Shown here piece by piece: positions 1 through 64,000 of a stretch of 64,000 bases of DNA (within the stretch, counting starts at the first letter, position 1; every line of letters begins with the position of its first letter). The translations under genes were made by a program, and so were the position numbers. Origin of the DNA: Actinomycetota bacterium. GTDB lineage: Bacteria > Actinomycetota > Coriobacteriia > Anaerosomatales > Anaerosomataceae. The notes under the pieces were generated by a model. The model was given only the letters and a program-made list of their open reading frames with translations. It was not told the origin of the DNA and searched no databases. Location of the stretch: NCBI GenBank assembly GCA_009773565.1, contig WSXY01000002.1, positions 519,463-583,462 of the forward strand, given 5' to 3'.

Positions 1-2
1 TC

Positions 3-341
3 GGAAGGCGTCTGTGTCCAGAATGCAAAGAGGCATATGTGCCGACAGAAGAGGCGTTGCAGCGCGTCGGCTTTCCCTACGATCCCGCGAAAATGCCGAC
101 GCTCTACAAGGCGGTCGGGTGCAAGCGATGTAACGACATTGGCTACAAGGGCCGAATGGGCATTCACGAGGTCATGACGGTCACCGAGGACATCGAGCGC
201 GCCTGCGTGAATCATGCGTCTGGCGACGAGATCAAACGTATTGCTATTGCCGGAGGCATGCGCACGCTCCGAGACGATGGTTTTGCAAAGGCTCTATCGG
301 GTGTGACCTCAATCGAGGAAATCCTGCGCGTCGTCGTATGA
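3..341 (+). CDS. PilB/GspE-type pilus assembly ATPase, C-terminal part (gene starts before the window)
   Basis: The reading frame is open from the window edge to a TGA at 339-341, giving about 112 residues of the C-terminal end of a type II/IV secretion ATPase. Visible features are the tetracysteine zinc-binding site (CPEC near the start, CKRC about 40 residues later), the GYKGRMGIHEVM segment and the closing TSIEEILRVV, all typical of PilB/GspE. The Walker motifs lie upstream of the window. The stretch closely parallels the last 110 residues of the complete PilB at 4544-6220 (GYRGRMGLHEVM, TSIEEIMRVV), so the locus encodes two PilB-type paralogues. The internal GTG at 39 is not a likely start because homology continues upstream of it. 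The role is presumably pilus extension; which paralogue dominates cannot be judged here. Confidence 0.9.
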   Translation, partial: GRRLCPECKEAYVPTEEALQRVGFPYDPAKMPTLYKAVGCKRCNDIGYKGRMGIHEVMTVTEDIERACVNHASGDEIKRIAIAGGMRTLRDDGFAKALSGVTSIEEILRVVV

Positions 342-496
342 TGCGCGGCGGAGCCCTTCGGACGTTGTAACCTGCGCGTTCGCGTGTTGTGCGGCAATCA
401 GCGACGTGCGAAACTGAACAGGCGTGCCCCTCGAGGGCATTGTTCCTGCGTGCCGCCAAGGACGCGCGCATCTGACGCCATGGGAGGCGACGCTCG

Positions 497-1138
497 ATGG
501 TGGATACGGGTATTGGTGACTATTTCATCTCGGACGCCGAGGATGACTTGCTTGATGACGAGGCGCTCGCTTCTCCTGTAGTGGTTCCTATACATACGCC
601 TGTACCTGCGCCTGTACCTGCGCGTGCACCGATGGCCGCGCCAGACGCTGCACCCCCCGCTCCGGTTCTCTCGGCGCCAGCTCCCGTCCAGCAGTCTGCC
701 TCAGTGAATATGGCTCCCGCACAGTCGCAGCCCGTTGTTGCAACGCAACAGCAGGATGTAGCACGTCGGTCCACGCGCGAAGAACAGCTCGCCGCGGCCC
801 TGGATCGACTCATGCAGGAGGATCCGGATATTCAGGCCGCTGCGCTCGTGAGCCTTGATGGCTTCACAATGGCCTCTGCGCTACCTGAAGGCATGCAGCC
901 CGATCGTGTTGGTGCCATGTCTGCGGCGATTCTCGGCCTGGGTGAGCGAGCGGCCGCGGAACTCGGCCGTGGCCATCTTTCGCAAGTATTCATCCAGGGT
1001 GATTCCGGCTATGTGCTTCTCATGTCAGTGGGTGAGCGGGCGGTGCTGACGGCGATGGCCGACGCCAATGCGAAACTAGGTTTGGTGCTCTACGATATGC
1101 GGGCTGTGGCCGACGACATCGCCGGAATCCTCGGCTAG
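497..1138 (+). CDS. Roadblock/LC7-domain protein (MglB-like)
   Basis: The protein has 213 residues. The N-terminal ~90 residues are low-complexity, rich in Pro/Ala/Val with an acidic start. Residues ~95-213 form a roadblock/LC7 domain: the [18 protein letters not shown] segment and [16 protein letters not shown] strand fit the fold. Roadblock proteins of this type (MglB, CvnB) act as GTPase-activating or scaffold partners of Ras-like GTPases, and such a GTPase lies two genes downstream (3174). The start ATG has a GGGAGGCGA ribosome site about 6 nt upstream. The long Pro/Ala arm is unusual for MglB and may be a flexible tether. Assignment to the fold is fairly secure; partnership with the neighbouring GTPase is inferred from context. 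Confidence 0.82.
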
Positions 1139-1173
1139 TACCCGACAAGCGGGGGAAGGGCAACACAGAGCCG

Positions 1174-3156
1174 ATGGCACTTCGCGGCAACCTCAAGGAC
1201 TTCTCGCTTCCGGATGTTTTCCAGCTGGTACAACTCAGCGGGAAGACAGGAGTCCTGCGCATAATGAGCACCGATGCCGAGGGTAGCATCTGGTTTCGTG
1301 TTGGCGAGATCTTCTTCGCGCAGTCGAATTGGCATCGCGACCCGCTCGGCCAGCGTCTGGTCACGACGGGACGGATCACGCCGAGCGCGCTCGTGAAGGT
1401 TCTCGATATTCAGAAGCGAGAACCGGCAGACGGGCGCAGGTTGGGCCAGATTCTCGTCGATGAAGGCTATCTGACGGACAAGGTCCTCGAGACCTTCGTC
1501 CAGGAGCAGATCCAAGACACCATCTTCGACCTTATGCGCTGGGATGAGGGCGAATTCGATTTTCAGCTCCTTCCTGAAGTTGTGGATGAAGACATCGGTC
1601 TCTCCGTCTCTGTTGAGAATGTTGTCATGGAAGGCAGCCGTCGTCTCGAGGAATGGAACCGCATCAAGAAGAAGGTTCCATCTACTGAGATGGTCTTCAA
1701 GATGGCAACTGCGCCCGGTGAAGGTACATTCGAGATATCGCTCAAGCCAAGCGAGTGGGCACTCTTGCTGCTAGTGGACGGAACCAGGAGCGTCGCCGAA
1801 CTAGCGGTAGAGATGAACAAGACGGACTTCGAGGTGGCTCGTGTAATCTATGGGCTCTTCTCTGCAGGACTCCTTGAGGTGCCTGGCGATGACGAGACTG
1901 AACGCTTGCGAGCGGAACGCTTCTTGCGCGAGGACAAGCGAGCTCTGATCGAATCCTCTCGAAGGGCACAAGACGAGGCCGCTGCACTTGAGGCAATCGA
2001 ACTCGAGTCGAAGCTTGTCACTGACGCGGAGACGAGAGAGAGCAACGCGCAGGCGGCCAGAGTCGTGGCCTATGATGTCATCGAGGATTCTTCTGCAGCA
2101 GTGACGCTCAATCGGGCCGAGCCACGTGAGGTTCCGGAGTTTCTTTCGGTAGTCAACGGTAGTCCGACGGTGGATGATTTGGCGGTCTTCGAGGAAATGA
2201 TGGAGGCTGTCCTCGAGCACCCGTTGCCACAGCATGCATCAGAAATTGCCTCTGGGTCCGAACCTGAACCAGAACCCCAACCAGAACCAGAGCCCGAGCC
2301 GGAACCCGAACCCGAACCCGAACCCGAAGTCGTGCGAGAACCTGAACCCGAACCGGAGCCCGAACCGGAGGTCGAGCCAGAGCCCGAACCGGAACCAGAG
2401 GTCGAGCCAGAGCCCGAGCCCGAACCCGAACCGGAGCCGGAGCCCGAACCGGAGGTCGCTGAGTCCGGTTTCGGTCTGAGCGGAATTGAGCTAGAAGAGG
2501 CCCTCTTTGGTGCGCTGACCTCGGCCGAGACGGCGGAGATTCCTGCCCCACCAATTGCGGAGATCCTTCCCGAGGCTTTGGTTGAGCCGCTTGTGTCGGA
2601 TCCTGGCGTTCGGCCGCTGACGGGTGATCTCGAAGCAGACATCCGTGCGCTCGGGCTGGGGGAGCTGCCTATTGAACTCGCCGCCCAAGGCGAGAGCACG
2701 TGGCAGTCGAACACCGGGCCTTTCGTTGCAACGACTCTTGACCCGAGTTCAGGTGAGCCGTTAGTTCAGATAATCCCTGAGGTTGATGAGCTGATAGTCG
2801 CAAGTCCGGATACCGAGGTGGGCGATCTCGACGAGTTGCTTCGATCGCTCACCGAGGGAGAGGACGCTCAGGCGGAGGTATCGTCGTTCGAGCCGCTCGA
2901 TTCCGATGAGCTACCGGTGACCGGCGTTATCTCAACTGACGCGTATCTTGCGGAGTTTGAGGGTGACGTAGGCTTGAGCAGTGGGCTGGGCGATGAGATC
3001 GCGGCACTGACGGGCGGTGGCGGCGCGGCGCGCAGCCGACCTGTTGCCACGGTTAGCAAGATTCCCGAGGGAAGCGATGGTGTTGTTCTCCATCGTGACC
3101 AGCTTGTCGATCGAGATCTTGTCCAGAGAATCATCGAAGGCATCGAGAAGCTCTAA
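1174..3156 (+). CDS. DUF4388 (PATAN-like) protein with long Glu-Pro repeat linker
   Basis: The protein has 660 residues. Residues 1-~115 match the DUF4388/PATAN pattern ([24 protein letters not shown], then [10 protein letters not shown]), continuing into a helical region about residues 90-240 with the ending [17 protein letters not shown] often seen after this domain. Residues ~362-428 are an almost pure Glu-Pro run, which should form a stiff extended spacer. The remaining ~230 residues are acidic with no recognised fold. PATAN proteins are known in cyanobacteria as partners of the pilus motor (PilB1/PilC) and in myxobacterial-type signalling; here the gene sits between a roadblock protein and a small GTPase inside a pilus locus. 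A control or adaptor role is inferred. No catalytic motif is visible. Confidence 0.75.
2255..2457 (+). repeat. Hexanucleotide-type Glu-Pro coding repeat
   Basis: About 200 bp of degenerate 6-bp units (GAACC[C/G/A] and GAGCC[C/G/A]) encode the EP tract of the DUF4388 protein, with two EV interruptions that recur in register. The unit is codon-varied, so it is not a recent perfect expansion. It also generates long but spurious open frames of Gly-Ser and Arg-Ala repeats on the opposite strand. Confidence 0.9.
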
Positions 3157-3173
3157 GAGACGGGGTTCGAGGA

Positions 3174-3701
3174 ATGCAGTCAGTCAAGGTCGTAGTGACC
3201 GGTCCCTTTAACGCCGGAAAGACGACGTTTATCAAGTCCGTGAGCGAGATTACCGTGCTATCGACGGAGCGCCAGGTAAGCGACGTTTCCGGTGAAGGCG
3301 GCGGCGAGACGACCGTAGCGATGGACTTCGGTCGTATCACCATCTCCGATGATGTTGTGCTCTATCTCTTTGGGACACCCGGGCAAGAGCGATTCTCCTT
3401 CATGTGGGAGACCCTTTCTGAGGGGATGCTGGGCTTCGTCCTCATGGTCGACGTAACAAGCGAGGAGTCGGTCTCTGATGCTGCCTCGATGATCAAATTC
3501 TTCACAGGGATGTCCGATGTCCCGTTTGTGGTGGCCGCCAACAAGGTCGACCCGAGTAACGATGCGATTCTGTCGTCCATCCGGGCGGCCCTTGAGCTCG
3601 CGGATGACGTACCGCTGTTGCCGTGTAACGCGTGCGACAAAGACAGCGTCAAAGCGGTGCTACTCGGCCTGTTGTACCGCATTCTTGATAGCATGAGATG
3701 A
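3174..3701 (+). CDS. Small Ras-like GTPase, MglA/CvnD type (COG2229-like)
   Basis: A single G domain of 175 residues. Motifs in order: P-loop GPFNAGKTT (residues ~10-18); switch I region TTVAMDFGRI; G3 FGTPGQERF (residues ~66-74); G4 ANKVD (residues ~123-127); a C-terminal PCNA segment in the G5 position. The TPGQERF form, in place of TAGQE, is usual for prokaryotic GTPases of the MglA/CvnD kind. These switch proteins are controlled by roadblock partners, and one is encoded at 497. MglA sets the leading pole and pilus activity in Myxococcus, while CvnD belongs to actinobacterial conservons. Its position within a pilus locus suggests motor or polarity control here, which is inference. It ends with a 4-bp ATGA overlap with the next gene. 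Confidence 0.87.
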   Translation: MQSVKVVVTGPFNAGKTTFIKSVSEITVLSTERQVSDVSGEGGGETTVAMDFGRITISDDVVLYLFGTPGQERFSFMWETLSEGMLGFVLMVDVTSEESVSDAASMIKFFTGMSDVPFVVAANKVDPSNDAILSSIRAALELADDVPLLPCNACDKDSVKAVLLGLLYRILDSMR

Positions 3702-4423
3702 CATCGTTGAATCCTCGGCTTCTCATTCTTGGCGGTCTCCTGCTGCTCGTGGTCATTGTGTTGCTGTACCTCTTGAAGGCGCTCTTGAGCTTCCGGCGCG
3801 CGCTTCGTAGGGTGCGGCAGTCACCTGATCAGTCGGCTCTCCCGGCGAGTGAAGTTCACGGGGGACTATCGGATCACTCGGTCGAGGATGTATTCTCTAC
3901 CACCTCAGTTGGCGATCTCGATCTTCTCAATGCACCTCTGCGGACCGGGGCGTGGAAGCCGGACTACCAGGTCACGACTGCCAGTTCGTATTCTGAGTCG
4001 TCGAGTGACGCACCTGATGCCGTGGAACCCCCGGCCGAGCTACCTCTTGAACCGATGGCGGCTTTGCGGCCGGAGCCTGCTTTCGAGCCGCTGGAGGCGT
4101 TGACTCCGGTGGTTCCGACTGCGTTTTCAACTGGAAGCATCCTATCTGCTCCCGGTGCATTGCCCCCTTCGGTACCGCGTTCGCCGCGAGATGAGGCTGT
4201 GTTTGCTCGGCCAATAGACGACGCATCGGTCGCCTCGAGTCCCATGACGGCGCCGGTTCAGCCCGTCGAGCGGGTAGAGAATGCGCACGAACATGTGCTT
4301 GTAGCCCCTGTTGAGCTGTATTTCACGATTGGTCACAGTCGCATAGGCGTCAGGCCGGGCACGCGGACCTTCCTCGAGTTCCAGAGGCTCGCGGAAGTTC
4401 TCTGGGACGACCTGCGTTCGTGA
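3698..4423 (+). CDS. Membrane-anchored protein of unknown function in the pilus locus
   Basis: 241 residues, not recognised. One strong N-terminal membrane helix (residues ~8-28, LLILGGLLLLVVIVLLYLL) is followed by a basic stretch (FRRALRRVRQ), so the bulk is probably cytoplasmic. Residues ~40-190 are Pro/Ala/Glu-rich and probably disordered. A compact C-terminal segment of about 45 residues (HVLVAPVELYFTIGHSRIGVRPG...) could be a small folded domain. Its start overlaps the GTPase stop codon (ATGA), implying translational coupling. A membrane anchor or effector for the GTPase module is possible, but there is no direct evidence. Confidence 0.6.
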   Translation: MTSLNPRLLILGGLLLLVVIVLLYLLKALLSFRRALRRVRQSPDQSALPASEVHGGLSDHSVEDVFSTTSVGDLDLLNAPLRTGAWKPDYQVTTASSYSESSSDAPDAVEPPAELPLEPMAALRPEPAFEPLEALTPVVPTAFSTGSILSAPGALPPSVPRSPRDEAVFARPIDDASVASSPMTAPVQPVERVENAHEHVLVAPVELYFTIGHSRIGVRPGTRTFLEFQRLAEVLWDDLRS

Positions 4424-4543
4424 GGTAGTCTTCGACGCCCTCTCTAGCGGGTCTTCGCTGCTTCACACCGATGGCGTACCATGATGTTGTGCGGAGTTGG
4501 GGGCACTCGCGCGACATGTGACCAGAATCGATCCTTAGGAGTC

Positions 4544-6220
4544 ATGCCTGTGGCGGAAGCCGGTCAGCGCCTCGGACAGCTTCTCATGCGAGCCGGTGTC
4601 ATCACGGAGCGCCAGTTGAATGACGCCCTGGAGGTCCACAAGGCCACCGGGAGTCCACTCGGGCGCGTTCTTGTCGACCTTGGCTACGCAACGCAAGGCT
4701 CGATACTCGCTGTAATGGCGCGCCAAATCGGCATTCCGTATATCGATTTCTCCGAGAAGAAGCCGGATCCGGGCGCTGTCGCCATCGTTCCTCGCGAACT
4801 TGCAGCTCGCTACACCTTGATGCCAGTCGAGTTCGACGAGGACAACCATCTCGTTGTCGCGATGGCCGATCCCCAGAACGTTCTCGCCCTCGATGACCTT
4901 CGCATCATCACCGGGTACGAGATCCGCCCCGCCATCTCCACGAAGGACGATATTCTCGCCGCGGTCGAGGACTACTACAAAGTCGCAGAGCATGTTGACA
5001 CCGACTTCTTGGATGGCGACGAGAGCGATGAAGTTGACCTGAAGTCGCTTACCGAGGTCTCGGATGAGGCCCCGATCGTCAAGCTCGTGAACTACATCAT
5101 CAACAAGGCTGTTGGTGATCGCGCATCAGATATCCACATCGAGCCCCAGGAGAAGGAGCTGCGGGTCCGGTACCGCGTCGACGGCGTCTTGCATGAGGTT
5201 ATGAGGAGTCCCAAGGCGACTCAGCAGGCGATCATCAGCCGTTTCAAGATCATGGCGGACATGGATATCGCCGAGACCCGCAAGCCACAAGACGGTCACA
5301 CAGCCCTCACCATCGGGGGGCACAAGATGGATTTTCGCGTATCGACGCTTCCAACCGTCTACGGAGAGCGAATCGTCTTACGTATTCTGCGTAAGGACAA
5401 CATCATGCTTCGCCTCGAGGATCTCGGTTTTCTTCCGGGCACCCTCGAGCGATTTGAGTCGTCATTCCGCAAGCCGTACGGTGCCATCCTTGTCACCGGC
5501 CCTACCGGTTCCGGTAAGTCGACAACCCTTTATGGCGCAGTAAACATGCTCAACACTCCCGCCAAGCACATCCTCACCGCAGAGGACCCGGTGGAATACC
5601 GACTCCCCGGGGTGAACCAGATTCAGACGAACGCTCGGGCGGGACTGACCTTTGCGAGGGCACTCAGGTCCTTCCTCCGCTGCTCGCCGGATATCATTCT
5701 CGTTGGTGAGATTCGCGACCAGGAAACGGCGAAGATTGCCATCGAGTCGGCGCTAACCGGTCACCTTGTGCTTTCGACGCTTCACACCAACGACGCCCCG
5801 GGCGCCGTAACGCGCTTGACCGAGATGGGCGTAGAGCCGTTCCTTGTCGCGTCTGCGGTCGACTGCGTTCTTGCGCAGCGACTTGCGCGAAGACTCTGCC
5901 CGGAGTGTAGAGAAGAGTACGTGCCACTCAAGCAGGCCCTTCTCGATGCTGGCTATCCGGAGGACGCCCTTCCCGAGAAGCTCTTCCGACCCGGCGGCTG
6001 CAAGAAGTGCAGCGGCACTGGCTATCGGGGTCGAATGGGCCTCCATGAGGTCATGTTGGTCACCGAGGAGATCGGGGACCTGACGGTGAAAGAAGCTACT
6101 GCGGAGTCAATCAAGCAAATGGCAGTGGCGCAGGGTATGCTAACGCTCAAGCAGGATGGTTTGGAGAAGGTGCGGACAGGCGCAACGTCGATCGAGGAGA
6201 TCATGCGCGTTGTTGCCTGA
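4544..6220 (+). CDS. pilB: Type IV pilus extension ATPase PilB
   Basis: 558 residues from the ATG at 4544. An AGGAG ends only 2 nt before this ATG, so the GTG at 4550 (8-nt spacing) is an equally good start; the upstream ATG at 4481 lacks family similarity. The N-terminal GspE-N domain covers residues ~5-140. The ATPase core carries Walker A GPTGSGKST (~residue 319), an Asp box/Walker B region DIILVGEIRDQETA (~382), the HTNDAPGA His box, and the zinc site CPEC (~452) plus CKKC (~487). PilB hexamers hydrolyse ATP at the inner face of the membrane to add pilin subunits through PilC. It is followed by pilT and pilC with short gaps, so they form one transcription unit. It is a paralogue of the fragment at the window start. 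Confidence 0.95.
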   Translation: MPVAEAGQRLGQLLMRAGVITERQLNDALEVHKATGSPLGRVLVDLGYATQGSILAVMARQIGIPYIDFSEKKPDPGAVAIVPRELAARYTLMPVEFDEDNHLVVAMADPQNVLALDDLRIITGYEIRPAISTKDDILAAVEDYYKVAEHVDTDFLDGDESDEVDLKSLTEVSDEAPIVKLVNYIINKAVGDRASDIHIEPQEKELRVRYRVDGVLHEVMRSPKATQQAIISRFKIMADMDIAETRKPQDGHTALTIGGHKMDFRVSTLPTVYGERIVLRILRKDNIMLRLEDLGFLPGTLERFESSFRKPYGAILVTGPTGSGKSTTLYGAVNMLNTPAKHILTAEDPVEYRLPGVNQIQTNARAGLTFARALRSFLRCSPDIILVGEIRDQETAKIAIESALTGHLVLSTLHTNDAPGAVTRLTEMGVEPFLVASAVDCVLAQRLARRLCPECREEYVPLKQALLDAGYPEDALPEKLFRPGGCKKCSGTGYRGRMGLHEVMLVTEEIGDLTVKEATAESIKQMAVAQGMLTLKQDGLEKVRTGATSIEEIMRVVA

Positions 6221-6252
6221 TCGCAGTCGCTTCTGGGGAGGAGCGCGGCACA

Positions 6253-7317
6253 ATGTTTGACTTGAACGAGTTGCTGACGGAACTGGTCGAGCGGGGAGGC
6301 TCGGATCTCCACATCACCGCCGGGATGCCGCCGGTACTTCGCATCAACGGCAAGTTGGTGCAGACGGACGGCCCCCGCCTCACACCGCGTGATACGAAGG
6401 AACTACTCTACTCCATCCTGAAGCAGGAACAGCGAGAGAAGCTCGAGCGCGAGTGGGAGTTCGATTTTGCTCATGCGCTCCCGGGGGTTGCGCGATTTCG
6501 GGTGAACGCGTACTTCCAGCGGGATAGCCTTGGTGCCGCATTCCGGCACATCCCCGTTGAGATCAGTTCCTTCGAGGAGCTAGGGCTCCCGCGTATCGTC
6601 GGGGAGCTGTGCCGCAAACCAAGAGGATTTGTCCTGGTCACCGGCCCGACGGGCTCTGGTAAGTCAACGACACTCGCCTCGATGGTTGACTGCATCAACC
6701 GCAGCGAAGAAGTCCATATCATCACTGTCGAAGACCCGATTGAGTACCTGCATCAGCATCGGAAAGCTGTGATCAATCAGCGCGAGGTAGGCGTAGACAC
6801 ACACAGCTTCTCGAGTGCTCTGAAGTACATCCTACGCCAGGATCCCGATGTCATCATGATAGGGGAGATGCGGGATCTTGAGACAGTCTCGGCCGCTCTT
6901 ACTGCAGCTGAGACGGGTCACCTCGTCTTCGCGACACTCCATACACAGGATGCCGCGCAGAGCATCGATCGAATCATCGATGTCTTTCCACCGTATCAGC
7001 AGCAACAGGTCAGAATACAGCTCGCCGGAACACTTCAGGGCATCATCAGCCAGCAACTTCTGCCGACCGTGGACGCAACGGGGCGCGTCCTCGCCTGCGA
7101 GGTACTCGTGCCCACTTCGGGAATACGTAATATGATTCGCGAAGGCAAGACGCATCAGCTTCTGACCGCGATGCAGGCTGGTCAGCAGTATGGTATGGTC
7201 ACGATGGATCAGAGCCTTGCTGATCTCCATCGGCGTGGGCTGGTCACTTTGGACTACGCGCTTCAGCGGGCAATCGATCCGAACATACTCAAGACGCTCT
7301 TGGGACGCGCGCCGTAG
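6253..7317 (+). CDS. pilT: Type IV pilus retraction ATPase PilT
   Basis: 354 residues, the usual PilT length. Markers: SDLHIT near the N-terminus (residues ~17-22), Walker A GPTGSGKST (~131-139), Asp box ITVEDPIEY, Walker B PDVIMIGEMRDLET, His box HTQDAAQSIDRIIDVFP, and the PilT-specific GIRNMIREGKTHQL (AIRNLIRE motif) that links the ATPase ring to pilus depolymerisation. It lacks the tetracysteine zinc site of PilB, as expected. The presence of a true retraction motor implies a dynamic pilus (twitching, adhesion or DNA uptake) rather than a static pseudopilus. GAGGAG precedes the ATG. Confidence 0.96.
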   Translation: MFDLNELLTELVERGGSDLHITAGMPPVLRINGKLVQTDGPRLTPRDTKELLYSILKQEQREKLEREWEFDFAHALPGVARFRVNAYFQRDSLGAAFRHIPVEISSFEELGLPRIVGELCRKPRGFVLVTGPTGSGKSTTLASMVDCINRSEEVHIITVEDPIEYLHQHRKAVINQREVGVDTHSFSSALKYILRQDPDVIMIGEMRDLETVSAALTAAETGHLVFATLHTQDAAQSIDRIIDVFPPYQQQQVRIQLAGTLQGIISQQLLPTVDATGRVLACEVLVPTSGIRNMIREGKTHQLLTAMQAGQQYGMVTMDQSLADLHRRGLVTLDYALQRAIDPNILKTLLGRAP

Positions 7318-7342
7318 GATTGAGTAAGAGGGAGTAGAACCC

Positions 7343-8557
7343 ATGGCCACGATCACCTTCAAGTACAGTGTCCGCGACAAGGCCGGCAAAGTAGTAACCG
7401 GCAAACTCGAGGGTGAAAACAGAGACGCGGTCGCTGCGAGACTGCGCCAAATGGGATACATAATTCTTGAGTTGAGCGAGGATCGACTCGCGAAACTGAC
7501 CAAGATCCAGTTCGGCACGACCGTCAAGGTCAAAGACGTCACAATCTTCGCTCGCCAGTTCGCAACGATGATCAACGCCGGTCTTTCGCTGACAAAATGC
7601 CTGAGCATTCTTGCCGGGCAATCAGAGAGCAAGGAGCTCCGAGAGACCATAGCCCAGGTCGGGCGAGACGTAGAAGCGGGACAGTCACTCTCGGAAGCCA
7701 TGGCGAAACACCCGAAGCCCTTCCCGCCGATCTTCGTCAACATGGTCCGCGCCGGCGAGACGGGCGGTGTTCTCGACGAAGTGCTCTTGAGAGTTGCCGA
7801 TCACTTCGAACGGGACGCGTCTCTAAAGGCCCGCATCAAGTCCGCTATGACCTACCCGGTAGCGATGGGTGGTCTCGTTCTTATCGTCCTCGTCGCGATG
7901 ATGATCTTTGTCGTACCGACGTTCCAGAAGATGTTCAGCGACATGGGTGGAAAGCTTCCACTCCCGACGCAGGTCCTCGTTTCTATCTCCGAGGGGGTAC
8001 GTGGATGGCCCGGGCTCTTTGTGCTTGTTGGTAGCATTTCGGCGTATGTTGGCTTCAAAGCGTGGGTTGGGACCGAGTCCGGGCGTTTCATCTGGGATGG
8101 CATCAAGCTTCGACTGCCGGTTGTTGGTGTCATGGTGCGCAAGCTCGCGCTCGCCAGGTTCACGCGGACGTTCGGTACTTTGGTGGCGGCAGGCGTCCCA
8201 ATCTTATCCGCGCTGGATATTGTTGCGGAAACTGCGGGAAATGAGGTCGTTTCCCGCGCTGTGAAGAAGGTTCGGTCAGCAATCAAAGAGGGCGAGACGA
8301 TTGCCAAGCCGCTTAGCGAGTCTCCCGTGTTCCCGTCGATGCTCGTACAAATGATTGCCGTCGGCGAAGAGACCGGCGCTCTCGACGCGATGCTTTCAAA
8401 GATTGCGGACTTTTACGACGAGGAGGTTTCGACGGCTGTCGATGGTCTTACCTCGCTCATTGAACCGCTGATGATGGCAACGCTCGGCGTCATCGTCGGA
8501 GCCATCGTCATTGCGCTGTACATGCCGATGTTCCAGGTCATTACCCTCGTCAAATAG
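7343..8557 (+). CDS. pilC: Type IV pilus inner-membrane platform protein PilC
   Basis: 404 residues with two tandem GspF/T2SSF domains (residues ~70-195 and ~270-395). Each starts with the FARQFATMINAGLSL-type or FTRTFGTLVAAGVPI motif and is followed by GE(T/E)GA/G-type segments. Three membrane helices are visible (~170-195, ~220-240, ~375-400). PilC is the rotary platform that couples PilB or PilT to the pilin polymer. The start ATG has GAGGGAG upstream. Pilin follows after 118 bp. Confidence 0.95.
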   Translation: MATITFKYSVRDKAGKVVTGKLEGENRDAVAARLRQMGYIILELSEDRLAKLTKIQFGTTVKVKDVTIFARQFATMINAGLSLTKCLSILAGQSESKELRETIAQVGRDVEAGQSLSEAMAKHPKPFPPIFVNMVRAGETGGVLDEVLLRVADHFERDASLKARIKSAMTYPVAMGGLVLIVLVAMMIFVVPTFQKMFSDMGGKLPLPTQVLVSISEGVRGWPGLFVLVGSISAYVGFKAWVGTESGRFIWDGIKLRLPVVGVMVRKLALARFTRTFGTLVAAGVPILSALDIVAETAGNEVVSRAVKKVRSAIKEGETIAKPLSESPVFPSMLVQMIAVGEETGALDAMLSKIADFYDEEVSTAVDGLTSLIEPLMMATLGVIVGAIVIALYMPMFQVITLVK

Positions 8558-8631
8558 CGGCAGGCGAATCGAGCCGACTATTTATTTCTAAAGTCAGTCG
8601 TTGCTGAGCCGATATAGTAAGTGCAGAGGCA

Positions 8632-8654
8632 GTTGGGTCGTGCGCGACCCGAAC
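8632..8654 (+). promoter_or_regulatory. Hairpin in the leader of the pilin gene
   Basis: GGGTCG (8635-8640) pairs with CGACCC (8645-8650) around a TGCG tetraloop, and GTT/AAC extends the stem across a 1-nt bulge. It lies 7 nt upstream of the strong Shine-Dalgarno GGGAGGTGA (8661-8669) and could stabilise the abundant pilin mRNA. A TATAGT at 8613-8618 is a possible -10 without a convincing -35. Confidence 0.4.
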
Positions 8655-8675
8655 AAGAAAGGGAGGTGAACATCT

Positions 8676-9047
8676 ATGAAGATGTTCAGGAAGGACGAGG
8701 GCTTTACTCTCGTCGAGCTCATGGTTGTTGTTCTCATTATCGGCATTCTTGTTGCAATCGCGATCCCGGTCTTTAACTCGGCGTCTGGAACTGCGCGTAA
8801 CCGTACCTGCCAGTCGAACCAGCGTACAATTGAAGGCGCAGTGCAGCAGTACCTGGCCGGTAACCCCACGGCCACATGGGCTGCGGACATCATTGATGGT
8901 ACGGATGCTCTTACCACAGGCGCTGCCTACATCAAGACTGCGCCAGAGTGCCCGTCAAACAACCTGAACTACAGCGTGAATGGTAGCGGCACGGTTGACG
9001 GAGACACTGGTGCTGCGGCTTGGTATGCGGGTCACGCGCACTTCTAA
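8676..9047 (+). CDS. pilA: Type IV major pilin (prepilin)
   Basis: 123 residues. The class III signal MKMFRKDEG|FTLVE gives processing by PilD after Gly9, leaving a mature pilin of 114 residues with N-terminal Phe (to be N-methylated) and the conserved Glu5. The hydrophobic helix spans about residues 10-32. Two cysteines (precursor positions 45 and 92) could form a disulfide in the globular domain. The domain is small and rich in Thr/Ala/Gly/Asn. GGGAGGTGA lies 6 nt before the ATG, the best ribosome site in this part of the window, and a 16-bp hairpin follows, so it is probably expressed at high level as a separate message. No minor pilins are seen nearby. Confidence 0.95.
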   Translation: MKMFRKDEGFTLVELMVVVLIIGILVAIAIPVFNSASGTARNRTCQSNQRTIEGAVQQYLAGNPTATWAADIIDGTDALTTGAAYIKTAPECPSNNLNYSVNGSGTVDGDTGAAAWYAGHAHF

Positions 9048-9070
9048 GTTCTACTCTAGTTGATCGTCCG

Positions 9071-9106
9071 GAAAGAGCCGGTGGCGTCATCGCTACCGGC
9101 TCTTTC
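9071..9106 (+). terminator. Strong hairpin terminator after pilA
   Basis: A 36-nt hairpin: GAAAGAGCCGGT (9071-9082) pairs perfectly with ACCGGCTCTTTC (9095-9106). Inner pairs GGCG/CGCT (one G-T) leave a TCAT tetraloop, 16 bp in all. The following tract (CTATTCTGCTTCCTGTTT) is pyrimidine-rich but not a pure T run. It probably reduces read-through from pilA into pilD. Confidence 0.8.
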
Positions 9107-9178
9107 CTATTCTGCTTCCTGTTTAGTAGGCGACGCGGTAGCCTGGGGACGGAAGCTGACGACTGATGAGGTGGATGG

Positions 9179-10018
9179 GTGATCGTAGTTCCTGAATGGT
9201 TCTTCTTGCTTTCGGTCGGGCTGTTTGGTCTCCTCTTCGGGAGCATGGGGAACGTGATTATCTGGCGAGTGCCACGAGGCGAGTCAATCGTCGCGCCGAG
9301 TTCGCACTGTCCTTCATGCGGCAACGCGATTCGCTGGTATGACAACGTGCCGGTGCTGTCGTGGCTGATCTTGCGAGCCCGATGCAGGGACTGCGGAGCA
9401 TCTATCTCGGCAAGATATCCTCTTGTGGAAGCCATTTCGGGATTGCTCTGGCTGCTTGCTGGCTTGCTATGGGGCATGAGTATGCGGGTCGGCTTCGGCA
9501 TTGTCTTCTTCTACGCGTTGCTTGTGTTGACATTCATCGATCTGGATCACCATCGTCTCCCCAACGGACTTGTCGCGTTGCTTGCGGGGATCGGGGTGGT
9601 AGGAGTAGCGCTTGGTGTCGCAACGGGATTCGAGGTTGTTCCACTCGCGCCGCTTCCTGAATCCGGACTGCTATCGAGCCCCATGGCGTACGCAGCTCTT
9701 GGCGCCATTCTAGGGGCGGGTTTGAGCGGCCTACTTGCAGCGGCGTACTCTATGGTCAGGGGGACGACTGGTCTTGGCATGGGCGACGTCAAACTACTCG
9801 GGGCGCTCGGCATCTTCCTTGGACCCTACGTACTTATGGTTCTGGTTATCGGGAGCATGCTCGGGATGATCGCGAGTGTTCTTCTGATGCGTCGGGGCGC
9901 GGATATGTCGAAGACGCGCATACCTTTCGGTCCTTATCTTGCGGCGGCGGCGGTCGTTGTGTGTGTGGTCGGCACCCCGCTCTGGACGTGGTATGCACGC
10001 CTTGTTCTTCTTGTATGA
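9179..10018 (+). CDS. pilD: Prepilin peptidase / N-methyltransferase
   Basis: 279 residues starting at GTG with GAGGTGG upstream. Polytopic, with about 7-8 membrane helices. The cytoplasmic loop near the N-terminus carries the zinc site HCPSCGN plus RCRDCGA (residues ~42-74). The two aspartates of GXGD-type aspartic peptidases are seen in FIDLDHHRLPN (~residues 121-131) and GMGDVKL (~201-207). It removes the leader from PilA and methylates the new N-terminus. It is the only peptidase of this type in the window. Confidence 0.95.
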   Translation: MIVVPEWFFLLSVGLFGLLFGSMGNVIIWRVPRGESIVAPSSHCPSCGNAIRWYDNVPVLSWLILRARCRDCGASISARYPLVEAISGLLWLLAGLLWGMSMRVGFGIVFFYALLVLTFIDLDHHRLPNGLVALLAGIGVVGVALGVATGFEVVPLAPLPESGLLSSPMAYAALGAILGAGLSGLLAAAYSMVRGTTGLGMGDVKLLGALGIFLGPYVLMVLVIGSMLGMIASVLLMRRGADMSKTRIPFGPYLAAAAVVVCVVGTPLWTWYARLVLLV

Positions 10019-10153
10019 GCGGGTCGAAGTGCTCTCTACCGCCTGAAAGAAGATGCTCAAGTAGAGTGCTCTGAATCCCGATTGTATTGACAAGAAGCGT
10101 GTTACTGCGGTTGGATGATACATAGCAAGTGCGTGTCCGGCTGTTTGTAGAGC

Positions 10154-10181
10154 GTTGCGGCATGTATCTCTGTGGTATTTT
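10154..10181 (+). promoter_or_regulatory. Candidate promoter for pilMNO
   Basis: In the 236-bp AT-richer gap before pilM, TTGCGG (10154-10159) lies 16 bp from TATTTT (10176-10181), preceded by TG at 10173-10174 (extended -10). A separate TTGACA at 10087-10092 has no acceptable -10 at 16-18 bp. The gap also has a run of GTAG/CTAG triplet-like repeats just upstream of the ribosome site. Confidence 0.35.
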
Positions 10182-10254
10182 TCGCCTGGGGGAACGTCGC
10201 AAGTAGTAGCAGTAGCTGTAGTCTAGTCGTGGCAGTGATTGAAGGAGGACTCCT

Positions 10255-11373
10255 TTGGGCTCTCTCTCCTTCGGCAGCAGTACGTCGACGGTAGGCCTGG
10301 ATATCGGAACCGATCACGTTCGGGCAGTTCAGTTACGCCCGGCGGGTTCGGGGTTCGCACTCACAGCCTATGGCGTTGTCGAAATGCCGATGGGCGCGGT
10401 TGTCGAGGGCGAGATTGTCGACATCGAGGCCGTCACATCAGCAATCAAAGAAGTATGGCGTCGCTCCGGTGTCCGGGGTAAGGACGTCTCTGTTGGCGTC
10501 TCGAATCAGAAGGTAATCGTTCGATTGATTGACCTTCCGTTTATGGAGCATGCCGAGTTGGCCGGCGCAATTCAGTATCAGGCGCAGGACTACATTCCGA
10601 TGGCCATCGAGGAGTCGATTCTCGACTTCCAGATCATCGGCGATTACATGACCCCAAGCGACGAGCACATGATGGAAGTCCTGCTCGTTGCCGCACATCG
10701 AGACATGATTGGCGCGGCTGTCGCGGCTGTCGAAGGCGCTGGGCTCAAGCTGAGCCAGATCGATGTCTCCTCGTTTGCCATCGTCCGAGCGCTTATGGGT
10801 TCGCAGACGATGTCCGACCTCGACGAGTCGGGTTTCGCGACTGGCGTAATCCATGTTTCGTCAGGAATCACGAACATCGCGGTCGTCGAACGCGGGATAC
10901 CGCGGTTCAATAGAATCTCATCGCTCGCGGGCAATCAGTTCACTCAGGCCATCGCGAATGTTCTGAACCTCACGTTTGATGAGGCCGAGGACTTGAAGAT
11001 CAAGGTAGGGCTTCCTGAAATCGAGGCCGGTCAGGCGCCTGTTCCCGATGTCGATCCTGCGATTGCACCTATCGTTCAAGATTCGCTCGAGCGAGAGGTG
11101 AACAAGTTCATCGCGGAGGTTCGCAGGTCGCTTGATTATTACCTCACTCAGACCTCTCAGGTGCGGACCATCCAGAGGATTCTTCTCACGGGTAGCGGTG
11201 CACAGCTTAAGAGTCTGGCACCTTATCTTGAGAAGGGGTTGCAGGCGCAGGTCGTGTACGGTGATCCGCTTGCACAAATCCAGGTGCCTGCCAATCTTCA
11301 GCAGGTGGTGTTCGCCGACCGTATGGGCAGCGCCACGGCAATCGGTCTGGCGATGGGGGGCTTCGAGCAATGA
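10255..11373 (+). CDS. pilM: Type IV pilus actin-like protein PilM
   Basis: 372 residues. It starts at TTG, supported by AAGGAGG 5-6 nt upstream; no ATG/GTG fits. The N-terminal phosphate-1-like motif VGLDIGTDHVRAVQL (residues ~13-27) and the C-terminal TGSGAQLKSLAPYLEKGL show the actin/FtsA-like ATPase fold of PilM. PilM is cytoplasmic, binds the N-terminus of PilN and forms part of the alignment complex that links motor and platform. Its stop overlaps the pilN start (ATGATG), indicating coupling. Confidence 0.93.
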   Translation: MGSLSFGSSTSTVGLDIGTDHVRAVQLRPAGSGFALTAYGVVEMPMGAVVEGEIVDIEAVTSAIKEVWRRSGVRGKDVSVGVSNQKVIVRLIDLPFMEHAELAGAIQYQAQDYIPMAIEESILDFQIIGDYMTPSDEHMMEVLLVAAHRDMIGAAVAAVEGAGLKLSQIDVSSFAIVRALMGSQTMSDLDESGFATGVIHVSSGITNIAVVERGIPRFNRISSLAGNQFTQAIANVLNLTFDEAEDLKIKVGLPEIEAGQAPVPDVDPAIAPIVQDSLEREVNKFIAEVRRSLDYYLTQTSQVRTIQRILLTGSGAQLKSLAPYLEKGLQAQVVYGDPLAQIQVPANLQQVVFADRMGSATAIGLAMGGFEQ

Positions 11374-11966
11374 TGCGGATCAACCTCCTTCCTCCTGAGA
11401 TACTTGAGAAGCGGAAGTCAGAGAAGCGCCTCGTCTATGTCGCAATCGCAGCTCTATTGATTGCAGTCGTTCTCGCGGGCGTTTGGGGAATCGCTCTAAT
11501 GAGGGTGAACAGCAAAAAGCAAGAGGTTGCCAGCCGCCAGCAGGAACTCGTTCAGACACAGTCGCGCGCGGCTGAGTTGAAAGTCTTTGAGGATAAGTCG
11601 CTGGAGCTCGACCGCAGGAAGGCCGTATCGGATACCGCGCTGGCGGGTCGTCGTAACTGGGCGAAGCTCTTTGACGAGGTCTCACTCGTTATGCCAACAG
11701 ATCTCTGGGCCAATACATTGAGTGCCTCCGAGAACAGCGGTCTGCAGATGGACGGCTACGCTGTCGATACGGCTTCTACTCCGGATCTTGGACATAAGTC
11801 GATTGCCAAGTTGCTCGTGCGGCTCGCGAACCTTGAGCAGCTCTATGACGTGTGGCTTACGAACGCCACCAAGACTGATCTTGATGAGTCGCACGTAATA
11901 CAGTTCACGGTCACTGCGGGCGTGAGCGTGCCGACTACCGCGTCGCCTGACGCTGGAAACCAGTAA
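11370..11966 (+). CDS. pilN: Type IV pilus alignment protein PilN
   Basis: 198 residues. The cytoplasmic N-terminal peptide MRINLLPPEI matches the conserved INLLP motif that inserts into PilM. One membrane helix follows (residues ~23-43), then a coiled-coil (~45-80) and a periplasm-type ferredoxin-like domain. The ATG at 11373 is an alternative start giving the canonical MRINLLP. It is translated in an operon with pilM and pilO. Confidence 0.92.
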   Translation: MMRINLLPPEILEKRKSEKRLVYVAIAALLIAVVLAGVWGIALMRVNSKKQEVASRQQELVQTQSRAAELKVFEDKSLELDRRKAVSDTALAGRRNWAKLFDEVSLVMPTDLWANTLSASENSGLQMDGYAVDTASTPDLGHKSIAKLLVRLANLEQLYDVWLTNATKTDLDESHVIQFTVTAGVSVPTTASPDAGNQ

Positions 11967-11983
11967 GGCGAGGTGGCTGTAGT

Positions 11984-12628
11984 ATGAACCGACTCTCAGC
12001 TCGAAATCAGATGATTATTGCGGGGTTGCTCATTGTCGCAGTCGCGGCCGCGGCGGTATTCCTAGGGATACTCCCGCTCTTCGATAGCGCAGCGCAGATG
12101 GATACAGAAATCGCGGATCTTGATAGTCAGATTATGTCAGAGCAGGCGCTCGTGGATCGCCGACTGAGCGTCAAGGCGCAGGCGGCGCAGACGGACGTCG
12201 ATCTCATTCATCTTGCGAACCGGGTTCCAGAGTCGCCGGACCTGCCAACGCTTATTGTGAATCTGCAGGACGCAGCCAACTCATCAGGTCTGGTCTTTGT
12301 TCAGATTGCTCCACAGGTTCCAACGCCTGTAGTCGGTGCCCTGGGTGCTCCTGCTGGTTACACTTCGATTCCAGTGAGCATGAGACTCGAAGGCGAATGG
12401 TCTGATCTCATCGAGTATGTGCGACGTCTTTCGAAGTTTCCTCGTGGTCTTCGGATTACTCAAGCAGCTTTTACGAACGTCCCAGCCACGGATGATCGTG
12501 CCCGGTACGTTGAAGCACAGCTGACAGTCGAGGTATACACAATGTCAGTTATCAACGTTTCCTCAGCAGCTCCTACCGTTCCGTCCGCGCCGACGACGAC
12601 ATCGGCCGAACCGCAGCCTTCGCAGTAG
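11984..12628 (+). CDS. pilO: Type IV pilus alignment protein PilO
   Basis: 214 residues. A short basic N-terminus (MNRLSARNQM) precedes a membrane helix (~residues 9-30), a coiled-coil (~35-75) and the PilO-like domain with SSGLVFVQIAPQ and MRLEGEWSDLIEYVRRLSKFPRGLRI. The C-terminal ~25 residues are Pro/Ser/Thr-rich. PilO dimerises with PilN outside the membrane and spans toward the pilus. It lies 17 nt after pilN. Confidence 0.92.
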   Translation: MNRLSARNQMIIAGLLIVAVAAAAVFLGILPLFDSAAQMDTEIADLDSQIMSEQALVDRRLSVKAQAAQTDVDLIHLANRVPESPDLPTLIVNLQDAANSSGLVFVQIAPQVPTPVVGALGAPAGYTSIPVSMRLEGEWSDLIEYVRRLSKFPRGLRITQAAFTNVPATDDRARYVEAQLTVEVYTMSVINVSSAAPTVPSAPTTTSAEPQPSQ

Positions 12629-12647
12629 CCGACGGAAGGAATTTCTC

Positions 12648-13262
12648 GTGTCCGATGAGCTTATGAATCCAGAGGTTCCTCAGAGTCCGGCGCCGCCGGT
12701 TGGCGAAGTGGTCGAGGTGAAGCCGGCGAGTCGCAAGGGACTCTTCATAGTACTGGGCGTGCTTGCGGTTCTTGTTGTCGTTGCCGCAATCGCTGTCACC
12801 GTGGTCCTGTTCGTCTTCAATGGGGTGAAGAGCGATATCGGTGTCGGGGTTACTCCGATCAAGCAGAATGGCACGGGTTCGACCCAGGCTCCGACGGATG
12901 CTCCGGTTGCGGCTGGCCCCGCTGATGCGGTGGCAAACGACGAGGTCTTCACCTTTCGCGACATTTTCAAGCCGCTCGCCGGTGCAGCAGCATCTACTAC
13001 TACGTCGGGTACCGGCAGTGAGACATCTACCGTTGATACAAGCGAGTATGCTGCGGATACCCTCTACCTGGTGGCAATCTCAACGTCAGGTAACGCCCCG
13101 GTTGCGCAAATGGTGTGGAACCAGAAGGAGTACTCCCTCTCTGAGGGAGATGTCATCGCTGGTACGCCATGGAAGGTGCTCGATATTCGTACCGATGACG
13201 TGATTATGCTGTACGGCGACCAGCAGGTGGTGCTGTCAATCGGGCAGGGTATCTCGAAGTAG
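12648..13262 (+). CDS. PilP-like membrane protein of the pilus alignment complex
   Basis: 204 residues from a GTG with GAAGGAA upstream. It has a Pro-rich cytoplasmic N-terminus, one long membrane helix (~31-58), and a low-complexity Thr/Gly/Ala linker. A C-terminal domain of about 90 residues begins FRDIFKPL and contains APVAQMVWNQKEYSLSEGDV and VVLSIGQGISK, a pattern recalling the PilP/GspC homology region (a β-sandwich with G-rich turns). PilP normally bridges PilNO to the secretin. This monoderm-type locus has no PilQ, so the partner is unclear. It is the last gene of the pilMNO unit and is followed by a hairpin. Confidence 0.65.
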   Translation: MSDELMNPEVPQSPAPPVGEVVEVKPASRKGLFIVLGVLAVLVVVAAIAVTVVLFVFNGVKSDIGVGVTPIKQNGTGSTQAPTDAPVAAGPADAVANDEVFTFRDIFKPLAGAAASTTTSGTGSETSTVDTSEYAADTLYLVAISTSGNAPVAQMVWNQKEYSLSEGDVIAGTPWKVLDIRTDDVIMLYGDQQVVLSIGQGISK

Positions 13263-13300
13263 CCGATCCGGGCACCGGGTACGACAGCAGCACGTGTGAA

Positions 13301-13323
13301 GAGCGCCGCTTAACGCGGCGCTT
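13301..13323 (+). terminator. Hairpin terminator at the end of the pilus operon
   Basis: AGCGCCGC (13302-13309) pairs perfectly with GCGGCGCT (13315-13322) around TTAAC. There is no T tract afterwards, so efficiency is uncertain, but the position between the pilus and aro units fits termination. Confidence 0.55.
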
Positions 13324-13332
13324 CGCATTCCC

Positions 13333-13341
13333 TGGTAGAAT
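13333..13341 (+). promoter_or_regulatory. Extended -10 promoter of the aro operon
   Basis: TG-G-TAGAAT (13333-13341) is an extended -10 with 5 of 6 matches to TATAAT, 28 nt before the aroC ATG and directly after the pilus-operon hairpin. No clear -35 is seen at 17 bp. Confidence 0.5.
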
Positions 13342-13368
13342 CTCCATACCGATTTGAGAGGTTGTAAC

Positions 13369-14520
13369 ATGCGCTACACGACCGCTGGAGAGTCTCACGG
13401 ACGGGCGCTCGTCGCGATTGTGAGCGATGTGCCTGCGGGCGTCTCGCTGGATGCAGCCTCGATTGATGCGGAGCTTGTGCGTCGCCAAATCGGCTACGGT
13501 CGCGGCGGACGCATGAAGATCGAAAGTGACCGCGCGATCGTCTTGTCAGGTGTGCGCTTTGGTCGCACGATCGGTAGTCCCGTTGCGCTCACAATCGGCA
13601 ACCGGGATTGGGATAACTGGACCGATGTCATGTCGGTCTGGGGTTCCGATGAAGATGTCGCTCGTTTGACGGCGCCGAGACCCGGTCACGCGGACCTTGC
13701 AGGGTGTCAGAAGACAGGCGCGGGCGACATTCGCGATATCCTTGAGCGCGCGAGCGCCCGGGAGACGGCCGCCCGCGTTGCTTCGGGTGCCATTGCCAAG
13801 GCCCTGCTCAGACATCTGGGCGTGAGTGTTGAGTCATTCGTCCAGAGCATTGGCGATGTTGCGCTTGTCGAAGGTCATGACATTTCGAAGGTAGATGCGG
13901 TTGTCGTTGAGGCGAGTGACGTTCGCTGCCCCGATGATGCAGTGGCTGCGCGTATGCGCAGCGCCATCGATATGGCGAAAGAGGCGGGCGAGAGCCTCGG
14001 CGGCGTCTTCGTTGTCCTCGCCAAAGGGCTCGTTCCCGGGCTTGGGGGATACGCGCAGGCCGATCAGCGGCTGGATGCCAAACTTGGATCGGCGGTCTTC
14101 TCGATTCCCGCAATCAAGGGTGTGGAGTTTGGAGATGGCTTCGCGCTTGCGGCCCGTCCCGGCTCTCATGCGCACGACGCCATTCGCTACTCACCGGATG
14201 CCGGTGTGCAGCGAGACACGAATCGTGCCGGCGGTCTTGAGGGCGGCATGACGAATGGCGAGATTCTCGTGGTGCGCGCTGCCATGAAGCCGATTCCTAC
14301 ACTGATGACGCCGCTCGCCAGCTTCGATCTTGTCTCGGGCGCTGCGGTCGACGCGTCGCGCGAGCGATCGGATGTGTGCGCGGTGCCGGCAGCGGCGGTT
14401 GTTGCCGAGGCCGAGGTTGCACTCGTACTTGCTAGCGCGTACGCCGCCAAATTCGGCGGAGACTGCGTATCGGACATGATTGCGGCCCTCGACGCTTATC
14501 GTGCGAGGCTCGCCCCGTGA
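13369..14520 (+). CDS. aroC: Chorismate synthase
   Basis: 383 residues from the ATG at 13369, which gives the family N-terminus MRYTTAGESHG; the frame is open 15 nt further upstream to a TTG that is not needed. Further signatures are RRQIGYGRGGRMKIE, the GRTIGSPVAL strand, APRPGHADLAG, ERASARETAARVA and the late RSDVCAVPAAAVVAEA. It converts 5-enolpyruvylshikimate-3-phosphate to chorismate using reduced FMN. It overlaps the aroKB start (GTGA) and so is co-translated with it. Confidence 0.97.
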   Translation: MRYTTAGESHGRALVAIVSDVPAGVSLDAASIDAELVRRQIGYGRGGRMKIESDRAIVLSGVRFGRTIGSPVALTIGNRDWDNWTDVMSVWGSDEDVARLTAPRPGHADLAGCQKTGAGDIRDILERASARETAARVASGAIAKALLRHLGVSVESFVQSIGDVALVEGHDISKVDAVVVEASDVRCPDDAVAARMRSAIDMAKEAGESLGGVFVVLAKGLVPGLGGYAQADQRLDAKLGSAVFSIPAIKGVEFGDGFALAARPGSHAHDAIRYSPDAGVQRDTNRAGGLEGGMTNGEILVVRAAMKPIPTLMTPLASFDLVSGAAVDASRERSDVCAVPAAAVVAEAEVALVLASAYAAKFGGDCVSDMIAALDAYRARLAP

Positions 14521-15371
14521 GCCATATTCTGCTGATAGGTTTCATGGGAGCCGGGAAGTCGCGCGTCGGAGCCGGACTTGCGGGGAAGCTTGGTCGCCGG
14601 TTCATTGATCTTGACCGAGAGATTGAGCGGATCGCGGGAAGAACCGTCTCCGAGATATTTCTGCGAGACGGGGAAGACGGTTTCCGGGAGATCGAGCACG
14701 TCGCGCTGGAGTCTCTGGTGGAAATACCGGACTGCGTCGTTGCGTGCGGCGGCGGCATCGTCTTGCGAGATGAGAACAGGGCGCTTCTCAAGCGTTTAGG
14801 GAGGGTCGCGTATCTTGCTGTGTCCGCGGAAGAGGCGATCGCGCGCATCGGAGATACTGCGGGTCGTCCACTGCTCGCCGGTGACGCCGCTCAGCTCGCG
14901 CCAAGAATCCTTGAGGCACGTTTATCGCTCTATCGCGCGGTTGCCGAAATCACGATCGATACGAACGGTCGCGGTGTCGATGAGGTACTCGCCGAACTGC
15001 TCGAGGCGCTCGACTCCGCAGTGATCACGAGAGTCAGCGTTCGAACGAACCCCGCGTATGACATCATCGTTGCCCACGGTTTGATGGCCGAGATGGGGCA
15101 GATCATCACCGATGTTGTCGGCGCGAAGCGATATGTCGTTGTGACCGATGCCACGGTGGGGCCTCTTTACGCGGATTCGCTTCTCGAAGGGCTCCGTTGC
15201 GGCGGCGTCGTTGCCGAGTGTATAGCGGTGAAAGAGGGCGAGGAGTCCAAGAACTGGGGCACAGCTGGTGAGCTCGTCGAGCGCATGGCTCAGGCCCGTC
15301 TCGGACGGGACGGTGCGGTTGTTGCGCTGGGCGGCGGTGTCGTTGGGGATCTTGCGCTCGATCGGCGGTAA
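14517..15371 (+). CDS. aroK: AroK-AroB fusion: intact shikimate kinase domain, then DHQ synthase cut short by a lesion
   Basis: Starts at GTG overlapping the aroC stop. Residues 1-~165 are a complete shikimate kinase: P-loop GFMGAGKS, DLDREIE, the FRxxE segment (DGFREIEHVALE), CGGGIV and a lid around GRPLL. From ~residue 168 the protein is 3-dehydroquinate synthase (YDIIVAHGLM, VVTDATVGPLY, GEESKNWGT, ALGGGVVGDLA). At position 15357 the AroB sequence breaks: GDLA is followed by LDRR and a stop, and the rest of AroB resumes one frame over at 15358. About 26 codons (the segment normally holding the PTTLLAQVDS part) are missing, a net loss of about 77 bp. The kinase half could still work; the synthase half should not. 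AroKB fusions are known in several bacteria. A sequencing or assembly deletion cannot be excluded. Confidence 0.85.
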   Translation: MSHILLIGFMGAGKSRVGAGLAGKLGRRFIDLDREIERIAGRTVSEIFLRDGEDGFREIEHVALESLVEIPDCVVACGGGIVLRDENRALLKRLGRVAYLAVSAEEAIARIGDTAGRPLLAGDAAQLAPRILEARLSLYRAVAEITIDTNGRGVDEVLAELLEALDSAVITRVSVRTNPAYDIIVAHGLMAEMGQIITDVVGAKRYVVVTDATVGPLYADSLLEGLRCGGVVAECIAVKEGEESKNWGTAGELVERMAQARLGRDGAVVALGGGVVGDLALDRR

Positions 15372-16035
15372 GACGGGCGTTGATCTCGCGTCAGGCAAGA
15401 ACCTAGCGGGTGCGTTTTGGCAGCCAGCGCTCGTGCTCTCAGATACATCGCTCCTACGCTCACTCCCTGATACCGAGTGGGTGAACGGGCTCGTTGAGGT
15501 CGCAAAGACAGCGCTGCTGGCTGGCGAGAAGGAGACCGTTGTCCTCGAGGCAAACGCTCGACATCTTGTCGCCCGTGACGACGTTGCCGTTCTCGACACC
15601 GTTGTCGCCTGCGCGCGGTTTAAGGCATCGGTTGTCGGAGATGATGAGCGGGAGTCGGGACGAAGGGAATGTCTCAACTTCGGCCATACGCTCGGCCACG
15701 CACTTGAGAACGTTCTCGGCTACGGAACCATTTCTCACGGTAGAGCGGTCGGCCTTGGAATACGCTTCGCTGCGCGACTGGCCGAGGCTGCTATCGGGTC
15801 CTCACCACTCCTGACGGCCCGGGTCGATGCACTGCTCGACAGTCTCGGTGCGTATGCGATACCGATCGGGTCGTGCAGTGCAGAGCAGTTGGTTGATGCA
15901 ATGCTTTCAGACAAGAAGACGCGCGGTGGCATCCTCAGGTTCATCCTCATGCGGGCGCCGGGTGAGTGGGAAGTTGTGCCGCTTGAGGTAGATATGGTCA
16001 AGATGGAGCTAGAGCGTATGCTTCGCGATGAGTAG
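15268..16035 (+). pseudogene. aroB: C-terminal remainder of 3-dehydroquinate synthase (AroB), out of frame
   Basis: The open frame begins at 15268, but AroB similarity starts only at 15358 (SIGGKTGVDLASGKNLAGAFWQP); the first 30 residues are an out-of-frame reading of the upstream half. The rest is typical AroB: NGLVEVAKTALL, the zinc-ligand region ECLNFGHTLGHALEN, GRAVGLGIRFAARLAE and DKKTRGGILRFILM. Together with the AroK-AroB frame ending at 15371 it would form one fused protein if about 77 bp were restored. As it stands, neither piece has a full active site. The flanking aroC and aroQ are intact, so either the lesion is recent, another synthase exists elsewhere, or the deletion is an artefact. 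Confidence 0.85.
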
Positions 16036-16041
16036 GCGGGA

Positions 16042-16503
16042 GTGGTTTCTTTGAAGCGGATTCTGGTGGTTAATGGACCGAATCTCAATCTACTCGGAAG
16101 GCGCGAGCCGGAAGTCTACGGCATGCGCACCCTTGGAGACATCGAGACGTCGGTGATTCAACTTGCTGATGAGTTGGGTGTCGAGGTGGCCTTCTACCAG
16201 TCAAACCACGAAGGCGCCATCATCGACCGTCTCCAGGCGGCCATTGATGACGCCGACGGCATCGTGATCAACCCGGGAGCGCTGACGCACTACTCATACG
16301 CTCTGCGCGACGCAATCTCGGCGATGGGTATGCCGGTGGTCGAGGTCCATATGAGCAACATCCATGGCCGTGAGTCATTCCGTGAACGTAGTGTGACGGC
16401 GTCCGTCTGCGCAGGGCAGGTCAGCGGCTTCGGCGCTGCGTCGTATGGGATCGGTCTCAGAGCGCTTGTCGAGGCCCTGCGGGAGTCCGCAGATGAACGC
16501 TGA
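16042..16503 (+). CDS. aroQ: 3-dehydroquinate dehydratase, type II
   Basis: About 150 residues. The active-site signatures of type II dehydroquinase are all present: [17 protein letters not shown] (catalytic Tyr and Arg), [29 protein letters not shown] and [18 protein letters not shown]. The GTG at 16042 sits inside the purine-rich ribosome site; the TTG at 16051, giving [11 protein letters not shown] with GGGAG 8 nt upstream, is the likelier start. It forms a dodecamer that dehydrates 3-dehydroquinate in the shikimate pathway. It follows the broken aroKB by 6-15 nt. Confidence 0.95.
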
Positions 16504-17581
16504 ACCGCGGCTTGCTTCCTTGCGGCGACAGATGGCGGATGATTCTCTACCGGCGATGCTTATCACCGGCGTTTCGAACATGCGCTACCTGACTGGCTTT
16601 GAGTCGGTCTTCGACAGTGGGATCAATGCGGCGTGTCTGGTGACCCGCGAGATCGCCCGATTCTATACTGACCGCCGCTATAGTGAGGCCGCGACAGCTG
16701 AGGCCGAGGGCACTCCCTGGGCGGTTCGTGTCCCCGAGGAATCGCTCTACATCGATGCCTGTGCCGAACTCCGTGAGGGGGGCGTGACAGAACTAGCGCT
16801 CGAGTCGTCGATTCCCTATGGGCGTTTCAAATTCATCTCCGAGCAGTTCTTGGGCAGCGTGAGGGTGCGCGACCACATGGTCGAGGAGATTCGTCAGGTC
16901 AAAGGGGCCCACGAATTGGAGCGAATCGAGGCGGCGGCGAAACTGACCGACCGCGCGTTCGATCACATTCTCGGCATGATCGTACCCGGCATGACTGAAC
17001 GTGAGGTCGCTTTGGAACTCGAGTTCTACATGCGGCGTAACGGATCGGATGATATTGCTTTCGACCCGATTGTTGCGAGCGGTCCAAATTCGGCGCGCCC
17101 GCATGCCGGCGTCAGCGATCGTGTGATTGGCAGCGGAGAGTTCCTGAAGCTTGATTTCGGAGCGCGCATCGACGGCTACTGTTCTGACATGACTCGTACG
17201 GTAGTCATGGGTGTCGCTTCTGAACGGCACAGGGAGATCTATGAGGCGGTGTACGCGGCGAATGCCGTAGGTGTTGCGGCCGTCCGTTCAGGAGTGACTG
17301 GCAAGGATATCGACGCAGCTGCGCGACAATCGCTTGTCGCGGCTGGTTTCGCCGAGTACTTCACGCACGGACTCGGGCACGGTGTTGGTCTTGATGTTCA
17401 CGAGATGCCGACGCTCGGTCAGCGTAGCCAGGATTCTCTCCGGACCGGGGCAGTTGTTACCATAGAGCCTGGCGTCTACATACCGGGCTTCGGCGGTGTT
17501 AGAATCGAAGATCTGGTCGTCGTCGAGGAGCGCGGAGGACGCGTCTTATCCTCGTCTCCTCGTGATCTTATCGAAATCTAG
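16493..17581 (+). CDS. pepP: Xaa-Pro aminopeptidase (M24B family)
   Basis: 362 residues from the ATG at 16493, which overlaps the last 11 bp of aroQ; a longer frame from 16445 is less likely. A creatinase/prolidase N-domain covers residues ~5-130, followed by the pita-bread catalytic domain. Metal ligands are visible in [17 protein letters not shown] (two Asp), [13 protein letters not shown] (His), [10 protein letters not shown] (Glu) and [10 protein letters not shown] (Glu). The aroQ-pepP-efp order is common in Gram-positive bacteria. The cytoplasmic enzyme trims X-Pro dipeptides. Confidence 0.9.
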
Positions 17582-17596
17582 AAGGGGTCAGGACAC

Positions 17597-18157
17597 ATGG
17601 CTGTCACTACCAATAACTTCAAGAACGGCATGTGCATCATGTACGACAACAAGATGTGGATCATCGTCGATTTTCAGCATGTGAAGCCCGGCAAGGGCGG
17701 GGCGTTCGTGAGAACCAAGCTCAAGGAGCTCAAGTCTGGTCGCGTGGTCGATATAACCTTCCGCGCCGGAGAGAAGCTCGACGACGTTCGCGTTGAAACG
17801 AAGCGTATGCAGTATCTCTACAACGATGGTACGAACTACAACTTCATGGATACGTCGAGCTACGAGCAGATCGAACTCGCGCCGGACTTTGTCGGCGAGC
17901 AATCGAAGTGGCTTCGTGAGAACGATGAGGTCGAGATGATCGTCGCTGGTGGCGAATTCATCGGTGTTGAACCGCCGATGTTCGTTGAGCTCGAGGTGAC
18001 CGAGACGGACCCCGGATTCAAGGGCGACACGGTTCAGGGCGGAACGAAGCCCGCGACCCTGGAGACAGGTGCGGTCGTTCAGGTACCGATGTTCATCAAT
18101 ACGGGAGAGCGCGTAAAGATCGATACACGTGACGGGCGCTATATCACGCGCGTCTAA
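17597..18157 (+). CDS. efp: Translation elongation factor P
   Basis: 186 residues, full length, three OB-like domains. The modification loop reads KPGKGGAF, with Lys at the position that is modified in many EF-Ps. The C-terminal signature GAVVQVPMFINTGERVKIDTRDGRYITRV is intact. EF-P relieves ribosome stalling at polyproline runs; the window encodes several Pro-rich proteins (the EP linker of the DUF4388 protein and the tail of the protein at 63355) that would need it. SD AGGGGTCAGG precedes the ATG. Confidence 0.97.
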   Translation: MAVTTNNFKNGMCIMYDNKMWIIVDFQHVKPGKGGAFVRTKLKELKSGRVVDITFRAGEKLDDVRVETKRMQYLYNDGTNYNFMDTSSYEQIELAPDFVGEQSKWLRENDEVEMIVAGGEFIGVEPPMFVELEVTETDPGFKGDTVQGGTKPATLETGAVVQVPMFINTGERVKIDTRDGRYITRV

Positions 18158-18196
18158 TTGCACGGTAGCATCACACTTCCCCTATGGTGCTCATGC

Positions 18197-18231
18197 GTCG
18201 TCCTGTATACTGTTCCGACTATCAGGACGAC
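18197..18231 (+). promoter_or_regulatory. Inverted repeat enclosing a -10 box (candidate operator/promoter)
   Basis: GTCGTCCTG (18197-18205) and CAGGACGAC (18223-18231) are a perfect 9-bp inverted repeat with a 17-bp spacer that contains TATACT (18206-18211). The repeat lies 43-77 nt upstream of the preferred start of the carboxyltransferase gene. A dimeric repressor bound here would occlude the -10. A hairpin role is the alternative. Confidence 0.5.
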
Positions 18232-18273
18232 TATGAGCGTGCCGATAAGCCGCCAGAGCGAGGGGATGGTGCC

Positions 18274-20127
18274 ATGAGGCCGGTCCATATCACCGACACC
18301 ACATTGCGCGACGCCCATCAGTCGCTCTGGGCAACGAGAATGACGCTTGCCGACATGCTCCCGATCCTTCCGAAGATGGATTCCGTCGGTTACTGGTCGC
18401 TTGAAGTCTGGGGTGGCGCGACATTCGATGCGGCACTGCGATTCCTCGATGAGAATCCTTGGGACCGGTTGCGCATCATCAAGCGGCACGCTCCCAAGAC
18501 ACCTCTTCAGATGCTGCTTCGCGGTCAGAACCTCGTTGGATATCACCACTACAGCGACGACATCGTGCGCCGTTTCGTCCACGCATCCAAGCGCAACGGT
18601 ATTGACGTATTCCGCGTCTTTGATGCGCTTAACGATATTCGTAACGTCGAAGTATCGGCACAGGCCGTTAAGGAGTGTGGCGGTCACTTCGAGGGTGCTA
18701 TCAGCTACACCGTGAGCCCCGTGCACACGCTCGACAGCTATCTCGACTACGCACACCAGCTCAAGGATCTCGGCGCCGACACGATCTGCATCAAGGATAT
18801 GGCGGGTATGCTGACGCCGTTCCGCACGGCCAAGATGGTGAGCGCGCTCAAAGACGAGATTGGGCTGCCAGTACACGTACACTGCCACTACATCGGTGGT
18901 ATGGCTCCCATGAACTACCTCAAAGGCGTCGAAGCCGGCGCTGACATCATCGATACGGCGGTCGTCGCACTCGCATTCGGAAACAGTCAGCCTGCCGTTG
19001 AGATGATCGTCGCGGCGCTTAAGGAATCCGAGTATGACTCGGGACTTGATCTCGATCTGCTCTTTGAGATTGCCGAGTATTGGGAGGGCGTTCGCGAGGC
19101 CAAGAAGCTGAAGCGCGGCGTCACGTCGCTTATGCACATGGAAGTCTTCAGTCATCAGGTACCCGGCGGCATGCTCAGTAACCTTGTCAGCCAACTCGAG
19201 CTCCAGAAGGCGACCGACCGTTTGCCCGACGTGCTTCGTGAGATTCCGAAAGTTCGCGCTGAGGTGGGCTATCCGCCGCTTGTTACGCCAATGTCGCAGA
19301 TTGTCGGCACGCAGGCGGTTATCAACGTTCTCACCGGGAAGCGCTGGGCTGTAGTCCCACAGGAGATGAAAGAGTACATCAGAGGGTATTACGGCAAAGC
19401 GCCGGGCCCCATGGACGATGAGATCGTTGCGAAAGTCCTGGGTGGCGAGAAGCCTCTTGCGGCCGATGTCAGGCCGGGGTCGCTCGTGACAACGACCTAC
19501 GAACAAATGGCCGAGGAAATCGGCGATCTGGCGCACAGCGAAGAAGACGTCTTGATGTACGCGCTCTTCCCGAACGAAGCGCGCATATACCTCGAACAAC
19601 ACAAGGAAGGCGCCGAGCGCGCCGTATTCCTCATGGGTGAGGAAGCGAATACCGTCAAGGAGGAGTATTCCGTGGATGTGAACCAGATTCGAGAACTCGT
19701 GAAACTGGTCGAAGCTTCTGACGTGACAGAGGTTATCGTCGAAGAGGGCGACTCGCGCGTTGTCGTACGCAAAGGCGGGGTTACAGAATCGTCGACCGCG
19801 GCGCCGGTCTCCGGGCCAGCACCGGTGTCCGAGTCCGTGACTCCTCCGGTTGCTGCTGCGGATACAGCGGGCCGACCGTCGACATGGCGTGCGGTCACCT
19901 CGCCGATGGTGGGCACTATCTACCACGCACCATCGCCGGGTGCAGCCCCGTTTGTTGCCACTGGCGACACGGTGAGCGAGGGACAGGTTCTGTGCATTCT
20001 CGAAGCGATGAAGCTCATGAACGAGATCACGGCCGAAGAGCCGGGAGTCATTCGTGAGGTAGCCGTCTCCAATGCGCAGGCCGTCGAGTATGGCTCGGTT
20101 CTCTTCTACTATGAGCCGGTGGCCTAA
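18274..20127 (+). CDS. Carboxyltransferase fused to biotin carrier domain (pyruvate carboxylase B / oxaloacetate decarboxylase α type)
   Basis: 617 residues from the ATG at 18274 (GAGGGGA upstream). A longer frame from 18184 would run through the inverted repeat and is unlikely. Residues ~1-270 are an HMGL-like TIM barrel: TDTTLRDAHQSLWATRM, CIKDMAG (the Lys that is carboxylated in this family) and the metal site HVHCHYIGGMAPMN. A conserved carboxylase domain follows (to ~460). Residues ~465-510 (IRELVKLVEASDVTEVIVEEGDSRVVVRK) resemble the N-terminal part of AccB, then a Pro/Ala/Val linker and a biotinyl domain with EAMKLMNEI (biotinyl Lys). With the adjacent biotin carboxylase it could form a two-subunit pyruvate carboxylase. 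No sodium-pump β subunit is present. Transcarboxylase function is another option. Confidence 0.85.
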   Translation: MRPVHITDTTLRDAHQSLWATRMTLADMLPILPKMDSVGYWSLEVWGGATFDAALRFLDENPWDRLRIIKRHAPKTPLQMLLRGQNLVGYHHYSDDIVRRFVHASKRNGIDVFRVFDALNDIRNVEVSAQAVKECGGHFEGAISYTVSPVHTLDSYLDYAHQLKDLGADTICIKDMAGMLTPFRTAKMVSALKDEIGLPVHVHCHYIGGMAPMNYLKGVEAGADIIDTAVVALAFGNSQPAVEMIVAALKESEYDSGLDLDLLFEIAEYWEGVREAKKLKRGVTSLMHMEVFSHQVPGGMLSNLVSQLELQKATDRLPDVLREIPKVRAEVGYPPLVTPMSQIVGTQAVINVLTGKRWAVVPQEMKEYIRGYYGKAPGPMDDEIVAKVLGGEKPLAADVRPGSLVTTTYEQMAEEIGDLAHSEEDVLMYALFPNEARIYLEQHKEGAERAVFLMGEEANTVKEEYSVDVNQIRELVKLVEASDVTEVIVEEGDSRVVVRKGGVTESSTAAPVSGPAPVSESVTPPVAAADTAGRPSTWRAVTSPMVGTIYHAPSPGAAPFVATGDTVSEGQVLCILEAMKLMNEITAEEPGVIREVAVSNAQAVEYGSVLFYYEPVA

Positions 20128-20129
20128 GC

Positions 20130-21536
20130 ATGTTTGGCAAGGTTCTCATCGCGAACAGGGGAGAGATCGCCCTGCGAGTTGTCAGGGCTTGTAAGGAGAT
20201 GGGCATCACCTCGGTGGCCGTCTTCTCTGAGGCCGACAGAGACTCGCTCCATGCGAGGATGGCCGATGAGGCGATCTGCATAGGTCCGGCATCTTCTGCG
20301 CAGTCGTATCTGAGTATGCCGAATGTCATTTCTGCGGCACTTCTCTCCGGAGCTGACGCCATTCATCCCGGTTATGGCTTCCTGGCTGAGAACGCCGCGT
20401 TTGCGCGTGCGGTCGAGGATTCCGGGCTGGTGTTCATCGGTCCGTCGCCTGACGCGATCGAACGGATGGGCGACAAGGCCGTAGCACGCTCGACCATGCT
20501 CGCGGCGGGAGTTCCGTGCGTTCCCGGGAGCGTTGGCGCCGTTGACTCGACTGAGGAGGCGCTTGAGTTCTCAAGAGCAGTCGGGTTTCCGGTGCTCATC
20601 AAAGCTTCAGCGGGCGGCGGCGGCAAAGGCATGCGTGTTGCGGTCGATGAGGCGGAGTTGGCTACGAACTTCACCGCTGCGAAGACCGAGGCAGGCGCCG
20701 CGTTCGGCAACGACACCGTCTATATCGAGAAGTATCTCAGCCGACCGCGCCACGTTGAGTTCCAGGTGCTGGCGGATTCCTTCGGCAATGCCGTATACCT
20801 TTATGAGCGCGATTGCTCGGTGCAAAGGCGGCATCAGAAGCTGATCGAGGAGGCGCCTTCGCCGGCGCTCACACCCGAGTTGCGAGCGGCGATGGGTGAG
20901 GCGGCAATCAAGGCCGTACGTGCGGTCGACTATGTTAACGCCGGGACTGTTGAGTTCCTTCTCGATACCGACGGCAGATTCTACTTCATGGAGATGAACA
21001 CGCGCGTCCAGGTTGAGCATCCTGTCACCGAACAGGTAACGGGAGTCGACATCATCAAAGAGCAACTTCGTATTGCGGCAGGTGAGCCGATGAAGCATGC
21101 CCGGCAGGAGGATGTGCGCCTCAGCGGACATGCAATTGAGTTTCGGATCAACGCCGAGGATCCTCTGCACAACTTCAGGCCACACCCGGGGCTGATCGAA
21201 CTCTACAATCCCCCCGGTGGTTTCGGGGTGCGAGTCGACAGTCACATGTACTCAGGGTACAGCGTGCCCCCTTATTACGATTCGCTTCTCGGCAAGCTGA
21301 TCGTGTGGGGTGAAACCAGAACTGACGCGCTTGACCGCGCAAGGCGCGCCCTCGATGAGTTCATCATCGTCGGTATCCCCACGACTATTCCGTTCCATCA
21401 GTTCGTCGTGGAAGAGGAGCACTTCAAACGTGGCGAGGTCTATACTGATTATGTGGATTCACACGTCACGACGGAGGACATCGCGTCCTTCGTGAGTGGT
21501 GGTCGCATCGGTAGGAAGGAGGTCGGCAATGTCTGA
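20130..21536 (+). CDS. accC: Biotin carboxylase
   Basis: 468 residues. Signatures: KVLIANRGEIALRVVRACKEMG at the N-terminus, HPGYGFLAEN, the ATP-grasp glycine loop KASAGGGGKGMRV, EKYLSRPRHVEFQ, QRRHQKLIEEAPSP and EMNTRVQVEHPVTEQVTG. It carboxylates biotin on a carrier protein using ATP and bicarbonate. It begins 2 nt after the fused carboxyltransferase-BCCP gene, so the two are almost certainly one enzyme, although AccC may also serve acetyl-CoA carboxylase. The C-terminus overlaps the upstream edge of the next gene's ribosome site (AAGGAGG at 21516-21522). Confidence 0.96.
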   Translation: MFGKVLIANRGEIALRVVRACKEMGITSVAVFSEADRDSLHARMADEAICIGPASSAQSYLSMPNVISAALLSGADAIHPGYGFLAENAAFARAVEDSGLVFIGPSPDAIERMGDKAVARSTMLAAGVPCVPGSVGAVDSTEEALEFSRAVGFPVLIKASAGGGGKGMRVAVDEAELATNFTAAKTEAGAAFGNDTVYIEKYLSRPRHVEFQVLADSFGNAVYLYERDCSVQRRHQKLIEEAPSPALTPELRAAMGEAAIKAVRAVDYVNAGTVEFLLDTDGRFYFMEMNTRVQVEHPVTEQVTGVDIIKEQLRIAAGEPMKHARQEDVRLSGHAIEFRINAEDPLHNFRPHPGLIELYNPPGGFGVRVDSHMYSGYSVPPYYDSLLGKLIVWGETRTDALDRARRALDEFIIVGIPTTIPFHQFVVEEEHFKRGEVYTDYVDSHVTTEDIASFVSGGRIGRKEVGNV

Positions 21537-21870
21537 GGAGATTCAACTCGAGGGTCTCGGTGTCGCACCGGGCGTGCTGGAGACTATCGCCACACTCGCC
21601 GCCGGCCAAGTCGACGGTGTTGTCGATGTCCTGACGAAGGGCGTTGCGGGCCTCGTGCAGAAGGGCTCCGGCCGCGGAATCGTCGTTGGTGCTGGCGAGG
21701 ATGGCTCCCTTGCTGTTCAGATTCACGTTTCGGTCAGATACGGTACACCGCTTCATACCGTAGCCGTGGAGGTCCAGCGTGCCGTGAGCGACGCGCTGTG
21801 CTCTCAGACCGGCCAGCAGGTCGCGGCGGTCGACGTCTTCATTGACGCAATCGTCTTTTCCGAGCTGTGA
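21529..21870 (+). CDS. Asp23/Gls24 family envelope stress protein (DUF322)
   Basis: 113 residues from the ATG at 21529, with AAGGAGG 6 nt upstream. The GVAPGVLETIATLAAGQVDGVVDV segment, the GSLAVQIHVSVRYGTPLHTVAVEVQRAV core and QQVAAVDVFIDAIVF are diagnostic of Asp23/YqhY. Family members are cytoplasmic and often membrane-associated; B. subtilis YqhY lies next to accBC and is linked to acetyl-CoA carboxylase activity. The same neighbourhood here (accC upstream, nusB downstream) suggests the YqhY branch. Confidence 0.9.
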   Translation: MSEEIQLEGLGVAPGVLETIATLAAGQVDGVVDVLTKGVAGLVQKGSGRGIVVGAGEDGSLAVQIHVSVRYGTPLHTVAVEVQRAVSDALCSQTGQQVAAVDVFIDAIVFSEL

Positions 21871-21895
21871 CCGCGTTGTTGCGGGTGGGACGCTG

Positions 21896-22336
21896 ATGCT
21901 TGAACGCACGCGTGCACGCCTCCAGGCGTTGCAGATGTTGTATCAGCGCGAAATCACAGGCGAGGATGTCGAGTCGATTCTTGTCTCGAAGTCATACAGC
22001 AGCGAGGATGGCGAACCGTCTGAGTATTGCCGTGAACTCGCTATTGGTACCGAGTTGAACCAGGTCACGATTGATGCCGAGATCGAATCGACCTCCGAGC
22101 ATTGGGCGATTTCTCGAATGCCTCTGGTGGACAGAAATATCCTGCGACTTGCTGTCTATGAGATTAACTTCCGCGACGAAGTACCTGACTCGGTTGCTAT
22201 CAACGAGGCTGTCGAAATGGCGAAGACTTACGGTGGCGAGGATTCTTCGAAGTTTGTGAATGGGGTTCTCGGTCGTATTGCCGAGCGACACCTTGGCGAG
22301 ATGGAGACCCTGGGCGGGGAGACGGAGGAGCGATGA
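21896..22336 (+). CDS. nusB: Transcription antitermination factor NusB
   Basis: 146 residues from the ATG at 21896; the frame is open further upstream to 21842 but without similarity. The all-helical NusB pattern is clear: RLQALQMLYQREI, MPLVDRNILRLAVYEINF, VAINEAVEMAKTYGGEDSSKFVNGVLG. It binds boxA RNA with S10 (NusE) for rRNA antitermination. The stop overlaps the xseB start (ATGA). Confidence 0.95.
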   Translation: MLERTRARLQALQMLYQREITGEDVESILVSKSYSSEDGEPSEYCRELAIGTELNQVTIDAEIESTSEHWAISRMPLVDRNILRLAVYEINFRDEVPDSVAINEAVEMAKTYGGEDSSKFVNGVLGRIAERHLGEMETLGGETEER

Positions 22337-22638
22337 CTGACGAGCGGTACACGTTTGAGGCGGCGCGCGTGCGTCTCGAGGAGATCGCCTCGCTCGCGCG
22401 CAAGAAGGATACCTCGCTGGAGAAGAGTCTCGACCTGCTCGAGGAGGGTGTCCGGTTGGCGAACATCTGTACCGATCTCGTTGACCATACTGACTTGAGT
22501 GCGACGGTCGTTGTCGAGATTCCCGATGGTGCTCCTGCAGTTGCTGTGGATTCCGACGACCAGAGCGTGTTGGCGGACAGCGCCAATACTGTGTCCGATC
22601 AACCAGCAGATCTCGAAACAGATATCGGGGAGGACTGA
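22333..22638 (+). CDS. xseB: Exodeoxyribonuclease VII small subunit
   Basis: 101 residues. The helical hairpin FEAARVRLEEIASLARKKDTSLEKSLDLLEEGVRLANIC (residues ~8-47) is the XseB core. The usual C-terminal helix is replaced by a Val/Asp/Glu-rich tail of ~45 residues of unknown function. XseB normally coats the large subunit XseA; xseA, folD and ispA, which commonly flank xseB in this gene order, are all missing here, so the partner must be elsewhere or lost. Confidence 0.82.
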   Translation: MTDERYTFEAARVRLEEIASLARKKDTSLEKSLDLLEEGVRLANICTDLVDHTDLSATVVVEIPDGAPAVAVDSDDQSVLADSANTVSDQPADLETDIGED

Positions 22639-22750
22639 AGAATTGTTACGGCGACGTGACCAACGGGGACCGTGGTCGTGGCGCAGTGATAGGATGCTCC
22701 TGCGGTTGTCTCACCCGCGAAAGCCGGTCGCCTCGTGAAATGGGAACTCT

Positions 22751-24670
22751 GTGTGCGCTGAGCGCATCCTAGACTCAATTGACTCTCCTCGAGACCTTAA
22801 GCTCCTTGAGCCGGGGCAACTCGAGCAACTCGCCTCCGAGATTCGCCACGAGCTTGTGGCCACTGTCGCTAGCACCGGGGGTCACCTCGCGCCGAACCTT
22901 GGTGTCGTCGAGCTCACACTTGGCCTACACCGTGCGCTCGATTGTCCAGCGGACAAGATCGTGTGGGACGTAGGACACCAGGCGTACGTGCACAAGCTAG
23001 TCACAGGCCGGCGTGTCAATTTCTCGACGCTGCGCACGTGGGGCGGCGTGTGTGGCTTCCCGAAGAAGGCGGAGAGTGAGTATGACGTCCACGACGCCGG
23101 TCATGCGTCCACCTCGATTTCCGTGGCTCTTGGTCTTGCCTGCGCGCGAGACGCCGCAGGTGGCGAGGAAACGGTCGTTGCCGTAATTGGCGACGGCTCC
23201 CTGACGGGTGGAATGGCATTCGAGGCGCTTAATCATCTCGGTCATCTGCAAAAGCGCATGATCGTCTTGTTGAATGACAACGAGATGTCGATCTCACCAA
23301 ATGTCGGTGCGCTGTCAGGCTACCTGGCGCGTGTTCGGCTTGATCGTCGTTATCGCCGGTTGCGAGACGATGTCGAGTCCGCACTTGGCAAAACCCGCCT
23401 TGGCGCGGCAATGGTCGCTGCGGGCGAGGCAGCCAAGGAGTCGGTCAAGCAGTTGCTTGTCCCGGGAATGTTCTTCGAGGAACTCGGTCTTAAGTACGTG
23501 GGCCCCATCAACGGTCATGATATCACCCAGGTCGAAAGGGCCGTTCGCCTTGCGAAGGACGTGGATGGGCCTGTTCTCATTCATGTGGTCACACAAAAAG
23601 GCAGGGGCTACACGCCTGCCGAGGACCGGCCTGACATGTTTCATGGAATAAGCCCGTTCTCCATCGAAACCGGAACTGTGAACGGTTCGAGTGGTCCGAT
23701 TTCGTATACAGAAGCTTTCGGAGCCGCGCTCATCAGAGAGGCGGAGCGAGACGATCGGATCATCGCGGTGACCGCCGCCATGCCGTCGGGAACTGGTTTG
23801 TCCGCTTTTGCCGAGCAGTTCCCTGATCGGTTCTACGACGTCGGTATTGCAGAGCAGCATGCCGTTGGACTTGCGGCGGGGCTTGCTGCCGGCGGGCGCG
23901 TTCCCGTTGTAGCCATCTACTCGACCTTTCTTCAGCGTGCGTATGACCAGGTGATCATGGATGTTGCGCTTCAGGGTCTGCACGTTGTCTTCTGTCTTGA
24001 CAGGGCCGGGCTCGTCGGCGAAGACGGGCCTACCCACCATGGCGTCTTCGATCTTTCCTTCCTCAGAACGGTGCCTGACCTGCACATCATGGCGCCCGCC
24101 GATGAGGCGGAGCTTGCGGATATGCTGCATACGGCGCTGCATGCTTCCGGGCCGGTAGCCATCCGATACCCGCGCGGTTCCGGGCGTGGCGTAGAGGTTC
24201 CCGCACAGCCAGCGGTTCTTCCCACAGGGCGCGCCCAGGTGCGTCGCGAGGGTGCGGACGTCGCTCTCGTGGCGATTGGCAGTATGCTCAGCGTCGCCGA
24301 GGGTGCGGCAGATCTTCTTGCTGCGGACGGGGTGATGGCGAGCGTCGTCAACCTACGCTGGCTCAAGCCGCTCGATCTTGAGGTCATAGCTTGGGCGGCG
24401 AAGCATCCATTGATCGTTACCCTCGAGGAGAACACCGGGCAGGGCGGCGCCGGTTCGGCGGTCCTCGAGGCGCTTTCGGACATGGGAATCGTGATGCCGG
24501 TCTTGCGTGTGGCGGTTCCCGATTGTTTCGTGACGCACGGTGCGATGGTGCGTCTGCTTGATCAGGTCGGATTAACGCCCGAGGCGGTTCACAGGGCTGT
24601 GCTCGACAGATTATCCGATGTGCAGAGAACTGACGGCGAGGAGCACGCACGTGAGCGGACGTCGGGCTGA
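22751..24670 (+). CDS. dxs: 1-deoxy-D-xylulose-5-phosphate synthase
   Basis: 639 residues. The thiamine-diphosphate enzyme signatures are present: GGHLAPNLGVVELTLGLH, DVGHQAYVHKLVTGR, GDGSLTGGMAFEALNHLG, LNDNEMSISPNVGALS, the Glu of GIAEQHAVGLAAGLA, and a C-terminal transketolase domain (TLEENTGQGGAGSAV). It condenses pyruvate and glyceraldehyde-3-phosphate, the first step of the MEP isoprenoid route, and thus feeds undecaprenyl phosphate for the cell-wall genes. It starts at GTG without a strong ribosome site. The stop lies inside the tlyA 5' end. Confidence 0.96.
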   Translation: MCAERILDSIDSPRDLKLLEPGQLEQLASEIRHELVATVASTGGHLAPNLGVVELTLGLHRALDCPADKIVWDVGHQAYVHKLVTGRRVNFSTLRTWGGVCGFPKKAESEYDVHDAGHASTSISVALGLACARDAAGGEETVVAVIGDGSLTGGMAFEALNHLGHLQKRMIVLLNDNEMSISPNVGALSGYLARVRLDRRYRRLRDDVESALGKTRLGAAMVAAGEAAKESVKQLLVPGMFFEELGLKYVGPINGHDITQVERAVRLAKDVDGPVLIHVVTQKGRGYTPAEDRPDMFHGISPFSIETGTVNGSSGPISYTEAFGAALIREAERDDRIIAVTAAMPSGTGLSAFAEQFPDRFYDVGIAEQHAVGLAAGLAAGGRVPVVAIYSTFLQRAYDQVIMDVALQGLHVVFCLDRAGLVGEDGPTHHGVFDLSFLRTVPDLHIMAPADEAELADMLHTALHASGPVAIRYPRGSGRGVEVPAQPAVLPTGRAQVRREGADVALVAIGSMLSVAEGAADLLAADGVMASVVNLRWLKPLDLEVIAWAAKHPLIVTLEENTGQGGAGSAVLEALSDMGIVMPVLRVAVPDCFVTHGAMVRLLDQVGLTPEAVHRAVLDRLSDVQRTDGEEHARERTSG

Positions 24671-25445
24671 CGTTGAGCTCTTTGAGCGAGGACTGTTCCC
24701 TTCACGCGAGCAGGCCCGTGCCGCGATTCTCGCGGGCGAGGTCAAAGCTGACGGAGCACCGGTGCTCAAAGCGGGGCAGTCACTTTCCCCGGATGTAGCG
24801 ATTGAAGTAGCCGAACGGCCCAAGTACGTGTCCCGCGGGGGCCATAAGATCGAAGGCGCCCTCGAGGCGTTTGACCTCGACGTTTCAGGGATGCGTGTGC
24901 TCGACGTTGGCGCCTCAACCGGAGGCTTCACCGACTGTGTGCTCAAGCGGGGCGCCTACTCGGTTGTCGCGCTCGACGTTGGCTACGGACAACTCGCATG
25001 GTCTCTTCGCACCGACCCGAGGGTCACGGTTGTCGAGCGCACCAACTTCAAGGACGCTGATCTCGAGGCCCTCGGGGCACCGTTCGACCTCATCGTCGTG
25101 GATGTCTCGTTTATCGCATTTACCAACGTCTTACCCGGAGTCCTTGAGGCCGCGGGCGAGAATGGCCAGGTCATCGGGCTTGTTAAGCCACAGTTTGAAG
25201 CTGGTAAAGGTCGCGTTGGTAAAAAGGGTGTGGTACGTGATCCGGTTGTACACACTGACGTGCTTGAGGGTGTTTGTGCGGCGGTTGAGCGTTCTGGTTG
25301 GGTCGTGAAGGGGCTTACGTGGTCGCCTCTCAAGGGGCCTGAAGGTAATATTGAGTTCTGGGTGTGGCTGGGTGCTCTTGGTGAGCCGGCAGGTGTGACG
25401 CCTGTCGATATCGTCTCCGCTGCACATAGAGAGTTAGGGGATTAA
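24651..25445 (+). CDS. tlyA: TlyA-type rRNA (cytidine-2'-O)-methyltransferase
   Basis: 264 residues from a GTG at 24651 that overlaps the dxs end by 20 bp and has GGCGAGGAG upstream. An N-terminal S4 RNA-binding domain (residues ~1-62, FERGLFPSREQARAAILAGEV) is followed by an FtsJ/RrmJ methyltransferase with SAM motif VLDVGASTGGFTDCVL, the DVSFIAF strand and VKPQFEAGKGRVGKKGVVRD. TlyA methylates 16S and 23S rRNA and determines capreomycin susceptibility in mycobacteria. The tlyA-nadK-recN order is conserved in Firmicutes and Actinomycetota. Confidence 0.95.
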   Translation: MSGRRADVELFERGLFPSREQARAAILAGEVKADGAPVLKAGQSLSPDVAIEVAERPKYVSRGGHKIEGALEAFDLDVSGMRVLDVGASTGGFTDCVLKRGAYSVVALDVGYGQLAWSLRTDPRVTVVERTNFKDADLEALGAPFDLIVVDVSFIAFTNVLPGVLEAAGENGQVIGLVKPQFEAGKGRVGKKGVVRDPVVHTDVLEGVCAAVERSGWVVKGLTWSPLKGPEGNIEFWVWLGALGEPAGVTPVDIVSAAHRELGD

Positions 25446-25446
25446 C

Positions 25447-26295
25447 GTGCGCGTACTGCTCGTTCCGAATCCCGCGAATGACCGTTCTGTGTCTGCGACA
25501 CGACAACTGGTCTCGTTGCTGGAGGCGCGCGGTTATGAGCCGGTGCTTGCAGCGGACGACGCCGCTGCGTGCGGGTTTCCTGCGCGTGGCGTCTCCCGCG
25601 CTGACATCGGGGTGCCTGAGCTTGTGGTTGCTCTCGGCGGCGATGGGACGATTCTTAAAGCGGTGCACGTTCTTGGTGATACCGATGCCCCGATTCTCGG
25701 TGTGAATCTCGGACGGCTTGGCTTCTTGTCGGGTGCCGACGGTGCTGAGTTCGAGGACGCCGTTCTCTCTGCCCTGGCGGGAGAGGCTCGTGTTGAGCGC
25801 CGGGACACCCTGGAAGCGCTTGTCGATGTCGGTGGGCGACAGGCGGGGAGCTATCACGCCCTGAATGAGGTCTTCATCGGGCGAGGCGGTGGATCCCGTG
25901 TTGTCGAGCTCGAGGTGCGCGTCAACGGGGTTCGACTGTGGCGCTTCTTATGTGATGGTGTGATTGTTGCGACGCCCACCGGTTCGACGGCGTACGCGCT
26001 CTCAGCGGGCGGACCGATCGTGTCACCTGAAGTACGGGGTATCGTCCTGGTTCCCGTGGCACCACATGGCGTCTCCACGCGTCCTGTCGTGCTCGGCCCC
26101 TCAGACGTCGTCGAGATATCGTGTCCGAATCCTGCTCGAGCCGAGGCTTGTATCACGATTGACGGCGATCAGGTCCCGTGTCGCCGCACACTCGATACCG
26201 TCAGGGTGCACATCGGTGATCACGATGTCCGGTTGCTCAAACTCGACGGGCGCGGCTTCTTCGAGGTCTTGCAAGATAAGTTCATGGGGGTCTGA
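25447..26295 (+). CDS. nadK: NAD kinase
   Basis: 282 residues from GTG, 1 nt after the tlyA stop. The GGDGT motif (LGGDGTILKAVHV), NLGRLGFLSG and TPTGSTAYALSAGGPIVSP are the three conserved NAD kinase motifs. It phosphorylates NAD to NADP. Translational coupling with tlyA is likely. Confidence 0.96.
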   Translation: MRVLLVPNPANDRSVSATRQLVSLLEARGYEPVLAADDAAACGFPARGVSRADIGVPELVVALGGDGTILKAVHVLGDTDAPILGVNLGRLGFLSGADGAEFEDAVLSALAGEARVERRDTLEALVDVGGRQAGSYHALNEVFIGRGGGSRVVELEVRVNGVRLWRFLCDGVIVATPTGSTAYALSAGGPIVSPEVRGIVLVPVAPHGVSTRPVVLGPSDVVEISCPNPARAEACITIDGDQVPCRRTLDTVRVHIGDHDVRLLKLDGRGFFEVLQDKFMGV

Positions 26296-26296
26296 C

Positions 26297-27922
26297 GTGC
26301 TTCTTGAACTTCACGTCAAGGATCTCGCGCTTGTTGAAGACGTTTGGCTCGAGTTCAGCGGGGGCCTCACAGTTCTCACGGGAGAGACAGGTGCGGGTAA
26401 GACCGTACTCGTAGGCGCACTACAGCTCCTCCTGGGAGAACGTGCGGATACGACACTCATACGATCGGGGGCTGACGAGGCGCTTGTTGAGGGCCGCTTC
26501 CTTATCGACGGCGAAGAGCGGCTCGTTCGACGGCGCTTGACGGCCGAAGGTCGGTCGCGCTGCTCCATCGACGGGGAGATGGCGACCGTCGGTGCACTTG
26601 GCCAGTTGCTCGACGGTGTTGTGGATCTCCATGGTCAGCATGAGCATCAGGCGCTCCTCTCGGCTGGCAGGCATGCCGGTTACCTTGACCGATTCATTGG
26701 CGCGGACGCGCTTGATGCACTGGCGGAGTACAAAGTGGCCTGGGAGGATGTTCGAATCGCGGTTGCTCAGCTTGGCGAGCTAGAGAGACTACTTGCTGAT
26801 CGAGACAGTCGTGCCGAGTATCTCCGTTTTCAGGTCTCGGACATCGATTCAGTGGGCCCGCAGCCAGGCGAGGATAGTGAGATCGAGTCGCTTTTGCCAC
26901 GTTTGCGTCATGGCGAGAAACTAACAAGCGCTGCGGCGACCGCGTGGACGGCGCTGCGTGATGAGGGCAAGGCCGTTGATGCATTGGCCGAGTCTGCCGC
27001 TGCGCTCTCGCACGCGTCTGGTCTTGATCCTGCACTCGACGGGCTGGCGTCCGAACTTGCTGGCGTATTCACGCTCCTTGATGATATTGGCAGTCGATTG
27101 CGCAGCTATGCTGAGTCAGTCGAGTACGATCCGCAGGCGCTTGACGCCGCGGAGTCGCGGCTCGCCGAGATCACCGCACTCAAGCGGAAGTACGGGGTCA
27201 CACTTGCTGATGTCATCGACCTTCGCGCTCGAGCGACGGCCGAGCTCACCATGCTGGACCAGGGCGAGGAAGGTCTTGTAGCCGCGCAGGCGAAGAGGGC
27301 GGCCGCCGAGGATACCTTGAGCTCGGTCGCACACCGACTGATCTCGATACGGGCCGATGCGGCACCCTCATTCACTACACGGCTTGCTGAGGCCGCCCGC
27401 GATCTTGCATTGCCGACCGCGAGATTCGAAGTCGGGGCTCAGGATCTGCCCCGCGACGCGTGGGGGTCAGACGGACCGCAGCGCATCGAATTTCTCTTCT
27501 CCAGCAGTGAGGGAGAGATTGCGCGGCCAATCGCGAAGATCGCGTCAGGTGGTGAGATCTCGCGCGTGATGCTGGCGCTCAAGGATGTTCTCGGGCAGGC
27601 GGATCATACGCCCGTTCTTGTCTTCGACGAGGTAGATGCGGGTATCGGAGGCGCTACTGCGATTGCGGTTGCCAGGCGACTGGCCTCGCTTGCGGCCACG
27701 CATCAGGTGCTGGTGGTCACGCATCTCGCGCAGGTCGCTGCGTTTGCGGCGCAGCACGTCGTTGTCGAGAAGGCCGAGAGTGCTGGACGGAGCGTGACCA
27801 TGGCGCGTCCCGTCCTCGCTGATGAGCGCGTCGGTGAGGTTGCCAGGATGCTCTCCGGTGGCTCCACGCAGACCGGGCTGAGTCACGCGAAGGAGCTCCT
27901 CGACATGGCCGCAGAAGCCTAG
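26297..27922 (+). CDS. recN: DNA repair protein RecN
   Basis: 541 residues from the GTG at 26297, 1 nt after nadK. The same frame stays open to 25964 but would translate nadK out of frame. SMC-like ATPase: Walker A TGETGAGKTVLV (~residues 29-40), Q-loop region DLHGQHEHQALL, a central coiled-coil (~150-370), ABC signature KIASGGEISRVMLAL and Walker B PVLVFDEVDAGIGG, then the D-loop His (VVTHLAQVAAFA). It acts in double-strand break repair. It is the last gene of the run that begins at dxs. Confidence 0.96.
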   Translation: MLLELHVKDLALVEDVWLEFSGGLTVLTGETGAGKTVLVGALQLLLGERADTTLIRSGADEALVEGRFLIDGEERLVRRRLTAEGRSRCSIDGEMATVGALGQLLDGVVDLHGQHEHQALLSAGRHAGYLDRFIGADALDALAEYKVAWEDVRIAVAQLGELERLLADRDSRAEYLRFQVSDIDSVGPQPGEDSEIESLLPRLRHGEKLTSAAATAWTALRDEGKAVDALAESAAALSHASGLDPALDGLASELAGVFTLLDDIGSRLRSYAESVEYDPQALDAAESRLAEITALKRKYGVTLADVIDLRARATAELTMLDQGEEGLVAAQAKRAAAEDTLSSVAHRLISIRADAAPSFTTRLAEAARDLALPTARFEVGAQDLPRDAWGSDGPQRIEFLFSSSEGEIARPIAKIASGGEISRVMLALKDVLGQADHTPVLVFDEVDAGIGGATAIAVARRLASLAATHQVLVVTHLAQVAAFAAQHVVVEKAESAGRSVTMARPVLADERVGEVARMLSGGSTQTGLSHAKELLDMAAEA

Positions 27923-27936
27923 GCGACCAGTACGTC

Positions 27937-27945
27937 TGCTAGACT
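27937..27945 (+). promoter_or_regulatory. Extended -10 promoter for steA-steB
   Basis: TG-C-TAGACT at 27937-27945, 30 nt upstream of the steA ATG, in the 53-bp gap after recN. A 5-bp hairpin AGACT/AGTCT with AAAG loop overlaps it. No -35 is evident. Confidence 0.38.
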
Positions 27946-27975
27946 AAAGAGTCTGTCGTCGCCGGAGAGGATCGC

Positions 27976-29097
27976 ATGCGCTTTCAGGGCACCGCGCGGC
28001 TCGACAAGCGGACGAAAGACCTCGTCAAGCGCTTGGGCCGCAATGATATCGCCATCATCGATCACACTGATATGGACCGCGTGAGCGCCGAAGGGCTGCT
28101 CGAAAGCGGTGTAGAAGTGGTGGTCAACGTTGCCCGTTCGATTTCGGGTACGTATCCCAATCTCGGTCCACTTATCCTCGTGCGTGGTGGTGTGCGACTC
28201 ATCGACGAGGTCGGTCCAGAGATCTTCGAGTTGCTTGCTGATGGTGACGAGGTTGAGATCGTAGAAGGCGATATCTTCAAATCGGGCCGTTTGATTGCAA
28301 GCGGAACTCGCATGACTACTGATGCCGTCGAGGCGGCGATGGAAGACGCGAAAGAGGGGCTTGACCAGCAACTGGAGAGCTTCGCTCGCAATACACTTGA
28401 GTACATGGCCAAAGAGAAGGCACTTCTTACGGATGGCGTTTCTGCACCTGCGACCAAGACGCTCATTGCCGGTCGCCATGCGCTGGTAGTTGTGCGTGGA
28501 TATGACTACAAGGAGGACCTGCGAACACTCGCCCCGTACATTCGCGAGGTTCGTCCGGTTCTTATCGGTGTCGATGGTGGCGCGGACGCGATTCGTGAGT
28601 TTGGCTTCAAACCAGACATCATCATTGGCGATATGGATTCCGTGAGCGACGCGGTCTTGTCATCTGGCGCTGAACTGATCGTTCACGCCTACGCTGATGG
28701 CCGAGCTCCGGGTGAAGAACGGCTGAGAGAGCTTGGACTCACTGGCGTCAGTTGGGCTATGGCTGGCACAAGCGAGGATCTTGCGCTTCTGCTCGCATAC
28801 GAGGCGGGTGCCGAGTTGATCGTTGCCGTGGGAACCCATGCCAACCTCATTGAACATCTCGATAAGGGACGCAAGGGTATGGCATCCACGTTTCTGGTCC
28901 GGCTCAAGGTCGGTCCGCGGCTTGTGGATGCCAAGGGCGTGAACAACCTCTATCGTGCCTCAGTGAAGCCGACGCAGCTCGTCGTGCTCGTTGCAGCTGC
29001 TCTCACTGTCGTGACGACTGCAATCGTTATCTCGCCTCAGGCACGCAGCCTTGTTGCACTGATCCTGCTCAAACTCCGTGCGACCATCGGCATCTAG
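27976..29097 (+). CDS. steA: SteA-type cytokinetic ring protein (thiamine pyrophosphokinase-like fold)
   Basis: 373 residues. The N-terminal ~170 residues are the SteA-specific domain (GTARLDKRTKDLVKRLGRNDIAIIDH). Residues ~175-330 resemble thiamine pyrophosphokinase, including VDGGADAIREFGFKPDIIIGDMDSVSD. A single membrane helix follows near the C-terminus (~335-358). In Corynebacterium SteA and SteB form a membrane complex at the division septum that activates peptidoglycan hydrolysis. The M. tuberculosis order recN-Rv1697-Rv1698-pyrG is mirrored here. A SteB-like gene follows after 14 nt. Confidence 0.85.
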   Translation: MRFQGTARLDKRTKDLVKRLGRNDIAIIDHTDMDRVSAEGLLESGVEVVVNVARSISGTYPNLGPLILVRGGVRLIDEVGPEIFELLADGDEVEIVEGDIFKSGRLIASGTRMTTDAVEAAMEDAKEGLDQQLESFARNTLEYMAKEKALLTDGVSAPATKTLIAGRHALVVVRGYDYKEDLRTLAPYIREVRPVLIGVDGGADAIREFGFKPDIIIGDMDSVSDAVLSSGAELIVHAYADGRAPGEERLRELGLTGVSWAMAGTSEDLALLLAYEAGAELIVAVGTHANLIEHLDKGRKGMASTFLVRLKVGPRLVDAKGVNNLYRASVKPTQLVVLVAAALTVVTTAIVISPQARSLVALILLKLRATIGI

Positions 29098-29111
29098 AAA
29101 CAGGAGACCGC

Positions 29112-29987
29112 ATGTATAACCTCAGGTACCATCTCGCATCATTAGTCGCGGTGTTCCTTGCGCTTACGGTCGGACTTGTCCTGGGTAGTGTTGTTGCGGA
29201 GCGAGGCACGCTTGGTGACCAGTCATCAACACTCGCCGATAGTTTGCAAAAGCAGTTCGATCAGATTCAGAAGGACAATGCGGATATGCGCGCGGGTCTC
29301 GAACGAGACCGAGCATTCGCGACTGATGTCGTTCCGGTTCTGACCGCCGGTTCACTCAAGGGGCAGACGATTGCGATTCTGGTGAATACAGGGCGCACAA
29401 GTGGCCTTAACGCGACGATAGCTGCGGTCAAACAAGCCGGAGGAACCCCGCTCGTACTCACTTTCGAGAGTGCCAATGCCGGGCTGGAAACCAAGATTCC
29501 TGAAGCCCTACCCGGGCTGCTCGGCGAGAAGTTCGCCGGACAGAGTATCGCCCCGGCAGGGCAGCCATTCGTTGACGCAGTGGCCGAGGCGGTAGCAACG
29601 GAATTGTTAAGCGCGGGGAATCGCCCTGTTCTCGCGGAACTCACAAAGGTCGGCGCGGTCAAGGTCGGAGATGCTAACGCCCGGGACTTCATCAAAGCGT
29701 GCATTGTGATGTCGATGTTCGATGGTGAGCCTGACCCATTCGCACTAAGCGTCGCTCGAGTCCTTGGCGCGCAGAAGGTGATCGTGGTTGGCGCAGAGGC
29801 TGCGGCCCTTAAGACGGGCGTTGCACTCAATTCGGTTGATGAAGGATTCTCGGCTGTCGACGACGTGGACTCGCCGCAAGGTACGTTTTCACTCATCTGG
29901 CTTGTGAGTGGGCGAGCAAGTGGCTACTTCGGGGTCGGACCAAATGCTGAAGCGCTCTATCCGGCGCTCAATATCACCCCGAACTAA
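29112..29987 (+). CDS. steB: SteB/MctB family membrane protein
   Basis: 291 residues. MYNLRYHLASLVAVFLALTVGLVLGSVV is the diagnostic N-terminus of the MctB/SteB family, with one membrane helix (~8-30), a coiled-coil (~35-70) and an extracytoplasmic Rossmann-like domain. It was named a copper-transport protein in M. tuberculosis (Rv1698); the corynebacterial homologue SteB partners SteA in cell separation. The adjacent steA favours the division role. It ends tail-to-tail with the next gene, sharing 2-4 bp. Confidence 0.83.
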   Translation: MYNLRYHLASLVAVFLALTVGLVLGSVVAERGTLGDQSSTLADSLQKQFDQIQKDNADMRAGLERDRAFATDVVPVLTAGSLKGQTIAILVNTGRTSGLNATIAAVKQAGGTPLVLTFESANAGLETKIPEALPGLLGEKFAGQSIAPAGQPFVDAVAEAVATELLSAGNRPVLAELTKVGAVKVGDANARDFIKACIVMSMFDGEPDPFALSVARVLGAQKVIVVGAEAAALKTGVALNSVDEGFSAVDDVDSPQGTFSLIWLVSGRASGYFGVGPNAEALYPALNITPN

Positions 29988-30664
29988 CCCCGTTCGAACG
30001 CCAGTCGCGCAAGAGTAGTTGCTACGTGCATAAACTGGCGGCCGCGGTGTGCGAATCCGGCCGCGTCACGCCCGGTTGCCGCATGCGTCATCACTGCGGG
30101 TACTTCCAGCACGCGTAGTCCGGCGCGCAGTGCACGGATGGTGAGCGCGACTTCGGCGCCGTAGCCCGAAGCGAACGGGGTGGCCGATTCCCAGGCGCTC
30201 CGATTGAGCGCACGTTGTCCTGAGAGCGGCGCCGAGGCCTCAAACCCCTTGCCGAGCCGGGCGATGCCGATTCTTGCGAGCCCCTTGACCAGTCCGAATC
30301 CCCCTGAGCCGGGTGGCTTCGGGAGAATCGCGACAGTCATGTCTGCGGCTCCTGCGTGCACAGGTTCAAGCAGAATCACTCCCTGCGACGCACTCTCCCC
30401 GAGATCCGCGTCCAGGAGCAGGACGATAGTGGCTTCGTTTCGGACCAGATCGAGACCCGCTTGAAGCGCAGCTCCCTTGCCGACGTTACGGTCAAGACGA
30501 ATAACTTCGGCACCCGATTGAAGCGCCAGCTTGCCGGTTCCGTCGGTGGACCCGTCGTCGACCACAATCACGCGCGATAGGCCTTCAATCCGCCTGGCTC
30601 CGGTGATTGTAGATGCGATTCTCTGTACCTCGTTGTGCGCAGGAATGATTGCGATGACTTGCAT
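29984..30664 (-). CDS. GT2 family glycosyltransferase
   Basis: 226 residues. A GT-A fold with IAIIPAHNEVQRI, VVDDGSTDGTG, NVGKGAALQAGLD and the DXD-like DADLGE; SGQRALNR and YGAEVALTIRALRAG match dolichyl/undecaprenyl-phosphate glycosyltransferase-like GT2 enzymes. No membrane anchor is visible. It lies directly downstream of the murJ-like gene on the same strand, so both may act on a lipid-linked sugar. Sugar and acceptor are unknown. Confidence 0.85.
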   Translation of the reverse strand: MQVIAIIPAHNEVQRIASTITGARRIEGLSRVIVVDDGSTDGTGKLALQSGAEVIRLDRNVGKGAALQAGLDLVRNEATIVLLLDADLGESASQGVILLEPVHAGAADMTVAILPKPPGSGGFGLVKGLARIGIARLGKGFEASAPLSGQRALNRSAWESATPFASGYGAEVALTIRALRAGLRVLEVPAVMTHAATGRDAAGFAHRGRQFMHVATTLARLAFERG

Positions 30665-30665
30665 A

Positions 30666-32294
30666 TCAGGCTGCCTTAGGGCGGCGAGAAAGCATGCGCT
30701 TTAGCCGCGTCGCGCCATCGCGCACTTCATTCACGCGAAGGAGTGCTGCGAGCGAATAGGTGACGCACAGCCCGGATATCCCTGCGAGCACAAGTTGAGC
30801 AACGAAACCTGCTCCGCCGGAGACAGGCCCGGTAAGTTGCATGACGCCAAGCGCCGCTCCTGCGCCAAAGAGCGAGGCGATGAACACGCGAACGACCGTC
30901 CATGCGATTCCCCGGGTGTCGTACCCTCCGATGCGCCGGCGGAGCAGGAATGCCAGGACGGCGAGATGTACGACGAAGAACACGCAGTCGGCAATCGGGA
31001 TTCCTTTGAGGCCTAGTCCGCCCCAGCCTGCGATGCCGCCCGTGAGGAGCGCGTAGAGACTCACCTGCAGCACGGTTGCTGCGATATTGGTAAGCATGGG
31101 GGTCTTCGTGTCCTGGAGTGAGTAGAACGTTCTAAGCACGAACATGTAGCTCGCGAAGAAGAAGAGCCCCGATGCCCACCATACGAGTATGCCCGCGACG
31201 ACGGGCACGTCGGCCGCGGTGAAGCTGCCGGCGCGATACAGGCGGATGACGGGGGTCGCGAGTGCTACAAGCAGTGTCGCAAGCGGCACGATAAGAACCG
31301 CTGTCGAGCGGAAACCGCGTGCGAACATCTCTCGGAAGCCCGGCCAGTCCCTCTTCTCGGCAAGCGCAGATAGCTCGGGGAAGATTGCCGTTGCGAGTGC
31401 GACGGCAAAGATTCCGTAGGGCAACTGGTAGAACATCCATGCATACGCGAGAACCGCCGGACCGTTGTCACTCATCTGGAACGCGTATGCGTTTCGAAAG
31501 GAGACGGCGACTAGGTTCGTTATCGCGTAGATTGCTGTCGGTCCCATCTTGCGGGCGATGGTCTTGAGTGCCGGATGATGCCAGTCGATTCTCGGCGTAT
31601 AGTGCCCACCGAGTTTCAGTAAGGCGGGCACCTGCACGAACGCCATCACTACGACACCAAGGGTCGTTCCGATCGCGAGCCCGTTGATTGCGAGTTGCGG
31701 ATGAGAGTCCTTGAACGGCAGATAGAACCCGAACATTGTGATGATGACCACGAGGTTGTTGAAGATAGGGCCCACTGCCGGCCATGCGAACTTCCGGTAT
31801 GAGTTGAGAACCCCCGTCCAGATGACCGCCGCCCCGTAGAAGACCACCTGTACCGCGAAGAACCGGAAGAGATGTACGGCTAGTGCTGCCTTCTCGGGAG
31901 AGATCCTGAAGGTCTGTGTGCGGACGAATGGTTCCGCCCAGACCATGCCGATGATTGCAACGACGCTGAGGGCCAGTACGGTGATGTTGAAGACGTAGCT
32001 TGCGAAGCGCCACGCCTCATCCTCGCCGTCACGTTGCAGTCGCTCGATGAAGAGCGGGATGAATGTGGACGACATCACGCCGCCGGCGACGAGTTCGTAG
32101 ATCATGTTCGGAATGTTGTTGGCGACACTGTACGAAGCCGAGAGCACCGTGACGCCGAGGGCGTAGGCCATCGCCCAGGTGCGGATAAACCCCGTGATTC
32201 GCGAAACTGCCGTGGCCACAGACATGGCAGCAGTTGAGCGTGCTATAGAGGGTTGAGCGGTGATAGCTCCTCCTCGGAGGCGGTATGGTTCCAT
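30666..32294 (-). CDS. murJ: MurJ/MviN-type lipid II flippase
   Basis: 542 residues from the ATG at 32294, lacking a strong ribosome site; the frame stays open to 32342. About 14 membrane helices. MATE-like MurJ features include SRITGFIRTWAMAYALG near the N-terminus, NNIPNMIYELVAGGVMSSTFIPLFIE, and ALATAIFPELSALAEKRDW in the middle. MurJ flips lipid II across the membrane. The dcw cluster in this window has no other MurJ, so this could be the main flippase, or a dedicated one for the glycan implied by its GT2 neighbour. Confidence 0.9.
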   Translation of the reverse strand: MEPYRLRGGAITAQPSIARSTAAMSVATAVSRITGFIRTWAMAYALGVTVLSASYSVANNIPNMIYELVAGGVMSSTFIPLFIERLQRDGEDEAWRFASYVFNITVLALSVVAIIGMVWAEPFVRTQTFRISPEKAALAVHLFRFFAVQVVFYGAAVIWTGVLNSYRKFAWPAVGPIFNNLVVIITMFGFYLPFKDSHPQLAINGLAIGTTLGVVVMAFVQVPALLKLGGHYTPRIDWHHPALKTIARKMGPTAIYAITNLVAVSFRNAYAFQMSDNGPAVLAYAWMFYQLPYGIFAVALATAIFPELSALAEKRDWPGFREMFARGFRSTAVLIVPLATLLVALATPVIRLYRAGSFTAADVPVVAGILVWWASGLFFFASYMFVLRTFYSLQDTKTPMLTNIAATVLQVSLYALLTGGIAGWGGLGLKGIPIADCVFFVVHLAVLAFLLRRRIGGYDTRGIAWTVVRVFIASLFGAGAALGVMQLTGPVSGGAGFVAQLVLAGISGLCVTYSLAALLRVNEVRDGATRLKRMLSRRPKAA

Positions 32295-32485
32295 GCAGGG
32301 TCGATTGTAGCCGAGAGATGCCGTTCGCCGCTCGGGCAACACTCACACGTTGTGTTCCTGTATGCTGATATCCGGGCACCCCGAAACGCCATCAGTGTGA
32401 GCGGATGCGAGCGGGTGCAGTCCCCTGAGTGGTCTGAGGTTGCTTGACGTGTGTCCGAAATGGGTCTAGCTGGAGGTTGAGTCTG

Positions 32486-34186
32486 GTGCGGAAGATTCGG
32501 GTGATTCTGCCGCTGGTAATCCTCCTGACGGGCTTGATGACGCCGGTTGCAGCCCTGGGTGCGACGGTGTCGCGTGTCGTCGTCGTTGTCGTCCCGCCGA
32601 TCTCCTGGAGCGATGTCACGTCCGGAGATATGCCGGCGACACGGAAACTCGCGGACACATCAAGCGTCGGGTTGCTCGCAGATCACGAGGCTGATAGCGC
32701 GACCGCGCTTGGCAAACGGTTTGCCACCGAACTCCCCGGGTCCCGGGGCGAAATCCGAATCGTTTCCGGGGGCATTACGGAAATCGATGCGTCTGTGAGC
32801 GCGGCGGCATCGTCTGTCGGCGAGCAGGGCACGCTCATCATCGTTTCGGCTGCGAGTGCTCCGACCGGTCGTTCTGAGCGCCTCGGTGTGGCAATCATTC
32901 GCGGACCGCTCTATCCGAGTGGACTACTGAGTAGCGCCTCGACGCACCGCAAGGGCCTCGTGACGGCCGATGATGTGATTGGCTCGATGATGGGAGCGCT
33001 CGGCCTGGATTTCGAAGTTGCGGCGGAATGGTTCGATGACGGTCATTCTCCCGCGGAGCGCGTATCGCGCCTGACAGAGATGGACGTTTCTGTGAGCGCG
33101 GCGGAGCGCCTGCGAATTGGCATGTTCAATATCTACACGATTGTAATGGCTGCTCTTCTACTCGCAGGTTGGTTGGTTGCGGAGCGTTTCCGCACGGTAC
33201 GTCGCTTCGCGTATTGGTCGCTTGTGCTCAGACGGGCGCTCTTGTTCGGATTGAGCATGCCTGCGGGGGCAACCATCCTGTTCGCCGTGGATCGCTATCC
33301 AGAATCGGCGGTTCGGATCATCGGTCTTATGCTTGCCGCGACCGGGTTTGTGTGGATATTTGCTGAGTTCGCCTGGCACCGGTGGCGCACTGCCGGCGCG
33401 ATTGGTCTGATCGGGACGGTCACGGCGGTCGTGCTCGCGACCGATCAGCTCTTCGGGGCCCCCTTGAGCCTGGCAGGTGTCTTCTCATACTCGCCAGTTG
33501 CGGCATTCCGTTTCTTCGGAATCGGGAACGAGGGTGCTGCGCTCCTCGTCGGTGCTGCGATCGTCGGCATCGCTCTTGAGCTCGATAGTCTCGAGGTGTC
33601 GGCAACGGCACGCCGCCTCGTGATTGCCGGCGCAGGCGTGGTTGCGGTCGGAGTCTGCGTGTTGCCCGCGTTCGGTGCCAACGTGATCGTATCGCTGTGG
33701 GGCACGGCGGCGTTCGCTGCGTTCTACCTTGCTGCCGAGGGACGCCGCCCAAGGGTCTTCGAACTGATTGCGGTCGTGGCCGTGGCACTTGGCGCCGTCG
33801 TGCTCGCAGTTCTTCTTGATCGTCTCGGTGGCGGCACGCATATCGGACGCGCGATCAACGACGTGTCCGGCTCAGGAGTGAACGGTCTGATTGCGGAGCG
33901 AATCTCAACCAGCATTCGAATCTTCACTGCATCCCCGCTTCCGGCGATCGTGCTCGCAATTGCGGGGGCATTTGCGTACATGCGCGCGCGAGCGCGAGGA
34001 GAGATGGCCCGAGTTCTGGCGGAGTACCCGGTGTTCGCCGCGGCGGTGACCGGTGGGCTTGTTGGTGGATTCGTCGGCGCATTTGCAGAGGATTCCGGCA
34101 TCGTCGTTCTCGCGCTCGTCCTCATGTATGCCGCTGCATCACTCGTCGCGCTGATGCTTGAGCCTGAGGGGGAGTTGGGAGTATGA
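32486..34186 (+). CDS. Polytopic membrane protein with an extracytoplasmic, degenerate alkaline-phosphatase-like domain
   Basis: 566 residues from the GTG at 32486 (GGAGG 9 nt upstream), which gives a clean signal peptide (VRKIRVILPLVILLTGLMTPVAALGA). Residues ~25-200 form a soluble extracytoplasmic part whose opening RVVVVVVPPISWSDV and KLADTSSVGLLAD recall the first strand of the alkaline-phosphatase superfamily, but the usual metal-binding Asp after the Val run is Pro here. From ~residue 210 there are about 10-11 membrane helices. It is divergent from murJ and overlaps by 4 bp the MraY-like gene. The function is unknown; a role with the lipid-linked glycan enzymes is inferred from position. 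Confidence 0.65.
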   Translation: MRKIRVILPLVILLTGLMTPVAALGATVSRVVVVVVPPISWSDVTSGDMPATRKLADTSSVGLLADHEADSATALGKRFATELPGSRGEIRIVSGGITEIDASVSAAASSVGEQGTLIIVSAASAPTGRSERLGVAIIRGPLYPSGLLSSASTHRKGLVTADDVIGSMMGALGLDFEVAAEWFDDGHSPAERVSRLTEMDVSVSAAERLRIGMFNIYTIVMAALLLAGWLVAERFRTVRRFAYWSLVLRRALLFGLSMPAGATILFAVDRYPESAVRIIGLMLAATGFVWIFAEFAWHRWRTAGAIGLIGTVTAVVLATDQLFGAPLSLAGVFSYSPVAAFRFFGIGNEGAALLVGAAIVGIALELDSLEVSATARRLVIAGAGVVAVGVCVLPAFGANVIVSLWGTAAFAAFYLAAEGRRPRVFELIAVVAVALGAVVLAVLLDRLGGGTHIGRAINDVSGSGVNGLIAERISTSIRIFTASPLPAIVLAIAGAFAYMRARARGEMARVLAEYPVFAAAVTGGLVGGFVGAFAEDSGIVVLALVLMYAAASLVALMLEPEGELGV

Positions 34187-35175
34187 ACGACACTGCCAGG
34201 ACGTTCCTGAGCCTCGGAATCGCACTCGGACTTGGTGTACTCGTACCCGCTTTCTTCATGCGGATGCTCATGCCGTCGCTTGAGCGAGGCGTACCCGTGA
34301 CTAACTATCGCGGCCGCGCCGTGTTTGCGGGTCTTGGCGTTGTCTGGCTCGTGTGGGCGGGATGCGCGATTGTGGTGGGCGTTGCGGCCTCCTCAATTGG
34401 CCGGACGTCTGTCCTTCCGGTGCTGACGCTCCTCGGCCCGCTTGCTCTTGTCGCCTTTGCGCTTGGTGTGGTTGATGACGCGTACGGCAACGGTGCGGAC
34501 CGGGGCTTTCGCGGCCACTTCAGCGCCCTTGCGCACGGTCGCTTGACGACGGGCATGTTGAAGCTCGTTGGAATGGGCGTGGCGTCAGTCGTTATCGCCC
34601 TCATTCTGGTGCAGATGGCACCGTGGGGCGGGGGAGCGGATGCTGGCTGGCTACGGATTCCCGGTGTTCTGCTCGCAGCCTCTGCAATAGCATTGACGAC
34701 CAATTTCGTTAACCTGACGGACTTGCGCCCCGGACGAGCGCTTAAGGTGTACACAGCACTTGTCTTCTTCGGTGCGGCGTTGGTCCCGAACGCGCTCGCG
34801 CACGCGGGCGTTGTTGAGATTGCAGGGGGAATGCGCCTCGCAATCGAGTCGCTGACGCTTCTTGTCGCGCTCCTCGGGCCAGTGTTTGCGGTCTGGCGCT
34901 ACGATCTTGGTGAGCGCGCGATACTCGGAGATTCCGGCGCCAATGCGATGGGTGCCGTTGCGGGGGCGCTGATCGTGATAGGTCTGCCGTTCTGGGGACT
35001 TATGGCATTCACGTTGGTCCTTGTCTGTCTCAACGCGGTCTCAGAGCGGGTATCGTATTCTGCGGTTATCGATCGCACTCGTGCGCTGCGATGGCTCGAT
35101 AATCTCGGTCGACACACGGACCGCACGCCTGATGAACCGGTTTCGGCACTCTCAGAGCATGTGTCCAGACGCTAA
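34183..35175 (+). CDS. MraY/WecA-like polyprenyl-phosphate sugar-1-phosphate transferase (atypical)
   Basis: 330 residues with about 9-10 membrane helices. Family motifs: VVDDAYG (the DDxx motif) at ~residues 95-101, NFVNLTDLRPGRALK at ~172-186 and ILGDSGANAMGA at ~246-257. The second motif diverges from the NLTDGLDGLA of the true MraY in this window (53894): the GLDG part is replaced by LRPGRA. It is therefore a paralogue, perhaps transferring another sugar phosphate to a polyprenyl carrier. It overlaps the preceding membrane protein gene (ATGA). Family membership is secure; activity is uncertain. Confidence 0.8.
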   Translation: MNDTARTFLSLGIALGLGVLVPAFFMRMLMPSLERGVPVTNYRGRAVFAGLGVVWLVWAGCAIVVGVAASSIGRTSVLPVLTLLGPLALVAFALGVVDDAYGNGADRGFRGHFSALAHGRLTTGMLKLVGMGVASVVIALILVQMAPWGGGADAGWLRIPGVLLAASAIALTTNFVNLTDLRPGRALKVYTALVFFGAALVPNALAHAGVVEIAGGMRLAIESLTLLVALLGPVFAVWRYDLGERAILGDSGANAMGAVAGALIVIGLPFWGLMAFTLVLVCLNAVSERVSYSAVIDRTRALRWLDNLGRHTDRTPDEPVSALSEHVSRR

Positions 35176-35250
35176 GACGATAACAACATCGCGTCCGGAT
35201 GTACCCGGGTCGCGGTATGATTCACACGAGGACACCATTCACAGGAAGGC

Positions 35251-36876
35251 ATGAGGCAGCCAATGGCAACAAAGCACATCTTCGTCACCGGTGGTGTCGT
35301 CAGCTCGCTCGGCAAGGGAATCACGGCTGCCTCCCTGGGTCGTTTGCTCAAGTCACGCGGCCTTAAGATCACGATCCAGAAGCTGGATCCGTACCTCAAT
35401 GTGGACCCGGGCACGATGAGCCCGTTCCAGCACGGTGAGGTGTTCGTCACCGATGATGGCGGGGAGACTGACCTCGATCTCGGGCATTACGAGCGCTTCA
35501 TCGATGAGTCGCTCTCGCGGGACTGTAACGTTACAGCCGGCTCCGTCTACCAGACGCTGATCGCCAAAGAGCGCCGCGGCGATTTCCTTGGCGGCACCGT
35601 CCAGGTCATCCCGCACGTAACGAATGAGATCAAGGGACGAATCACCCGGCTTGCTGAGCAAACGAAACCCGATGTGATCATCACCGAAGTCGGCGGCACA
35701 GTCGGCGACATCGAGTCACTTCCGTTCATCGAGGCGATTCGTCAGCTACGCAAGGACAAGGGCCGCGAGAACGTGTGCTACATCCATGTGACGCTGGTGC
35801 CGTACATCGCGGCATCCTCGGAGCTCAAGACAAAGCCCACGCAGCATTCCGTCAAGGAGTTGCGTTCCAACGGCATCACGCCCGACTTCATCGTGTGTCG
35901 GTCAGACCGGCCCATCGATACTGGCATCCGCCGCAAGATCGCGCTCTTCTGTGATGTGGATCCCGAGGCCGTCATCTCGGCCATGGATGCAGACTCGATC
36001 TACGAGGTTCCGCTGACACTGAGCGAGCAGGGCCTCGACACCATGGTCATCGAGCGCCTTCAGCTTGAGTGCGGTGAGCCGGACCTCACCGAGTGGACGA
36101 CTTTCCTTGAGCATCGCCGCACTATCGTCGATGAGGTGGATATCGCGCTCGTGGGCAAGTACGTGCAGCTGCCCGATGCATACCTCTCGGTCATCGAGGC
36201 GCTCAGTCATGCCGGTATTCATCACGATCACAAGGTCAACGTGCACTGGGTGGATGCGGAAAGCCTCACTCCTGAAGAGGTTGACGAGGTCCTTACGAGC
36301 TTCGATGGCATTCTCGTACCGGGAGGTTTTGGAATCCGCGGTATCGAAGGCAAGATTCGCGCTGCCCGGTACGCTCGCGAGAACAAGGTGCCGTATTTTG
36401 GAATCTGCCTTGGCATGCAGGTCGCGGTGGCGGAGTTCGCGCGACACGTCGCGGGCCTCGAGGGAGCGAACTCGAGCGAGTTCGATCCGGTGACACCGCA
36501 TCCGGTCATAGATCTCATGCGCGAGCAGCAGGACGTTGCAGACATGGGCGGCACCATGCGACTCGGCTCCTATCCCTGCAAGGTCATTCCCGCGACTAGA
36601 GGTTTCTCGGCCTACGGCGAGGAGGTCATCTACGAGCGACACCGGCATCGCTACGAGGTCAACAATGCGTACCGGCAGCAACTTGTAGATGCAGGACTTG
36701 TCATTTCAGGCGTGTCGCCCGACGGCAAGCTCGTCGAGATGGTCGAGCTTCCGGATCATCCGTGGTTTGTGGGCAATCAGGGACATCCCGAGTTCAAGAG
36801 CCGTCCGACGCGTCCAGCCCCGCTCTTCCGTGACTTTGTTGGCGCGGCAGTCGCGCGGCGCAAAGCTCGCGCGTAG
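35251..36876 (+). CDS. pyrG: CTP synthase
   Basis: 541 residues. The N-terminal amidoligase domain has [51 protein letters not shown] and [10 protein letters not shown]. The C-terminal class-I glutamine amidotransferase has [23 protein letters not shown] (nucleophile Cys) and HPEFKSRP. It aminates UTP to CTP. The ATG at 35251 has AGGAAGG upstream; the ATG at 35263 gives the shorter classical N-terminus [15 protein letters not shown] at 35216-35221 may be its -10. Confidence 0.97.
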
Positions 36877-36888
36877 CCGGGGCGCTCA

Positions 36889-37983
36889 ATGAGACTTGTC
36901 TGGGCGACCGTGAGTGAGAGTGCCGGGGAGCGCGACGGCATCCAGCAACTGCTTGCATCGCTTGACGACGGTAGCACCGGACGAGCAATCGCTTACCCTG
37001 CGCTATCGGGAGCATGCGCGGTCGGTGAGCGAGTGCTTCTCAACACCACCGCCGTAGACCTTGAGCTTGGTACCGGTGGCGTGCACTTTGTGGTGGCGCG
37101 GGCAGGGAAGGGCGTCGTGCTTGACGATGCGGCCGCCGGTCATGTGATCAAGCTTCGTTACACTCCCATGCAGCGTAATGTCCTGGCGGTGGAGGAGCAG
37201 CAAAGTCCCCATGCAACCGTGATGGCTGGCGCTACTACGCTCGACGGGGTTCCGGTCGTGTGTTGCGGGTTGCACAGCCAGATTCTACCCGTGGCCGCCG
37301 CGGTCAAGGCCGTCGACCCAGGGCTCAAGGTCGTCTACGTGATGACGGATGGCGCGTCGCTACCGTTGGCGTTCTCTGATCTGGTGGCTGCTATGTCCCG
37401 GGAGCGTCTGCTGGACGAGACGATCACGGCTGGCCAGGCCTTCGGCGGCGGACTTGAGGCGGTCTCGCTCCACTCGGCACTGCTCGCAGCGAAGCACGTG
37501 GCCTGTGCTGACGTAATCATCGTTTCGCTCGGGCCCGGTATCACGGGTACTGCAACGCCGTTCGGGCACGGCGGAGTGGCACAAGGGGAGGCCATCAATG
37601 CCGTTGCGGCTTTAGGTGGGCTTCCGATTGCCCCGCTCAGGCTGTCCTTCGCTGACAAACGCCCTCGACATCGCGGTGTTAGTCACCACTCGCTTGTTGC
37701 TCTCGGCACGATTGCGCTGGCTCCCGCTGTCGTGGTCGTTCCGTTGTTACTGCCCGAAGGCGCTGACGCGGTCGAAGCTGCGCTTGAGGAAGCGGGGGTC
37801 TGGCGTCGGCACATACGAAGGGATGCCACCGACACCGAGCTTCCGGATACACGCGGCATCGCAATGCGTTCGATGGGCAGAACTCCGGCTGATGACCCCG
37901 TCTTCTTCCTGGCCGCGGCCGCAGCCGGGACGGAGGCTGCCAGGTCCGCCGTAGAGAGCCACACCGTCGGTGACGGCGGTTAG
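36889..37983 (+). CDS. DUF3866 family protein
   Basis: 364 residues. Recognised as the DUF3866 family from the opening MRLVWATVSES, VGERVLLNTTAVDLELGTGG, HVIKLRYTPMQRNVLAVEEQ and the glycine-rich SLGPGITGTATPFGHGGVAQGEAIN. This family is found in Actinomycetota and Firmicutes and has no established function. No signal peptide or membrane helix, so probably cytoplasmic. It sits 12 nt after pyrG and is likely co-transcribed; in related genomes it is also found near pyrG, xerD or recN. Confidence 0.8.
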   Translation: MRLVWATVSESAGERDGIQQLLASLDDGSTGRAIAYPALSGACAVGERVLLNTTAVDLELGTGGVHFVVARAGKGVVLDDAAAGHVIKLRYTPMQRNVLAVEEQQSPHATVMAGATTLDGVPVVCCGLHSQILPVAAAVKAVDPGLKVVYVMTDGASLPLAFSDLVAAMSRERLLDETITAGQAFGGGLEAVSLHSALLAAKHVACADVIIVSLGPGITGTATPFGHGGVAQGEAINAVAALGGLPIAPLRLSFADKRPRHRGVSHHSLVALGTIALAPAVVVVPLLLPEGADAVEAALEEAGVWRRHIRRDATDTELPDTRGIAMRSMGRTPADDPVFFLAAAAAGTEAARSAVESHTVGDGG

Positions 37984-38010
37984 CGAGGGGTCGAATCGTA
38001 TTCAGCCTGG

Positions 38011-38021
38011 ACACCCGGTGC
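38011..38021 (+). promoter_or_regulatory. Operator-like half of a repeated 11-bp palindrome upstream of ald
   Basis: ACACC-C-GGTGC is one mismatch from a perfect ACACCnGGTGT palindrome; a perfect copy lies at 38135-38145. The pair flanks the candidate ald promoter. Confidence 0.4.
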
Positions 38022-38040
38022 GCCGTTTGCGAATGTCCAC

Positions 38041-38068
38041 TTGCGTACAGTTGCTCCTGCGATACACT
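38041..38068 (+). promoter_or_regulatory. Candidate ald promoter
   Basis: TTGCGT (38041-38046), 16 bp, TACACT (38063-38068), about 105 nt upstream of the ald ATG. Each hexamer is moderate; the position between two ACACCnGGTG elements supports it. Confidence 0.38.
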
Positions 38069-38134
38069 GGTCGAAGCCCGCTCTGGACAGCGTATGCGAC
38101 GCAAGAAGCGTAACTGCGCTTGGGCTATGCAAAC

Positions 38135-38145
38135 ACACCGGGTGT
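38135..38145 (+). promoter_or_regulatory. Perfect 11-bp palindrome ACACC-G-GGTGT upstream of ald
   Basis: Perfect palindrome 28 nt before the ald start. It also pairs with the element at 38011-38021 over 10 bp (ACACCCGGTG / CACCGGGTGT). A binding site for a regulator of alanine metabolism is a plausible inference. Confidence 0.45.
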
Positions 38146-38172
38146 TCTACCCACGTCAGGAAGGATACGACG

Positions 38173-39285
38173 ATGATTATCGGCGTACCCAAGGAAATCA
38201 AGAACAACGAATTTCGCGTTGGTATGACGCCGGGCGGTGCTCGTGAGTTTGTCGCTTCCGGACACAGTGTTCTTGTCGAGAAGCGTGCTGGTGAGGGTTC
38301 CTCGTTCGCCGATGATGAGTACGTTGCTGCGGGTGCCGAGTTGGTCGATACGGCCGAAGAGGTCTTTGCGCGTGCGGACATGATCGTCAAGGTCAAGGAG
38401 CCTCAGGCAGTCGAGATCGACCGCCTCCGCGCCGGGCAGATCCTCTACACGTACCTTCACCTTGCTCCTGATCTTGCGCAGACCCAGGGGCTTATTAAGT
38501 CGGGCGCCGTGTGCATCGCTTATGAGACCGTCGAGCTCCCGAACCGCTCGCTGCCGCTTCTGGCCCCGATGTCCGAGGTTGCGGGTCGTATGGCGGCGCA
38601 GGTTGGCGCCACGTACCTGCAGAAGCCATTCGGTGGTCGTGGCGTCCTCATGGGCGGCGTCCCCGGAACGTATCCCGCTAAGGTCGTCGTCCTGGGCGGC
38701 GGTGTCGTAGGCACCAACGCGGCGTACGTTGCGATGGGCATGGGCGCAGACGTGAGCATCATGGATATCAACCTTGACCGGCTGCGCTACCTCGACGAGA
38801 TCTGGGGCAACCGCATCCGTACCGTCTACTCGAGCACGCACAACGTTGAGCAAGCTGTGTACGCCGCGGACCTTGTCATCGGTGCCGTTCTGCTTCCGGG
38901 CGCGAAGTGTCCGTACCTCGTCACGAAGGACATGCTTCCGAAGATGAAGCGCGGCTCGGTCGTCGTTGACGTCTCGGTCGATCAGGGCGGCTGCATCGAG
39001 ACCACGCATGCAACCACGCATGCCGATCCGGTCTACTTTGTTGACGAGGTGCTCCACTACGGCGTGGCCAACATGCCCGGGGCTGTTCCGAATACCTCTA
39101 CGCTTGCCCTTACGAACGCGACGCTGCGCTACGGTCTTGCCATCGCCAACAAGGGTTGGAAACAGGCTGTGGCCGATGACGCGGCGCTGGCAAAGGGCGT
39201 GAACGTCCTCGACGGTAAGATCACCTACAAGCCGGTTGCAGACGCGCACGGCATGAACTACACGCCTTTGGAGAAGCTCGCCTAG
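38173..39285 (+). CDS. ald: Alanine dehydrogenase
   Basis: 370 residues from the ATG at 38173 (GGAAGG upstream); a longer frame from 38041 runs through the promoter and lacks similarity. Signatures: [22 protein letters not shown], the FTYLHLAPD-type [20 protein letters not shown], Rossmann [24 protein letters not shown], and [23 protein letters not shown]. It interconverts L-alanine and pyruvate with NAD. The enzyme can supply alanine for peptidoglycan or use it as a carbon/nitrogen source. A 12-bp hairpin follows. Confidence 0.96.
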
Positions 39286-39318
39286 TTTCTTCATACAGGG
39301 TGACAGAGAGAATTTCAC

Positions 39319-39349
39319 GCGAGGGCGGCCGCACACAGGTCGCCCTCGC
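39319..39349 (+). terminator. Hairpin terminator after ald
   Basis: GCGAGGGCGGCC (39319-39330) pairs with GGTCGCCCTCGC (39338-39349), 12 bp with one G-T pair and a 7-nt loop. No T run, but the stem is very stable. Confidence 0.65.
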
Positions 39350-39353
39350 ACCG

Positions 39354-39359
39354 TATACT
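39354..39359 (+). promoter_or_regulatory. -10 box immediately before xerD (possible leaderless start)
   Basis: TATACT lies 6 nt upstream of the xerD ATG, just after the ald hairpin. Transcription would start at or next to the ATG. No good -35 is seen. Confidence 0.38.
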
Positions 39360-39365
39360 CAGGTT

Positions 39366-40271
39366 ATGAATGCTACCGTTGAGGAGTTCCTCGCCTATCT
39401 TTCTATCGAGCGCGGTGCGTCGGCCAACACGGTGGACGCATACCGTCGCGACCTCGGTGAATACACGGCTACGCTCAGCTCCCGGCACGTCTCTTCAGCT
39501 GGCGCAGTTCAGCGCGAGGATGTGACCGCCCACATACGTATCTTGAGGGAGCGCGGCCTGGCTCCGAGTTCTGTGGAGCGAAAGGTCGCGGCGATCAAGT
39601 CGTTTCACCGCTTCTGCGTGCGCGAAGGTATTGCCGAGGATCAGCCCACGGCGAGTTTGCCACTTCCTAAGGTTCCCGAGCGGCTCCCCGACACAATCTC
39701 CATTTCGGATGCAGACCGGCTACTCTCACAGCCGTTCCCGGAAGGTCCTGTAGGTTACCGGGACAGAACCATACTGGAGGTGCTCTACGGCTGCGGTTTG
39801 CGCGTGAGTGAGCTTACCGGTCTGGATCAGGGCGACGTCGATTTCGAGACCGGATTGTTGCGAGTCTTTGGCAAAGGCAGCAAGGAGCGTGTCGTGCCTA
39901 TTGGCGGAGCCGCCGAGCGAGCTCTCCGTGAGTATCTGGTGCACGGACGTCCCTACCTTCGAACCAAAAAGGCGACGATTCGCCAGAACCCGGCGGCGGT
40001 CTTTCTCAATATCCGCGGTCAGAGAATGACCCGGCAAGCTGTCTTTGGAATCGTTCGGAAGTTTGGGGGTCGGGTGGGTCTCGAGCTTCATCCGCATTCG
40101 CTTCGCCACTCGTTCGCCACCCATATGCTGGAAGGCGGAGCGGATCTTCGTGCGCTGCAGGAAATGCTCGGTCATGCCGACATTTCCACGACCCAGGTGT
40201 ATACGCATGTGGACCGTACACACATTATCGAGGAATACCTTTCTACGCACCCGCGGGCACGTCTCCGCTAG
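39366..40271 (+). CDS. xerD: Site-specific tyrosine recombinase XerD
   Basis: 301 residues from the ATG at 39366, giving MNATVEEFLAYLSIERGASANTVDAYRRDL; the frame is open upstream to 39300 but crosses the ald terminator. The SAM-like core-binding domain covers residues ~1-90. The catalytic domain has Arg in YGCGLRVSELTG, Lys in GKGSKERVVPI, HPHSLRHSFATHML (HxxR), and LGHADISTTQVYTHV (His and the Tyr nucleophile). It resolves chromosome dimers at dif, normally with XerC. The pyrG...xerD linkage matches mycobacteria. It lacks a clear ribosome site. Confidence 0.95.
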   Translation: MNATVEEFLAYLSIERGASANTVDAYRRDLGEYTATLSSRHVSSAGAVQREDVTAHIRILRERGLAPSSVERKVAAIKSFHRFCVREGIAEDQPTASLPLPKVPERLPDTISISDADRLLSQPFPEGPVGYRDRTILEVLYGCGLRVSELTGLDQGDVDFETGLLRVFGKGSKERVVPIGGAAERALREYLVHGRPYLRTKKATIRQNPAAVFLNIRGQRMTRQAVFGIVRKFGGRVGLELHPHSLRHSFATHMLEGGADLRALQEMLGHADISTTQVYTHVDRTHIIEEYLSTHPRARLR

Positions 40272-40320
40272 GGCTGTCCGCCGTTCATCGTCTCTCCCAG
40301 AATCTTGGAGTTTTACATGG

Positions 40321-40349
40321 TTGTCACGAGATGAGAGGGGTAATATGAA
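40321..40349 (+). promoter_or_regulatory. Promoter of the BMP lipoprotein gene
   Basis: TTGTCA (40321-40326; 5/6) and TATGAA (40344-40349; 4/6) with 17-bp spacing, about 43 nt upstream of the start codon. Confidence 0.5.
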
Positions 40350-40391
40350 TAGGGTGTATGGGTTCCGGATTATCGAGGAGGCGGATTAAGC

Positions 40392-41462
40392 GTGAATAGA
40401 AAGTGGACGAGGATTCTCGCGATAATGCTCGCACTGGTGTTGCTCGTAGCGTTCGTACCTGGTTGCGCCAAGAAGGCGGACCCAGGCACCACCGACGGCG
40501 GAACGACTCCCCCCAAGACGACAATCAAGGCCGCAATGGTGACCGACGTTGGCGGACTCGGCGACAAGTCCTTCAACGATGGAGCATTTCAGGGTCTAGA
40601 GCGTGCCAAGGCTGAGCTCGGTGTTGAGATCAAGGTTCTCGAGTCCAAGGAGATCACGGACTACGAGTCGAACATCGATCAGCTGGCTACGGCGGGCTTT
40701 AGCCCGATCTTCGCGGTCGGCTTCCTGATGACCGACACCGTGTCCAAGATGTCGACTGCTTTCCCGGATGTGCAGTTCGGCGGCGTGGATGAGTTCTTCG
40801 ACCCGGTCCCCGCGAACGTGGTCGGCTTGAACTTCAAAGAGGAGCAGGGTAGCTACCTCGCCGGCGTCGTTGCCGGTCTCGCCACCAAGGACAAGTTCGA
40901 CAGCAAGCTTAACGCTGATAACGTCATCGGCTTCGTTGGCGGTATGGATATCCCGCTGATCCAGAAGTTCGAAGCTGGCTTCATCGCCGGCGCCAAGTCG
41001 GTCAACCCCGACGTCAAGGTCATCTCGCTCTATGCCGGCAACTTCAGCGACATTGCGAAGGGCAAGGAGCTCGGCTACTCGCTCATCGAGCAGAAGGCTG
41101 ACGTTATCTATGCCGCAGCAGGCGCTGTTGGCCTCGGCACCATTGAGGCATGCAAGGACAAGGGCGCGCTCTTCATCGGCGTCGACGTGGACCAGTACGA
41201 GACCGTTGCGAACAGCGGCGACGTCATGCTGACCTCCATGATCAAGCGCGTCGACAACGCTGTCTTCGAGACCATCAAGGCAGTCGTTGACGGCAAGTTC
41301 CCCGGCGGCACCATCAAGGCCTTCGGTTTGGCTGAAGAGGGCGTCGGTCTTGCTCCGTACCATGATTTCGATTCCAAGATTCCTCAGGCGATCAAGGACG
41401 CGGTCGAGAAGGCCCGTACCGAGATTATCGCCGGCACCATCAACGTTCCGACGGCCCGTTAG
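40392..41462 (+). CDS. BMP-family nucleoside-binding lipoprotein of an ABC importer
   Basis: 356 residues from GTG, with GAGGAGG 9 nt upstream. A lipoprotein signal ends at Cys25 (VAFVPGC), followed by a Lys/Gly/Thr linker. The mature part is a BMP/PnrA-type type-I periplasmic-binding fold: VTDVGGLGDKSFNDGAFQGL (nucleoside-binding region), FAVGFLMTDTVSKMS, FKEEQGSYLAGVVAGLA, GFVGGMDIPLIQKFEAGFIAGA, and VIYAAAGAVGLGTIEA. PnrA homologues bind purine nucleosides at the outer face of the membrane. Its ATPase and two permeases follow after two hairpins. The substrate is inferred from the family. Confidence 0.93.
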   Translation: MNRKWTRILAIMLALVLLVAFVPGCAKKADPGTTDGGTTPPKTTIKAAMVTDVGGLGDKSFNDGAFQGLERAKAELGVEIKVLESKEITDYESNIDQLATAGFSPIFAVGFLMTDTVSKMSTAFPDVQFGGVDEFFDPVPANVVGLNFKEEQGSYLAGVVAGLATKDKFDSKLNADNVIGFVGGMDIPLIQKFEAGFIAGAKSVNPDVKVISLYAGNFSDIAKGKELGYSLIEQKADVIYAAAGAVGLGTIEACKDKGALFIGVDVDQYETVANSGDVMLTSMIKRVDNAVFETIKAVVDGKFPGGTIKAFGLAEEGVGLAPYHDFDSKIPQAIKDAVEKARTEIIAGTINVPTAR

Positions 41463-41476
41463 GGCGTATGCTTTGC

Positions 41477-41504
41477 AGATGAGCGCACTTTGAGGTGCTC
41501 ATCT
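41477..41504 (+). terminator. First hairpin after the binding-protein gene
   Basis: AGATGAGC (41477-41484) pairs with GCTCATCT (41497-41504), with two further inner pairs. It may act as a 3' stabiliser or attenuator. Confidence 0.5.
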
Positions 41505-41517
41505 ACGGTAGACTATG

Positions 41518-41547
41518 AGGGGCGGCCGGTATCGTCCGGTCGCCCCT
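41518..41547 (+). terminator. Second, stronger hairpin after the binding-protein gene
   Basis: AGGGGCGGCCGG (41518-41529) pairs with CCGGTCGCCCCT (41536-41547), one G-T pair, TATCGT loop, then CTTCGTT. Partial termination here would give the binding protein in excess over the transporter. Confidence 0.7.
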
Positions 41548-41586
41548 CTTCGTTGAAGTGACGCAGGCACAATCGGGAGGGGCAGC

Positions 41587-43158
41587 ATGCCACTGCTCGA
41601 GTTGCGTGAAATCACCAAGGCGTTTCCCGGAGTGCTCGCAAACGACCGCGTGTCGATGCGGTTGGAGCGAGGGGAGATCGTGGCCCTTCTCGGCGAGAAT
41701 GGCGCCGGCAAGTCGACGCTGATGAACGTCGCGTACGGGCTTCTCACCGCCGATAGCGGGGAGATCAGGGTCGACGATCAGCCGGTGAAGATCAAATCGC
41801 CGCGGCAGGCGATCGATCTTGGGATCGGCATGGTCCATCAGCATTTCATGCTTGTCGAGCCGCTCACGGTGACCGAGAATATCGTGCTCGGAAGAGAGCC
41901 AGGTCGATACGGCATAATCGACTTTGCGACGGCGCGTCAGCGTGTCCGCGAAATCTCCGAGCGCTACGGGCTGAAGGTCGATCCAGACGCCAAGATCATG
42001 GATCTCTCGGTTGGTATGCAGCAGCGTGTCGAGATTCTGAAGGCGCTCTACCAGGGCGCACGGGTTCTCATTCTCGATGAGCCCACGGCTGTCCTTACTC
42101 CGCAAGAAGTGACCGAGTTGTTCAGAGTCGTTCGGTCGCTTGTTGATGAGGGCCTTTCAGCAGTCTTTATAACCCACAAGCTGGAAGAGGTCGTTGCGAT
42201 CGCTGATCGCATCCTTGTCATGCGTGACGGCGCAGTGGTGGGGGAGACGACTCCCGGCGATACCGATGAAATCGGCCTAGCCCGGATGATGGTAGGCCGC
42301 GATGTGGTTCTCCGTATCGAGAAGGGTGCATCGACGTGCGGAGAGGCCGTTCTAACAGTCGCCGACGTGCATGTTCTCGATGATCGATCGCTTGAAGCCG
42401 TCAAAGGAATCAGCTTCTCAGTATGTGGAGGGGAGATTCTGGCGATAGCCGGAGTCGACGGCAACGGGCAGCGCGAGCTTGTGGAGTCGATCGTCGGTCT
42501 GAGGCGCCCATCGAGCGGCACGATAACCCTTAAAGACAAGGACATCACTCGCGCAAATGCGCGCGCTTCGATTGAGGCGGGTGTCTCGCATATTCCGGAG
42601 GACCGGCACCGCCGCGGGTTGGTGCTCGAATTCGATCTGGCCGAGAATATAATCCTCGGCGATCACCGCACGCCTCCGGCCGCAAAGAACGGCATCATGC
42701 ATCCGAAGGCTATCGCAGAACTCGCACGCAAGAGGATTGCGGACTACGACATTCGGACTCCTTCCGAGCACGTGCATGCAGACAACCTCTCCGGCGGAAA
42801 CCAGCAGAAGGTCGTTGTCGCGCGCGAAATCGGTCGGGACCCCGATCTGCTCGTTGCTGCGCAGCCGACCCGTGGTCTCGACGTCGGCGCTATCGAGTTC
42901 GTCCACAAGCAGATCATTCGCGAGCGTGATGCAGGTAAGGCAGTGCTTCTTGTGAGCCTTGAGCTTGAGGAGGTGCTCTCACTCGCTGACAGGATACTCG
43001 TCATCTATGAGGGACAGATCGTCAAAGAGTTTGTCGATGCGGATGCTGACGCCGAAACGCTCGGCTACTACATGACTGGCGGTGGCGGCTCCAAGTTCGC
43101 CTCCGACGGCTCCAATGTTCAGGCGATTGAGACCCCGCCGACCGGAGGGAACGAATGA
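41587..43158 (+). CDS. Nucleoside ABC transporter ATPase (two nucleotide-binding domains)
   Basis: 523 residues, GGGAGGGG ribosome site. The first domain has Walker A GENGAGKST (~residue 36), Q-loop MVHQHFMLVE, signature LSVGMQQRVEI and Walker B VLILDEPTAVLT. The second domain has a degenerate Walker A (GVDGNGQRELVE) and intact signature LSGGNQQKVVVAREI, as is usual for the RbsA/YufO class. It powers import together with the two permeases. The stop overlaps the permease start (ATGA). Confidence 0.94.
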   Translation: MPLLELREITKAFPGVLANDRVSMRLERGEIVALLGENGAGKSTLMNVAYGLLTADSGEIRVDDQPVKIKSPRQAIDLGIGMVHQHFMLVEPLTVTENIVLGREPGRYGIIDFATARQRVREISERYGLKVDPDAKIMDLSVGMQQRVEILKALYQGARVLILDEPTAVLTPQEVTELFRVVRSLVDEGLSAVFITHKLEEVVAIADRILVMRDGAVVGETTPGDTDEIGLARMMVGRDVVLRIEKGASTCGEAVLTVADVHVLDDRSLEAVKGISFSVCGGEILAIAGVDGNGQRELVESIVGLRRPSSGTITLKDKDITRANARASIEAGVSHIPEDRHRRGLVLEFDLAENIILGDHRTPPAAKNGIMHPKAIAELARKRIADYDIRTPSEHVHADNLSGGNQQKVVVAREIGRDPDLLVAAQPTRGLDVGAIEFVHKQIIRERDAGKAVLLVSLELEEVLSLADRILVIYEGQIVKEFVDADADAETLGYYMTGGGGSKFASDGSNVQAIETPPTGGNE

Positions 43159-44282
43159 GCGCCGCAGAAGAGCGTCCTGCTGCACCGCGCGATTGGGCGT
43201 CGATCGCGCAGAAGGTCGGAACGCCGATTGCATCGGTCGTGCTTGCCATCCTTATCGGTTCGCTCATCATGTGGATCTCAGGCTACGATCCCGTCGCCGC
43301 ATTCGCTGCTCTCTACCAGGGGGCATTCGGGACTCCAAAGGCGTTCGGCGACACGCTTCTCAAGTCGACGCCACTTATACTCGCCGGTCTCGGTCTTGCC
43401 TATGGTTTTAGGGCGAACTTGTTCAATATCGGTGCCGAGGGACAGCTCTTCATGGGTGGTCTTGCCGCGGCGTGGCTTGGTCTTATGCTCGCGGGACAGC
43501 CGTGGTTCGTAAGCCTCCCGCTCCTGATTCTGGCTGCGATGCTCGCAGGTGCCGCGTGGGCGTTCATACCTGCGATTCTCAAGGCCCGCATCGGGGCCCA
43601 TGAGGTCATTACCACCATGATGTTCACGTATATTGCCCGGTATCTCGTGTCATGGCTGGTAGTTGGCCCCCTCAAGTCCCCCGGACAGATTCCTCAAACG
43701 GGATTGCTGCCAGTTGAATCGCAGCTCCCACGCATCCAGTCGCTCTTTTCTGAGGCGACACTACAGGCGATGCCGTTTCTCAAGCTGGGGCGTGCACACA
43801 CCGGCATCTTCGTCGCACTCATCGCGGCCGTGATCGTATGGCTGGTCCTTAAGTACACGACACTGGGATACGAGAATCGGGCAGTCGGCTACAACCCGTT
43901 TGCCGCAGAGACAGGCGGCATATCCGTTCAGTGGACAACCGTGAAGGCGCTCTGCATCTCGGGTGCGCTTGCAGGTCTTGCGGGAGCAGTCGAGGTGATG
44001 GGAGTCCATCACCGGCTGTTCGATCAGTTCTCATCGGGCTTTGGGTTCACCGGCATCGCGGTCGCCCTGCTTGCAAAGAACCACCCGATAGCGGTCGTTC
44101 CCGCTGCGCTGCTCTTTGGTGCGCTGTCGGCCGGCGGAGGCACGATGCAGCTTATGGCGGATGTCCCGCAAAAGATCATTCTTATCGTTCAGGCGCTTGT
44201 TATCTTCTTCGTGGCTGCAGAGGGCATCATCACCTACTTCATCAAGCAGCGTCAGAAGGAGGTGACGAGCCATGCTGGCTGA
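43155..44282 (+). CDS. Nucleoside ABC transporter permease (YufP-like)
   Basis: 375 residues with about 9-10 membrane helices and a ~25-residue cytoplasmic N-terminus. Branched-chain/ribose-type permease fold (BPD_transp_2): ILAGLGLAYGFRANLFNIGAEGQLFMGGLAA and ARIGAHEVITTMMFTYIARYLVSWLV (EAA-like coupling region), GFTGIAVALLAKNHP. Homologous to YufP/NupP of nucleoside importers. It overlaps the next permease by 11 bp. Confidence 0.93.
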   Translation: MSAAEERPAAPRDWASIAQKVGTPIASVVLAILIGSLIMWISGYDPVAAFAALYQGAFGTPKAFGDTLLKSTPLILAGLGLAYGFRANLFNIGAEGQLFMGGLAAAWLGLMLAGQPWFVSLPLLILAAMLAGAAWAFIPAILKARIGAHEVITTMMFTYIARYLVSWLVVGPLKSPGQIPQTGLLPVESQLPRIQSLFSEATLQAMPFLKLGRAHTGIFVALIAAVIVWLVLKYTTLGYENRAVGYNPFAAETGGISVQWTTVKALCISGALAGLAGAVEVMGVHHRLFDQFSSGFGFTGIAVALLAKNHPIAVVPAALLFGALSAGGGTMQLMADVPQKIILIVQALVIFFVAAEGIITYFIKQRQKEVTSHAG

Positions 44283-45228
44283 TATCATCACGCCCGATCT
44301 CTTTGCCGCTGCACTTCGGATGGCTACTCCGCTTGCGCTCGCCGCGATCGGCGGCACGATTTGTGAGCGGTCAGGAGTAGTGAACATCGCGCTTGAGGGC
44401 ATCATGCTCTGCGGCGCCTTCGCCGGCGTGGCAGTTACGCTTGCAACCGGGAATCCGTGGCTCGGAATCGTGGCTGCTGTACTGGCTGGTGTGGCAATCA
44501 GCGCGATACATGCGTTCACCTCAATCAACCTTCGTTCTGACCAGGTCGTGTCCGGTACGGCTATCAACATCCTCGCTCTCGGGGTCACCGGTTTCCTCAT
44601 GGAGATCATGTATGGTCATCCCGGGACGACCGATTCGATCAACACGATCAGGTCGGTGTTTCGGTTTGAATCCAACGCCGACGGTGGGTTCGTCAGCACG
44701 GTATGGCATTGGATCAATGGTATCTTCTTGTCGCATACGCCCATCGTTTACATGGCGATTATCATCGCGTTCGTCGCACAGTGGGCGATGTACAACACCC
44801 GGTGGGGACTTCGGCTGCGTGCGCTCGGTGAGCATCCCCGGGCAGTCGATACCGTTGGCGTTAGTGTACTGAAGGGCAGATGGGTAGCTGTCCTTATGAG
44901 CGGTGCGCTCGCGGGACTGGCGGGCGCCAACCTCACGCTTGAGCAAGTCGGATCGTTCACGGAGAACATGACAAATGGTCGCGGATTCATTGCGCTTGCG
45001 GCGAATATCTTTGGGCGCTGGACGCCGCTAGGTTCTTACAGCGCATCGCTCCTCTTCGGCTTTGCAGATGCGCTACAGATCAAGCTGCAGATCTTCCGCG
45101 GGCAGATCGATATTCCGCCGCAGTTCTTTCTTATGTTGCCGTATGTGCTCACAGTCGTAGTGCTTGCAGGCGTTGTTGGCCGCTCAATCGGGCCTGCGGC
45201 TGTTGGCAAGCCGTACGAGAAGAAGTAG
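44272..45228 (+). CDS. Nucleoside ABC transporter permease (YufQ-like)
   Basis: 318 residues with about 8-9 membrane helices. The opening TPLALAAIGGTICERSGVVNIALEGIMLCGAF is diagnostic of the second permease of BMP-type importers; RWGLRLRALGEHPRAVDTVGVSVLKGRWVAVLMSGALAGLAGA is the coupling region. It is the last gene of the importer unit; no strong terminator follows in the short convergent gap (45229-45294). Confidence 0.94.
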   Translation: MLADIITPDLFAAALRMATPLALAAIGGTICERSGVVNIALEGIMLCGAFAGVAVTLATGNPWLGIVAAVLAGVAISAIHAFTSINLRSDQVVSGTAINILALGVTGFLMEIMYGHPGTTDSINTIRSVFRFESNADGGFVSTVWHWINGIFLSHTPIVYMAIIIAFVAQWAMYNTRWGLRLRALGEHPRAVDTVGVSVLKGRWVAVLMSGALAGLAGANLTLEQVGSFTENMTNGRGFIALAANIFGRWTPLGSYSASLLFGFADALQIKLQIFRGQIDIPPQFFLMLPYVLTVVVLAGVVGRSIGPAAVGKPYEKK

Positions 45229-45294
45229 TTTCCGGGGCTAGCGGGCTCTGACGCTCCAGGTGAGCAAGCGATTGATCCGACGTTGGACCGCCTG

Positions 45295-45537
45295 TTACTG
45301 TCGGCGGTCGCCTTCGGAGTCGTGCGTGTCGTGCGCCTCGCTCGGCAGATCGTGGTCGCCGTCATGAGAGGGCACCGCGCGCCGAATCCACCAGTTGAGG
45401 GTCACGAGGGCGACCAGCGCTACTCCGAGAATCGCGTCAGTGGGTAAGTCGGGGGAGAAGTCCCAGCCCCGCAGCGCCGCGCGCAACGCGTAGGCGGCGG
45501 CCGGGACTCCGACCGCCGCCACCAGCGACATTCTCAT
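45295..45537 (-). CDS. Small membrane protein of unknown function
   Basis: 80 residues from the ATG at 45537; a GTG at 45552 with a weak CGGAG upstream would add 5 residues, and longer starts overlap the preceding gene. One or two hydrophobic helices (residues ~3-20 and ~35-52, AILGVALVALVTLNWW) are followed by a His/Asp-rich acidic tail (HDGDHDLPSEAHDTHDSEGD) that could bind metal. Downstream of the DUF4349 gene with a 16-nt gap and probably co-transcribed. Not recognised. Confidence 0.55.
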   Translation of the reverse strand: MRMSLVAAVGVPAAAYALRAALRGWDFSPDLPTDAILGVALVALVTLNWWIRRAVPSHDGDHDLPSEAHDTHDSEGDRRQ

Positions 45538-45553
45538 TCGTGGTCTGAGCACG

Positions 45554-46588
45554 CTACTCCGTCGGGTCTTCGGTAGACGTTCCGGTGGTTGTGGAGGTCG
45601 ATGTTCGGGACCGGTTACTGCGTCGCTTGCGGACGATTGCGCGAATGATGAAGAACAGCACCGCAGCGATGGCCAGGAACGGCGCAAGGGTTATGGCGAT
45701 GACGATAATCAGTTGGATGGCACCCGCTGCGCCGCGGAATCCCGTCGTAACAGCGTCGCCGAAGCCCCAGTTCTCGCCGCCGGGTCGAACGATAGCCTGC
45801 GGCTCGTTCAGGTCGATCGTGACTGTCGCCATCGCAGCTTGCCGCTCAAGGTACTTGACCTGCGCGTCGAGGCTTTCGACTTCACCCCGGACGCGCGAGA
45901 GCTCTTGCTCGATAGCGAGCATGTCTTTGACGTCCTTCGCGGCAGTGAAGAACTCGCGCAGACGCTTCTCCTCGGCGCGGAGATTCTCAAGCCGCGCTGC
46001 GAGGTCAACATGCTGTTGGGTAACGTCATCCGAGGTCTCGGCTTCATAGCGTACGGTTCCGAGACCAGATACCTCGCTTACAAACGCTTCGAACTTGTCG
46101 GCCGGTACGCGAACGACGACATAGCCCAGGAGCGCGGTACCGTCCGATACTGAGCCGCTTGTACCGTTACGATATATCGGTGAGCCGCTGTCGGTCGCGA
46201 CTTGCATGCCGGTAATGACCCCACCGTGCTTCTTGCTTGCGGCCTTGATCCCGTCGATTGAATCGGCAACCTTCTTCACCTCGATGCGCAACGTCTTGTT
46301 GCGGATGACGAGGCGATCGGCTTCTGGAACGTTCGCGGTGACGTCGCCACCTGTGCTGTAGGCGTTCTGAGACTCGAGCGTACCCGCCTCAGGCAGCGGT
46401 GCAGACTTCGCAGAGTCAAAGAAGGGTGCACTTGCAGGTGACGAGGAGACGCCGGTAGATCCGGCGCTCGTCTGACGGGTCAACTGGTCGACGGCCCCGC
46501 AGCCGGAAACGCCGGTCGCGAGAGCCAGCGCGGCTGCAATCGCCACCAACCTGATACCGAAACTGCTTGCTCGACGTAGACGGCTCAT
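45554..46588 (-). CDS. DUF4349-domain lipoprotein
   Basis: 344 residues from the ATG at 46588 (GAAGGAG upstream); the frame continues upstream to 46669 through a palindrome and is not used. A lipoprotein signal ends in VSGC (~Cys30). A Ser/Ala-rich linker is followed by the DUF4349 domain (~90-290) with RNKTLRIEVKKVADSIDGIKAASKKHGGVI, VVVRVPADKFEAFVSEVSGLG and a coiled-coil (QHVDLAARLENLRAEEKRL... to YLERQAAMATVTIDL). A membrane helix (~300-325) and basic Ser/Thr tail follow. A surface-exposed anchored protein; function not established. Confidence 0.85.
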   Translation of the reverse strand: MSRLRRASSFGIRLVAIAAALALATGVSGCGAVDQLTRQTSAGSTGVSSSPASAPFFDSAKSAPLPEAGTLESQNAYSTGGDVTANVPEADRLVIRNKTLRIEVKKVADSIDGIKAASKKHGGVITGMQVATDSGSPIYRNGTSGSVSDGTALLGYVVVRVPADKFEAFVSEVSGLGTVRYEAETSDDVTQQHVDLAARLENLRAEEKRLREFFTAAKDVKDMLAIEQELSRVRGEVESLDAQVKYLERQAAMATVTIDLNEPQAIVRPGGENWGFGDAVTTGFRGAAGAIQLIIVIAITLAPFLAIAAVLFFIIRAIVRKRRSNRSRTSTSTTTGTSTEDPTE

Positions 46589-46640
46589 GACGATTCTCCT
46601 TCGTTCATGGTCCTCGTCAGGTTCCTTCCCGAAACGAGGA

Positions 46641-46676
46641 CGCCCCGATGCGCCTGTGCACAGGCGCATCGGGGCG
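46641..46676 (-). terminator. Perfect 16-bp-stem hairpin after the 56-residue membrane protein gene
   Basis: A 36-bp perfect palindrome, CGCCCCGATGCGCCTG / CAGGCGCATCGGGGCG with a TGCA centre. It lies 27 bp beyond the stop of the small gene at 46704-46874 and 52 bp before the DUF4349 start, both on the minus strand, so it should separate the two transcripts. The sequence after it on the minus strand (TCCTCGTTTCGG) is weakly T-rich. Confidence 0.7.
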
Positions 46677-46703
46677 TAAATACCGCTAGCAGCGTGCGGA
46701 GTC

Positions 46704-46874
46704 TTACTCGTCAGCTGCGGTTTCCCGCTTCTTGAGCTGCTTGGCTGCGTACACCAGGAAGCCGATGCCGATGGCGACTACCGCAAAGAAGGCGACCGCG
46801 ACCATGTTGAACATGATGCCCGCGACGTTGAAGCCGAGCGGAGCGAATGACGCGAATGGTGAGTATTGTGCCAT
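46704..46874 (-). CDS. Small single-helix membrane protein, 56 residues
   Basis: Reads MAQYSPFASFAPLGF, then a hydrophobic stretch from Asn16 to Tyr41 (NVAGIMFNMVAVAFFAVVAI...LVYAA), a basic KQLKKRE and an acidic end, stop TAA at 46704-46706. A full Shine-Dalgarno GGAGGTGA (plus-strand 46884-46891) lies 9 nt before the ATG, a TAGAAT -10 lies further upstream, and a 16-bp hairpin follows: promoter, ribosome site, gene and terminator are all in place. Its size is below common gene-finding cut-offs. No family is recognised; single-helix proteins of this kind are often regulators or components of envelope complexes. Confidence 0.8.
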   Translation of the reverse strand: MAQYSPFASFAPLGFNVAGIMFNMVAVAFFAVVAIGIGFLVYAAKQLKKRETAADE

Positions 46875-46916
46875 TAGGTTGAATCACCTCCATCGCACAC
46901 GCGAATGTCATTGCTG

Positions 46917-46946
46917 ATTCTAGCGTTCTGCCCGTGCTGCGGGCAA
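46917..46946 (-). promoter_or_regulatory. Promoter of the 56-residue membrane protein gene
   Basis: On the minus strand TTGCCC (plus 46941-46946) and TAGAAT (plus 46917-46922; 5/6) are 18 bp apart, 42 bp upstream of the start codon. A 6-bp inverted repeat TGCCCG/CGGGCA (46929-46945) overlaps the -35 and could be an operator. Confidence 0.5.
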
Positions 46947-47118
46947 CACCGCGATGATCTCGGCTACTCCTTCTATTCCGCTGTGAACGTCCGATTCCTG
47001 CCTGCTATGCCCTAAGACGTCAATTCTGTTCTCACAGTTCTTGTCTTCTTCGGCCAATCGTACCCCGAGCACTCCGGGGGGCGCCGTGGAGCTCTGTGTC
47101 ACACCAGAGATACAAGGT

Positions 47119-47131
47119 GGGGAATTTCCCC
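47119..47131 (+). promoter_or_regulatory. 13-bp palindrome upstream of the dcw promoter
   Basis: GGGGAA-T-TTCCCC, perfect around a central T, ending 8 bp before the candidate -35. The position (about -44 to -56) suits an activator or repressor. No known regulator is matched with confidence. Confidence 0.5.
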
Positions 47132-47134
47132 ATG

Positions 47135-47161
47135 AAGTGTTGCAAAGTGGGATGGAGTGGA
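47135..47161 (+). promoter_or_regulatory. MraZ operator: three GTG boxes at 10-bp period
   Basis: AAGTGTTGCA, AAGTGGGATG and GAGTGGAATA start at 47135, 47145 and 47155, an exact 10-bp tandem array of (A/G)AGTG[T/G]. MraZ from several bacteria binds arrays of GTG/TGGG boxes with 10-bp spacing upstream of its own gene. The array overlies the -35 and spacer of the promoter at 47140-47168, which favours autorepression. Confidence 0.78.
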
Positions 47162-47168
47162 ATAGGAT
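47140..47168 (+). promoter_or_regulatory. Candidate promoter of the dcw cluster
   Basis: TTGCAA (47140-47145; 4/6), 17 bp, TAGGAT (47163-47168; 4/6). Predicted start near 47175, leaving a leader of about 59 nt before mraZ. Its overlap with the MraZ boxes supports the call. Confidence 0.55.
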
Positions 47169-47233
47169 TGTGCCATCGGGGCATCAAGTGGCGCCGATAG
47201 TGGGTCCTGGAGGAGCTGAAGGGGAGGGACAGG

Positions 47234-47668
47234 ATGTTTCTCGGCGAGCACCAGCACACGCTGGACGCCAAGGGGCGCTTGTCGCTGCCCGCGAAGTTCC
47301 GGGCCGAGATGACAGGTCGTCTCATCGTCTCAAAAGGACTTGAAGGCTGCCTATACGTGCACTCTTCCGAGGACTACGCCGGATTTCTCGGCCGACTGAC
47401 CGATACCGGGGACTTCGACCCTAAGCTTCGCCAGGCTCGACGCTTCTTCTCATCAGGCGCCACTGAGTCGGAACTGGACACCGCAGGGCGCATATCAGTC
47501 TCGTTGAACCTGCGTGAGTATGCCGGGCTCGACAAGGATGTCGCGGTGATCGGCAACGGTGACCGCATTGAGGTCTGGGACGCTCAGAAGTGGGCCGCCT
47601 ACAACGGCGAGACGACCGATCGTATCGAAGATGTCACGAGGGAACTCGCCGAACTCGGCATTCTGTAG
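47234..47668 (+). CDS. mraZ: Transcriptional regulator MraZ
   Basis: 144 residues, two SpoVT/AbrB-like MraZ domains. The N-terminal FLGEHQHTLDAKGRLSLPAKFR and the second DTAGRISVSLNLREYAGLDKDVAVIGNGDRIEVWD carry the two DxxGR motifs involved in DNA binding. MraZ rings bind the tandem boxes just upstream (47135-47161). First gene of the dcw cluster; GGGGAGGG precedes the ATG. Confidence 0.96.
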   Translation: MFLGEHQHTLDAKGRLSLPAKFRAEMTGRLIVSKGLEGCLYVHSSEDYAGFLGRLTDTGDFDPKLRQARRFFSSGATESELDTAGRISVSLNLREYAGLDKDVAVIGNGDRIEVWDAQKWAAYNGETTDRIEDVTRELAELGIL

Positions 47669-47678
47669 GGCCTTGATA

Positions 47679-48626
47679 ATGGAATACCGGCACACCCCAG
47701 TTTTGCTGGCCGAGGTGACGCAGCAACTTCAGTTGCACGACGGGTCGATCATCGTCGACTGCACCTTGGGCGGGGCAGGACACGCTAAGCGGATTGCAGA
47801 GCTTATCGCGCCTACGGGAATTCTCGTGGGAATCGATCAAGATGACGCCGCACTCACCGCAGCACGTGACACACTACCCCTCGGCCAGCAGGCAGTACTC
47901 CTGAAGGGCAACTTCGGTGAACTGGACGATCTACTCATCCGGGCCACCATCCCGTACGTCGACGGGTTTCTGTTCGATCTCGGCGTATCTTCTCCCCAAT
48001 TGGATGTAGCCGGCCGCGGTTTCACGTACCAGGAGGATGTTCCTCTCGACATGAGGATGGACACCTCGTCATCGCAGCCTACCGCGGCCGACATCATCAA
48101 CACCTACAGCGAAGCGGATCTGACACGGGTCATTCGCGAGTACGGTGAGGAACGGTGGGCCTCGCGCATCGCAGCATTCATCGTAGCCGCGCGGGGCCGC
48201 CACCCGGTGACATCCACGGGAGAGCTTGTCGAGCTCATCAAGAACGCGATACCTGCGGCCGCACGTCGAACCGGGCCGCACCCCGCGCGCAGGACATTCC
48301 AGGCGCTCCGCATCGAAGTCAATCAGGAGCTCGATGTCCTCAAGAGCGGTCTCGAGGCAGCGATCCGCTGGCTTCGACCCGGCGGACGAATCGCAGTGAT
48401 CAGCTATCACTCTCTCGAGGAGCGCGTCGTCAAACGCGTCTTCGGAGAACAGTCACAGGGGTGTACGTGTCCACCTGACATGCCTGTTTGCAGGTGCGAG
48501 GCGAAGCCGGTACTCCGAATCATCACGAGAAAGCCCGTCGTTCCGACGGCGGCAGAGATAGATGGCAATCAGCGAGCCAGAAGCGCAAAGCTCCGGGTCG
48601 CCGAGAAGCACGAAGAGACGCAGTAG
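47679..48626 (+). CDS. rsmH: 16S rRNA (cytosine1402-N4)-methyltransferase RsmH
   Basis: 315 residues from the ATG at 47679; the frame stays open into mraZ but the family N-terminus is MEYRHTPVLLAEV. Signatures: DCTLGGAGHAKRI (SAM site), GFLFDLGVSSPQLD, RGFTYQEDVPLDMRMD, PHPARRTFQALRIEVNQEL and ISYHSLEERVVKRVF, with a zinc-like CTCPPDMPVCRC near the end. It methylates C1402 of 16S rRNA in the decoding centre. Second gene of the cluster, 10 nt after mraZ. Confidence 0.97.
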   Translation: MEYRHTPVLLAEVTQQLQLHDGSIIVDCTLGGAGHAKRIAELIAPTGILVGIDQDDAALTAARDTLPLGQQAVLLKGNFGELDDLLIRATIPYVDGFLFDLGVSSPQLDVAGRGFTYQEDVPLDMRMDTSSSQPTAADIINTYSEADLTRVIREYGEERWASRIAAFIVAARGRHPVTSTGELVELIKNAIPAAARRTGPHPARRTFQALRIEVNQELDVLKSGLEAAIRWLRPGGRIAVISYHSLEERVVKRVFGEQSQGCTCPPDMPVCRCEAKPVLRIITRKPVVPTAAEIDGNQRARSAKLRVAEKHEETQ

Positions 48627-48649
48627 TAGACGGAGCAGAGGAGGCGGGG

Positions 48650-49189
48650 ATGGGAGCGGCGGCACGTAGGTACGCCGAGAGCAGTGAAGCAGCCGCTTCC
48701 CGGCCACATCTGAGACTTGCTACTGCGAACCCGCGTCGCGCGAAAGCGCGATCACGTCGTTCACAGGCCGGACTCGCCAGCGCCGTCTTCCGTGTGTTCT
48801 GCGCCGCGATGGTTGTTGTGGCCGTAGTTGGACTGGCCCGTATTGCTCTGGCAGTGCAGGCGACAGAGGCGGCAATCGAGGCCGTCAAGATCCAACAGGA
48901 CATCCGGGTCGAGGAGCTTCAGAGTAAGTCGCTGGAGGCTGACGCGAGTGCGCTGAATGCCCCGTCCCGTGTAGCTGCAATCGCCGATTCGGCGCTCAAT
49001 ATGACCGAGGCCGGACAGGTTGCGTACCTTGCCGCCCCGGCATCCGATGCTATCGCAGCCACAGCGTCGTCTCCGAAGCCGCACGCCGCCTCGGACGGTC
49101 TCGGTGCGATCGTAGCAAGCGTCATGGATATTGCAGCAGGTGAGGCCCAGGTCATGCTCGTCGGCGATGTCGGCCTGTCGGCCCGGTGA
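48650..49189 (+). CDS. ftsL: FtsL-like septum protein
   Basis: 179 residues from the ATG at 48650 (GGAGGCGGGG immediately upstream); the frame is open 162 nt further upstream into rsmH. A basic cytoplasmic N-terminus (~50 residues), one membrane helix (~50-72, VFCAAMVVVAVVGLARIAL) and an extracytoplasmic coiled-coil (~75-110, ending in the SRVAAIADSALNMTEAGQ segment typical of FtsL) support the call. The Ala/Ser-rich tail of ~60 residues is longer than usual. FtsL forms the FtsQLB complex that activates FtsWI. Sequence conservation is low, so position between rsmH and ftsI is important evidence. Confidence 0.82.
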   Translation: MGAAARRYAESSEAAASRPHLRLATANPRRAKARSRRSQAGLASAVFRVFCAAMVVVAVVGLARIALAVQATEAAIEAVKIQQDIRVEELQSKSLEADASALNAPSRVAAIADSALNMTEAGQVAYLAAPASDAIAATASSPKPHAASDGLGAIVASVMDIAAGEAQVMLVGDVGLSAR

Positions 49190-49220
49190 GAGGTCAGTGA
49201 GGCGTACCAGGGAGACCGCA

Positions 49221-50984
49221 ATGCCACGGAAGAGCGGACGGAAGCGCACGTGGCGCTTCGTCGCGCTTCTCGTGGTGTTTGCTGGACTCTTACTCCTTGT
49301 GGTCGGTCGACTCACATATCTACAAGTCATCGCGGGTCCTGCGTATGCTCGAATGGCGTTCGAGCAACGCAATCGCGAAATGGACATCCCCCCGCGTCGC
49401 GGCTCCATCTACGACCGTGAGGGTGAGCCGCTGGCGGTCAGCATGGAGGCCCGCGATATCTACGCGGTACCGACGTCCATCAAGGATCCGGAGGGTGCGG
49501 CCAGCGCGATTGCCGGAATACTCGGCGGCACTGCTGAGGAGTATCTCCTTAAGCTCAAGAAGGACTCGCCGTTCGTCTACATCGCGCGCAAGGTCGATCT
49601 TGAGCGCGCGGCCGCCCTTGAGAGTCTTGCTCTCGAGGGCATTGGCTTCCAGGACAGTTCGCGACGAGTCTATCCCTCGAACGAACTCGCGTGTCAGGTG
49701 CTCGGCTTCGTCGGCGTTGATGACGGGGGACTGGACGGCATCGAGAAGTATTACGACGAACTGCTTGCAGGCACGCCAGGGAAACTGATAGCCGAGAAAG
49801 GCTCGCGGGGGATTCCAATCCCCGGAGGCGTGTCCGTGCAAGAAGATGCCGTGAATGGCGAGAATATCGTCCTCACCATCGACAAAGACATCCAGTACCA
49901 GGCGCATGTCGAACTCCAGAAGGCCGTTGAGAAGTGGAAGGCACAGGCGGGGTCCGTCCTCATCATGGATCCGGACACCGGCGCCATTCTCGCGATGGCA
50001 TCGACGCCAAGCTTCGATCCGAACAACTTCTCGAAGGCCGACCCTCAGTCTTTTCGCAACCGTCCGATTGTCGACACGTACGAGCCCGGTTCCACGATCA
50101 AGTCATTGACGGCGGCAGCCGTCATTGAAGAGAAGCTCTTCACGTCGGCAAGCATGTTCGACCTGCCACCGACCCTGAAGATCGGCGGCCGGACGATCCA
50201 CGAGTCTCATCCCCGGGGTCGCGTGCAATGGTCGCTCACCGATATCGTCACCAACTCCTCGAACGTTGGAGCCGTCAAGCTCGGTATCGCTCTTGGCGAG
50301 GACCGGCTCTACGCGTACTTTGCCAAGTTCGGTCTGACCGAGAAGACCGGCGTAGACTTCCCGGGCGAGGCCACGGGCTGGTTGCCACCACCATCGCAAT
50401 GGTCGGCGTCCTCGATCGGCAATATCCCCTTCGGACAGGGCGTTTCGGTCACTCCTTTGCAGCTTGCGCGTGCACTCGCGGCAATCGCCAATGGCGGCGA
50501 ACTTGTGACACCTCACTTCCTGGACTCACTTCCCGACTCACCTGAGAAGTCGGTGGTCTGGCCCAAGGAGACGGCGTTGTCTTCAAAGACAGCCTCCGAT
50601 ATGCGCACGGTCCTTGAGGCAGTCGTCTATGAAGGAACCGGCGCGGCCGCCGGGGTGAACGGCTACACGGTAGCCGGAAAGACCGGTACCGCGCAGAAGG
50701 CGCGCACCGACGGGGTGGCCGGGTACGAGGCCGGTAAGTATATCGCCTCATTCTCAGGATTCGTGCCTGCGGATGATCCCGCAGTGCTCATCATCGTCAC
50801 CCTCGACGAGCCGTCGAACTCTATCTTTGGTGGCACGGTTGCGGCCCCTACATTCTCGACGCTGGCGGCGTACTGCATGGAACATCTCAAGATTCCGCCG
50901 TCGCCTAAGAAGCCAGTTTCATCTGAGGCAACGGTTGCGCCGTCAGTGCCGGCAACGGGTGGTTCACAGAGTGACACGGAGTAA
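49221..50984 (+). CDS. ftsI: Septal penicillin-binding protein (FtsI/PBP2B-type transpeptidase)
   Basis: 587 residues from the ATG at 49221 (AGGGAGA upstream). One membrane helix (~12-34), PBP dimerisation domain (~50-225, RRGSIYDREGEPLAVS) and transpeptidase domain (~245-560). Catalytic motifs: S291-T-I-K in PGSTIKSL, SSN (NSSNVGAVKL) and K487-T-G in AGKTGTAQ. The C-terminal ~30 residues are Pro/Ser-rich and no PASTA domains follow. It cross-links peptidoglycan at the septum, working with FtsW. Confidence 0.96.
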   Translation: MPRKSGRKRTWRFVALLVVFAGLLLLVVGRLTYLQVIAGPAYARMAFEQRNREMDIPPRRGSIYDREGEPLAVSMEARDIYAVPTSIKDPEGAASAIAGILGGTAEEYLLKLKKDSPFVYIARKVDLERAAALESLALEGIGFQDSSRRVYPSNELACQVLGFVGVDDGGLDGIEKYYDELLAGTPGKLIAEKGSRGIPIPGGVSVQEDAVNGENIVLTIDKDIQYQAHVELQKAVEKWKAQAGSVLIMDPDTGAILAMASTPSFDPNNFSKADPQSFRNRPIVDTYEPGSTIKSLTAAAVIEEKLFTSASMFDLPPTLKIGGRTIHESHPRGRVQWSLTDIVTNSSNVGAVKLGIALGEDRLYAYFAKFGLTEKTGVDFPGEATGWLPPPSQWSASSIGNIPFGQGVSVTPLQLARALAAIANGGELVTPHFLDSLPDSPEKSVVWPKETALSSKTASDMRTVLEAVVYEGTGAAAGVNGYTVAGKTGTAQKARTDGVAGYEAGKYIASFSGFVPADDPAVLIIVTLDEPSNSIFGGTVAAPTFSTLAAYCMEHLKIPPSPKKPVSSEATVAPSVPATGGSQSDTE

Positions 50985-51040
50985 GCGGAAAGTGGCAGTT
51001 GCTATGCTAGAATCGGCGGGTTTCCGAGCGGCAGGTTGCA

Positions 51041-52495
51041 GTGAAGACACACACCTTATCAGCGCTGCTGAGTGACATAGAGACCACCTCGCTGACGGGC
51101 GCTGAGACGCCCGTCTCGGGTGTCGCGTATCGGTCAGGCGATGTCCGACCTGGCGACGCGTTCTTTTGCATATCCGGCTTCAAGCATGATGGCCACACAT
51201 TCGTCATGGACGCTCTGGCGCGCGGGGCATCTGCTGTCGTCAGTCAGCACTCGCTCGATATTGGCGGGACACCGCTCGCGATCGTAGCTGACACCCGTGC
51301 TGCGCTTGCGTATGCAGCTGCCCGGCACTTTGGCGAACCGTCGCGGCAGCTCGACATCGTTGGCATCACAGGTACGAACGGCAAGACGACAACTGCGTAT
51401 CTGCTTGACAGCATTCTTCGCGCGGACGGGCGAACGACCGGGCTTATCAGTACGGTTGAAACGCGCGTAGGCGCGGAGCGTACGTCCTCCTCACACACGA
51501 CCCCGGAGTCCGCTGATCTTCAGGCACTGTTCGCGAGAATGGCTGCTGCTGGTGTCGGTGGTGTAGCGATGGAGGTTTCGAGTCATGCGATCGATCTGCA
51601 CCGCGTCGACGGAACGCACTTCGCGGTAGCCGCCTTCACGAATCTGACGCAAGACCACCTTGATTACCATCACACGCTTGAGGAGTACTGGTCGGTCAAG
51701 AAGCGTTTGTTCACCGACATGGATGTACGCGCGCGGGTGATCAACGTCGATGATGCCGCCGGTGCGGAACTGGCCGGAACCCTCGCTGATGTCGTGACGG
51801 TCGGTCGATCCCGGAGCGCGATCGTCCGTGCCGCAGACGAGTGCTCAGGGCCGTTCTCGACGACCTTCACCTTGGTGACGCCAGAAGGTGAGCGCAGCGT
51901 ACTGCTTCCGCTTGCAGGCGCCTACAACGTTGAGAACGCGCTCGTAGCCGCCGGTAGCGCCTGTGCGCTCGGCACAGGGCTCGATTCGATCATCGGGGGG
52001 CTAGAGCGCGCACCTCAGGTTCCTGGTCGATTGGAGCGCGTTGACGTTGGACAGCCATTCCCCGTGCTCGTTGACTATGCTCACACGCCGGATTCGCTTG
52101 AGAAGGCGATCATTGCAGTTAAGGCTGTGACTGCTGGCAAGGTCATCGTTGTGTTCGGGTGTGGCGGCGACCGTGATCCGCAGAAGCGCCCCCTCATGGG
52201 GAGCGCCGCTGGTCGCAGTGCGGACGAGATCGTCATCACCAGCGACAATCCTAGAAGTGAGGATCCGGTTGGCATCATCCTCCAGGTGGAGGATGGCGTG
52301 CGTGAAACCGGCGCACGGTATACCGTTGAGGTGGACAGGCGCAAAGCGATTGCCTCGGCGGTGCGAATGGCTGGAGAAGGGGATGCGGTGCTGATCGCCG
52401 GCAAAGGTCATGAGGACTATCAGATATTCTCCGATCGTACGGTGCATTTCGACGACCGCGAGGTCGCGGCTGAGGAGTTGAGGTCCTTATGCTGA
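51041..52495 (+). CDS. murE: UDP-MurNAc-tripeptide synthetase MurE (meso-DAP type)
   Basis: 484 residues from GTG. Mur ligase three-domain layout with SRxVxxGDxFFC-like VAYRSGDVRPGDAFFC, the ATP loop GITGTNGKTTTAYLL, HTTPES, NLTQDHLDYH, and in the C-terminal domain VDYAHTPDSLEKAI and SDNPRSEDP. The DNPR sequence is typical of ligases that add meso-diaminopimelate rather than lysine, predicting DAP-type peptidoglycan. The stop overlaps murF. Confidence 0.96.
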   Translation: MKTHTLSALLSDIETTSLTGAETPVSGVAYRSGDVRPGDAFFCISGFKHDGHTFVMDALARGASAVVSQHSLDIGGTPLAIVADTRAALAYAAARHFGEPSRQLDIVGITGTNGKTTTAYLLDSILRADGRTTGLISTVETRVGAERTSSSHTTPESADLQALFARMAAAGVGGVAMEVSSHAIDLHRVDGTHFAVAAFTNLTQDHLDYHHTLEEYWSVKKRLFTDMDVRARVINVDDAAGAELAGTLADVVTVGRSRSAIVRAADECSGPFSTTFTLVTPEGERSVLLPLAGAYNVENALVAAGSACALGTGLDSIIGGLERAPQVPGRLERVDVGQPFPVLVDYAHTPDSLEKAIIAVKAVTAGKVIVVFGCGGDRDPQKRPLMGSAAGRSADEIVITSDNPRSEDPVGIILQVEDGVRETGARYTVEVDRRKAIASAVRMAGEGDAVLIAGKGHEDYQIFSDRTVHFDDREVAAEELRSLC

Positions 52496-53901
52496 CACTA
52501 TCGGTCGCGAAGCTTGTTGCCGTTGTGGGTGGCGAGCTCCTGGGCGGCGATGAAGACACGATGGTCAATGGTCTTGCGATTGACTCGCGTGACGTGGATC
52601 CGGGTGCGGCATTCGTCGCGTTCGAGGGCGAGAAGGCTGATGGCCACGATTTCATCGCATCTGCGCTCGTTGCCGGCGCGCGAGCCATCGTTGTCACACG
52701 CGATGACGAGACGGTTCGCGAGACGCTTGCGACGTCGCGGCGTCATGATGTGGCTTTGATCCGCGTTGAAGATGCAACGCGCGCAGTACAGGATCTCGCT
52801 GCGTATCACCGGGAGCGGTTGCTCTGCCCCGTCATCGGCGTGACCGGTTCGACAGGCAAGACGACAACCAAGGACTTCCTCAATTCGGTTCTCGGCACTC
52901 GGATGCGGGTTGTCGCGACTGAAGGCAACATGAACAACGAGCTGGGAGTGCCGCTGACGGTCATGCGCGCGGGCGCGGACACAGGGGTGCTCGTGGTCGA
53001 GATGGCCATGCGGGGTCTCGGACAGATCGCGCGCCTCGCTGAAATTGCCCGGCCCACTGCAGGCCTGGTGACGAATGTCGGGGTCAGTCACCTAGAGGTA
53101 CTCGGAAGTGAAGAGGCGATCGCGTCAGCAAAGGGCGAGCTCGTCCAGGCCGTTCCCGCGACGGGTCGCGTCTTCCTCAACGGTGACGATGCCTGGTCGA
53201 CAAGCCTCGCAGACGTTGCGACCGCGGCTATCACGCGCTATGGACTCGGGGAAACCTGCGACGTTCGCGCGAGTGGGGTCGGCCTCTCCGATACGGGAAC
53301 GCCGACCTTCACGCTCCATGCAAATGAAGGGAGTGCGGAGGTAGAGCTCCCGGTTCCCGGGCGGCACAATATCTACAACGCCCTAGCTGCTGCTGCGATC
53401 GGACTCTATCTCGAGGTTAGCCTCGAGGACATCGTATGTGGTCTAGAGGGGGCTACCTTCTCAGCCATGCGTATGGAGATCTTCCAGAGCGCAACGGGCG
53501 TGACGGTCATCAATGATGCGTATAACGCGAATCCAACTTCGATGCGTGCGGCGCTGAGTGCGCTGGTCGATGTCCCTGCCGGGGGTCGTCGAATCGCGGT
53601 GCTCGGCGACATGGCTGAGCTTGGCTCGCTAACGGAGCTTGCACACTTCAGAATGGGTGAATACGTGGCGGAGCTTCGCATAGACGTGCTTGTGACCGTA
53701 GGGGAGCGCGCCGGGCGGATTGCAGATGGGGCACTTGCGGCCGGTATGCCCGGCGCAAGTGTGCGTCCGTGCGCGGCCCCCGATGAGGCAAGCGAAGTGC
53801 TTGATGACCTACTTACGCCCGGTGACGTCGTCCTCGTGAAGGCGTCGCGCGTTATGGGCCTGGAGCGCGTAGTGGACGGGATCACTGAACCTCATGTTTA
53901 A
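52489..53901 (+). CDS. murF: UDP-MurNAc-pentapeptide synthetase MurF
   Basis: 470 residues; its ATG lies inside the last codons of murE (7-bp overlap). N-terminal domain with IDSRDVDPGAAFVAFEGEKADGHDF, ATP loop GVTGSTGKTTTKDFL, GNMNNELGVPLTVMRA, MAMRGLGQIARL, NVGVSHLEVLGS and C-terminal NDAYNANPTSMRAAL. It adds D-Ala-D-Ala to the tripeptide. It overlaps the mraY start by 8 bp. Confidence 0.96.
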   Translation: MLTLSVAKLVAVVGGELLGGDEDTMVNGLAIDSRDVDPGAAFVAFEGEKADGHDFIASALVAGARAIVVTRDDETVRETLATSRRHDVALIRVEDATRAVQDLAAYHRERLLCPVIGVTGSTGKTTTKDFLNSVLGTRMRVVATEGNMNNELGVPLTVMRAGADTGVLVVEMAMRGLGQIARLAEIARPTAGLVTNVGVSHLEVLGSEEAIASAKGELVQAVPATGRVFLNGDDAWSTSLADVATAAITRYGLGETCDVRASGVGLSDTGTPTFTLHANEGSAEVELPVPGRHNIYNALAAAAIGLYLEVSLEDIVCGLEGATFSAMRMEIFQSATGVTVINDAYNANPTSMRAALSALVDVPAGGRRIAVLGDMAELGSLTELAHFRMGEYVAELRIDVLVTVGERAGRIADGALAAGMPGASVRPCAAPDEASEVLDDLLTPGDVVLVKASRVMGLERVVDGITEPHV

Positions 53902-54946
53902 CTTCATTCCTGCCATAGTCCGCTACCCCACGTACCAGATCTTTCTGGTAGCGGTCTTGGCTCTCGCGCTTGCGGGGGCGCTCTTCCCGCTTTGGATACG
54001 GCTGCTGCGCTACCGGAACATCGGGCAGCAGATTAGGGCCGACGGACCCCAGGGACATCTCGTGAAGCAGGGCACGCCCACGATGGGCGGGGTTCTCATC
54101 CTGATCGTTGTCGCAGTGATCTACCTGGCGACCGGTGAGGTTGGGCGGCTCGGCATCATTCCGCTCGGCGCAATGCTCGCGTGTGGACTACTTGGCTTCA
54201 TCGATGACTATTCCAAGGTGGTGCACGAGCGCTCGCTTGGCTTGCGGCCACGCGCGAAGATCATCGGCCAGGCGGTCGTTGCGATCTTCGTCGCGCTCGC
54301 CGCCGTCAACTGGGCGCACCTCGATACGCACGTGTTCGTTCCGTTTATGGGCAATCTTGACCTTGGTGGTCTGTCCAGCACGTTCACTATTGTCGGGTTC
54401 AAGATCGTTGTGCCGTGGCTCTATGTGATCCTCGTATGGTTCATGGTGGTTGGAGAAAGCAACGCTGTTAATCTGACAGACGGCCTTGATGGTCTTGCCG
54501 CAGGGAGCGTCATGATCGTCATGCTGGCGTACGTTGCTATCGCTTTCCGGCAGGGCCACCTTGAGGTAGCGCTCTTTGCGGCGGCTGTTGCGGGCGCGTG
54601 TCTTGGTTTCCTGTGGTACAACAGCTATCCCGCGGACATCTTCATGGGCGACACCGGGTCGCTCGGACTCGGGGCTGCAATCGCGGCACTCGCTATCGTT
54701 ACCAAGACAGAACTGCTCCTTCTGGTTATCGGTGGCATCTACCTCGTCGAGACACTCTCAGTCGTCCTGCAGGTCGCGTCATTCAAACTGACGGGCAAGC
54801 GAATCTTCCGTATGGCGCCGCTTCATCACCACTTTGAGATGAAGGGTTGGAGCGAAACGAAGATCATGGTGCGGTTCTGGATCATCACCGGCATTCTGGC
54901 GGGTGCGGGTTTTGCCCTGTACTTTGTCGGGGCAGTGAGAAAGTAG
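53894..54946 (+). CDS. mraY: Phospho-N-acetylmuramoyl-pentapeptide transferase MraY
   Basis: 350 residues with about 10 membrane helices. Motifs: HLVKQGTPTMGG, FIDDYSKVV (DD motif), ESNAVNLTDGLDGLAAGS, MGDTGSLGLGA and the MraY-specific APLHHHFEMKGWSETKIMVRFW. It transfers phospho-MurNAc-pentapeptide to undecaprenyl phosphate, forming lipid I. All the canonical motifs are intact, in contrast to the paralogue at 34183. Confidence 0.97.
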   Translation: MFNFIPAIVRYPTYQIFLVAVLALALAGALFPLWIRLLRYRNIGQQIRADGPQGHLVKQGTPTMGGVLILIVVAVIYLATGEVGRLGIIPLGAMLACGLLGFIDDYSKVVHERSLGLRPRAKIIGQAVVAIFVALAAVNWAHLDTHVFVPFMGNLDLGGLSSTFTIVGFKIVVPWLYVILVWFMVVGESNAVNLTDGLDGLAAGSVMIVMLAYVAIAFRQGHLEVALFAAAVAGACLGFLWYNSYPADIFMGDTGSLGLGAAIAALAIVTKTELLLLVIGGIYLVETLSVVLQVASFKLTGKRIFRMAPLHHHFEMKGWSETKIMVRFWIITGILAGAGFALYFVGAVRK

Positions 54947-54957
54947 CGGAAATCATC

Positions 54958-56349
54958 GTGTCGATGGAGTTGTGCGGGCATATTGTGGTACTCGGCGCGG
55001 GCCGGTCAGGCCGCGCCGTTGTTGAGCACGTGGTTGCTGCAGTTGCACAAGGCGCCGAGGCGCGCGTAACGCTTGTGGATGGCGGCTCGGGTTCCGCGCT
55101 TGAAGAGCGTGCGGCTTTCTTGCGCACACTCGGAGCCAACGTCGTGCTTGGTAGCGCCGAGATACCGGCTGATGCTGACCTTATCGTGGCGAGCCCGGGT
55201 ATCCCGCCATCGAGCACCATCATGATCGCTGCACACGCATGCGGTGTACCGGTCATTTCGGAACTCGAGTTCGCGTATCGAGTGTCCTCTGCGTCGTGGA
55301 TCGCCATAACCGGCACGAACGGCAAGACCACAACGACTGCTCTGGTAGAGCACCTTCTTCGTGAGTCAGGCATACCGGCCGAGAGCGTCGGGAATATCGG
55401 GCGCGCCGCGACGCGTGTTGCCGGCGAGGCAGGGCCGGCTACTGTGCTTGTCGCAGAGGTCTCGTCCTTTCAACTCGCGCTGACCGAGCAGTTCCATCCC
55501 CGGGTGGCGGTGCTTCTCAATATCACGCCCGACCATGTGGACTGGCATGGTTCTCTCGAAGCGTACGCGGCAGATAAGGCGCGCGTCTTTGCCAACCAAA
55601 CGCGTGGTGACACTGCGGTTATCGATATCGACGATTCCGGATCTGCACCCAATGCCGCACTTGTTGAGGCACGTGGAGTGGATGTGCGTCAGGTGAGCCT
55701 TTCGCAGAGCGGAGGGCATGCGCTACTTGACGGTGACATGCTCGTTCTCATGGTTCACGACACCAGGGTGCCGCTTGTGAGAAGGAGCGACCTCAGAATC
55801 CGAGGCGAGCACAACGTGAGCAACGCGCTTGCTGCAGCTGCGGCTGCCTACGCCATCGGGGCCCGCATCGACAGCATTCGTACGGGGCTGCGCACGTTCG
55901 AGCCGATCGAGCATCGACTTGAATCAGTCTGTGTGGTTCGGGGCGTCGAGTACTTCAATGATTCAAAAGCGACGAATCCCGATGCCGTACTCAAGGCGCT
56001 TACCGCATTTGAGGACCGGCCGCTCGTTGTGCTTCTCGGAGGCCATAACAAAGGAAACGAGTTCGAGGCGCTAGCTCGGGCGGTTTGTGCCCGGTGCAAG
56101 GCCGTAGTTGTCTTCGGGGAGTCCGCCGGGGAGTTCGAGGCCGCCTTCGCCGCGGTCGATGCGGGGTTCAGGATTGCGCGGGCTGATGGGATGGCGGGGG
56201 CGGTCACGGCCGCGGCTAGCGTTGCGCGGGCGGGTGACGTCGTAGTGCTTTCGCCGGCATGCGCGTCGTTCGATGAGTTCAATGACTACGAGCATCGCGG
56301 TCGTGTCTTTCGCGAGATGATCCGTTCTCTTGACGCCGGGGAGGCTTAG
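54958..56349 (+). CDS. murD: UDP-MurNAc-L-alanine:D-glutamate ligase MurD
   Basis: 463 residues from the GTG at 54958; the ATG at 54964 is an alternative. The frame open to 54847 overlaps mraY and is not used. N-terminal Rossmann IVVLGAGRSGRAVVEHV, ATP loop ITGTNGKTTTTALVEHLL, AEVSSFQLALTEQFHP, NITPDHVDWHGSLEAYAADKARVF, RGEHNVSNALAA, YFNDSKATNPDAVLKAL and LGGHNKGNEF. It adds D-Glu in the cytoplasmic assembly of the stem peptide. Confidence 0.95.
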   Translation: MSMELCGHIVVLGAGRSGRAVVEHVVAAVAQGAEARVTLVDGGSGSALEERAAFLRTLGANVVLGSAEIPADADLIVASPGIPPSSTIMIAAHACGVPVISELEFAYRVSSASWIAITGTNGKTTTTALVEHLLRESGIPAESVGNIGRAATRVAGEAGPATVLVAEVSSFQLALTEQFHPRVAVLLNITPDHVDWHGSLEAYAADKARVFANQTRGDTAVIDIDDSGSAPNAALVEARGVDVRQVSLSQSGGHALLDGDMLVLMVHDTRVPLVRRSDLRIRGEHNVSNALAAAAAAYAIGARIDSIRTGLRTFEPIEHRLESVCVVRGVEYFNDSKATNPDAVLKALTAFEDRPLVVLLGGHNKGNEFEALARAVCARCKAVVVFGESAGEFEAAFAAVDAGFRIARADGMAGAVTAAASVARAGDVVVLSPACASFDEFNDYEHRGRVFREMIRSLDAGEA

Positions 56350-56353
56350 GGTC

Positions 56354-57670
56354 GTGACGCGCCCTTCTGGCGGACAGAGCGCCAAGTATCTCTTTCTCGG
56401 AGCGACGCTCTTTCTCGTTCTCGTCGGGCTGCTCATGATCTATTCCGCATCTTCCGTTGCGGACTATGTTCACTACACGGACAGTGCGTATCACCTCAAG
56501 AAGCAACTGCTCTTCATCGTCGTCGGAGCGCTCGCGCTGTTTGGTGCGTCCCGGGTGGATATCCGCTTCGGGTGCAAGAACGGTGGCTTTCTGCAGGATC
56601 CGAAAGTCATTGGTTGGGCAATCTGGGGAGTCTCGTTTCTCGGGCTGCTCGGAGTGCTAGCGTTCGGCATCGGTAAGTGGGGTGCGCAGCGATGGGTTGT
56701 TGTCGCCGGTGTGCCCCTGCAGCCGTCCGAGCTTGCGAAGCTCGGCTGTGTGCTTATGACAGTCCTCTATCTTTCAATGTGGCAGCGTCGTCAGATCGAC
56801 AGTCGACAACTTCTCGGCAGACTACTCCTTGTGCTCTTGCCGGTTGTGACCCTGATCATGCTTCAGCCTGATATGGGAACGACGATGTCGATCGTCTTCT
56901 CCATCTATCTGATTCTCTGGCTGGCCGATGTGAGCGGTCCACTCCTGGGAGCGATGGCTGTGTCCGGAACGGCTGTGGCTGCGCTCCTGGTCTGGGTTGA
57001 GAGCTACCGGCTTGAGCGTTACCTCGCGTTTCTCAACCCATGGAAGGATCCGCTGGGAGATGGTTTCCAGATTATCCAGTCGATCTATTCGTTCGGATCG
57101 GGAAGCCTTACGGGCGTTGGTCTTGGGCTCAGCAGGCAGAAGTTCTTCTACTTGCCGGCTGCGCATACGGACTTCATCTTCGCGATTCTCGGTGAGGAAC
57201 TCGGGTTGATGGGTGCGCTTGCGGTGGTTGTCGCGTTTGGTGTCCTTGCCTATGCGGGGATTCGCATCGCGCTTGACGCGACGAATGTGTATGACCGGTT
57301 GCTTGCCGGCGGTCTTACGGCGATGATCGTGACGCAGGCCGTGATGAACATGGCGGCTGTGACCGGACTGATGCCGATCACGGGTATACCGCTTCCGCTC
57401 GTGAGCTACGGCGGATCCTCAATGATATTCACACTCGCGTGTATCGGTCTCGTGCTTGGTGTTGCGCGTCGCACGAACCTTTCGCGTGCGCGCGTTCGCG
57501 CGAAGTCGTCGGCCTCAGGCGCCCACAGTGATGAATCACGTGACGCAGTGTCCACAGCAGCGATGTCCAGGGGGTCGAATCGTGCGGTTTCTTCTGAGCG
57601 GCGGCGGGACAGCGGGCCACATCTATCCGGCCTTGACGGTGGCAGACCTCCTCGCCGAAAGCGGGCGTGA
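56354..57670 (+). CDS. ftsW: Septal SEDS glycosyltransferase FtsW
   Basis: 438 residues from the GTG at 56354 (GGGGAGG 8 nt upstream), 4 nt after murD. About 10 membrane helices. SEDS motifs: LMIYSASSV, KWGAQRWVVVAGVPLQPSELAKL, LQPDMGTT, RLERYLAFLNPWKDPLGDGFQIIQSIYSFGSGSLTGVGLGLSRQKFFYLPAAHTDFIFAILGEELGL (cited positions ~215-280), GLMPITGIPLPLVSYGGSSM. A basic Ser/Arg-rich tail of ~65 residues follows the last helix, and its last 29 codons overlap murG. It polymerises septal glycan with FtsI. Confidence 0.95.
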   Translation: MTRPSGGQSAKYLFLGATLFLVLVGLLMIYSASSVADYVHYTDSAYHLKKQLLFIVVGALALFGASRVDIRFGCKNGGFLQDPKVIGWAIWGVSFLGLLGVLAFGIGKWGAQRWVVVAGVPLQPSELAKLGCVLMTVLYLSMWQRRQIDSRQLLGRLLLVLLPVVTLIMLQPDMGTTMSIVFSIYLILWLADVSGPLLGAMAVSGTAVAALLVWVESYRLERYLAFLNPWKDPLGDGFQIIQSIYSFGSGSLTGVGLGLSRQKFFYLPAAHTDFIFAILGEELGLMGALAVVVAFGVLAYAGIRIALDATNVYDRLLAGGLTAMIVTQAVMNMAAVTGLMPITGIPLPLVSYGGSSMIFTLACIGLVLGVARRTNLSRARVRAKSSASGAHSDESRDAVSTAAMSRGSNRAVSSERRRDSGPHLSGLDGGRPPRRKRA

Positions 57671-58703
57671 CGAGGTCCTTTTCGTCGGTACGCCTGATGG
57701 ACTTGAGGCCCGTCTCGTTCCCGAGGCGGGCGTTGCGTTTCGTGCAATCGCGTCGAAGGGTTTTGACCGGGGCAATCCGCTGACACTTGTCACATCGAGC
57801 GTTCGGGTGCTCTGGTCTGTCCTGAGCGCTGTAGCACTCCTGGTGCGTCATCGCGCGGATGCCGTCGTGGGGTTTGGCGGATACGTTTCGCTCCCGGTTG
57901 GAATCGCGGCTGTGCTCACCGGAACGCCGCTTGTGCTTCATGAACAGAATTCTGTTCCCGGTCTCGCCAACAGAATCTTGTCGCGCTGGGCGACAGCCGT
58001 CGGAGTAACCTACGAGAGTTCAATCAAGCACTTGAAGCGACCCGGGCGTGCTTCGATCACCGGAAACCCCGTTCGTGCTGCGGTTCTCGACGCTGACAGG
58101 GCTGCGGGGCGTCGAGCGCTTTCACTTGCACAGGACGCGATCGTTCTACTCGTCTTCGGAGGAAGCAGGGGAGCGAAGCATCTTAATGAGGGGCTTGCGC
58201 GACTGTGGCCTGCGCTTGCCGAGGAGTCTCGCTTGCAGGTCGTACACGTGGCCGGTACTCTTGACGCCGCCTCGGTGGCCGAGTCGATGGCCGAGGCGCT
58301 TGCGGATCCTGCGGGTCGGTATCGCCTCCACGACTATATCGAGCGCATGGGTGATGCGATTGCGGCCGCCGATGTTGTCGTCGCACGCGCGGGGGCGACG
58401 TCGATCGCCGAGATTACCGCGATTGGACGCGCTGCCGTGCTGGTTCCCTATCCGTATGCGACTGAGGATCATCAGACGCTCAATGCGCGTGCGGTGTCTG
58501 CGGGCGGTGGTGCGATTGTTGTCCCGGACGATCAGATCGAGCGTGATGTATTTGACAGTGCCGTCCTCGGACTCGTGCGCGACACTGCGAAGCGTGAGAC
58601 GATGGCCAGGGCTTCGGCCGCGCTGGGAAGACCGGACGCAGGCGCCAGGGTGACAGAGATGGTTCGCAAGGCGGCACGTCACAAGCAGCAGCGAGGAGAC
58701 TGA
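57582..58703 (+). CDS. murG: UDP-GlcNAc:lipid I transferase MurG
   Basis: 373 residues from the GTG at 57582 (CAGGGGG upstream), which gives VRFLLSGGGTAGHIYPAL, the canonical N-terminus. This places 89 bp inside the ftsW reading frame. Other motifs: GFGGYVSLPVGIAA, HEQNSVPGLANR, VFGGSRGAKHLNE, DYIERMGDAIAAADVVVARAGATSIAEI and PYPYATEDHQTLNAR. It converts lipid I to lipid II at the inner membrane face. The stop is 1 nt before the murC TTG. Confidence 0.95.
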   Translation: MRFLLSGGGTAGHIYPALTVADLLAESGRDEVLFVGTPDGLEARLVPEAGVAFRAIASKGFDRGNPLTLVTSSVRVLWSVLSAVALLVRHRADAVVGFGGYVSLPVGIAAVLTGTPLVLHEQNSVPGLANRILSRWATAVGVTYESSIKHLKRPGRASITGNPVRAAVLDADRAAGRRALSLAQDAIVLLVFGGSRGAKHLNEGLARLWPALAEESRLQVVHVAGTLDAASVAESMAEALADPAGRYRLHDYIERMGDAIAAADVVVARAGATSIAEITAIGRAAVLVPYPYATEDHQTLNARAVSAGGGAIVVPDDQIERDVFDSAVLGLVRDTAKRETMARASAALGRPDAGARVTEMVRKAARHKQQRGD

Positions 58704-58704
58704 G

Positions 58705-60105
58705 TTGAGCAAGGTGTACGCCCACTTCATCGGTGTTGGTGGCGCCGGTATGAGCGGTATCGCACGCGTTCTGCATGATCGCGGCGTCGCTGTGACCGGT
58801 TCCGACCTCAAGGCGTCTCGCTATTCCCGCTCGCTGGCAGAAGCGGGTGTGCCCGTGGCGATAGGTCATGCCGCGGAGAATCTTGGCGATCCGGAAGTGG
58901 TAGTGATCTCTTCAGCCATACCAGAGAGCAATCCCGAACTCTGTGAAGCGCGTCGCCGGAGTATCGAAGTGTGGCCTCGGGCGAAGATGCTTGCGCATGT
59001 GGGGCGGGATTCCCTCACGTTGGCGGTCGCAGGTACCCATGGGAAGACGACGACATCATCGATGCTTGCGACCGTCATGGTGGGCCTTGGACTGGACCCG
59101 ACGTTTCTCATCGGTGGCGAACTGAACGACATGGGCTCGAATGCGAGGTGCGGGTCTGGACGGCATTACGTTGTCGAGGCTGATGAGAGTGATGGCTCGT
59201 TCCTCTACTTGAGCCCCCACCTGGCGATAGTCACAAATGTCGAAGCGGATCACCTCGATCATTACTCGGGCATCGATGAGGTCGTCTCAACGTTCGGTGA
59301 ATTCCTCGGGAACATCTCCGGGGATGGAGTCGCCGTCGTGTGCGCCGATGATGTAAGGCTTCCCGGACTGGCGAGAGAGCATTGTCGCGGTCGCACCGTG
59401 ACGTACGGCAGGGGCGAAGCGGCCGACGTACGCTGTTCTTCGTTGGTCCGCGAGGGGATGGGCCACCGGTTCACCGTGCGGTTCCCTGACGGTGTTGAAG
59501 CATCGGCGAGCATTGCCGTGCCCGGCGAGCACATGGTCCTGAACGCTACCGGCGTACTTGCAGCGATATGGGCTCTCGGGATCGATGTCGTGGAAGCTAC
59601 CGAGCGGCTTTCGGGATACACCGGCGTGCACCGCCGTTTCGAGCACATCGACAAGATTGGCGGCGTTACGGTTGTTGACGATTACGCCCACCATCCGACT
59701 GAGGTTCGTGCCACGCTTGCGGCGGCGCGCGGAACCGGTTTTGAACGTGTGTGGGTTGTCTTCCAGCCGCATCGGTACAGTCGCACGCAGGCGTTTGGTA
59801 AGGAGTTTGGCGCCGCGTTCAGCGACGCTGACAACGTCGTGCTCATGGACGTCTACAGCGCTGGTGAGGCGCCGATTCCCGGAGTCAGCGGCAAGACCGT
59901 GCTGGATGCACTTCTTGTGACCGAGCCACACGCGAACGCCGCGTATTTCCCACATAGAGCGGATATCGCCGAGTATGTGGCTGGCCGTACGCGCCCAGGC
60001 GATCTTGTCATGACAATGGGCGCGGGTGATGTCACTGCGCTGGCCGGCGAACTCGTCAGGGCTCTGGCGGCGCGGGTCGAGGGAGCTGCGTCGCGGTGTC
60101 GCTAG
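58705..60105 (+). CDS. murC: UDP-N-acetylmuramate:L-alanine ligase MurC
   Basis: 466 residues from TTG, supported by GAGGAGA 7 nt upstream and immediate coupling to murG. Signatures: HFIGVGGAGMSGIARVL, GSDLKASRYSRSLAEAG, AVAGTHGKTTTSSML, ADESDGSFL, NVEADHLDHYSG, GVHRRFEHIDKIGGVTVVDDYAHHPTEVRATL and FQPHRYSRTQAF. It starts stem-peptide synthesis by adding L-Ala. It overlaps murB by 10 bp. Confidence 0.96.
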   Translation: MSKVYAHFIGVGGAGMSGIARVLHDRGVAVTGSDLKASRYSRSLAEAGVPVAIGHAAENLGDPEVVVISSAIPESNPELCEARRRSIEVWPRAKMLAHVGRDSLTLAVAGTHGKTTTSSMLATVMVGLGLDPTFLIGGELNDMGSNARCGSGRHYVVEADESDGSFLYLSPHLAIVTNVEADHLDHYSGIDEVVSTFGEFLGNISGDGVAVVCADDVRLPGLAREHCRGRTVTYGRGEAADVRCSSLVREGMGHRFTVRFPDGVEASASIAVPGEHMVLNATGVLAAIWALGIDVVEATERLSGYTGVHRRFEHIDKIGGVTVVDDYAHHPTEVRATLAAARGTGFERVWVVFQPHRYSRTQAFGKEFGAAFSDADNVVLMDVYSAGEAPIPGVSGKTVLDALLVTEPHANAAYFPHRADIAEYVAGRTRPGDLVMTMGAGDVTALAGELVRALAARVEGAASRCR

Positions 60106-61013
60106 TATCCGCATACGAGGAGCTGCGTCGTCGCAGCGTTGGCGACGTGCGTATCGCGGAGCCTATGGCGCGGCATACGTCCCTTCGAATCGGTGGACCC
60201 GCAGACCTCTTCGTCGTGTGCGACACCCTAGCGGGCCTCTCGGATACTCTTGATGTGCTCTTGGCGGAAGGTATACCGTTCACCACTGTGGGTAAGGGCA
60301 CCAATCTCCTCGTTGCAGACGCCGGAGTTCGAGGAGCGATTCTGCTCCTGGGCAAAGAGTTCAAGCGACATGCTTGCGAGGACGGGCACATCCGCGCGGG
60401 TGCTGCGTGTGTGCTTGCCTATCTGGTGCAGGATGCCTTCTCGCGAGGTCTCGGTGGTCTTGAGTTCGCTGTCGGCGTTCCGGGTACCGTTGGCGGTGCC
60501 CTTGCCATGAACGCCGGTGGACGTGACGCCTGGATCGGGTCGGTCACCGAGTCGGTCACGCTCTTTGTGCCAGAGCAGGGGCTCGTGCGGTTGCGTGGCG
60601 ATGAGATCAGCTGGGGCTACCGGACGAGTGGCCTTCCCTCGAGAGGTATCATCGTAGAGGGAGTTCTGCGTCTCGCACCGGCAGATCCTGAACGTATCCG
60701 CCTTGAGATGGAGCGGAGCCTGAAGCGTCGCAAGAGCACACAGCCGCTCGGCTCGCCAAGCGCCGGGAGCTCGTTTAAGAATCCCGATGGTGACTCTGCG
60801 GGTCGATTGATCGAGGCCTCAGGGCTTAAGGGTACGAAACTTGGCGGGGCATGGGTATCTGATGTGCACGCGAACTTCATCGTGAACGACGGTGGCGCGA
60901 CTGCCGCCGATGTTGTTGGTCTCATGAGCAAGGTCCGTACGACGGTAAGGGATGCACATGGCATCGAGCTCCAACCGGAAGTTCGGTTCCTCGGGGAGTT
61001 CGCAGAACCGTAG
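60096..61013 (+). CDS. murB: UDP-N-acetylenolpyruvoylglucosamine reductase MurB
   Basis: 305 residues from GTG. FAD-binding type: MARHTSLRIGGPADLFVV, VGKGTNLLVADAGVRGAIL, GLEFAVGVPGTVGGALAMNAGG, WGYRTSGL and the catalytic-Ser region LGSPSAGSSFKNPDGDSAGRLIEASGLKG. It is the type-II length class common in Gram-positive bacteria. It reduces the enolpyruvyl group to yield UDP-MurNAc. The final 62 bp overlap the ftsQ frame. Confidence 0.96.
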   Translation: MSLVSAYEELRRRSVGDVRIAEPMARHTSLRIGGPADLFVVCDTLAGLSDTLDVLLAEGIPFTTVGKGTNLLVADAGVRGAILLLGKEFKRHACEDGHIRAGAACVLAYLVQDAFSRGLGGLEFAVGVPGTVGGALAMNAGGRDAWIGSVTESVTLFVPEQGLVRLRGDEISWGYRTSGLPSRGIIVEGVLRLAPADPERIRLEMERSLKRRKSTQPLGSPSAGSSFKNPDGDSAGRLIEASGLKGTKLGGAWVSDVHANFIVNDGGATAADVVGLMSKVRTTVRDAHGIELQPEVRFLGEFAEP

Positions 61014-61953
61014 GAAGGTCCACGTCGGGACCGGCTCACTGAGCAGGAAGCTGAGTGAGCAACCTGAGCCTCAACAAAAAGTTGATACTTCACACCGTCA
61101 GCGCACGGCCAGGTCGAATCAGCCGTCTCAGAAGGTGCGTTCCCGCTCGTTTGAGGTTGAGGCACCGCGTTCTGGTGCTGGTGATCGCGTTGCTCGCGGT
61201 AAGCGCGATGATCGCGAGCGTCGTATTGCTGAGACGCGGCGCCGGAAGCAACTGAGGGTAATGGTTGTTGTTCTCGTCGTCGTGGCGGTTGTCGCCGGAT
61301 CAGTCGCGCTCTACCGATCGGCCATCTTCAGAATTGACGAAGTACAGGTCCTCGGTACGGAGCGCCTGACTGCCGATGCGGTGCGCAGCCGGGCGGCCGT
61401 TCCAGATGGCGCAACACTCCTGCGTTACCCGAGCCGCGTGATACGAGAGCGTCTGCTTGCGTATGCATGGATTGCGGAGGTTCAAGTGACACGTGATTTT
61501 CCCCACACCCTGAGGATTCGTGTCGTTGAACGCAGCCCCATAGCTGCCGTCGACACGGGCAACACATTCTGGGCGGTGGACAAGACGGGCATGGTACTTG
61601 GCGAGCAGGCATATGAAGAGACATCAACGCTGCCAGTCATACGCGATATTCCGGGGCTTGACCTGAAGGCGGGGAGAGCGAGTACGTCTGAGGTGCTTGA
61701 TAATGCACTCGCAGTGCTTGCTGGCATCAGCGATGAACTGCGGGGGAAGCTGCGAGCAGTCACGGCGCCCAGCATCGATGAGACGACATTACTGACGACT
61801 GAGAACGTTGAGATTCTTGTTGGTCAGGCAACGGAGCTTGAGACGAAGAGCTTGCGAGCCCTGACTATCATGCGCAAATACGCGGGGAATGTTGTCTTTA
61901 TTGACGTTCGATCCACGGAGCGGGACCCGGTCTGGCGTGGTCTGACCCAGTAG
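60952..61953 (+). CDS. ftsQ: Cell division protein FtsQ/DivIB
   Basis: 333 residues from the ATG at 60952; the ATG at 60958 is an alternative. A long basic, Ser/Arg/Gln-rich cytoplasmic arm (~100 residues) precedes one membrane helix (~103-122, VMVVVLVVVAVVAGSVALY). Then comes a POTRA domain (~126-195, FRIDEVQVLGTERLTADAVRSRA ... AWIAEVQVTRDFPHTLRIRVVERSPIA) and the FtsQ β domain. It recruits FtsL/FtsB and regulates FtsWI. No ftsA follows, in line with Actinomycetota. Confidence 0.92.
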   Translation: MHMASSSNRKFGSSGSSQNRRKVHVGTGSLSRKLSEQPEPQQKVDTSHRQRTARSNQPSQKVRSRSFEVEAPRSGAGDRVARGKRDDRERRIAETRRRKQLRVMVVVLVVVAVVAGSVALYRSAIFRIDEVQVLGTERLTADAVRSRAAVPDGATLLRYPSRVIRERLLAYAWIAEVQVTRDFPHTLRIRVVERSPIAAVDTGNTFWAVDKTGMVLGEQAYEETSTLPVIRDIPGLDLKAGRASTSEVLDNALAVLAGISDELRGKLRAVTAPSIDETTLLTTENVEILVGQATELETKSLRALTIMRKYAGNVVFIDVRSTERDPVWRGLTQ

Positions 61954-62039
61954 AATCGGATGCTCTGCATCTGCCCAAGAGAAGATCCTCAAGAAAATGT
62001 TGCGCGTCTCTTGCGTGTAGGGTAAAGTTCATGCAAAGA

Positions 62040-62066
62040 TTGACGTTTGTCTGAGCACCATATACA
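62040..62066 (+). promoter_or_regulatory. Candidate internal promoter for ftsZ
   Basis: In the 165-bp gap before ftsZ, TTGACG (62040-62045) and TATACA (62061-62066) are 15 bp apart, a short but workable spacing; TTGCGC (62000-62005) with TAAAGT (62023-62028) at 17 bp is a second candidate. The size of the gap in an otherwise overlapping cluster supports separate control. Confidence 0.4.
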
Positions 62067-62118
62067 TCAACTTGAGGGTTAGACTACAGCATACAGGGCA
62101 ACTCCAGGAGGTCGCACG

Positions 62119-63198
62119 ATGTTGGAGACGGGGGCTAACTACCTGGCGGTCATCAAGGTCGTTGGTGTCGGCGGCGGCGGGACGAACGCGGTCAACCGCA
62201 TGGTCGAAGCTGGCGTGAAGGGTGTCGAGTTCATTGCCGTCAACACCGATGCGCAGGCACTTCTTATGTCTGACGCCGACTACAAAGTGCACGTCGGTGT
62301 CGGCCTGACGAAGGGCCTTGGCGCTGGCGCTGATCCTGATGTTGGTTTCCAGGCAGCGGATGAGAACAAGGCCGAGATCAAAGAGGCGCTCCAGGGCGCT
62401 GACATGGTCTTCATCACCGCGGGTGAAGGTGGCGGTACAGGTACCGGCGCGGCCCCTGTGATCGCGCAGATCGCCAAAGAGGAGATCGGCGCCTTGACCG
62501 TCGCGGTTGTCACACGCCCCTTCGCATTCGAGGGTCGCAAGCGCGCACTTCAGGCCGAGGAAGGCATCAAGCGTCTGCGTGAGCACGTGGACACACTCAT
62601 CATCATCCCGAACGACAGGCTGCTCCAGGTTGCCGAGAAGAAGACATCGATCCTTGATGCATTCCGGATCGCTGATGATGTTCTCCGCCAGGGCACGCAG
62701 GGAATCACTGACCTGATCACGGTGCCGGGACTCATCAACCTCGACTTCGCAGACGTTCGCACCGTCATGCAGGATGCTGGTTCCGCCCTCATGGGCATCG
62801 GGACGGCAACCGGGGACAATCGCGCACACGAAGCTGCGAAGGCCGCCATTGCAAGCCCGTTGTTGGAGAGCAGCATCGAGGGTGCGCAGGGTGTTCTTCT
62901 GAGCATCGCCGGTGGTAGTGACCTTGGTTTGTTCGAGGTCAACGAAGCCGCCGAGGTTGTTGCGGCCGCCGCTCATCCCGAGGCGAACATCATCTTCGGC
63001 GCCGTCATCGACGATTCCATGATGGATTCCATTCGCGTGACCGTCATCGCCACTGGCTTCGGCGGCAAGCGCAAGCAAGAGACGATGGAGTTTGAATCGG
63101 CGAGCATCTCGGGCGAAGACACGAGCCCTCGCATTCCTTCGTTCGAGCCGCTCAAGGAAGAAGAGTTCGACGTGCCGGAGTTCCTGAGGCGTCGATAG
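62119..63198 (+). CDS. ftsZ: Cell division GTPase FtsZ
   Basis: 359 residues, with AGGAGGT 6 nt before the ATG. Tubulin-like: [29 protein letters not shown], signature [15 protein letters not shown] (~residues 102-116), [29 protein letters not shown] (T7 loop) and [14 protein letters not shown] short linker ends in the conserved C-terminal peptide [12 protein letters not shown], which binds membrane tethers such as SepF. Since ftsA is missing from the cluster, SepF elsewhere is the likely anchor. Terminated by a 13-bp hairpin. Confidence 0.98.
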
Positions 63199-63218
63199 CA
63201 CGTATCCCTACGGCCACG

Positions 63219-63263
63219 AGGCCGCGTACCGTCGAGGCATGTGTACTCGCCGGTACGCGGCCT
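63219..63263 (+). terminator. Terminator after ftsZ
   Basis: AGGCCGCGTACCG (63219-63231) pairs perfectly with CGGTACGCGGCCT (63251-63263), 13 bp, with CGAG/CTCG closing again inside the loop, followed by TTGG. It ends the dcw cluster. Confidence 0.75.
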
Positions 63264-63297
63264 TTGGTATGCCCGGAGGTCCGCTACCGGGAACACG

Positions 63298-63330
63298 TAG
63301 ACCCCGCCTCGGAGCGAGAGACGGGGTCTA
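63298..63330 (-). terminator. Terminator of the convergent proline-rich membrane protein gene
   Basis: TAGACCCCG (63298-63306) pairs perfectly with CGGGGTCTA (63322-63330); CTCG/CGAG closes inside the loop. It lies 25 bp beyond the minus-strand stop codon. Confidence 0.65.
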
Positions 63331-63354
63331 CTGTTGTGCACAGCGCGATGCGTG

Positions 63355-63861
63355 TTACTCGCTCGGCGGCGCAGGAGGTGCGGGCGGTGCAGGAGGAGCC
63401 GGTGCCGGGGGGGCTGGTGGAGGCTGGTACGCCGGTGGCGCCGGGGGTGCATACCCTCCCGGAGGTGCCGGAGGAGCGTAGTTCACCGGTGCGCCGGGGG
63501 CTGCCATCGAGCCGCGCTTGATCTTCTTGAAGATCATGAAGTAGTACACGATGGCCGCGATGAGCGGCGCGCTGATCACCCATGAAACGAACATGATGAT
63601 CATCCAGGTCGTCTTGCTGTTGCCAGACGAGTTCGGGAACTCGTACTCCTGCCTCTGGAAGAGGTCGACGATCATCCAGACCCAGAGGGCGAGTGATGCC
63701 AGACCGAAGATGCCGACGCACGCGTAGATGCCGCACAGGGCACCGCCGATGACTGCATCCCCACCGTTGTTCGAGAACTCCTGGGCGAATGCAGGTGCGG
63801 CAATCATGAGTGCGGTGACTCCGGTCGCGAGCGGGGCGGCAAACTTGAAGGACTGCTTCAT
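63355..63861 (-). CDS. Membrane protein with PLDc_N-like helices and proline-rich tail
   Basis: 168 residues. Signal peptide (residues 1-26, ending APAFAQ); two membrane helices (~40-68 and ~85-110), with VWMIVDLFQRQ and TWMIIMFVSWVISAPLIAAIVYYFMIFKKIKR recalling the PLDc_N (cardiolipin synthase N-terminal) arrangement; then ~50 residues of Pro/Ala/Tyr repeats (YAPPAPPGGYAPPAPPAYQ). The tail could bind partners at the cytoplasmic face and would call for EF-P in translation. Ribosome site GGGGGTGA. It is convergent with ftsZ; its function is unknown. Confidence 0.75.
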   Translation of the reverse strand: MKQSFKFAAPLATGVTALMIAAPAFAQEFSNNGGDAVIGGALCGIYACVGIFGLASLALWVWMIVDLFQRQEYEFPNSSGNSKTTWMIIMFVSWVISAPLIAAIVYYFMIFKKIKRGSMAAPGAPVNYAPPAPPGGYAPPAPPAYQPPPAPPAPAPPAPPAPPAPPSE

Positions 63862-63904
63862 AACGTGTCACCCCCTCTCGGCGAGCAGCCGTAAGGAACT
63901 CTTG

Positions 63905-63929
63905 AGCGGCACGAACCTTTCGTGTCGCT
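63905..63929 (-). promoter_or_regulatory. Hairpin in the upstream region of the proline-rich protein gene
   Basis: AGCGGCACGAA (63905-63915) pairs with TTCGTGTCGCT (63919-63929), 11 bp with one G-T, CCT loop. It could be a leader structure of the minus-strand gene or the terminator of a gene beyond the window. No promoter was identified in 63930-64000. Confidence 0.4.
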
Positions 63930-64000
63930 TACAGTGACTAGTGTGCCCCATTTCTCTGTAGATTTGTCAGAGTTTGGCGAAGCAGTCTTATGGCCTGGTG

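Follow-up and report, generated by a model that had tools for sequence, protein, structure and literature searches.

The aroK-aroB locus

The window analysed here, a 64-kb stretch of DNA, is part of a 593-kb scaffold (C12) in a 2.27-Mb genome of 25 contigs that is 98.5% complete and 0.5% contaminated. It carries a fused aroK-aroB gene on the plus strand (14517-16035), flanked on that strand by aroC for chorismate synthase (13354-14520; PF01264, E 9e-110) and aroQ for type II dehydroquinase (16042-16503; PF01220, E 3e-58), both intact as originally predicted. The fused gene begins with a GTG at 14517 that overlaps the end of aroC, and its shikimate kinase domain (14517-15011) is a full-length match to PF01202 (residues 10-165, E 9e-46).

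The AroB frame is broken at 15356/15357. The first open reading frame (14517-15371) encodes the shikimate kinase and the N-terminal part of AroB (15057-15356) as far as GGGVVGDLA, the last in-frame codon being GCG at 15354-15356; an out-of-frame tail (15357-15371) then reads LDRR and ends in a premature stop at 15369-15371. The C-terminal part, open and conserved, continues in the next frame from SIGGKTG at 15358 to 16035 and also matches PF24621. Translation of both frames therefore bears out the jump from GDLA to SIGGKTG at 15356/15358 on which the original prediction was built. The NCBIfam aroB model TIGR01357 matches in two pieces, positions 1-98 and 125-332, so that 26 positions (99-124) are missing, including the conserved PTTLLAQVDS core; PF01761 is likewise matched in two pieces (2-46 and 72/73-113). 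The TIGR01357 pieces, in different frames, score 58 and 195 bits and do not reach the curated cut-off of 305 bits, compared with 349 bits for the orthologue of the relative G008, and there is no continuous frame above the curated score that would mark a functional type I DHQ synthase. The junction sequence is single copy in the assembly and is therefore not an artefact of how the window was cut.

Comparison with relatives and structures

The nearest named relatives are uncultured Coriobacteriia/Actinobacteria metagenome-assembled genomes (MAGs). In all 45 of the relative loci listed, a few of them from genomes represented twice, the interval GGG..GD..GGKT spans 41 codons (123 bases); here it spans 46 bases and is exactly 77 bp shorter, in agreement with the 26 or so codons and the net loss of approximately 77 bp first estimated. 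The stretch lost corresponds to GFxAAxYxRGxxxxQVPTTLLAQVDS of the relatives. The PTTLLAQVDS segment before GGKT is present in every one of those 45 loci, so the suggested comparison with relatives has produced no orthologue with the same gap among them, and 25 of 26 genomes from its taxonomic family show an unbroken PF01761 match.

Presumably the lost segment links the NAD-binding GGG motif with GGKT and contributes residues of the active site. Judged from the sequence, an AroB without this segment and out of frame should not work. That the two halves, both open and conserved, work together as a split or frameshifted enzyme able to do without the segment is scarcely credible: the segment is missing in no relative compared, the solved DHQ synthases 3okf, 3zok, and 6lk2 align across it without a gap, and frameshifting could not restore the missing residues.

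The two halves match AroB well, as first claimed, with a divergence near that of intact orthologues. Identity of the N-terminal part to three outgroups is 44/38/39%, compared with 40/41/47% for G008, and that of the C-terminal part is 61/59/57%, compared with 63/58/57%. Both halves are thus about as conserved as intact orthologues, with no sign of faster evolution.

The aromatic pathway elsewhere in the genome

Two copies of DAHP synthase are present, aroE lies approximately 2 kb before the window, tyrA is on contig C17 between a DAHP synthase and aroA, and trpC, trpF, trpB, and trpA lie together on contig C14. All of these, as well as aroC and aroQ, are full-length matches. Neither relaxed constraint nor decay of the gene or its partners was seen, a result that a very recent lesion would also give. 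The normal divergence of the AroB halves and the presence of the rest of the pathway together indicate that the lesion is either very recent or not real.

The second DHQ synthase offered as one explanation in the original prediction was not found: a profile search of the 98.5%-complete assembly gave no other PF01761 and no archaeal PF01959. A search for the missing PTTLLAQVDS piece elsewhere in the assembly or on another contig, run without a positive control, gave no match, and no plasmid records were found near the window DNA. A different enzyme could make 3-dehydroquinate and render AroB dispensable, whether a second AroB, an archaeal-type DHQ synthase, or a novel replacement. The 1.5% completeness gap leaves some room for one and homology is blind to an enzyme of unknown type, but given the profile results and the two copies of DAHP synthase, which supplies the substrate for the classical route, such a replacement is very improbable.

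Alternatively, the 77-bp deletion may be real and may have arisen very recently in the strain or population that was sequenced. AroB would then be dead and no 3-dehydroquinate made, the cell would draw aromatic amino acids or some later intermediate from its community, and the other pathway genes would not yet have decayed. In favour of this, the lesion is clean and single copy, no substitute enzyme was found, and incomplete shikimate pathways have a precedent, one or two steps being absent from 16 of 147 free-living bacteria (11%; PMC3018139). Against this, every downstream gene tested is intact and evolution is not accelerated, and three unrelated genes of the same scaffold have lost stretches within an equally narrow range of sizes, with none of the point lesions expected from true decay. 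An interrupted pathway, also put forward originally, is accordingly possible but less likely than an error, and a real deletion is rated here as rather unlikely.

Other short deletions on the scaffold

The survey for further lesions extended over the whole of C12 and portions of eleven further contigs; approximately 1.0 Mb, less than half of the assembly, was compared, and approximately 694 kb was placed against 727 reference open reading frames. Besides the aroB junction (C12 ~534818, equal to window position 15356), three more frame-breaking short deletions were found, all on C12 and all in genes whose copies in relatives are whole. A DsrK/HdrD-like Fe-S protein gene (378765-379959, minus strand) has lost 83 bp near its C-terminus, at a junction at ~378867; the lost segment is kept in 15 relative loci. 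An SbcC/YhaN-like AAA ATPase gene (178028-180641, plus strand) has lost 50 bp at ~180258, and a glycosyltransferase gene (231483-232522, plus strand) has lost 70 bp at ~231869. A DsrM-like (nitrate reductase gamma) gene directly adjoins the broken DsrK/HdrD-like gene, and the orthologous glycosyltransferase of the relative G007 (contig C21, 30476-31600) contains one in-frame TAG.

Among the 727 placed open reading frames, no conserved gene had a convincing nonsense lesion or frameshift of 1-2 bp. Many of the apparent stops and minor splits that the surveys produced were dismissed as antisense open reading frames, upstream extensions, or the rRNA region, and a radical-SAM gene with an in-frame gap of 96 bp was set aside because the gap lies in a variable N-terminal region. 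Compared with the colinear relatives G008 and G015, no window gene other than aroB was seen to be broken. The reverse survey of G008 (598 kb) gave no deletions of the 50-83 bp class where three to four were expected, which is statistically weak, and four against none is in itself a small contrast. More weight falls on the narrow range of sizes. Real gene decay would be expected to leave point lesions and a broad range of sizes, and a technical process bounded by read length fits better. With four losses of 50-83 bp in unrelated genes and nothing smaller or larger, the pattern points to one technical cause rather than to gene decay.

Junction sequences and scaffold gaps

The original prediction had also offered, as one option, that the assembly collapsed this spot. 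An error of assembly or sequencing is indeed the best supported reading, because three similar short deletions share the scaffold, but collapse is the wrong word since no repeat flanks the aroB site for an assembler to collapse; only unrelated short repeats occur nearby. At the aroB junction the overlap with the relatives' sequence is at most approximately one base, and the lack of a repeat or long microhomology to explain a mis-join weighs against an error. Two of the junctions coincide with inverted repeats, sites at which real deletions also arise. The aroB junction is inside the right arm (15353-15361) of a 9-bp inverted repeat whose left arm is at 15277-15285, a position equalled by 1.1% of simulated junctions, and a 14-bp palindrome directly adjoins the DsrK-like junction (0.4% of simulated junctions); both measures were picked after looking at the junctions. 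Such positions suit deletion by replication slippage, yet hairpins can cause both errors and real deletions, so the inverted repeats do not tell them apart. A living population in which a real process deletes 50-83 bp at inverted repeats, and which had just lost its DHQ synthase, the DsrK-like subunit, and two other genes and depended on its neighbours for aromatics, is decidedly unlikely.

The 8-mer CTCGATCG is common to the first and second junctions (aroB and DsrK-like) and CGTCGCG to the third and fourth (AAA ATPase and glycosyltransferase). As a shared junction signal CTCGATCG was rejected as chance, being not enriched in the window and lying, at the first junction, wholly on the native right flank. 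Each of the four junctions holds a short CG-rich palindrome; the palindromes and the shared words were noticed after the fact. Elsewhere, C12 contains a run of 43 N, an estimated gap, at 292420-292462 inside the inverted repeat GGTGGCGGGG...CCCCGCCAC; the presence of at least one gap in this scaffold favours an assembly error. A run of 2500 N beside rRNA genes (454963-457462) may be masking by the data holders.

Origin and significance of the lesion

The 77-bp gap is probably a local error of assembly or reads, and the organism's own fused AroK-AroB would then be ordinary and intact. Four frame-breaking deletions, none of them in the compared relatives, the open state and normal divergence of both AroB halves, and the intact rest of the pathway support this reading of the sequence. 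One technical process may have dropped a stretch shorter than a read at no fewer than four sites of the scaffold (50, 70, 77, and 83 bp); candidate steps are a wrongly closed contig join, a chimeric read where coverage is thin, or an artefactual deletion at a hairpin. Because the four sizes differ, no single k-mer overlap accounts for all of them. A lost overlap at 77, a common final SPAdes k-mer, was accordingly rejected as the sole cause once the losses of 50, 70, and 83 bp appeared. A generally error-prone assembly with many small indels was also rejected, as the other window genes align in frame to G008 and G015.

The aroB lesion is most likely not a real biological feature, and one broken gene is poor ground for inferring auxotrophy. 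Automated annotation would label aroB and three other genes as pseudogenes, and the shikimate pathway might then be reported as incomplete. What is useful is the recurrence: short frame-breaking deletions that recur in unrelated genes offer other users of the genome a cheap check that needs no reads, and caution is due with the pseudogenes of assembly GCA_009773565.1.

Comparison with known systems

Fused AroK-AroB proteins, for which NCBIfam has the bifunctional models PRK14021 and PRK13951, are found in Coriobacteriia/Actinobacteria MAGs (for example, loci L023-L030, with TIGR01357 aroB and PF01202). The fusion is the same here, the gene order aroC-aroKB-aroQ-pepQ-efp is identical, and the C-terminal part of AroB shares 57-67% identity with the MAG fusions. 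Unlike those, the gene here is without 77 bp at the GDLA/SIGG junction, out of frame, and below the cut-off as two pieces. The incomplete shikimate pathways of free-living bacteria (PMC3018139) resemble this case in that one step is missing and the rest of the pathway is present; they differ in that here there is a single short deletion, no other sign of decay, and comparable damage to three unrelated genes. Wrong joins over short regions have been documented in metagenome assemblies (PMC5079060), which favours an error here. As seen in the assembled sequence, the C12 lesions are like these local join errors in being short, local, on a scaffold, and recurrent in unrelated genes.
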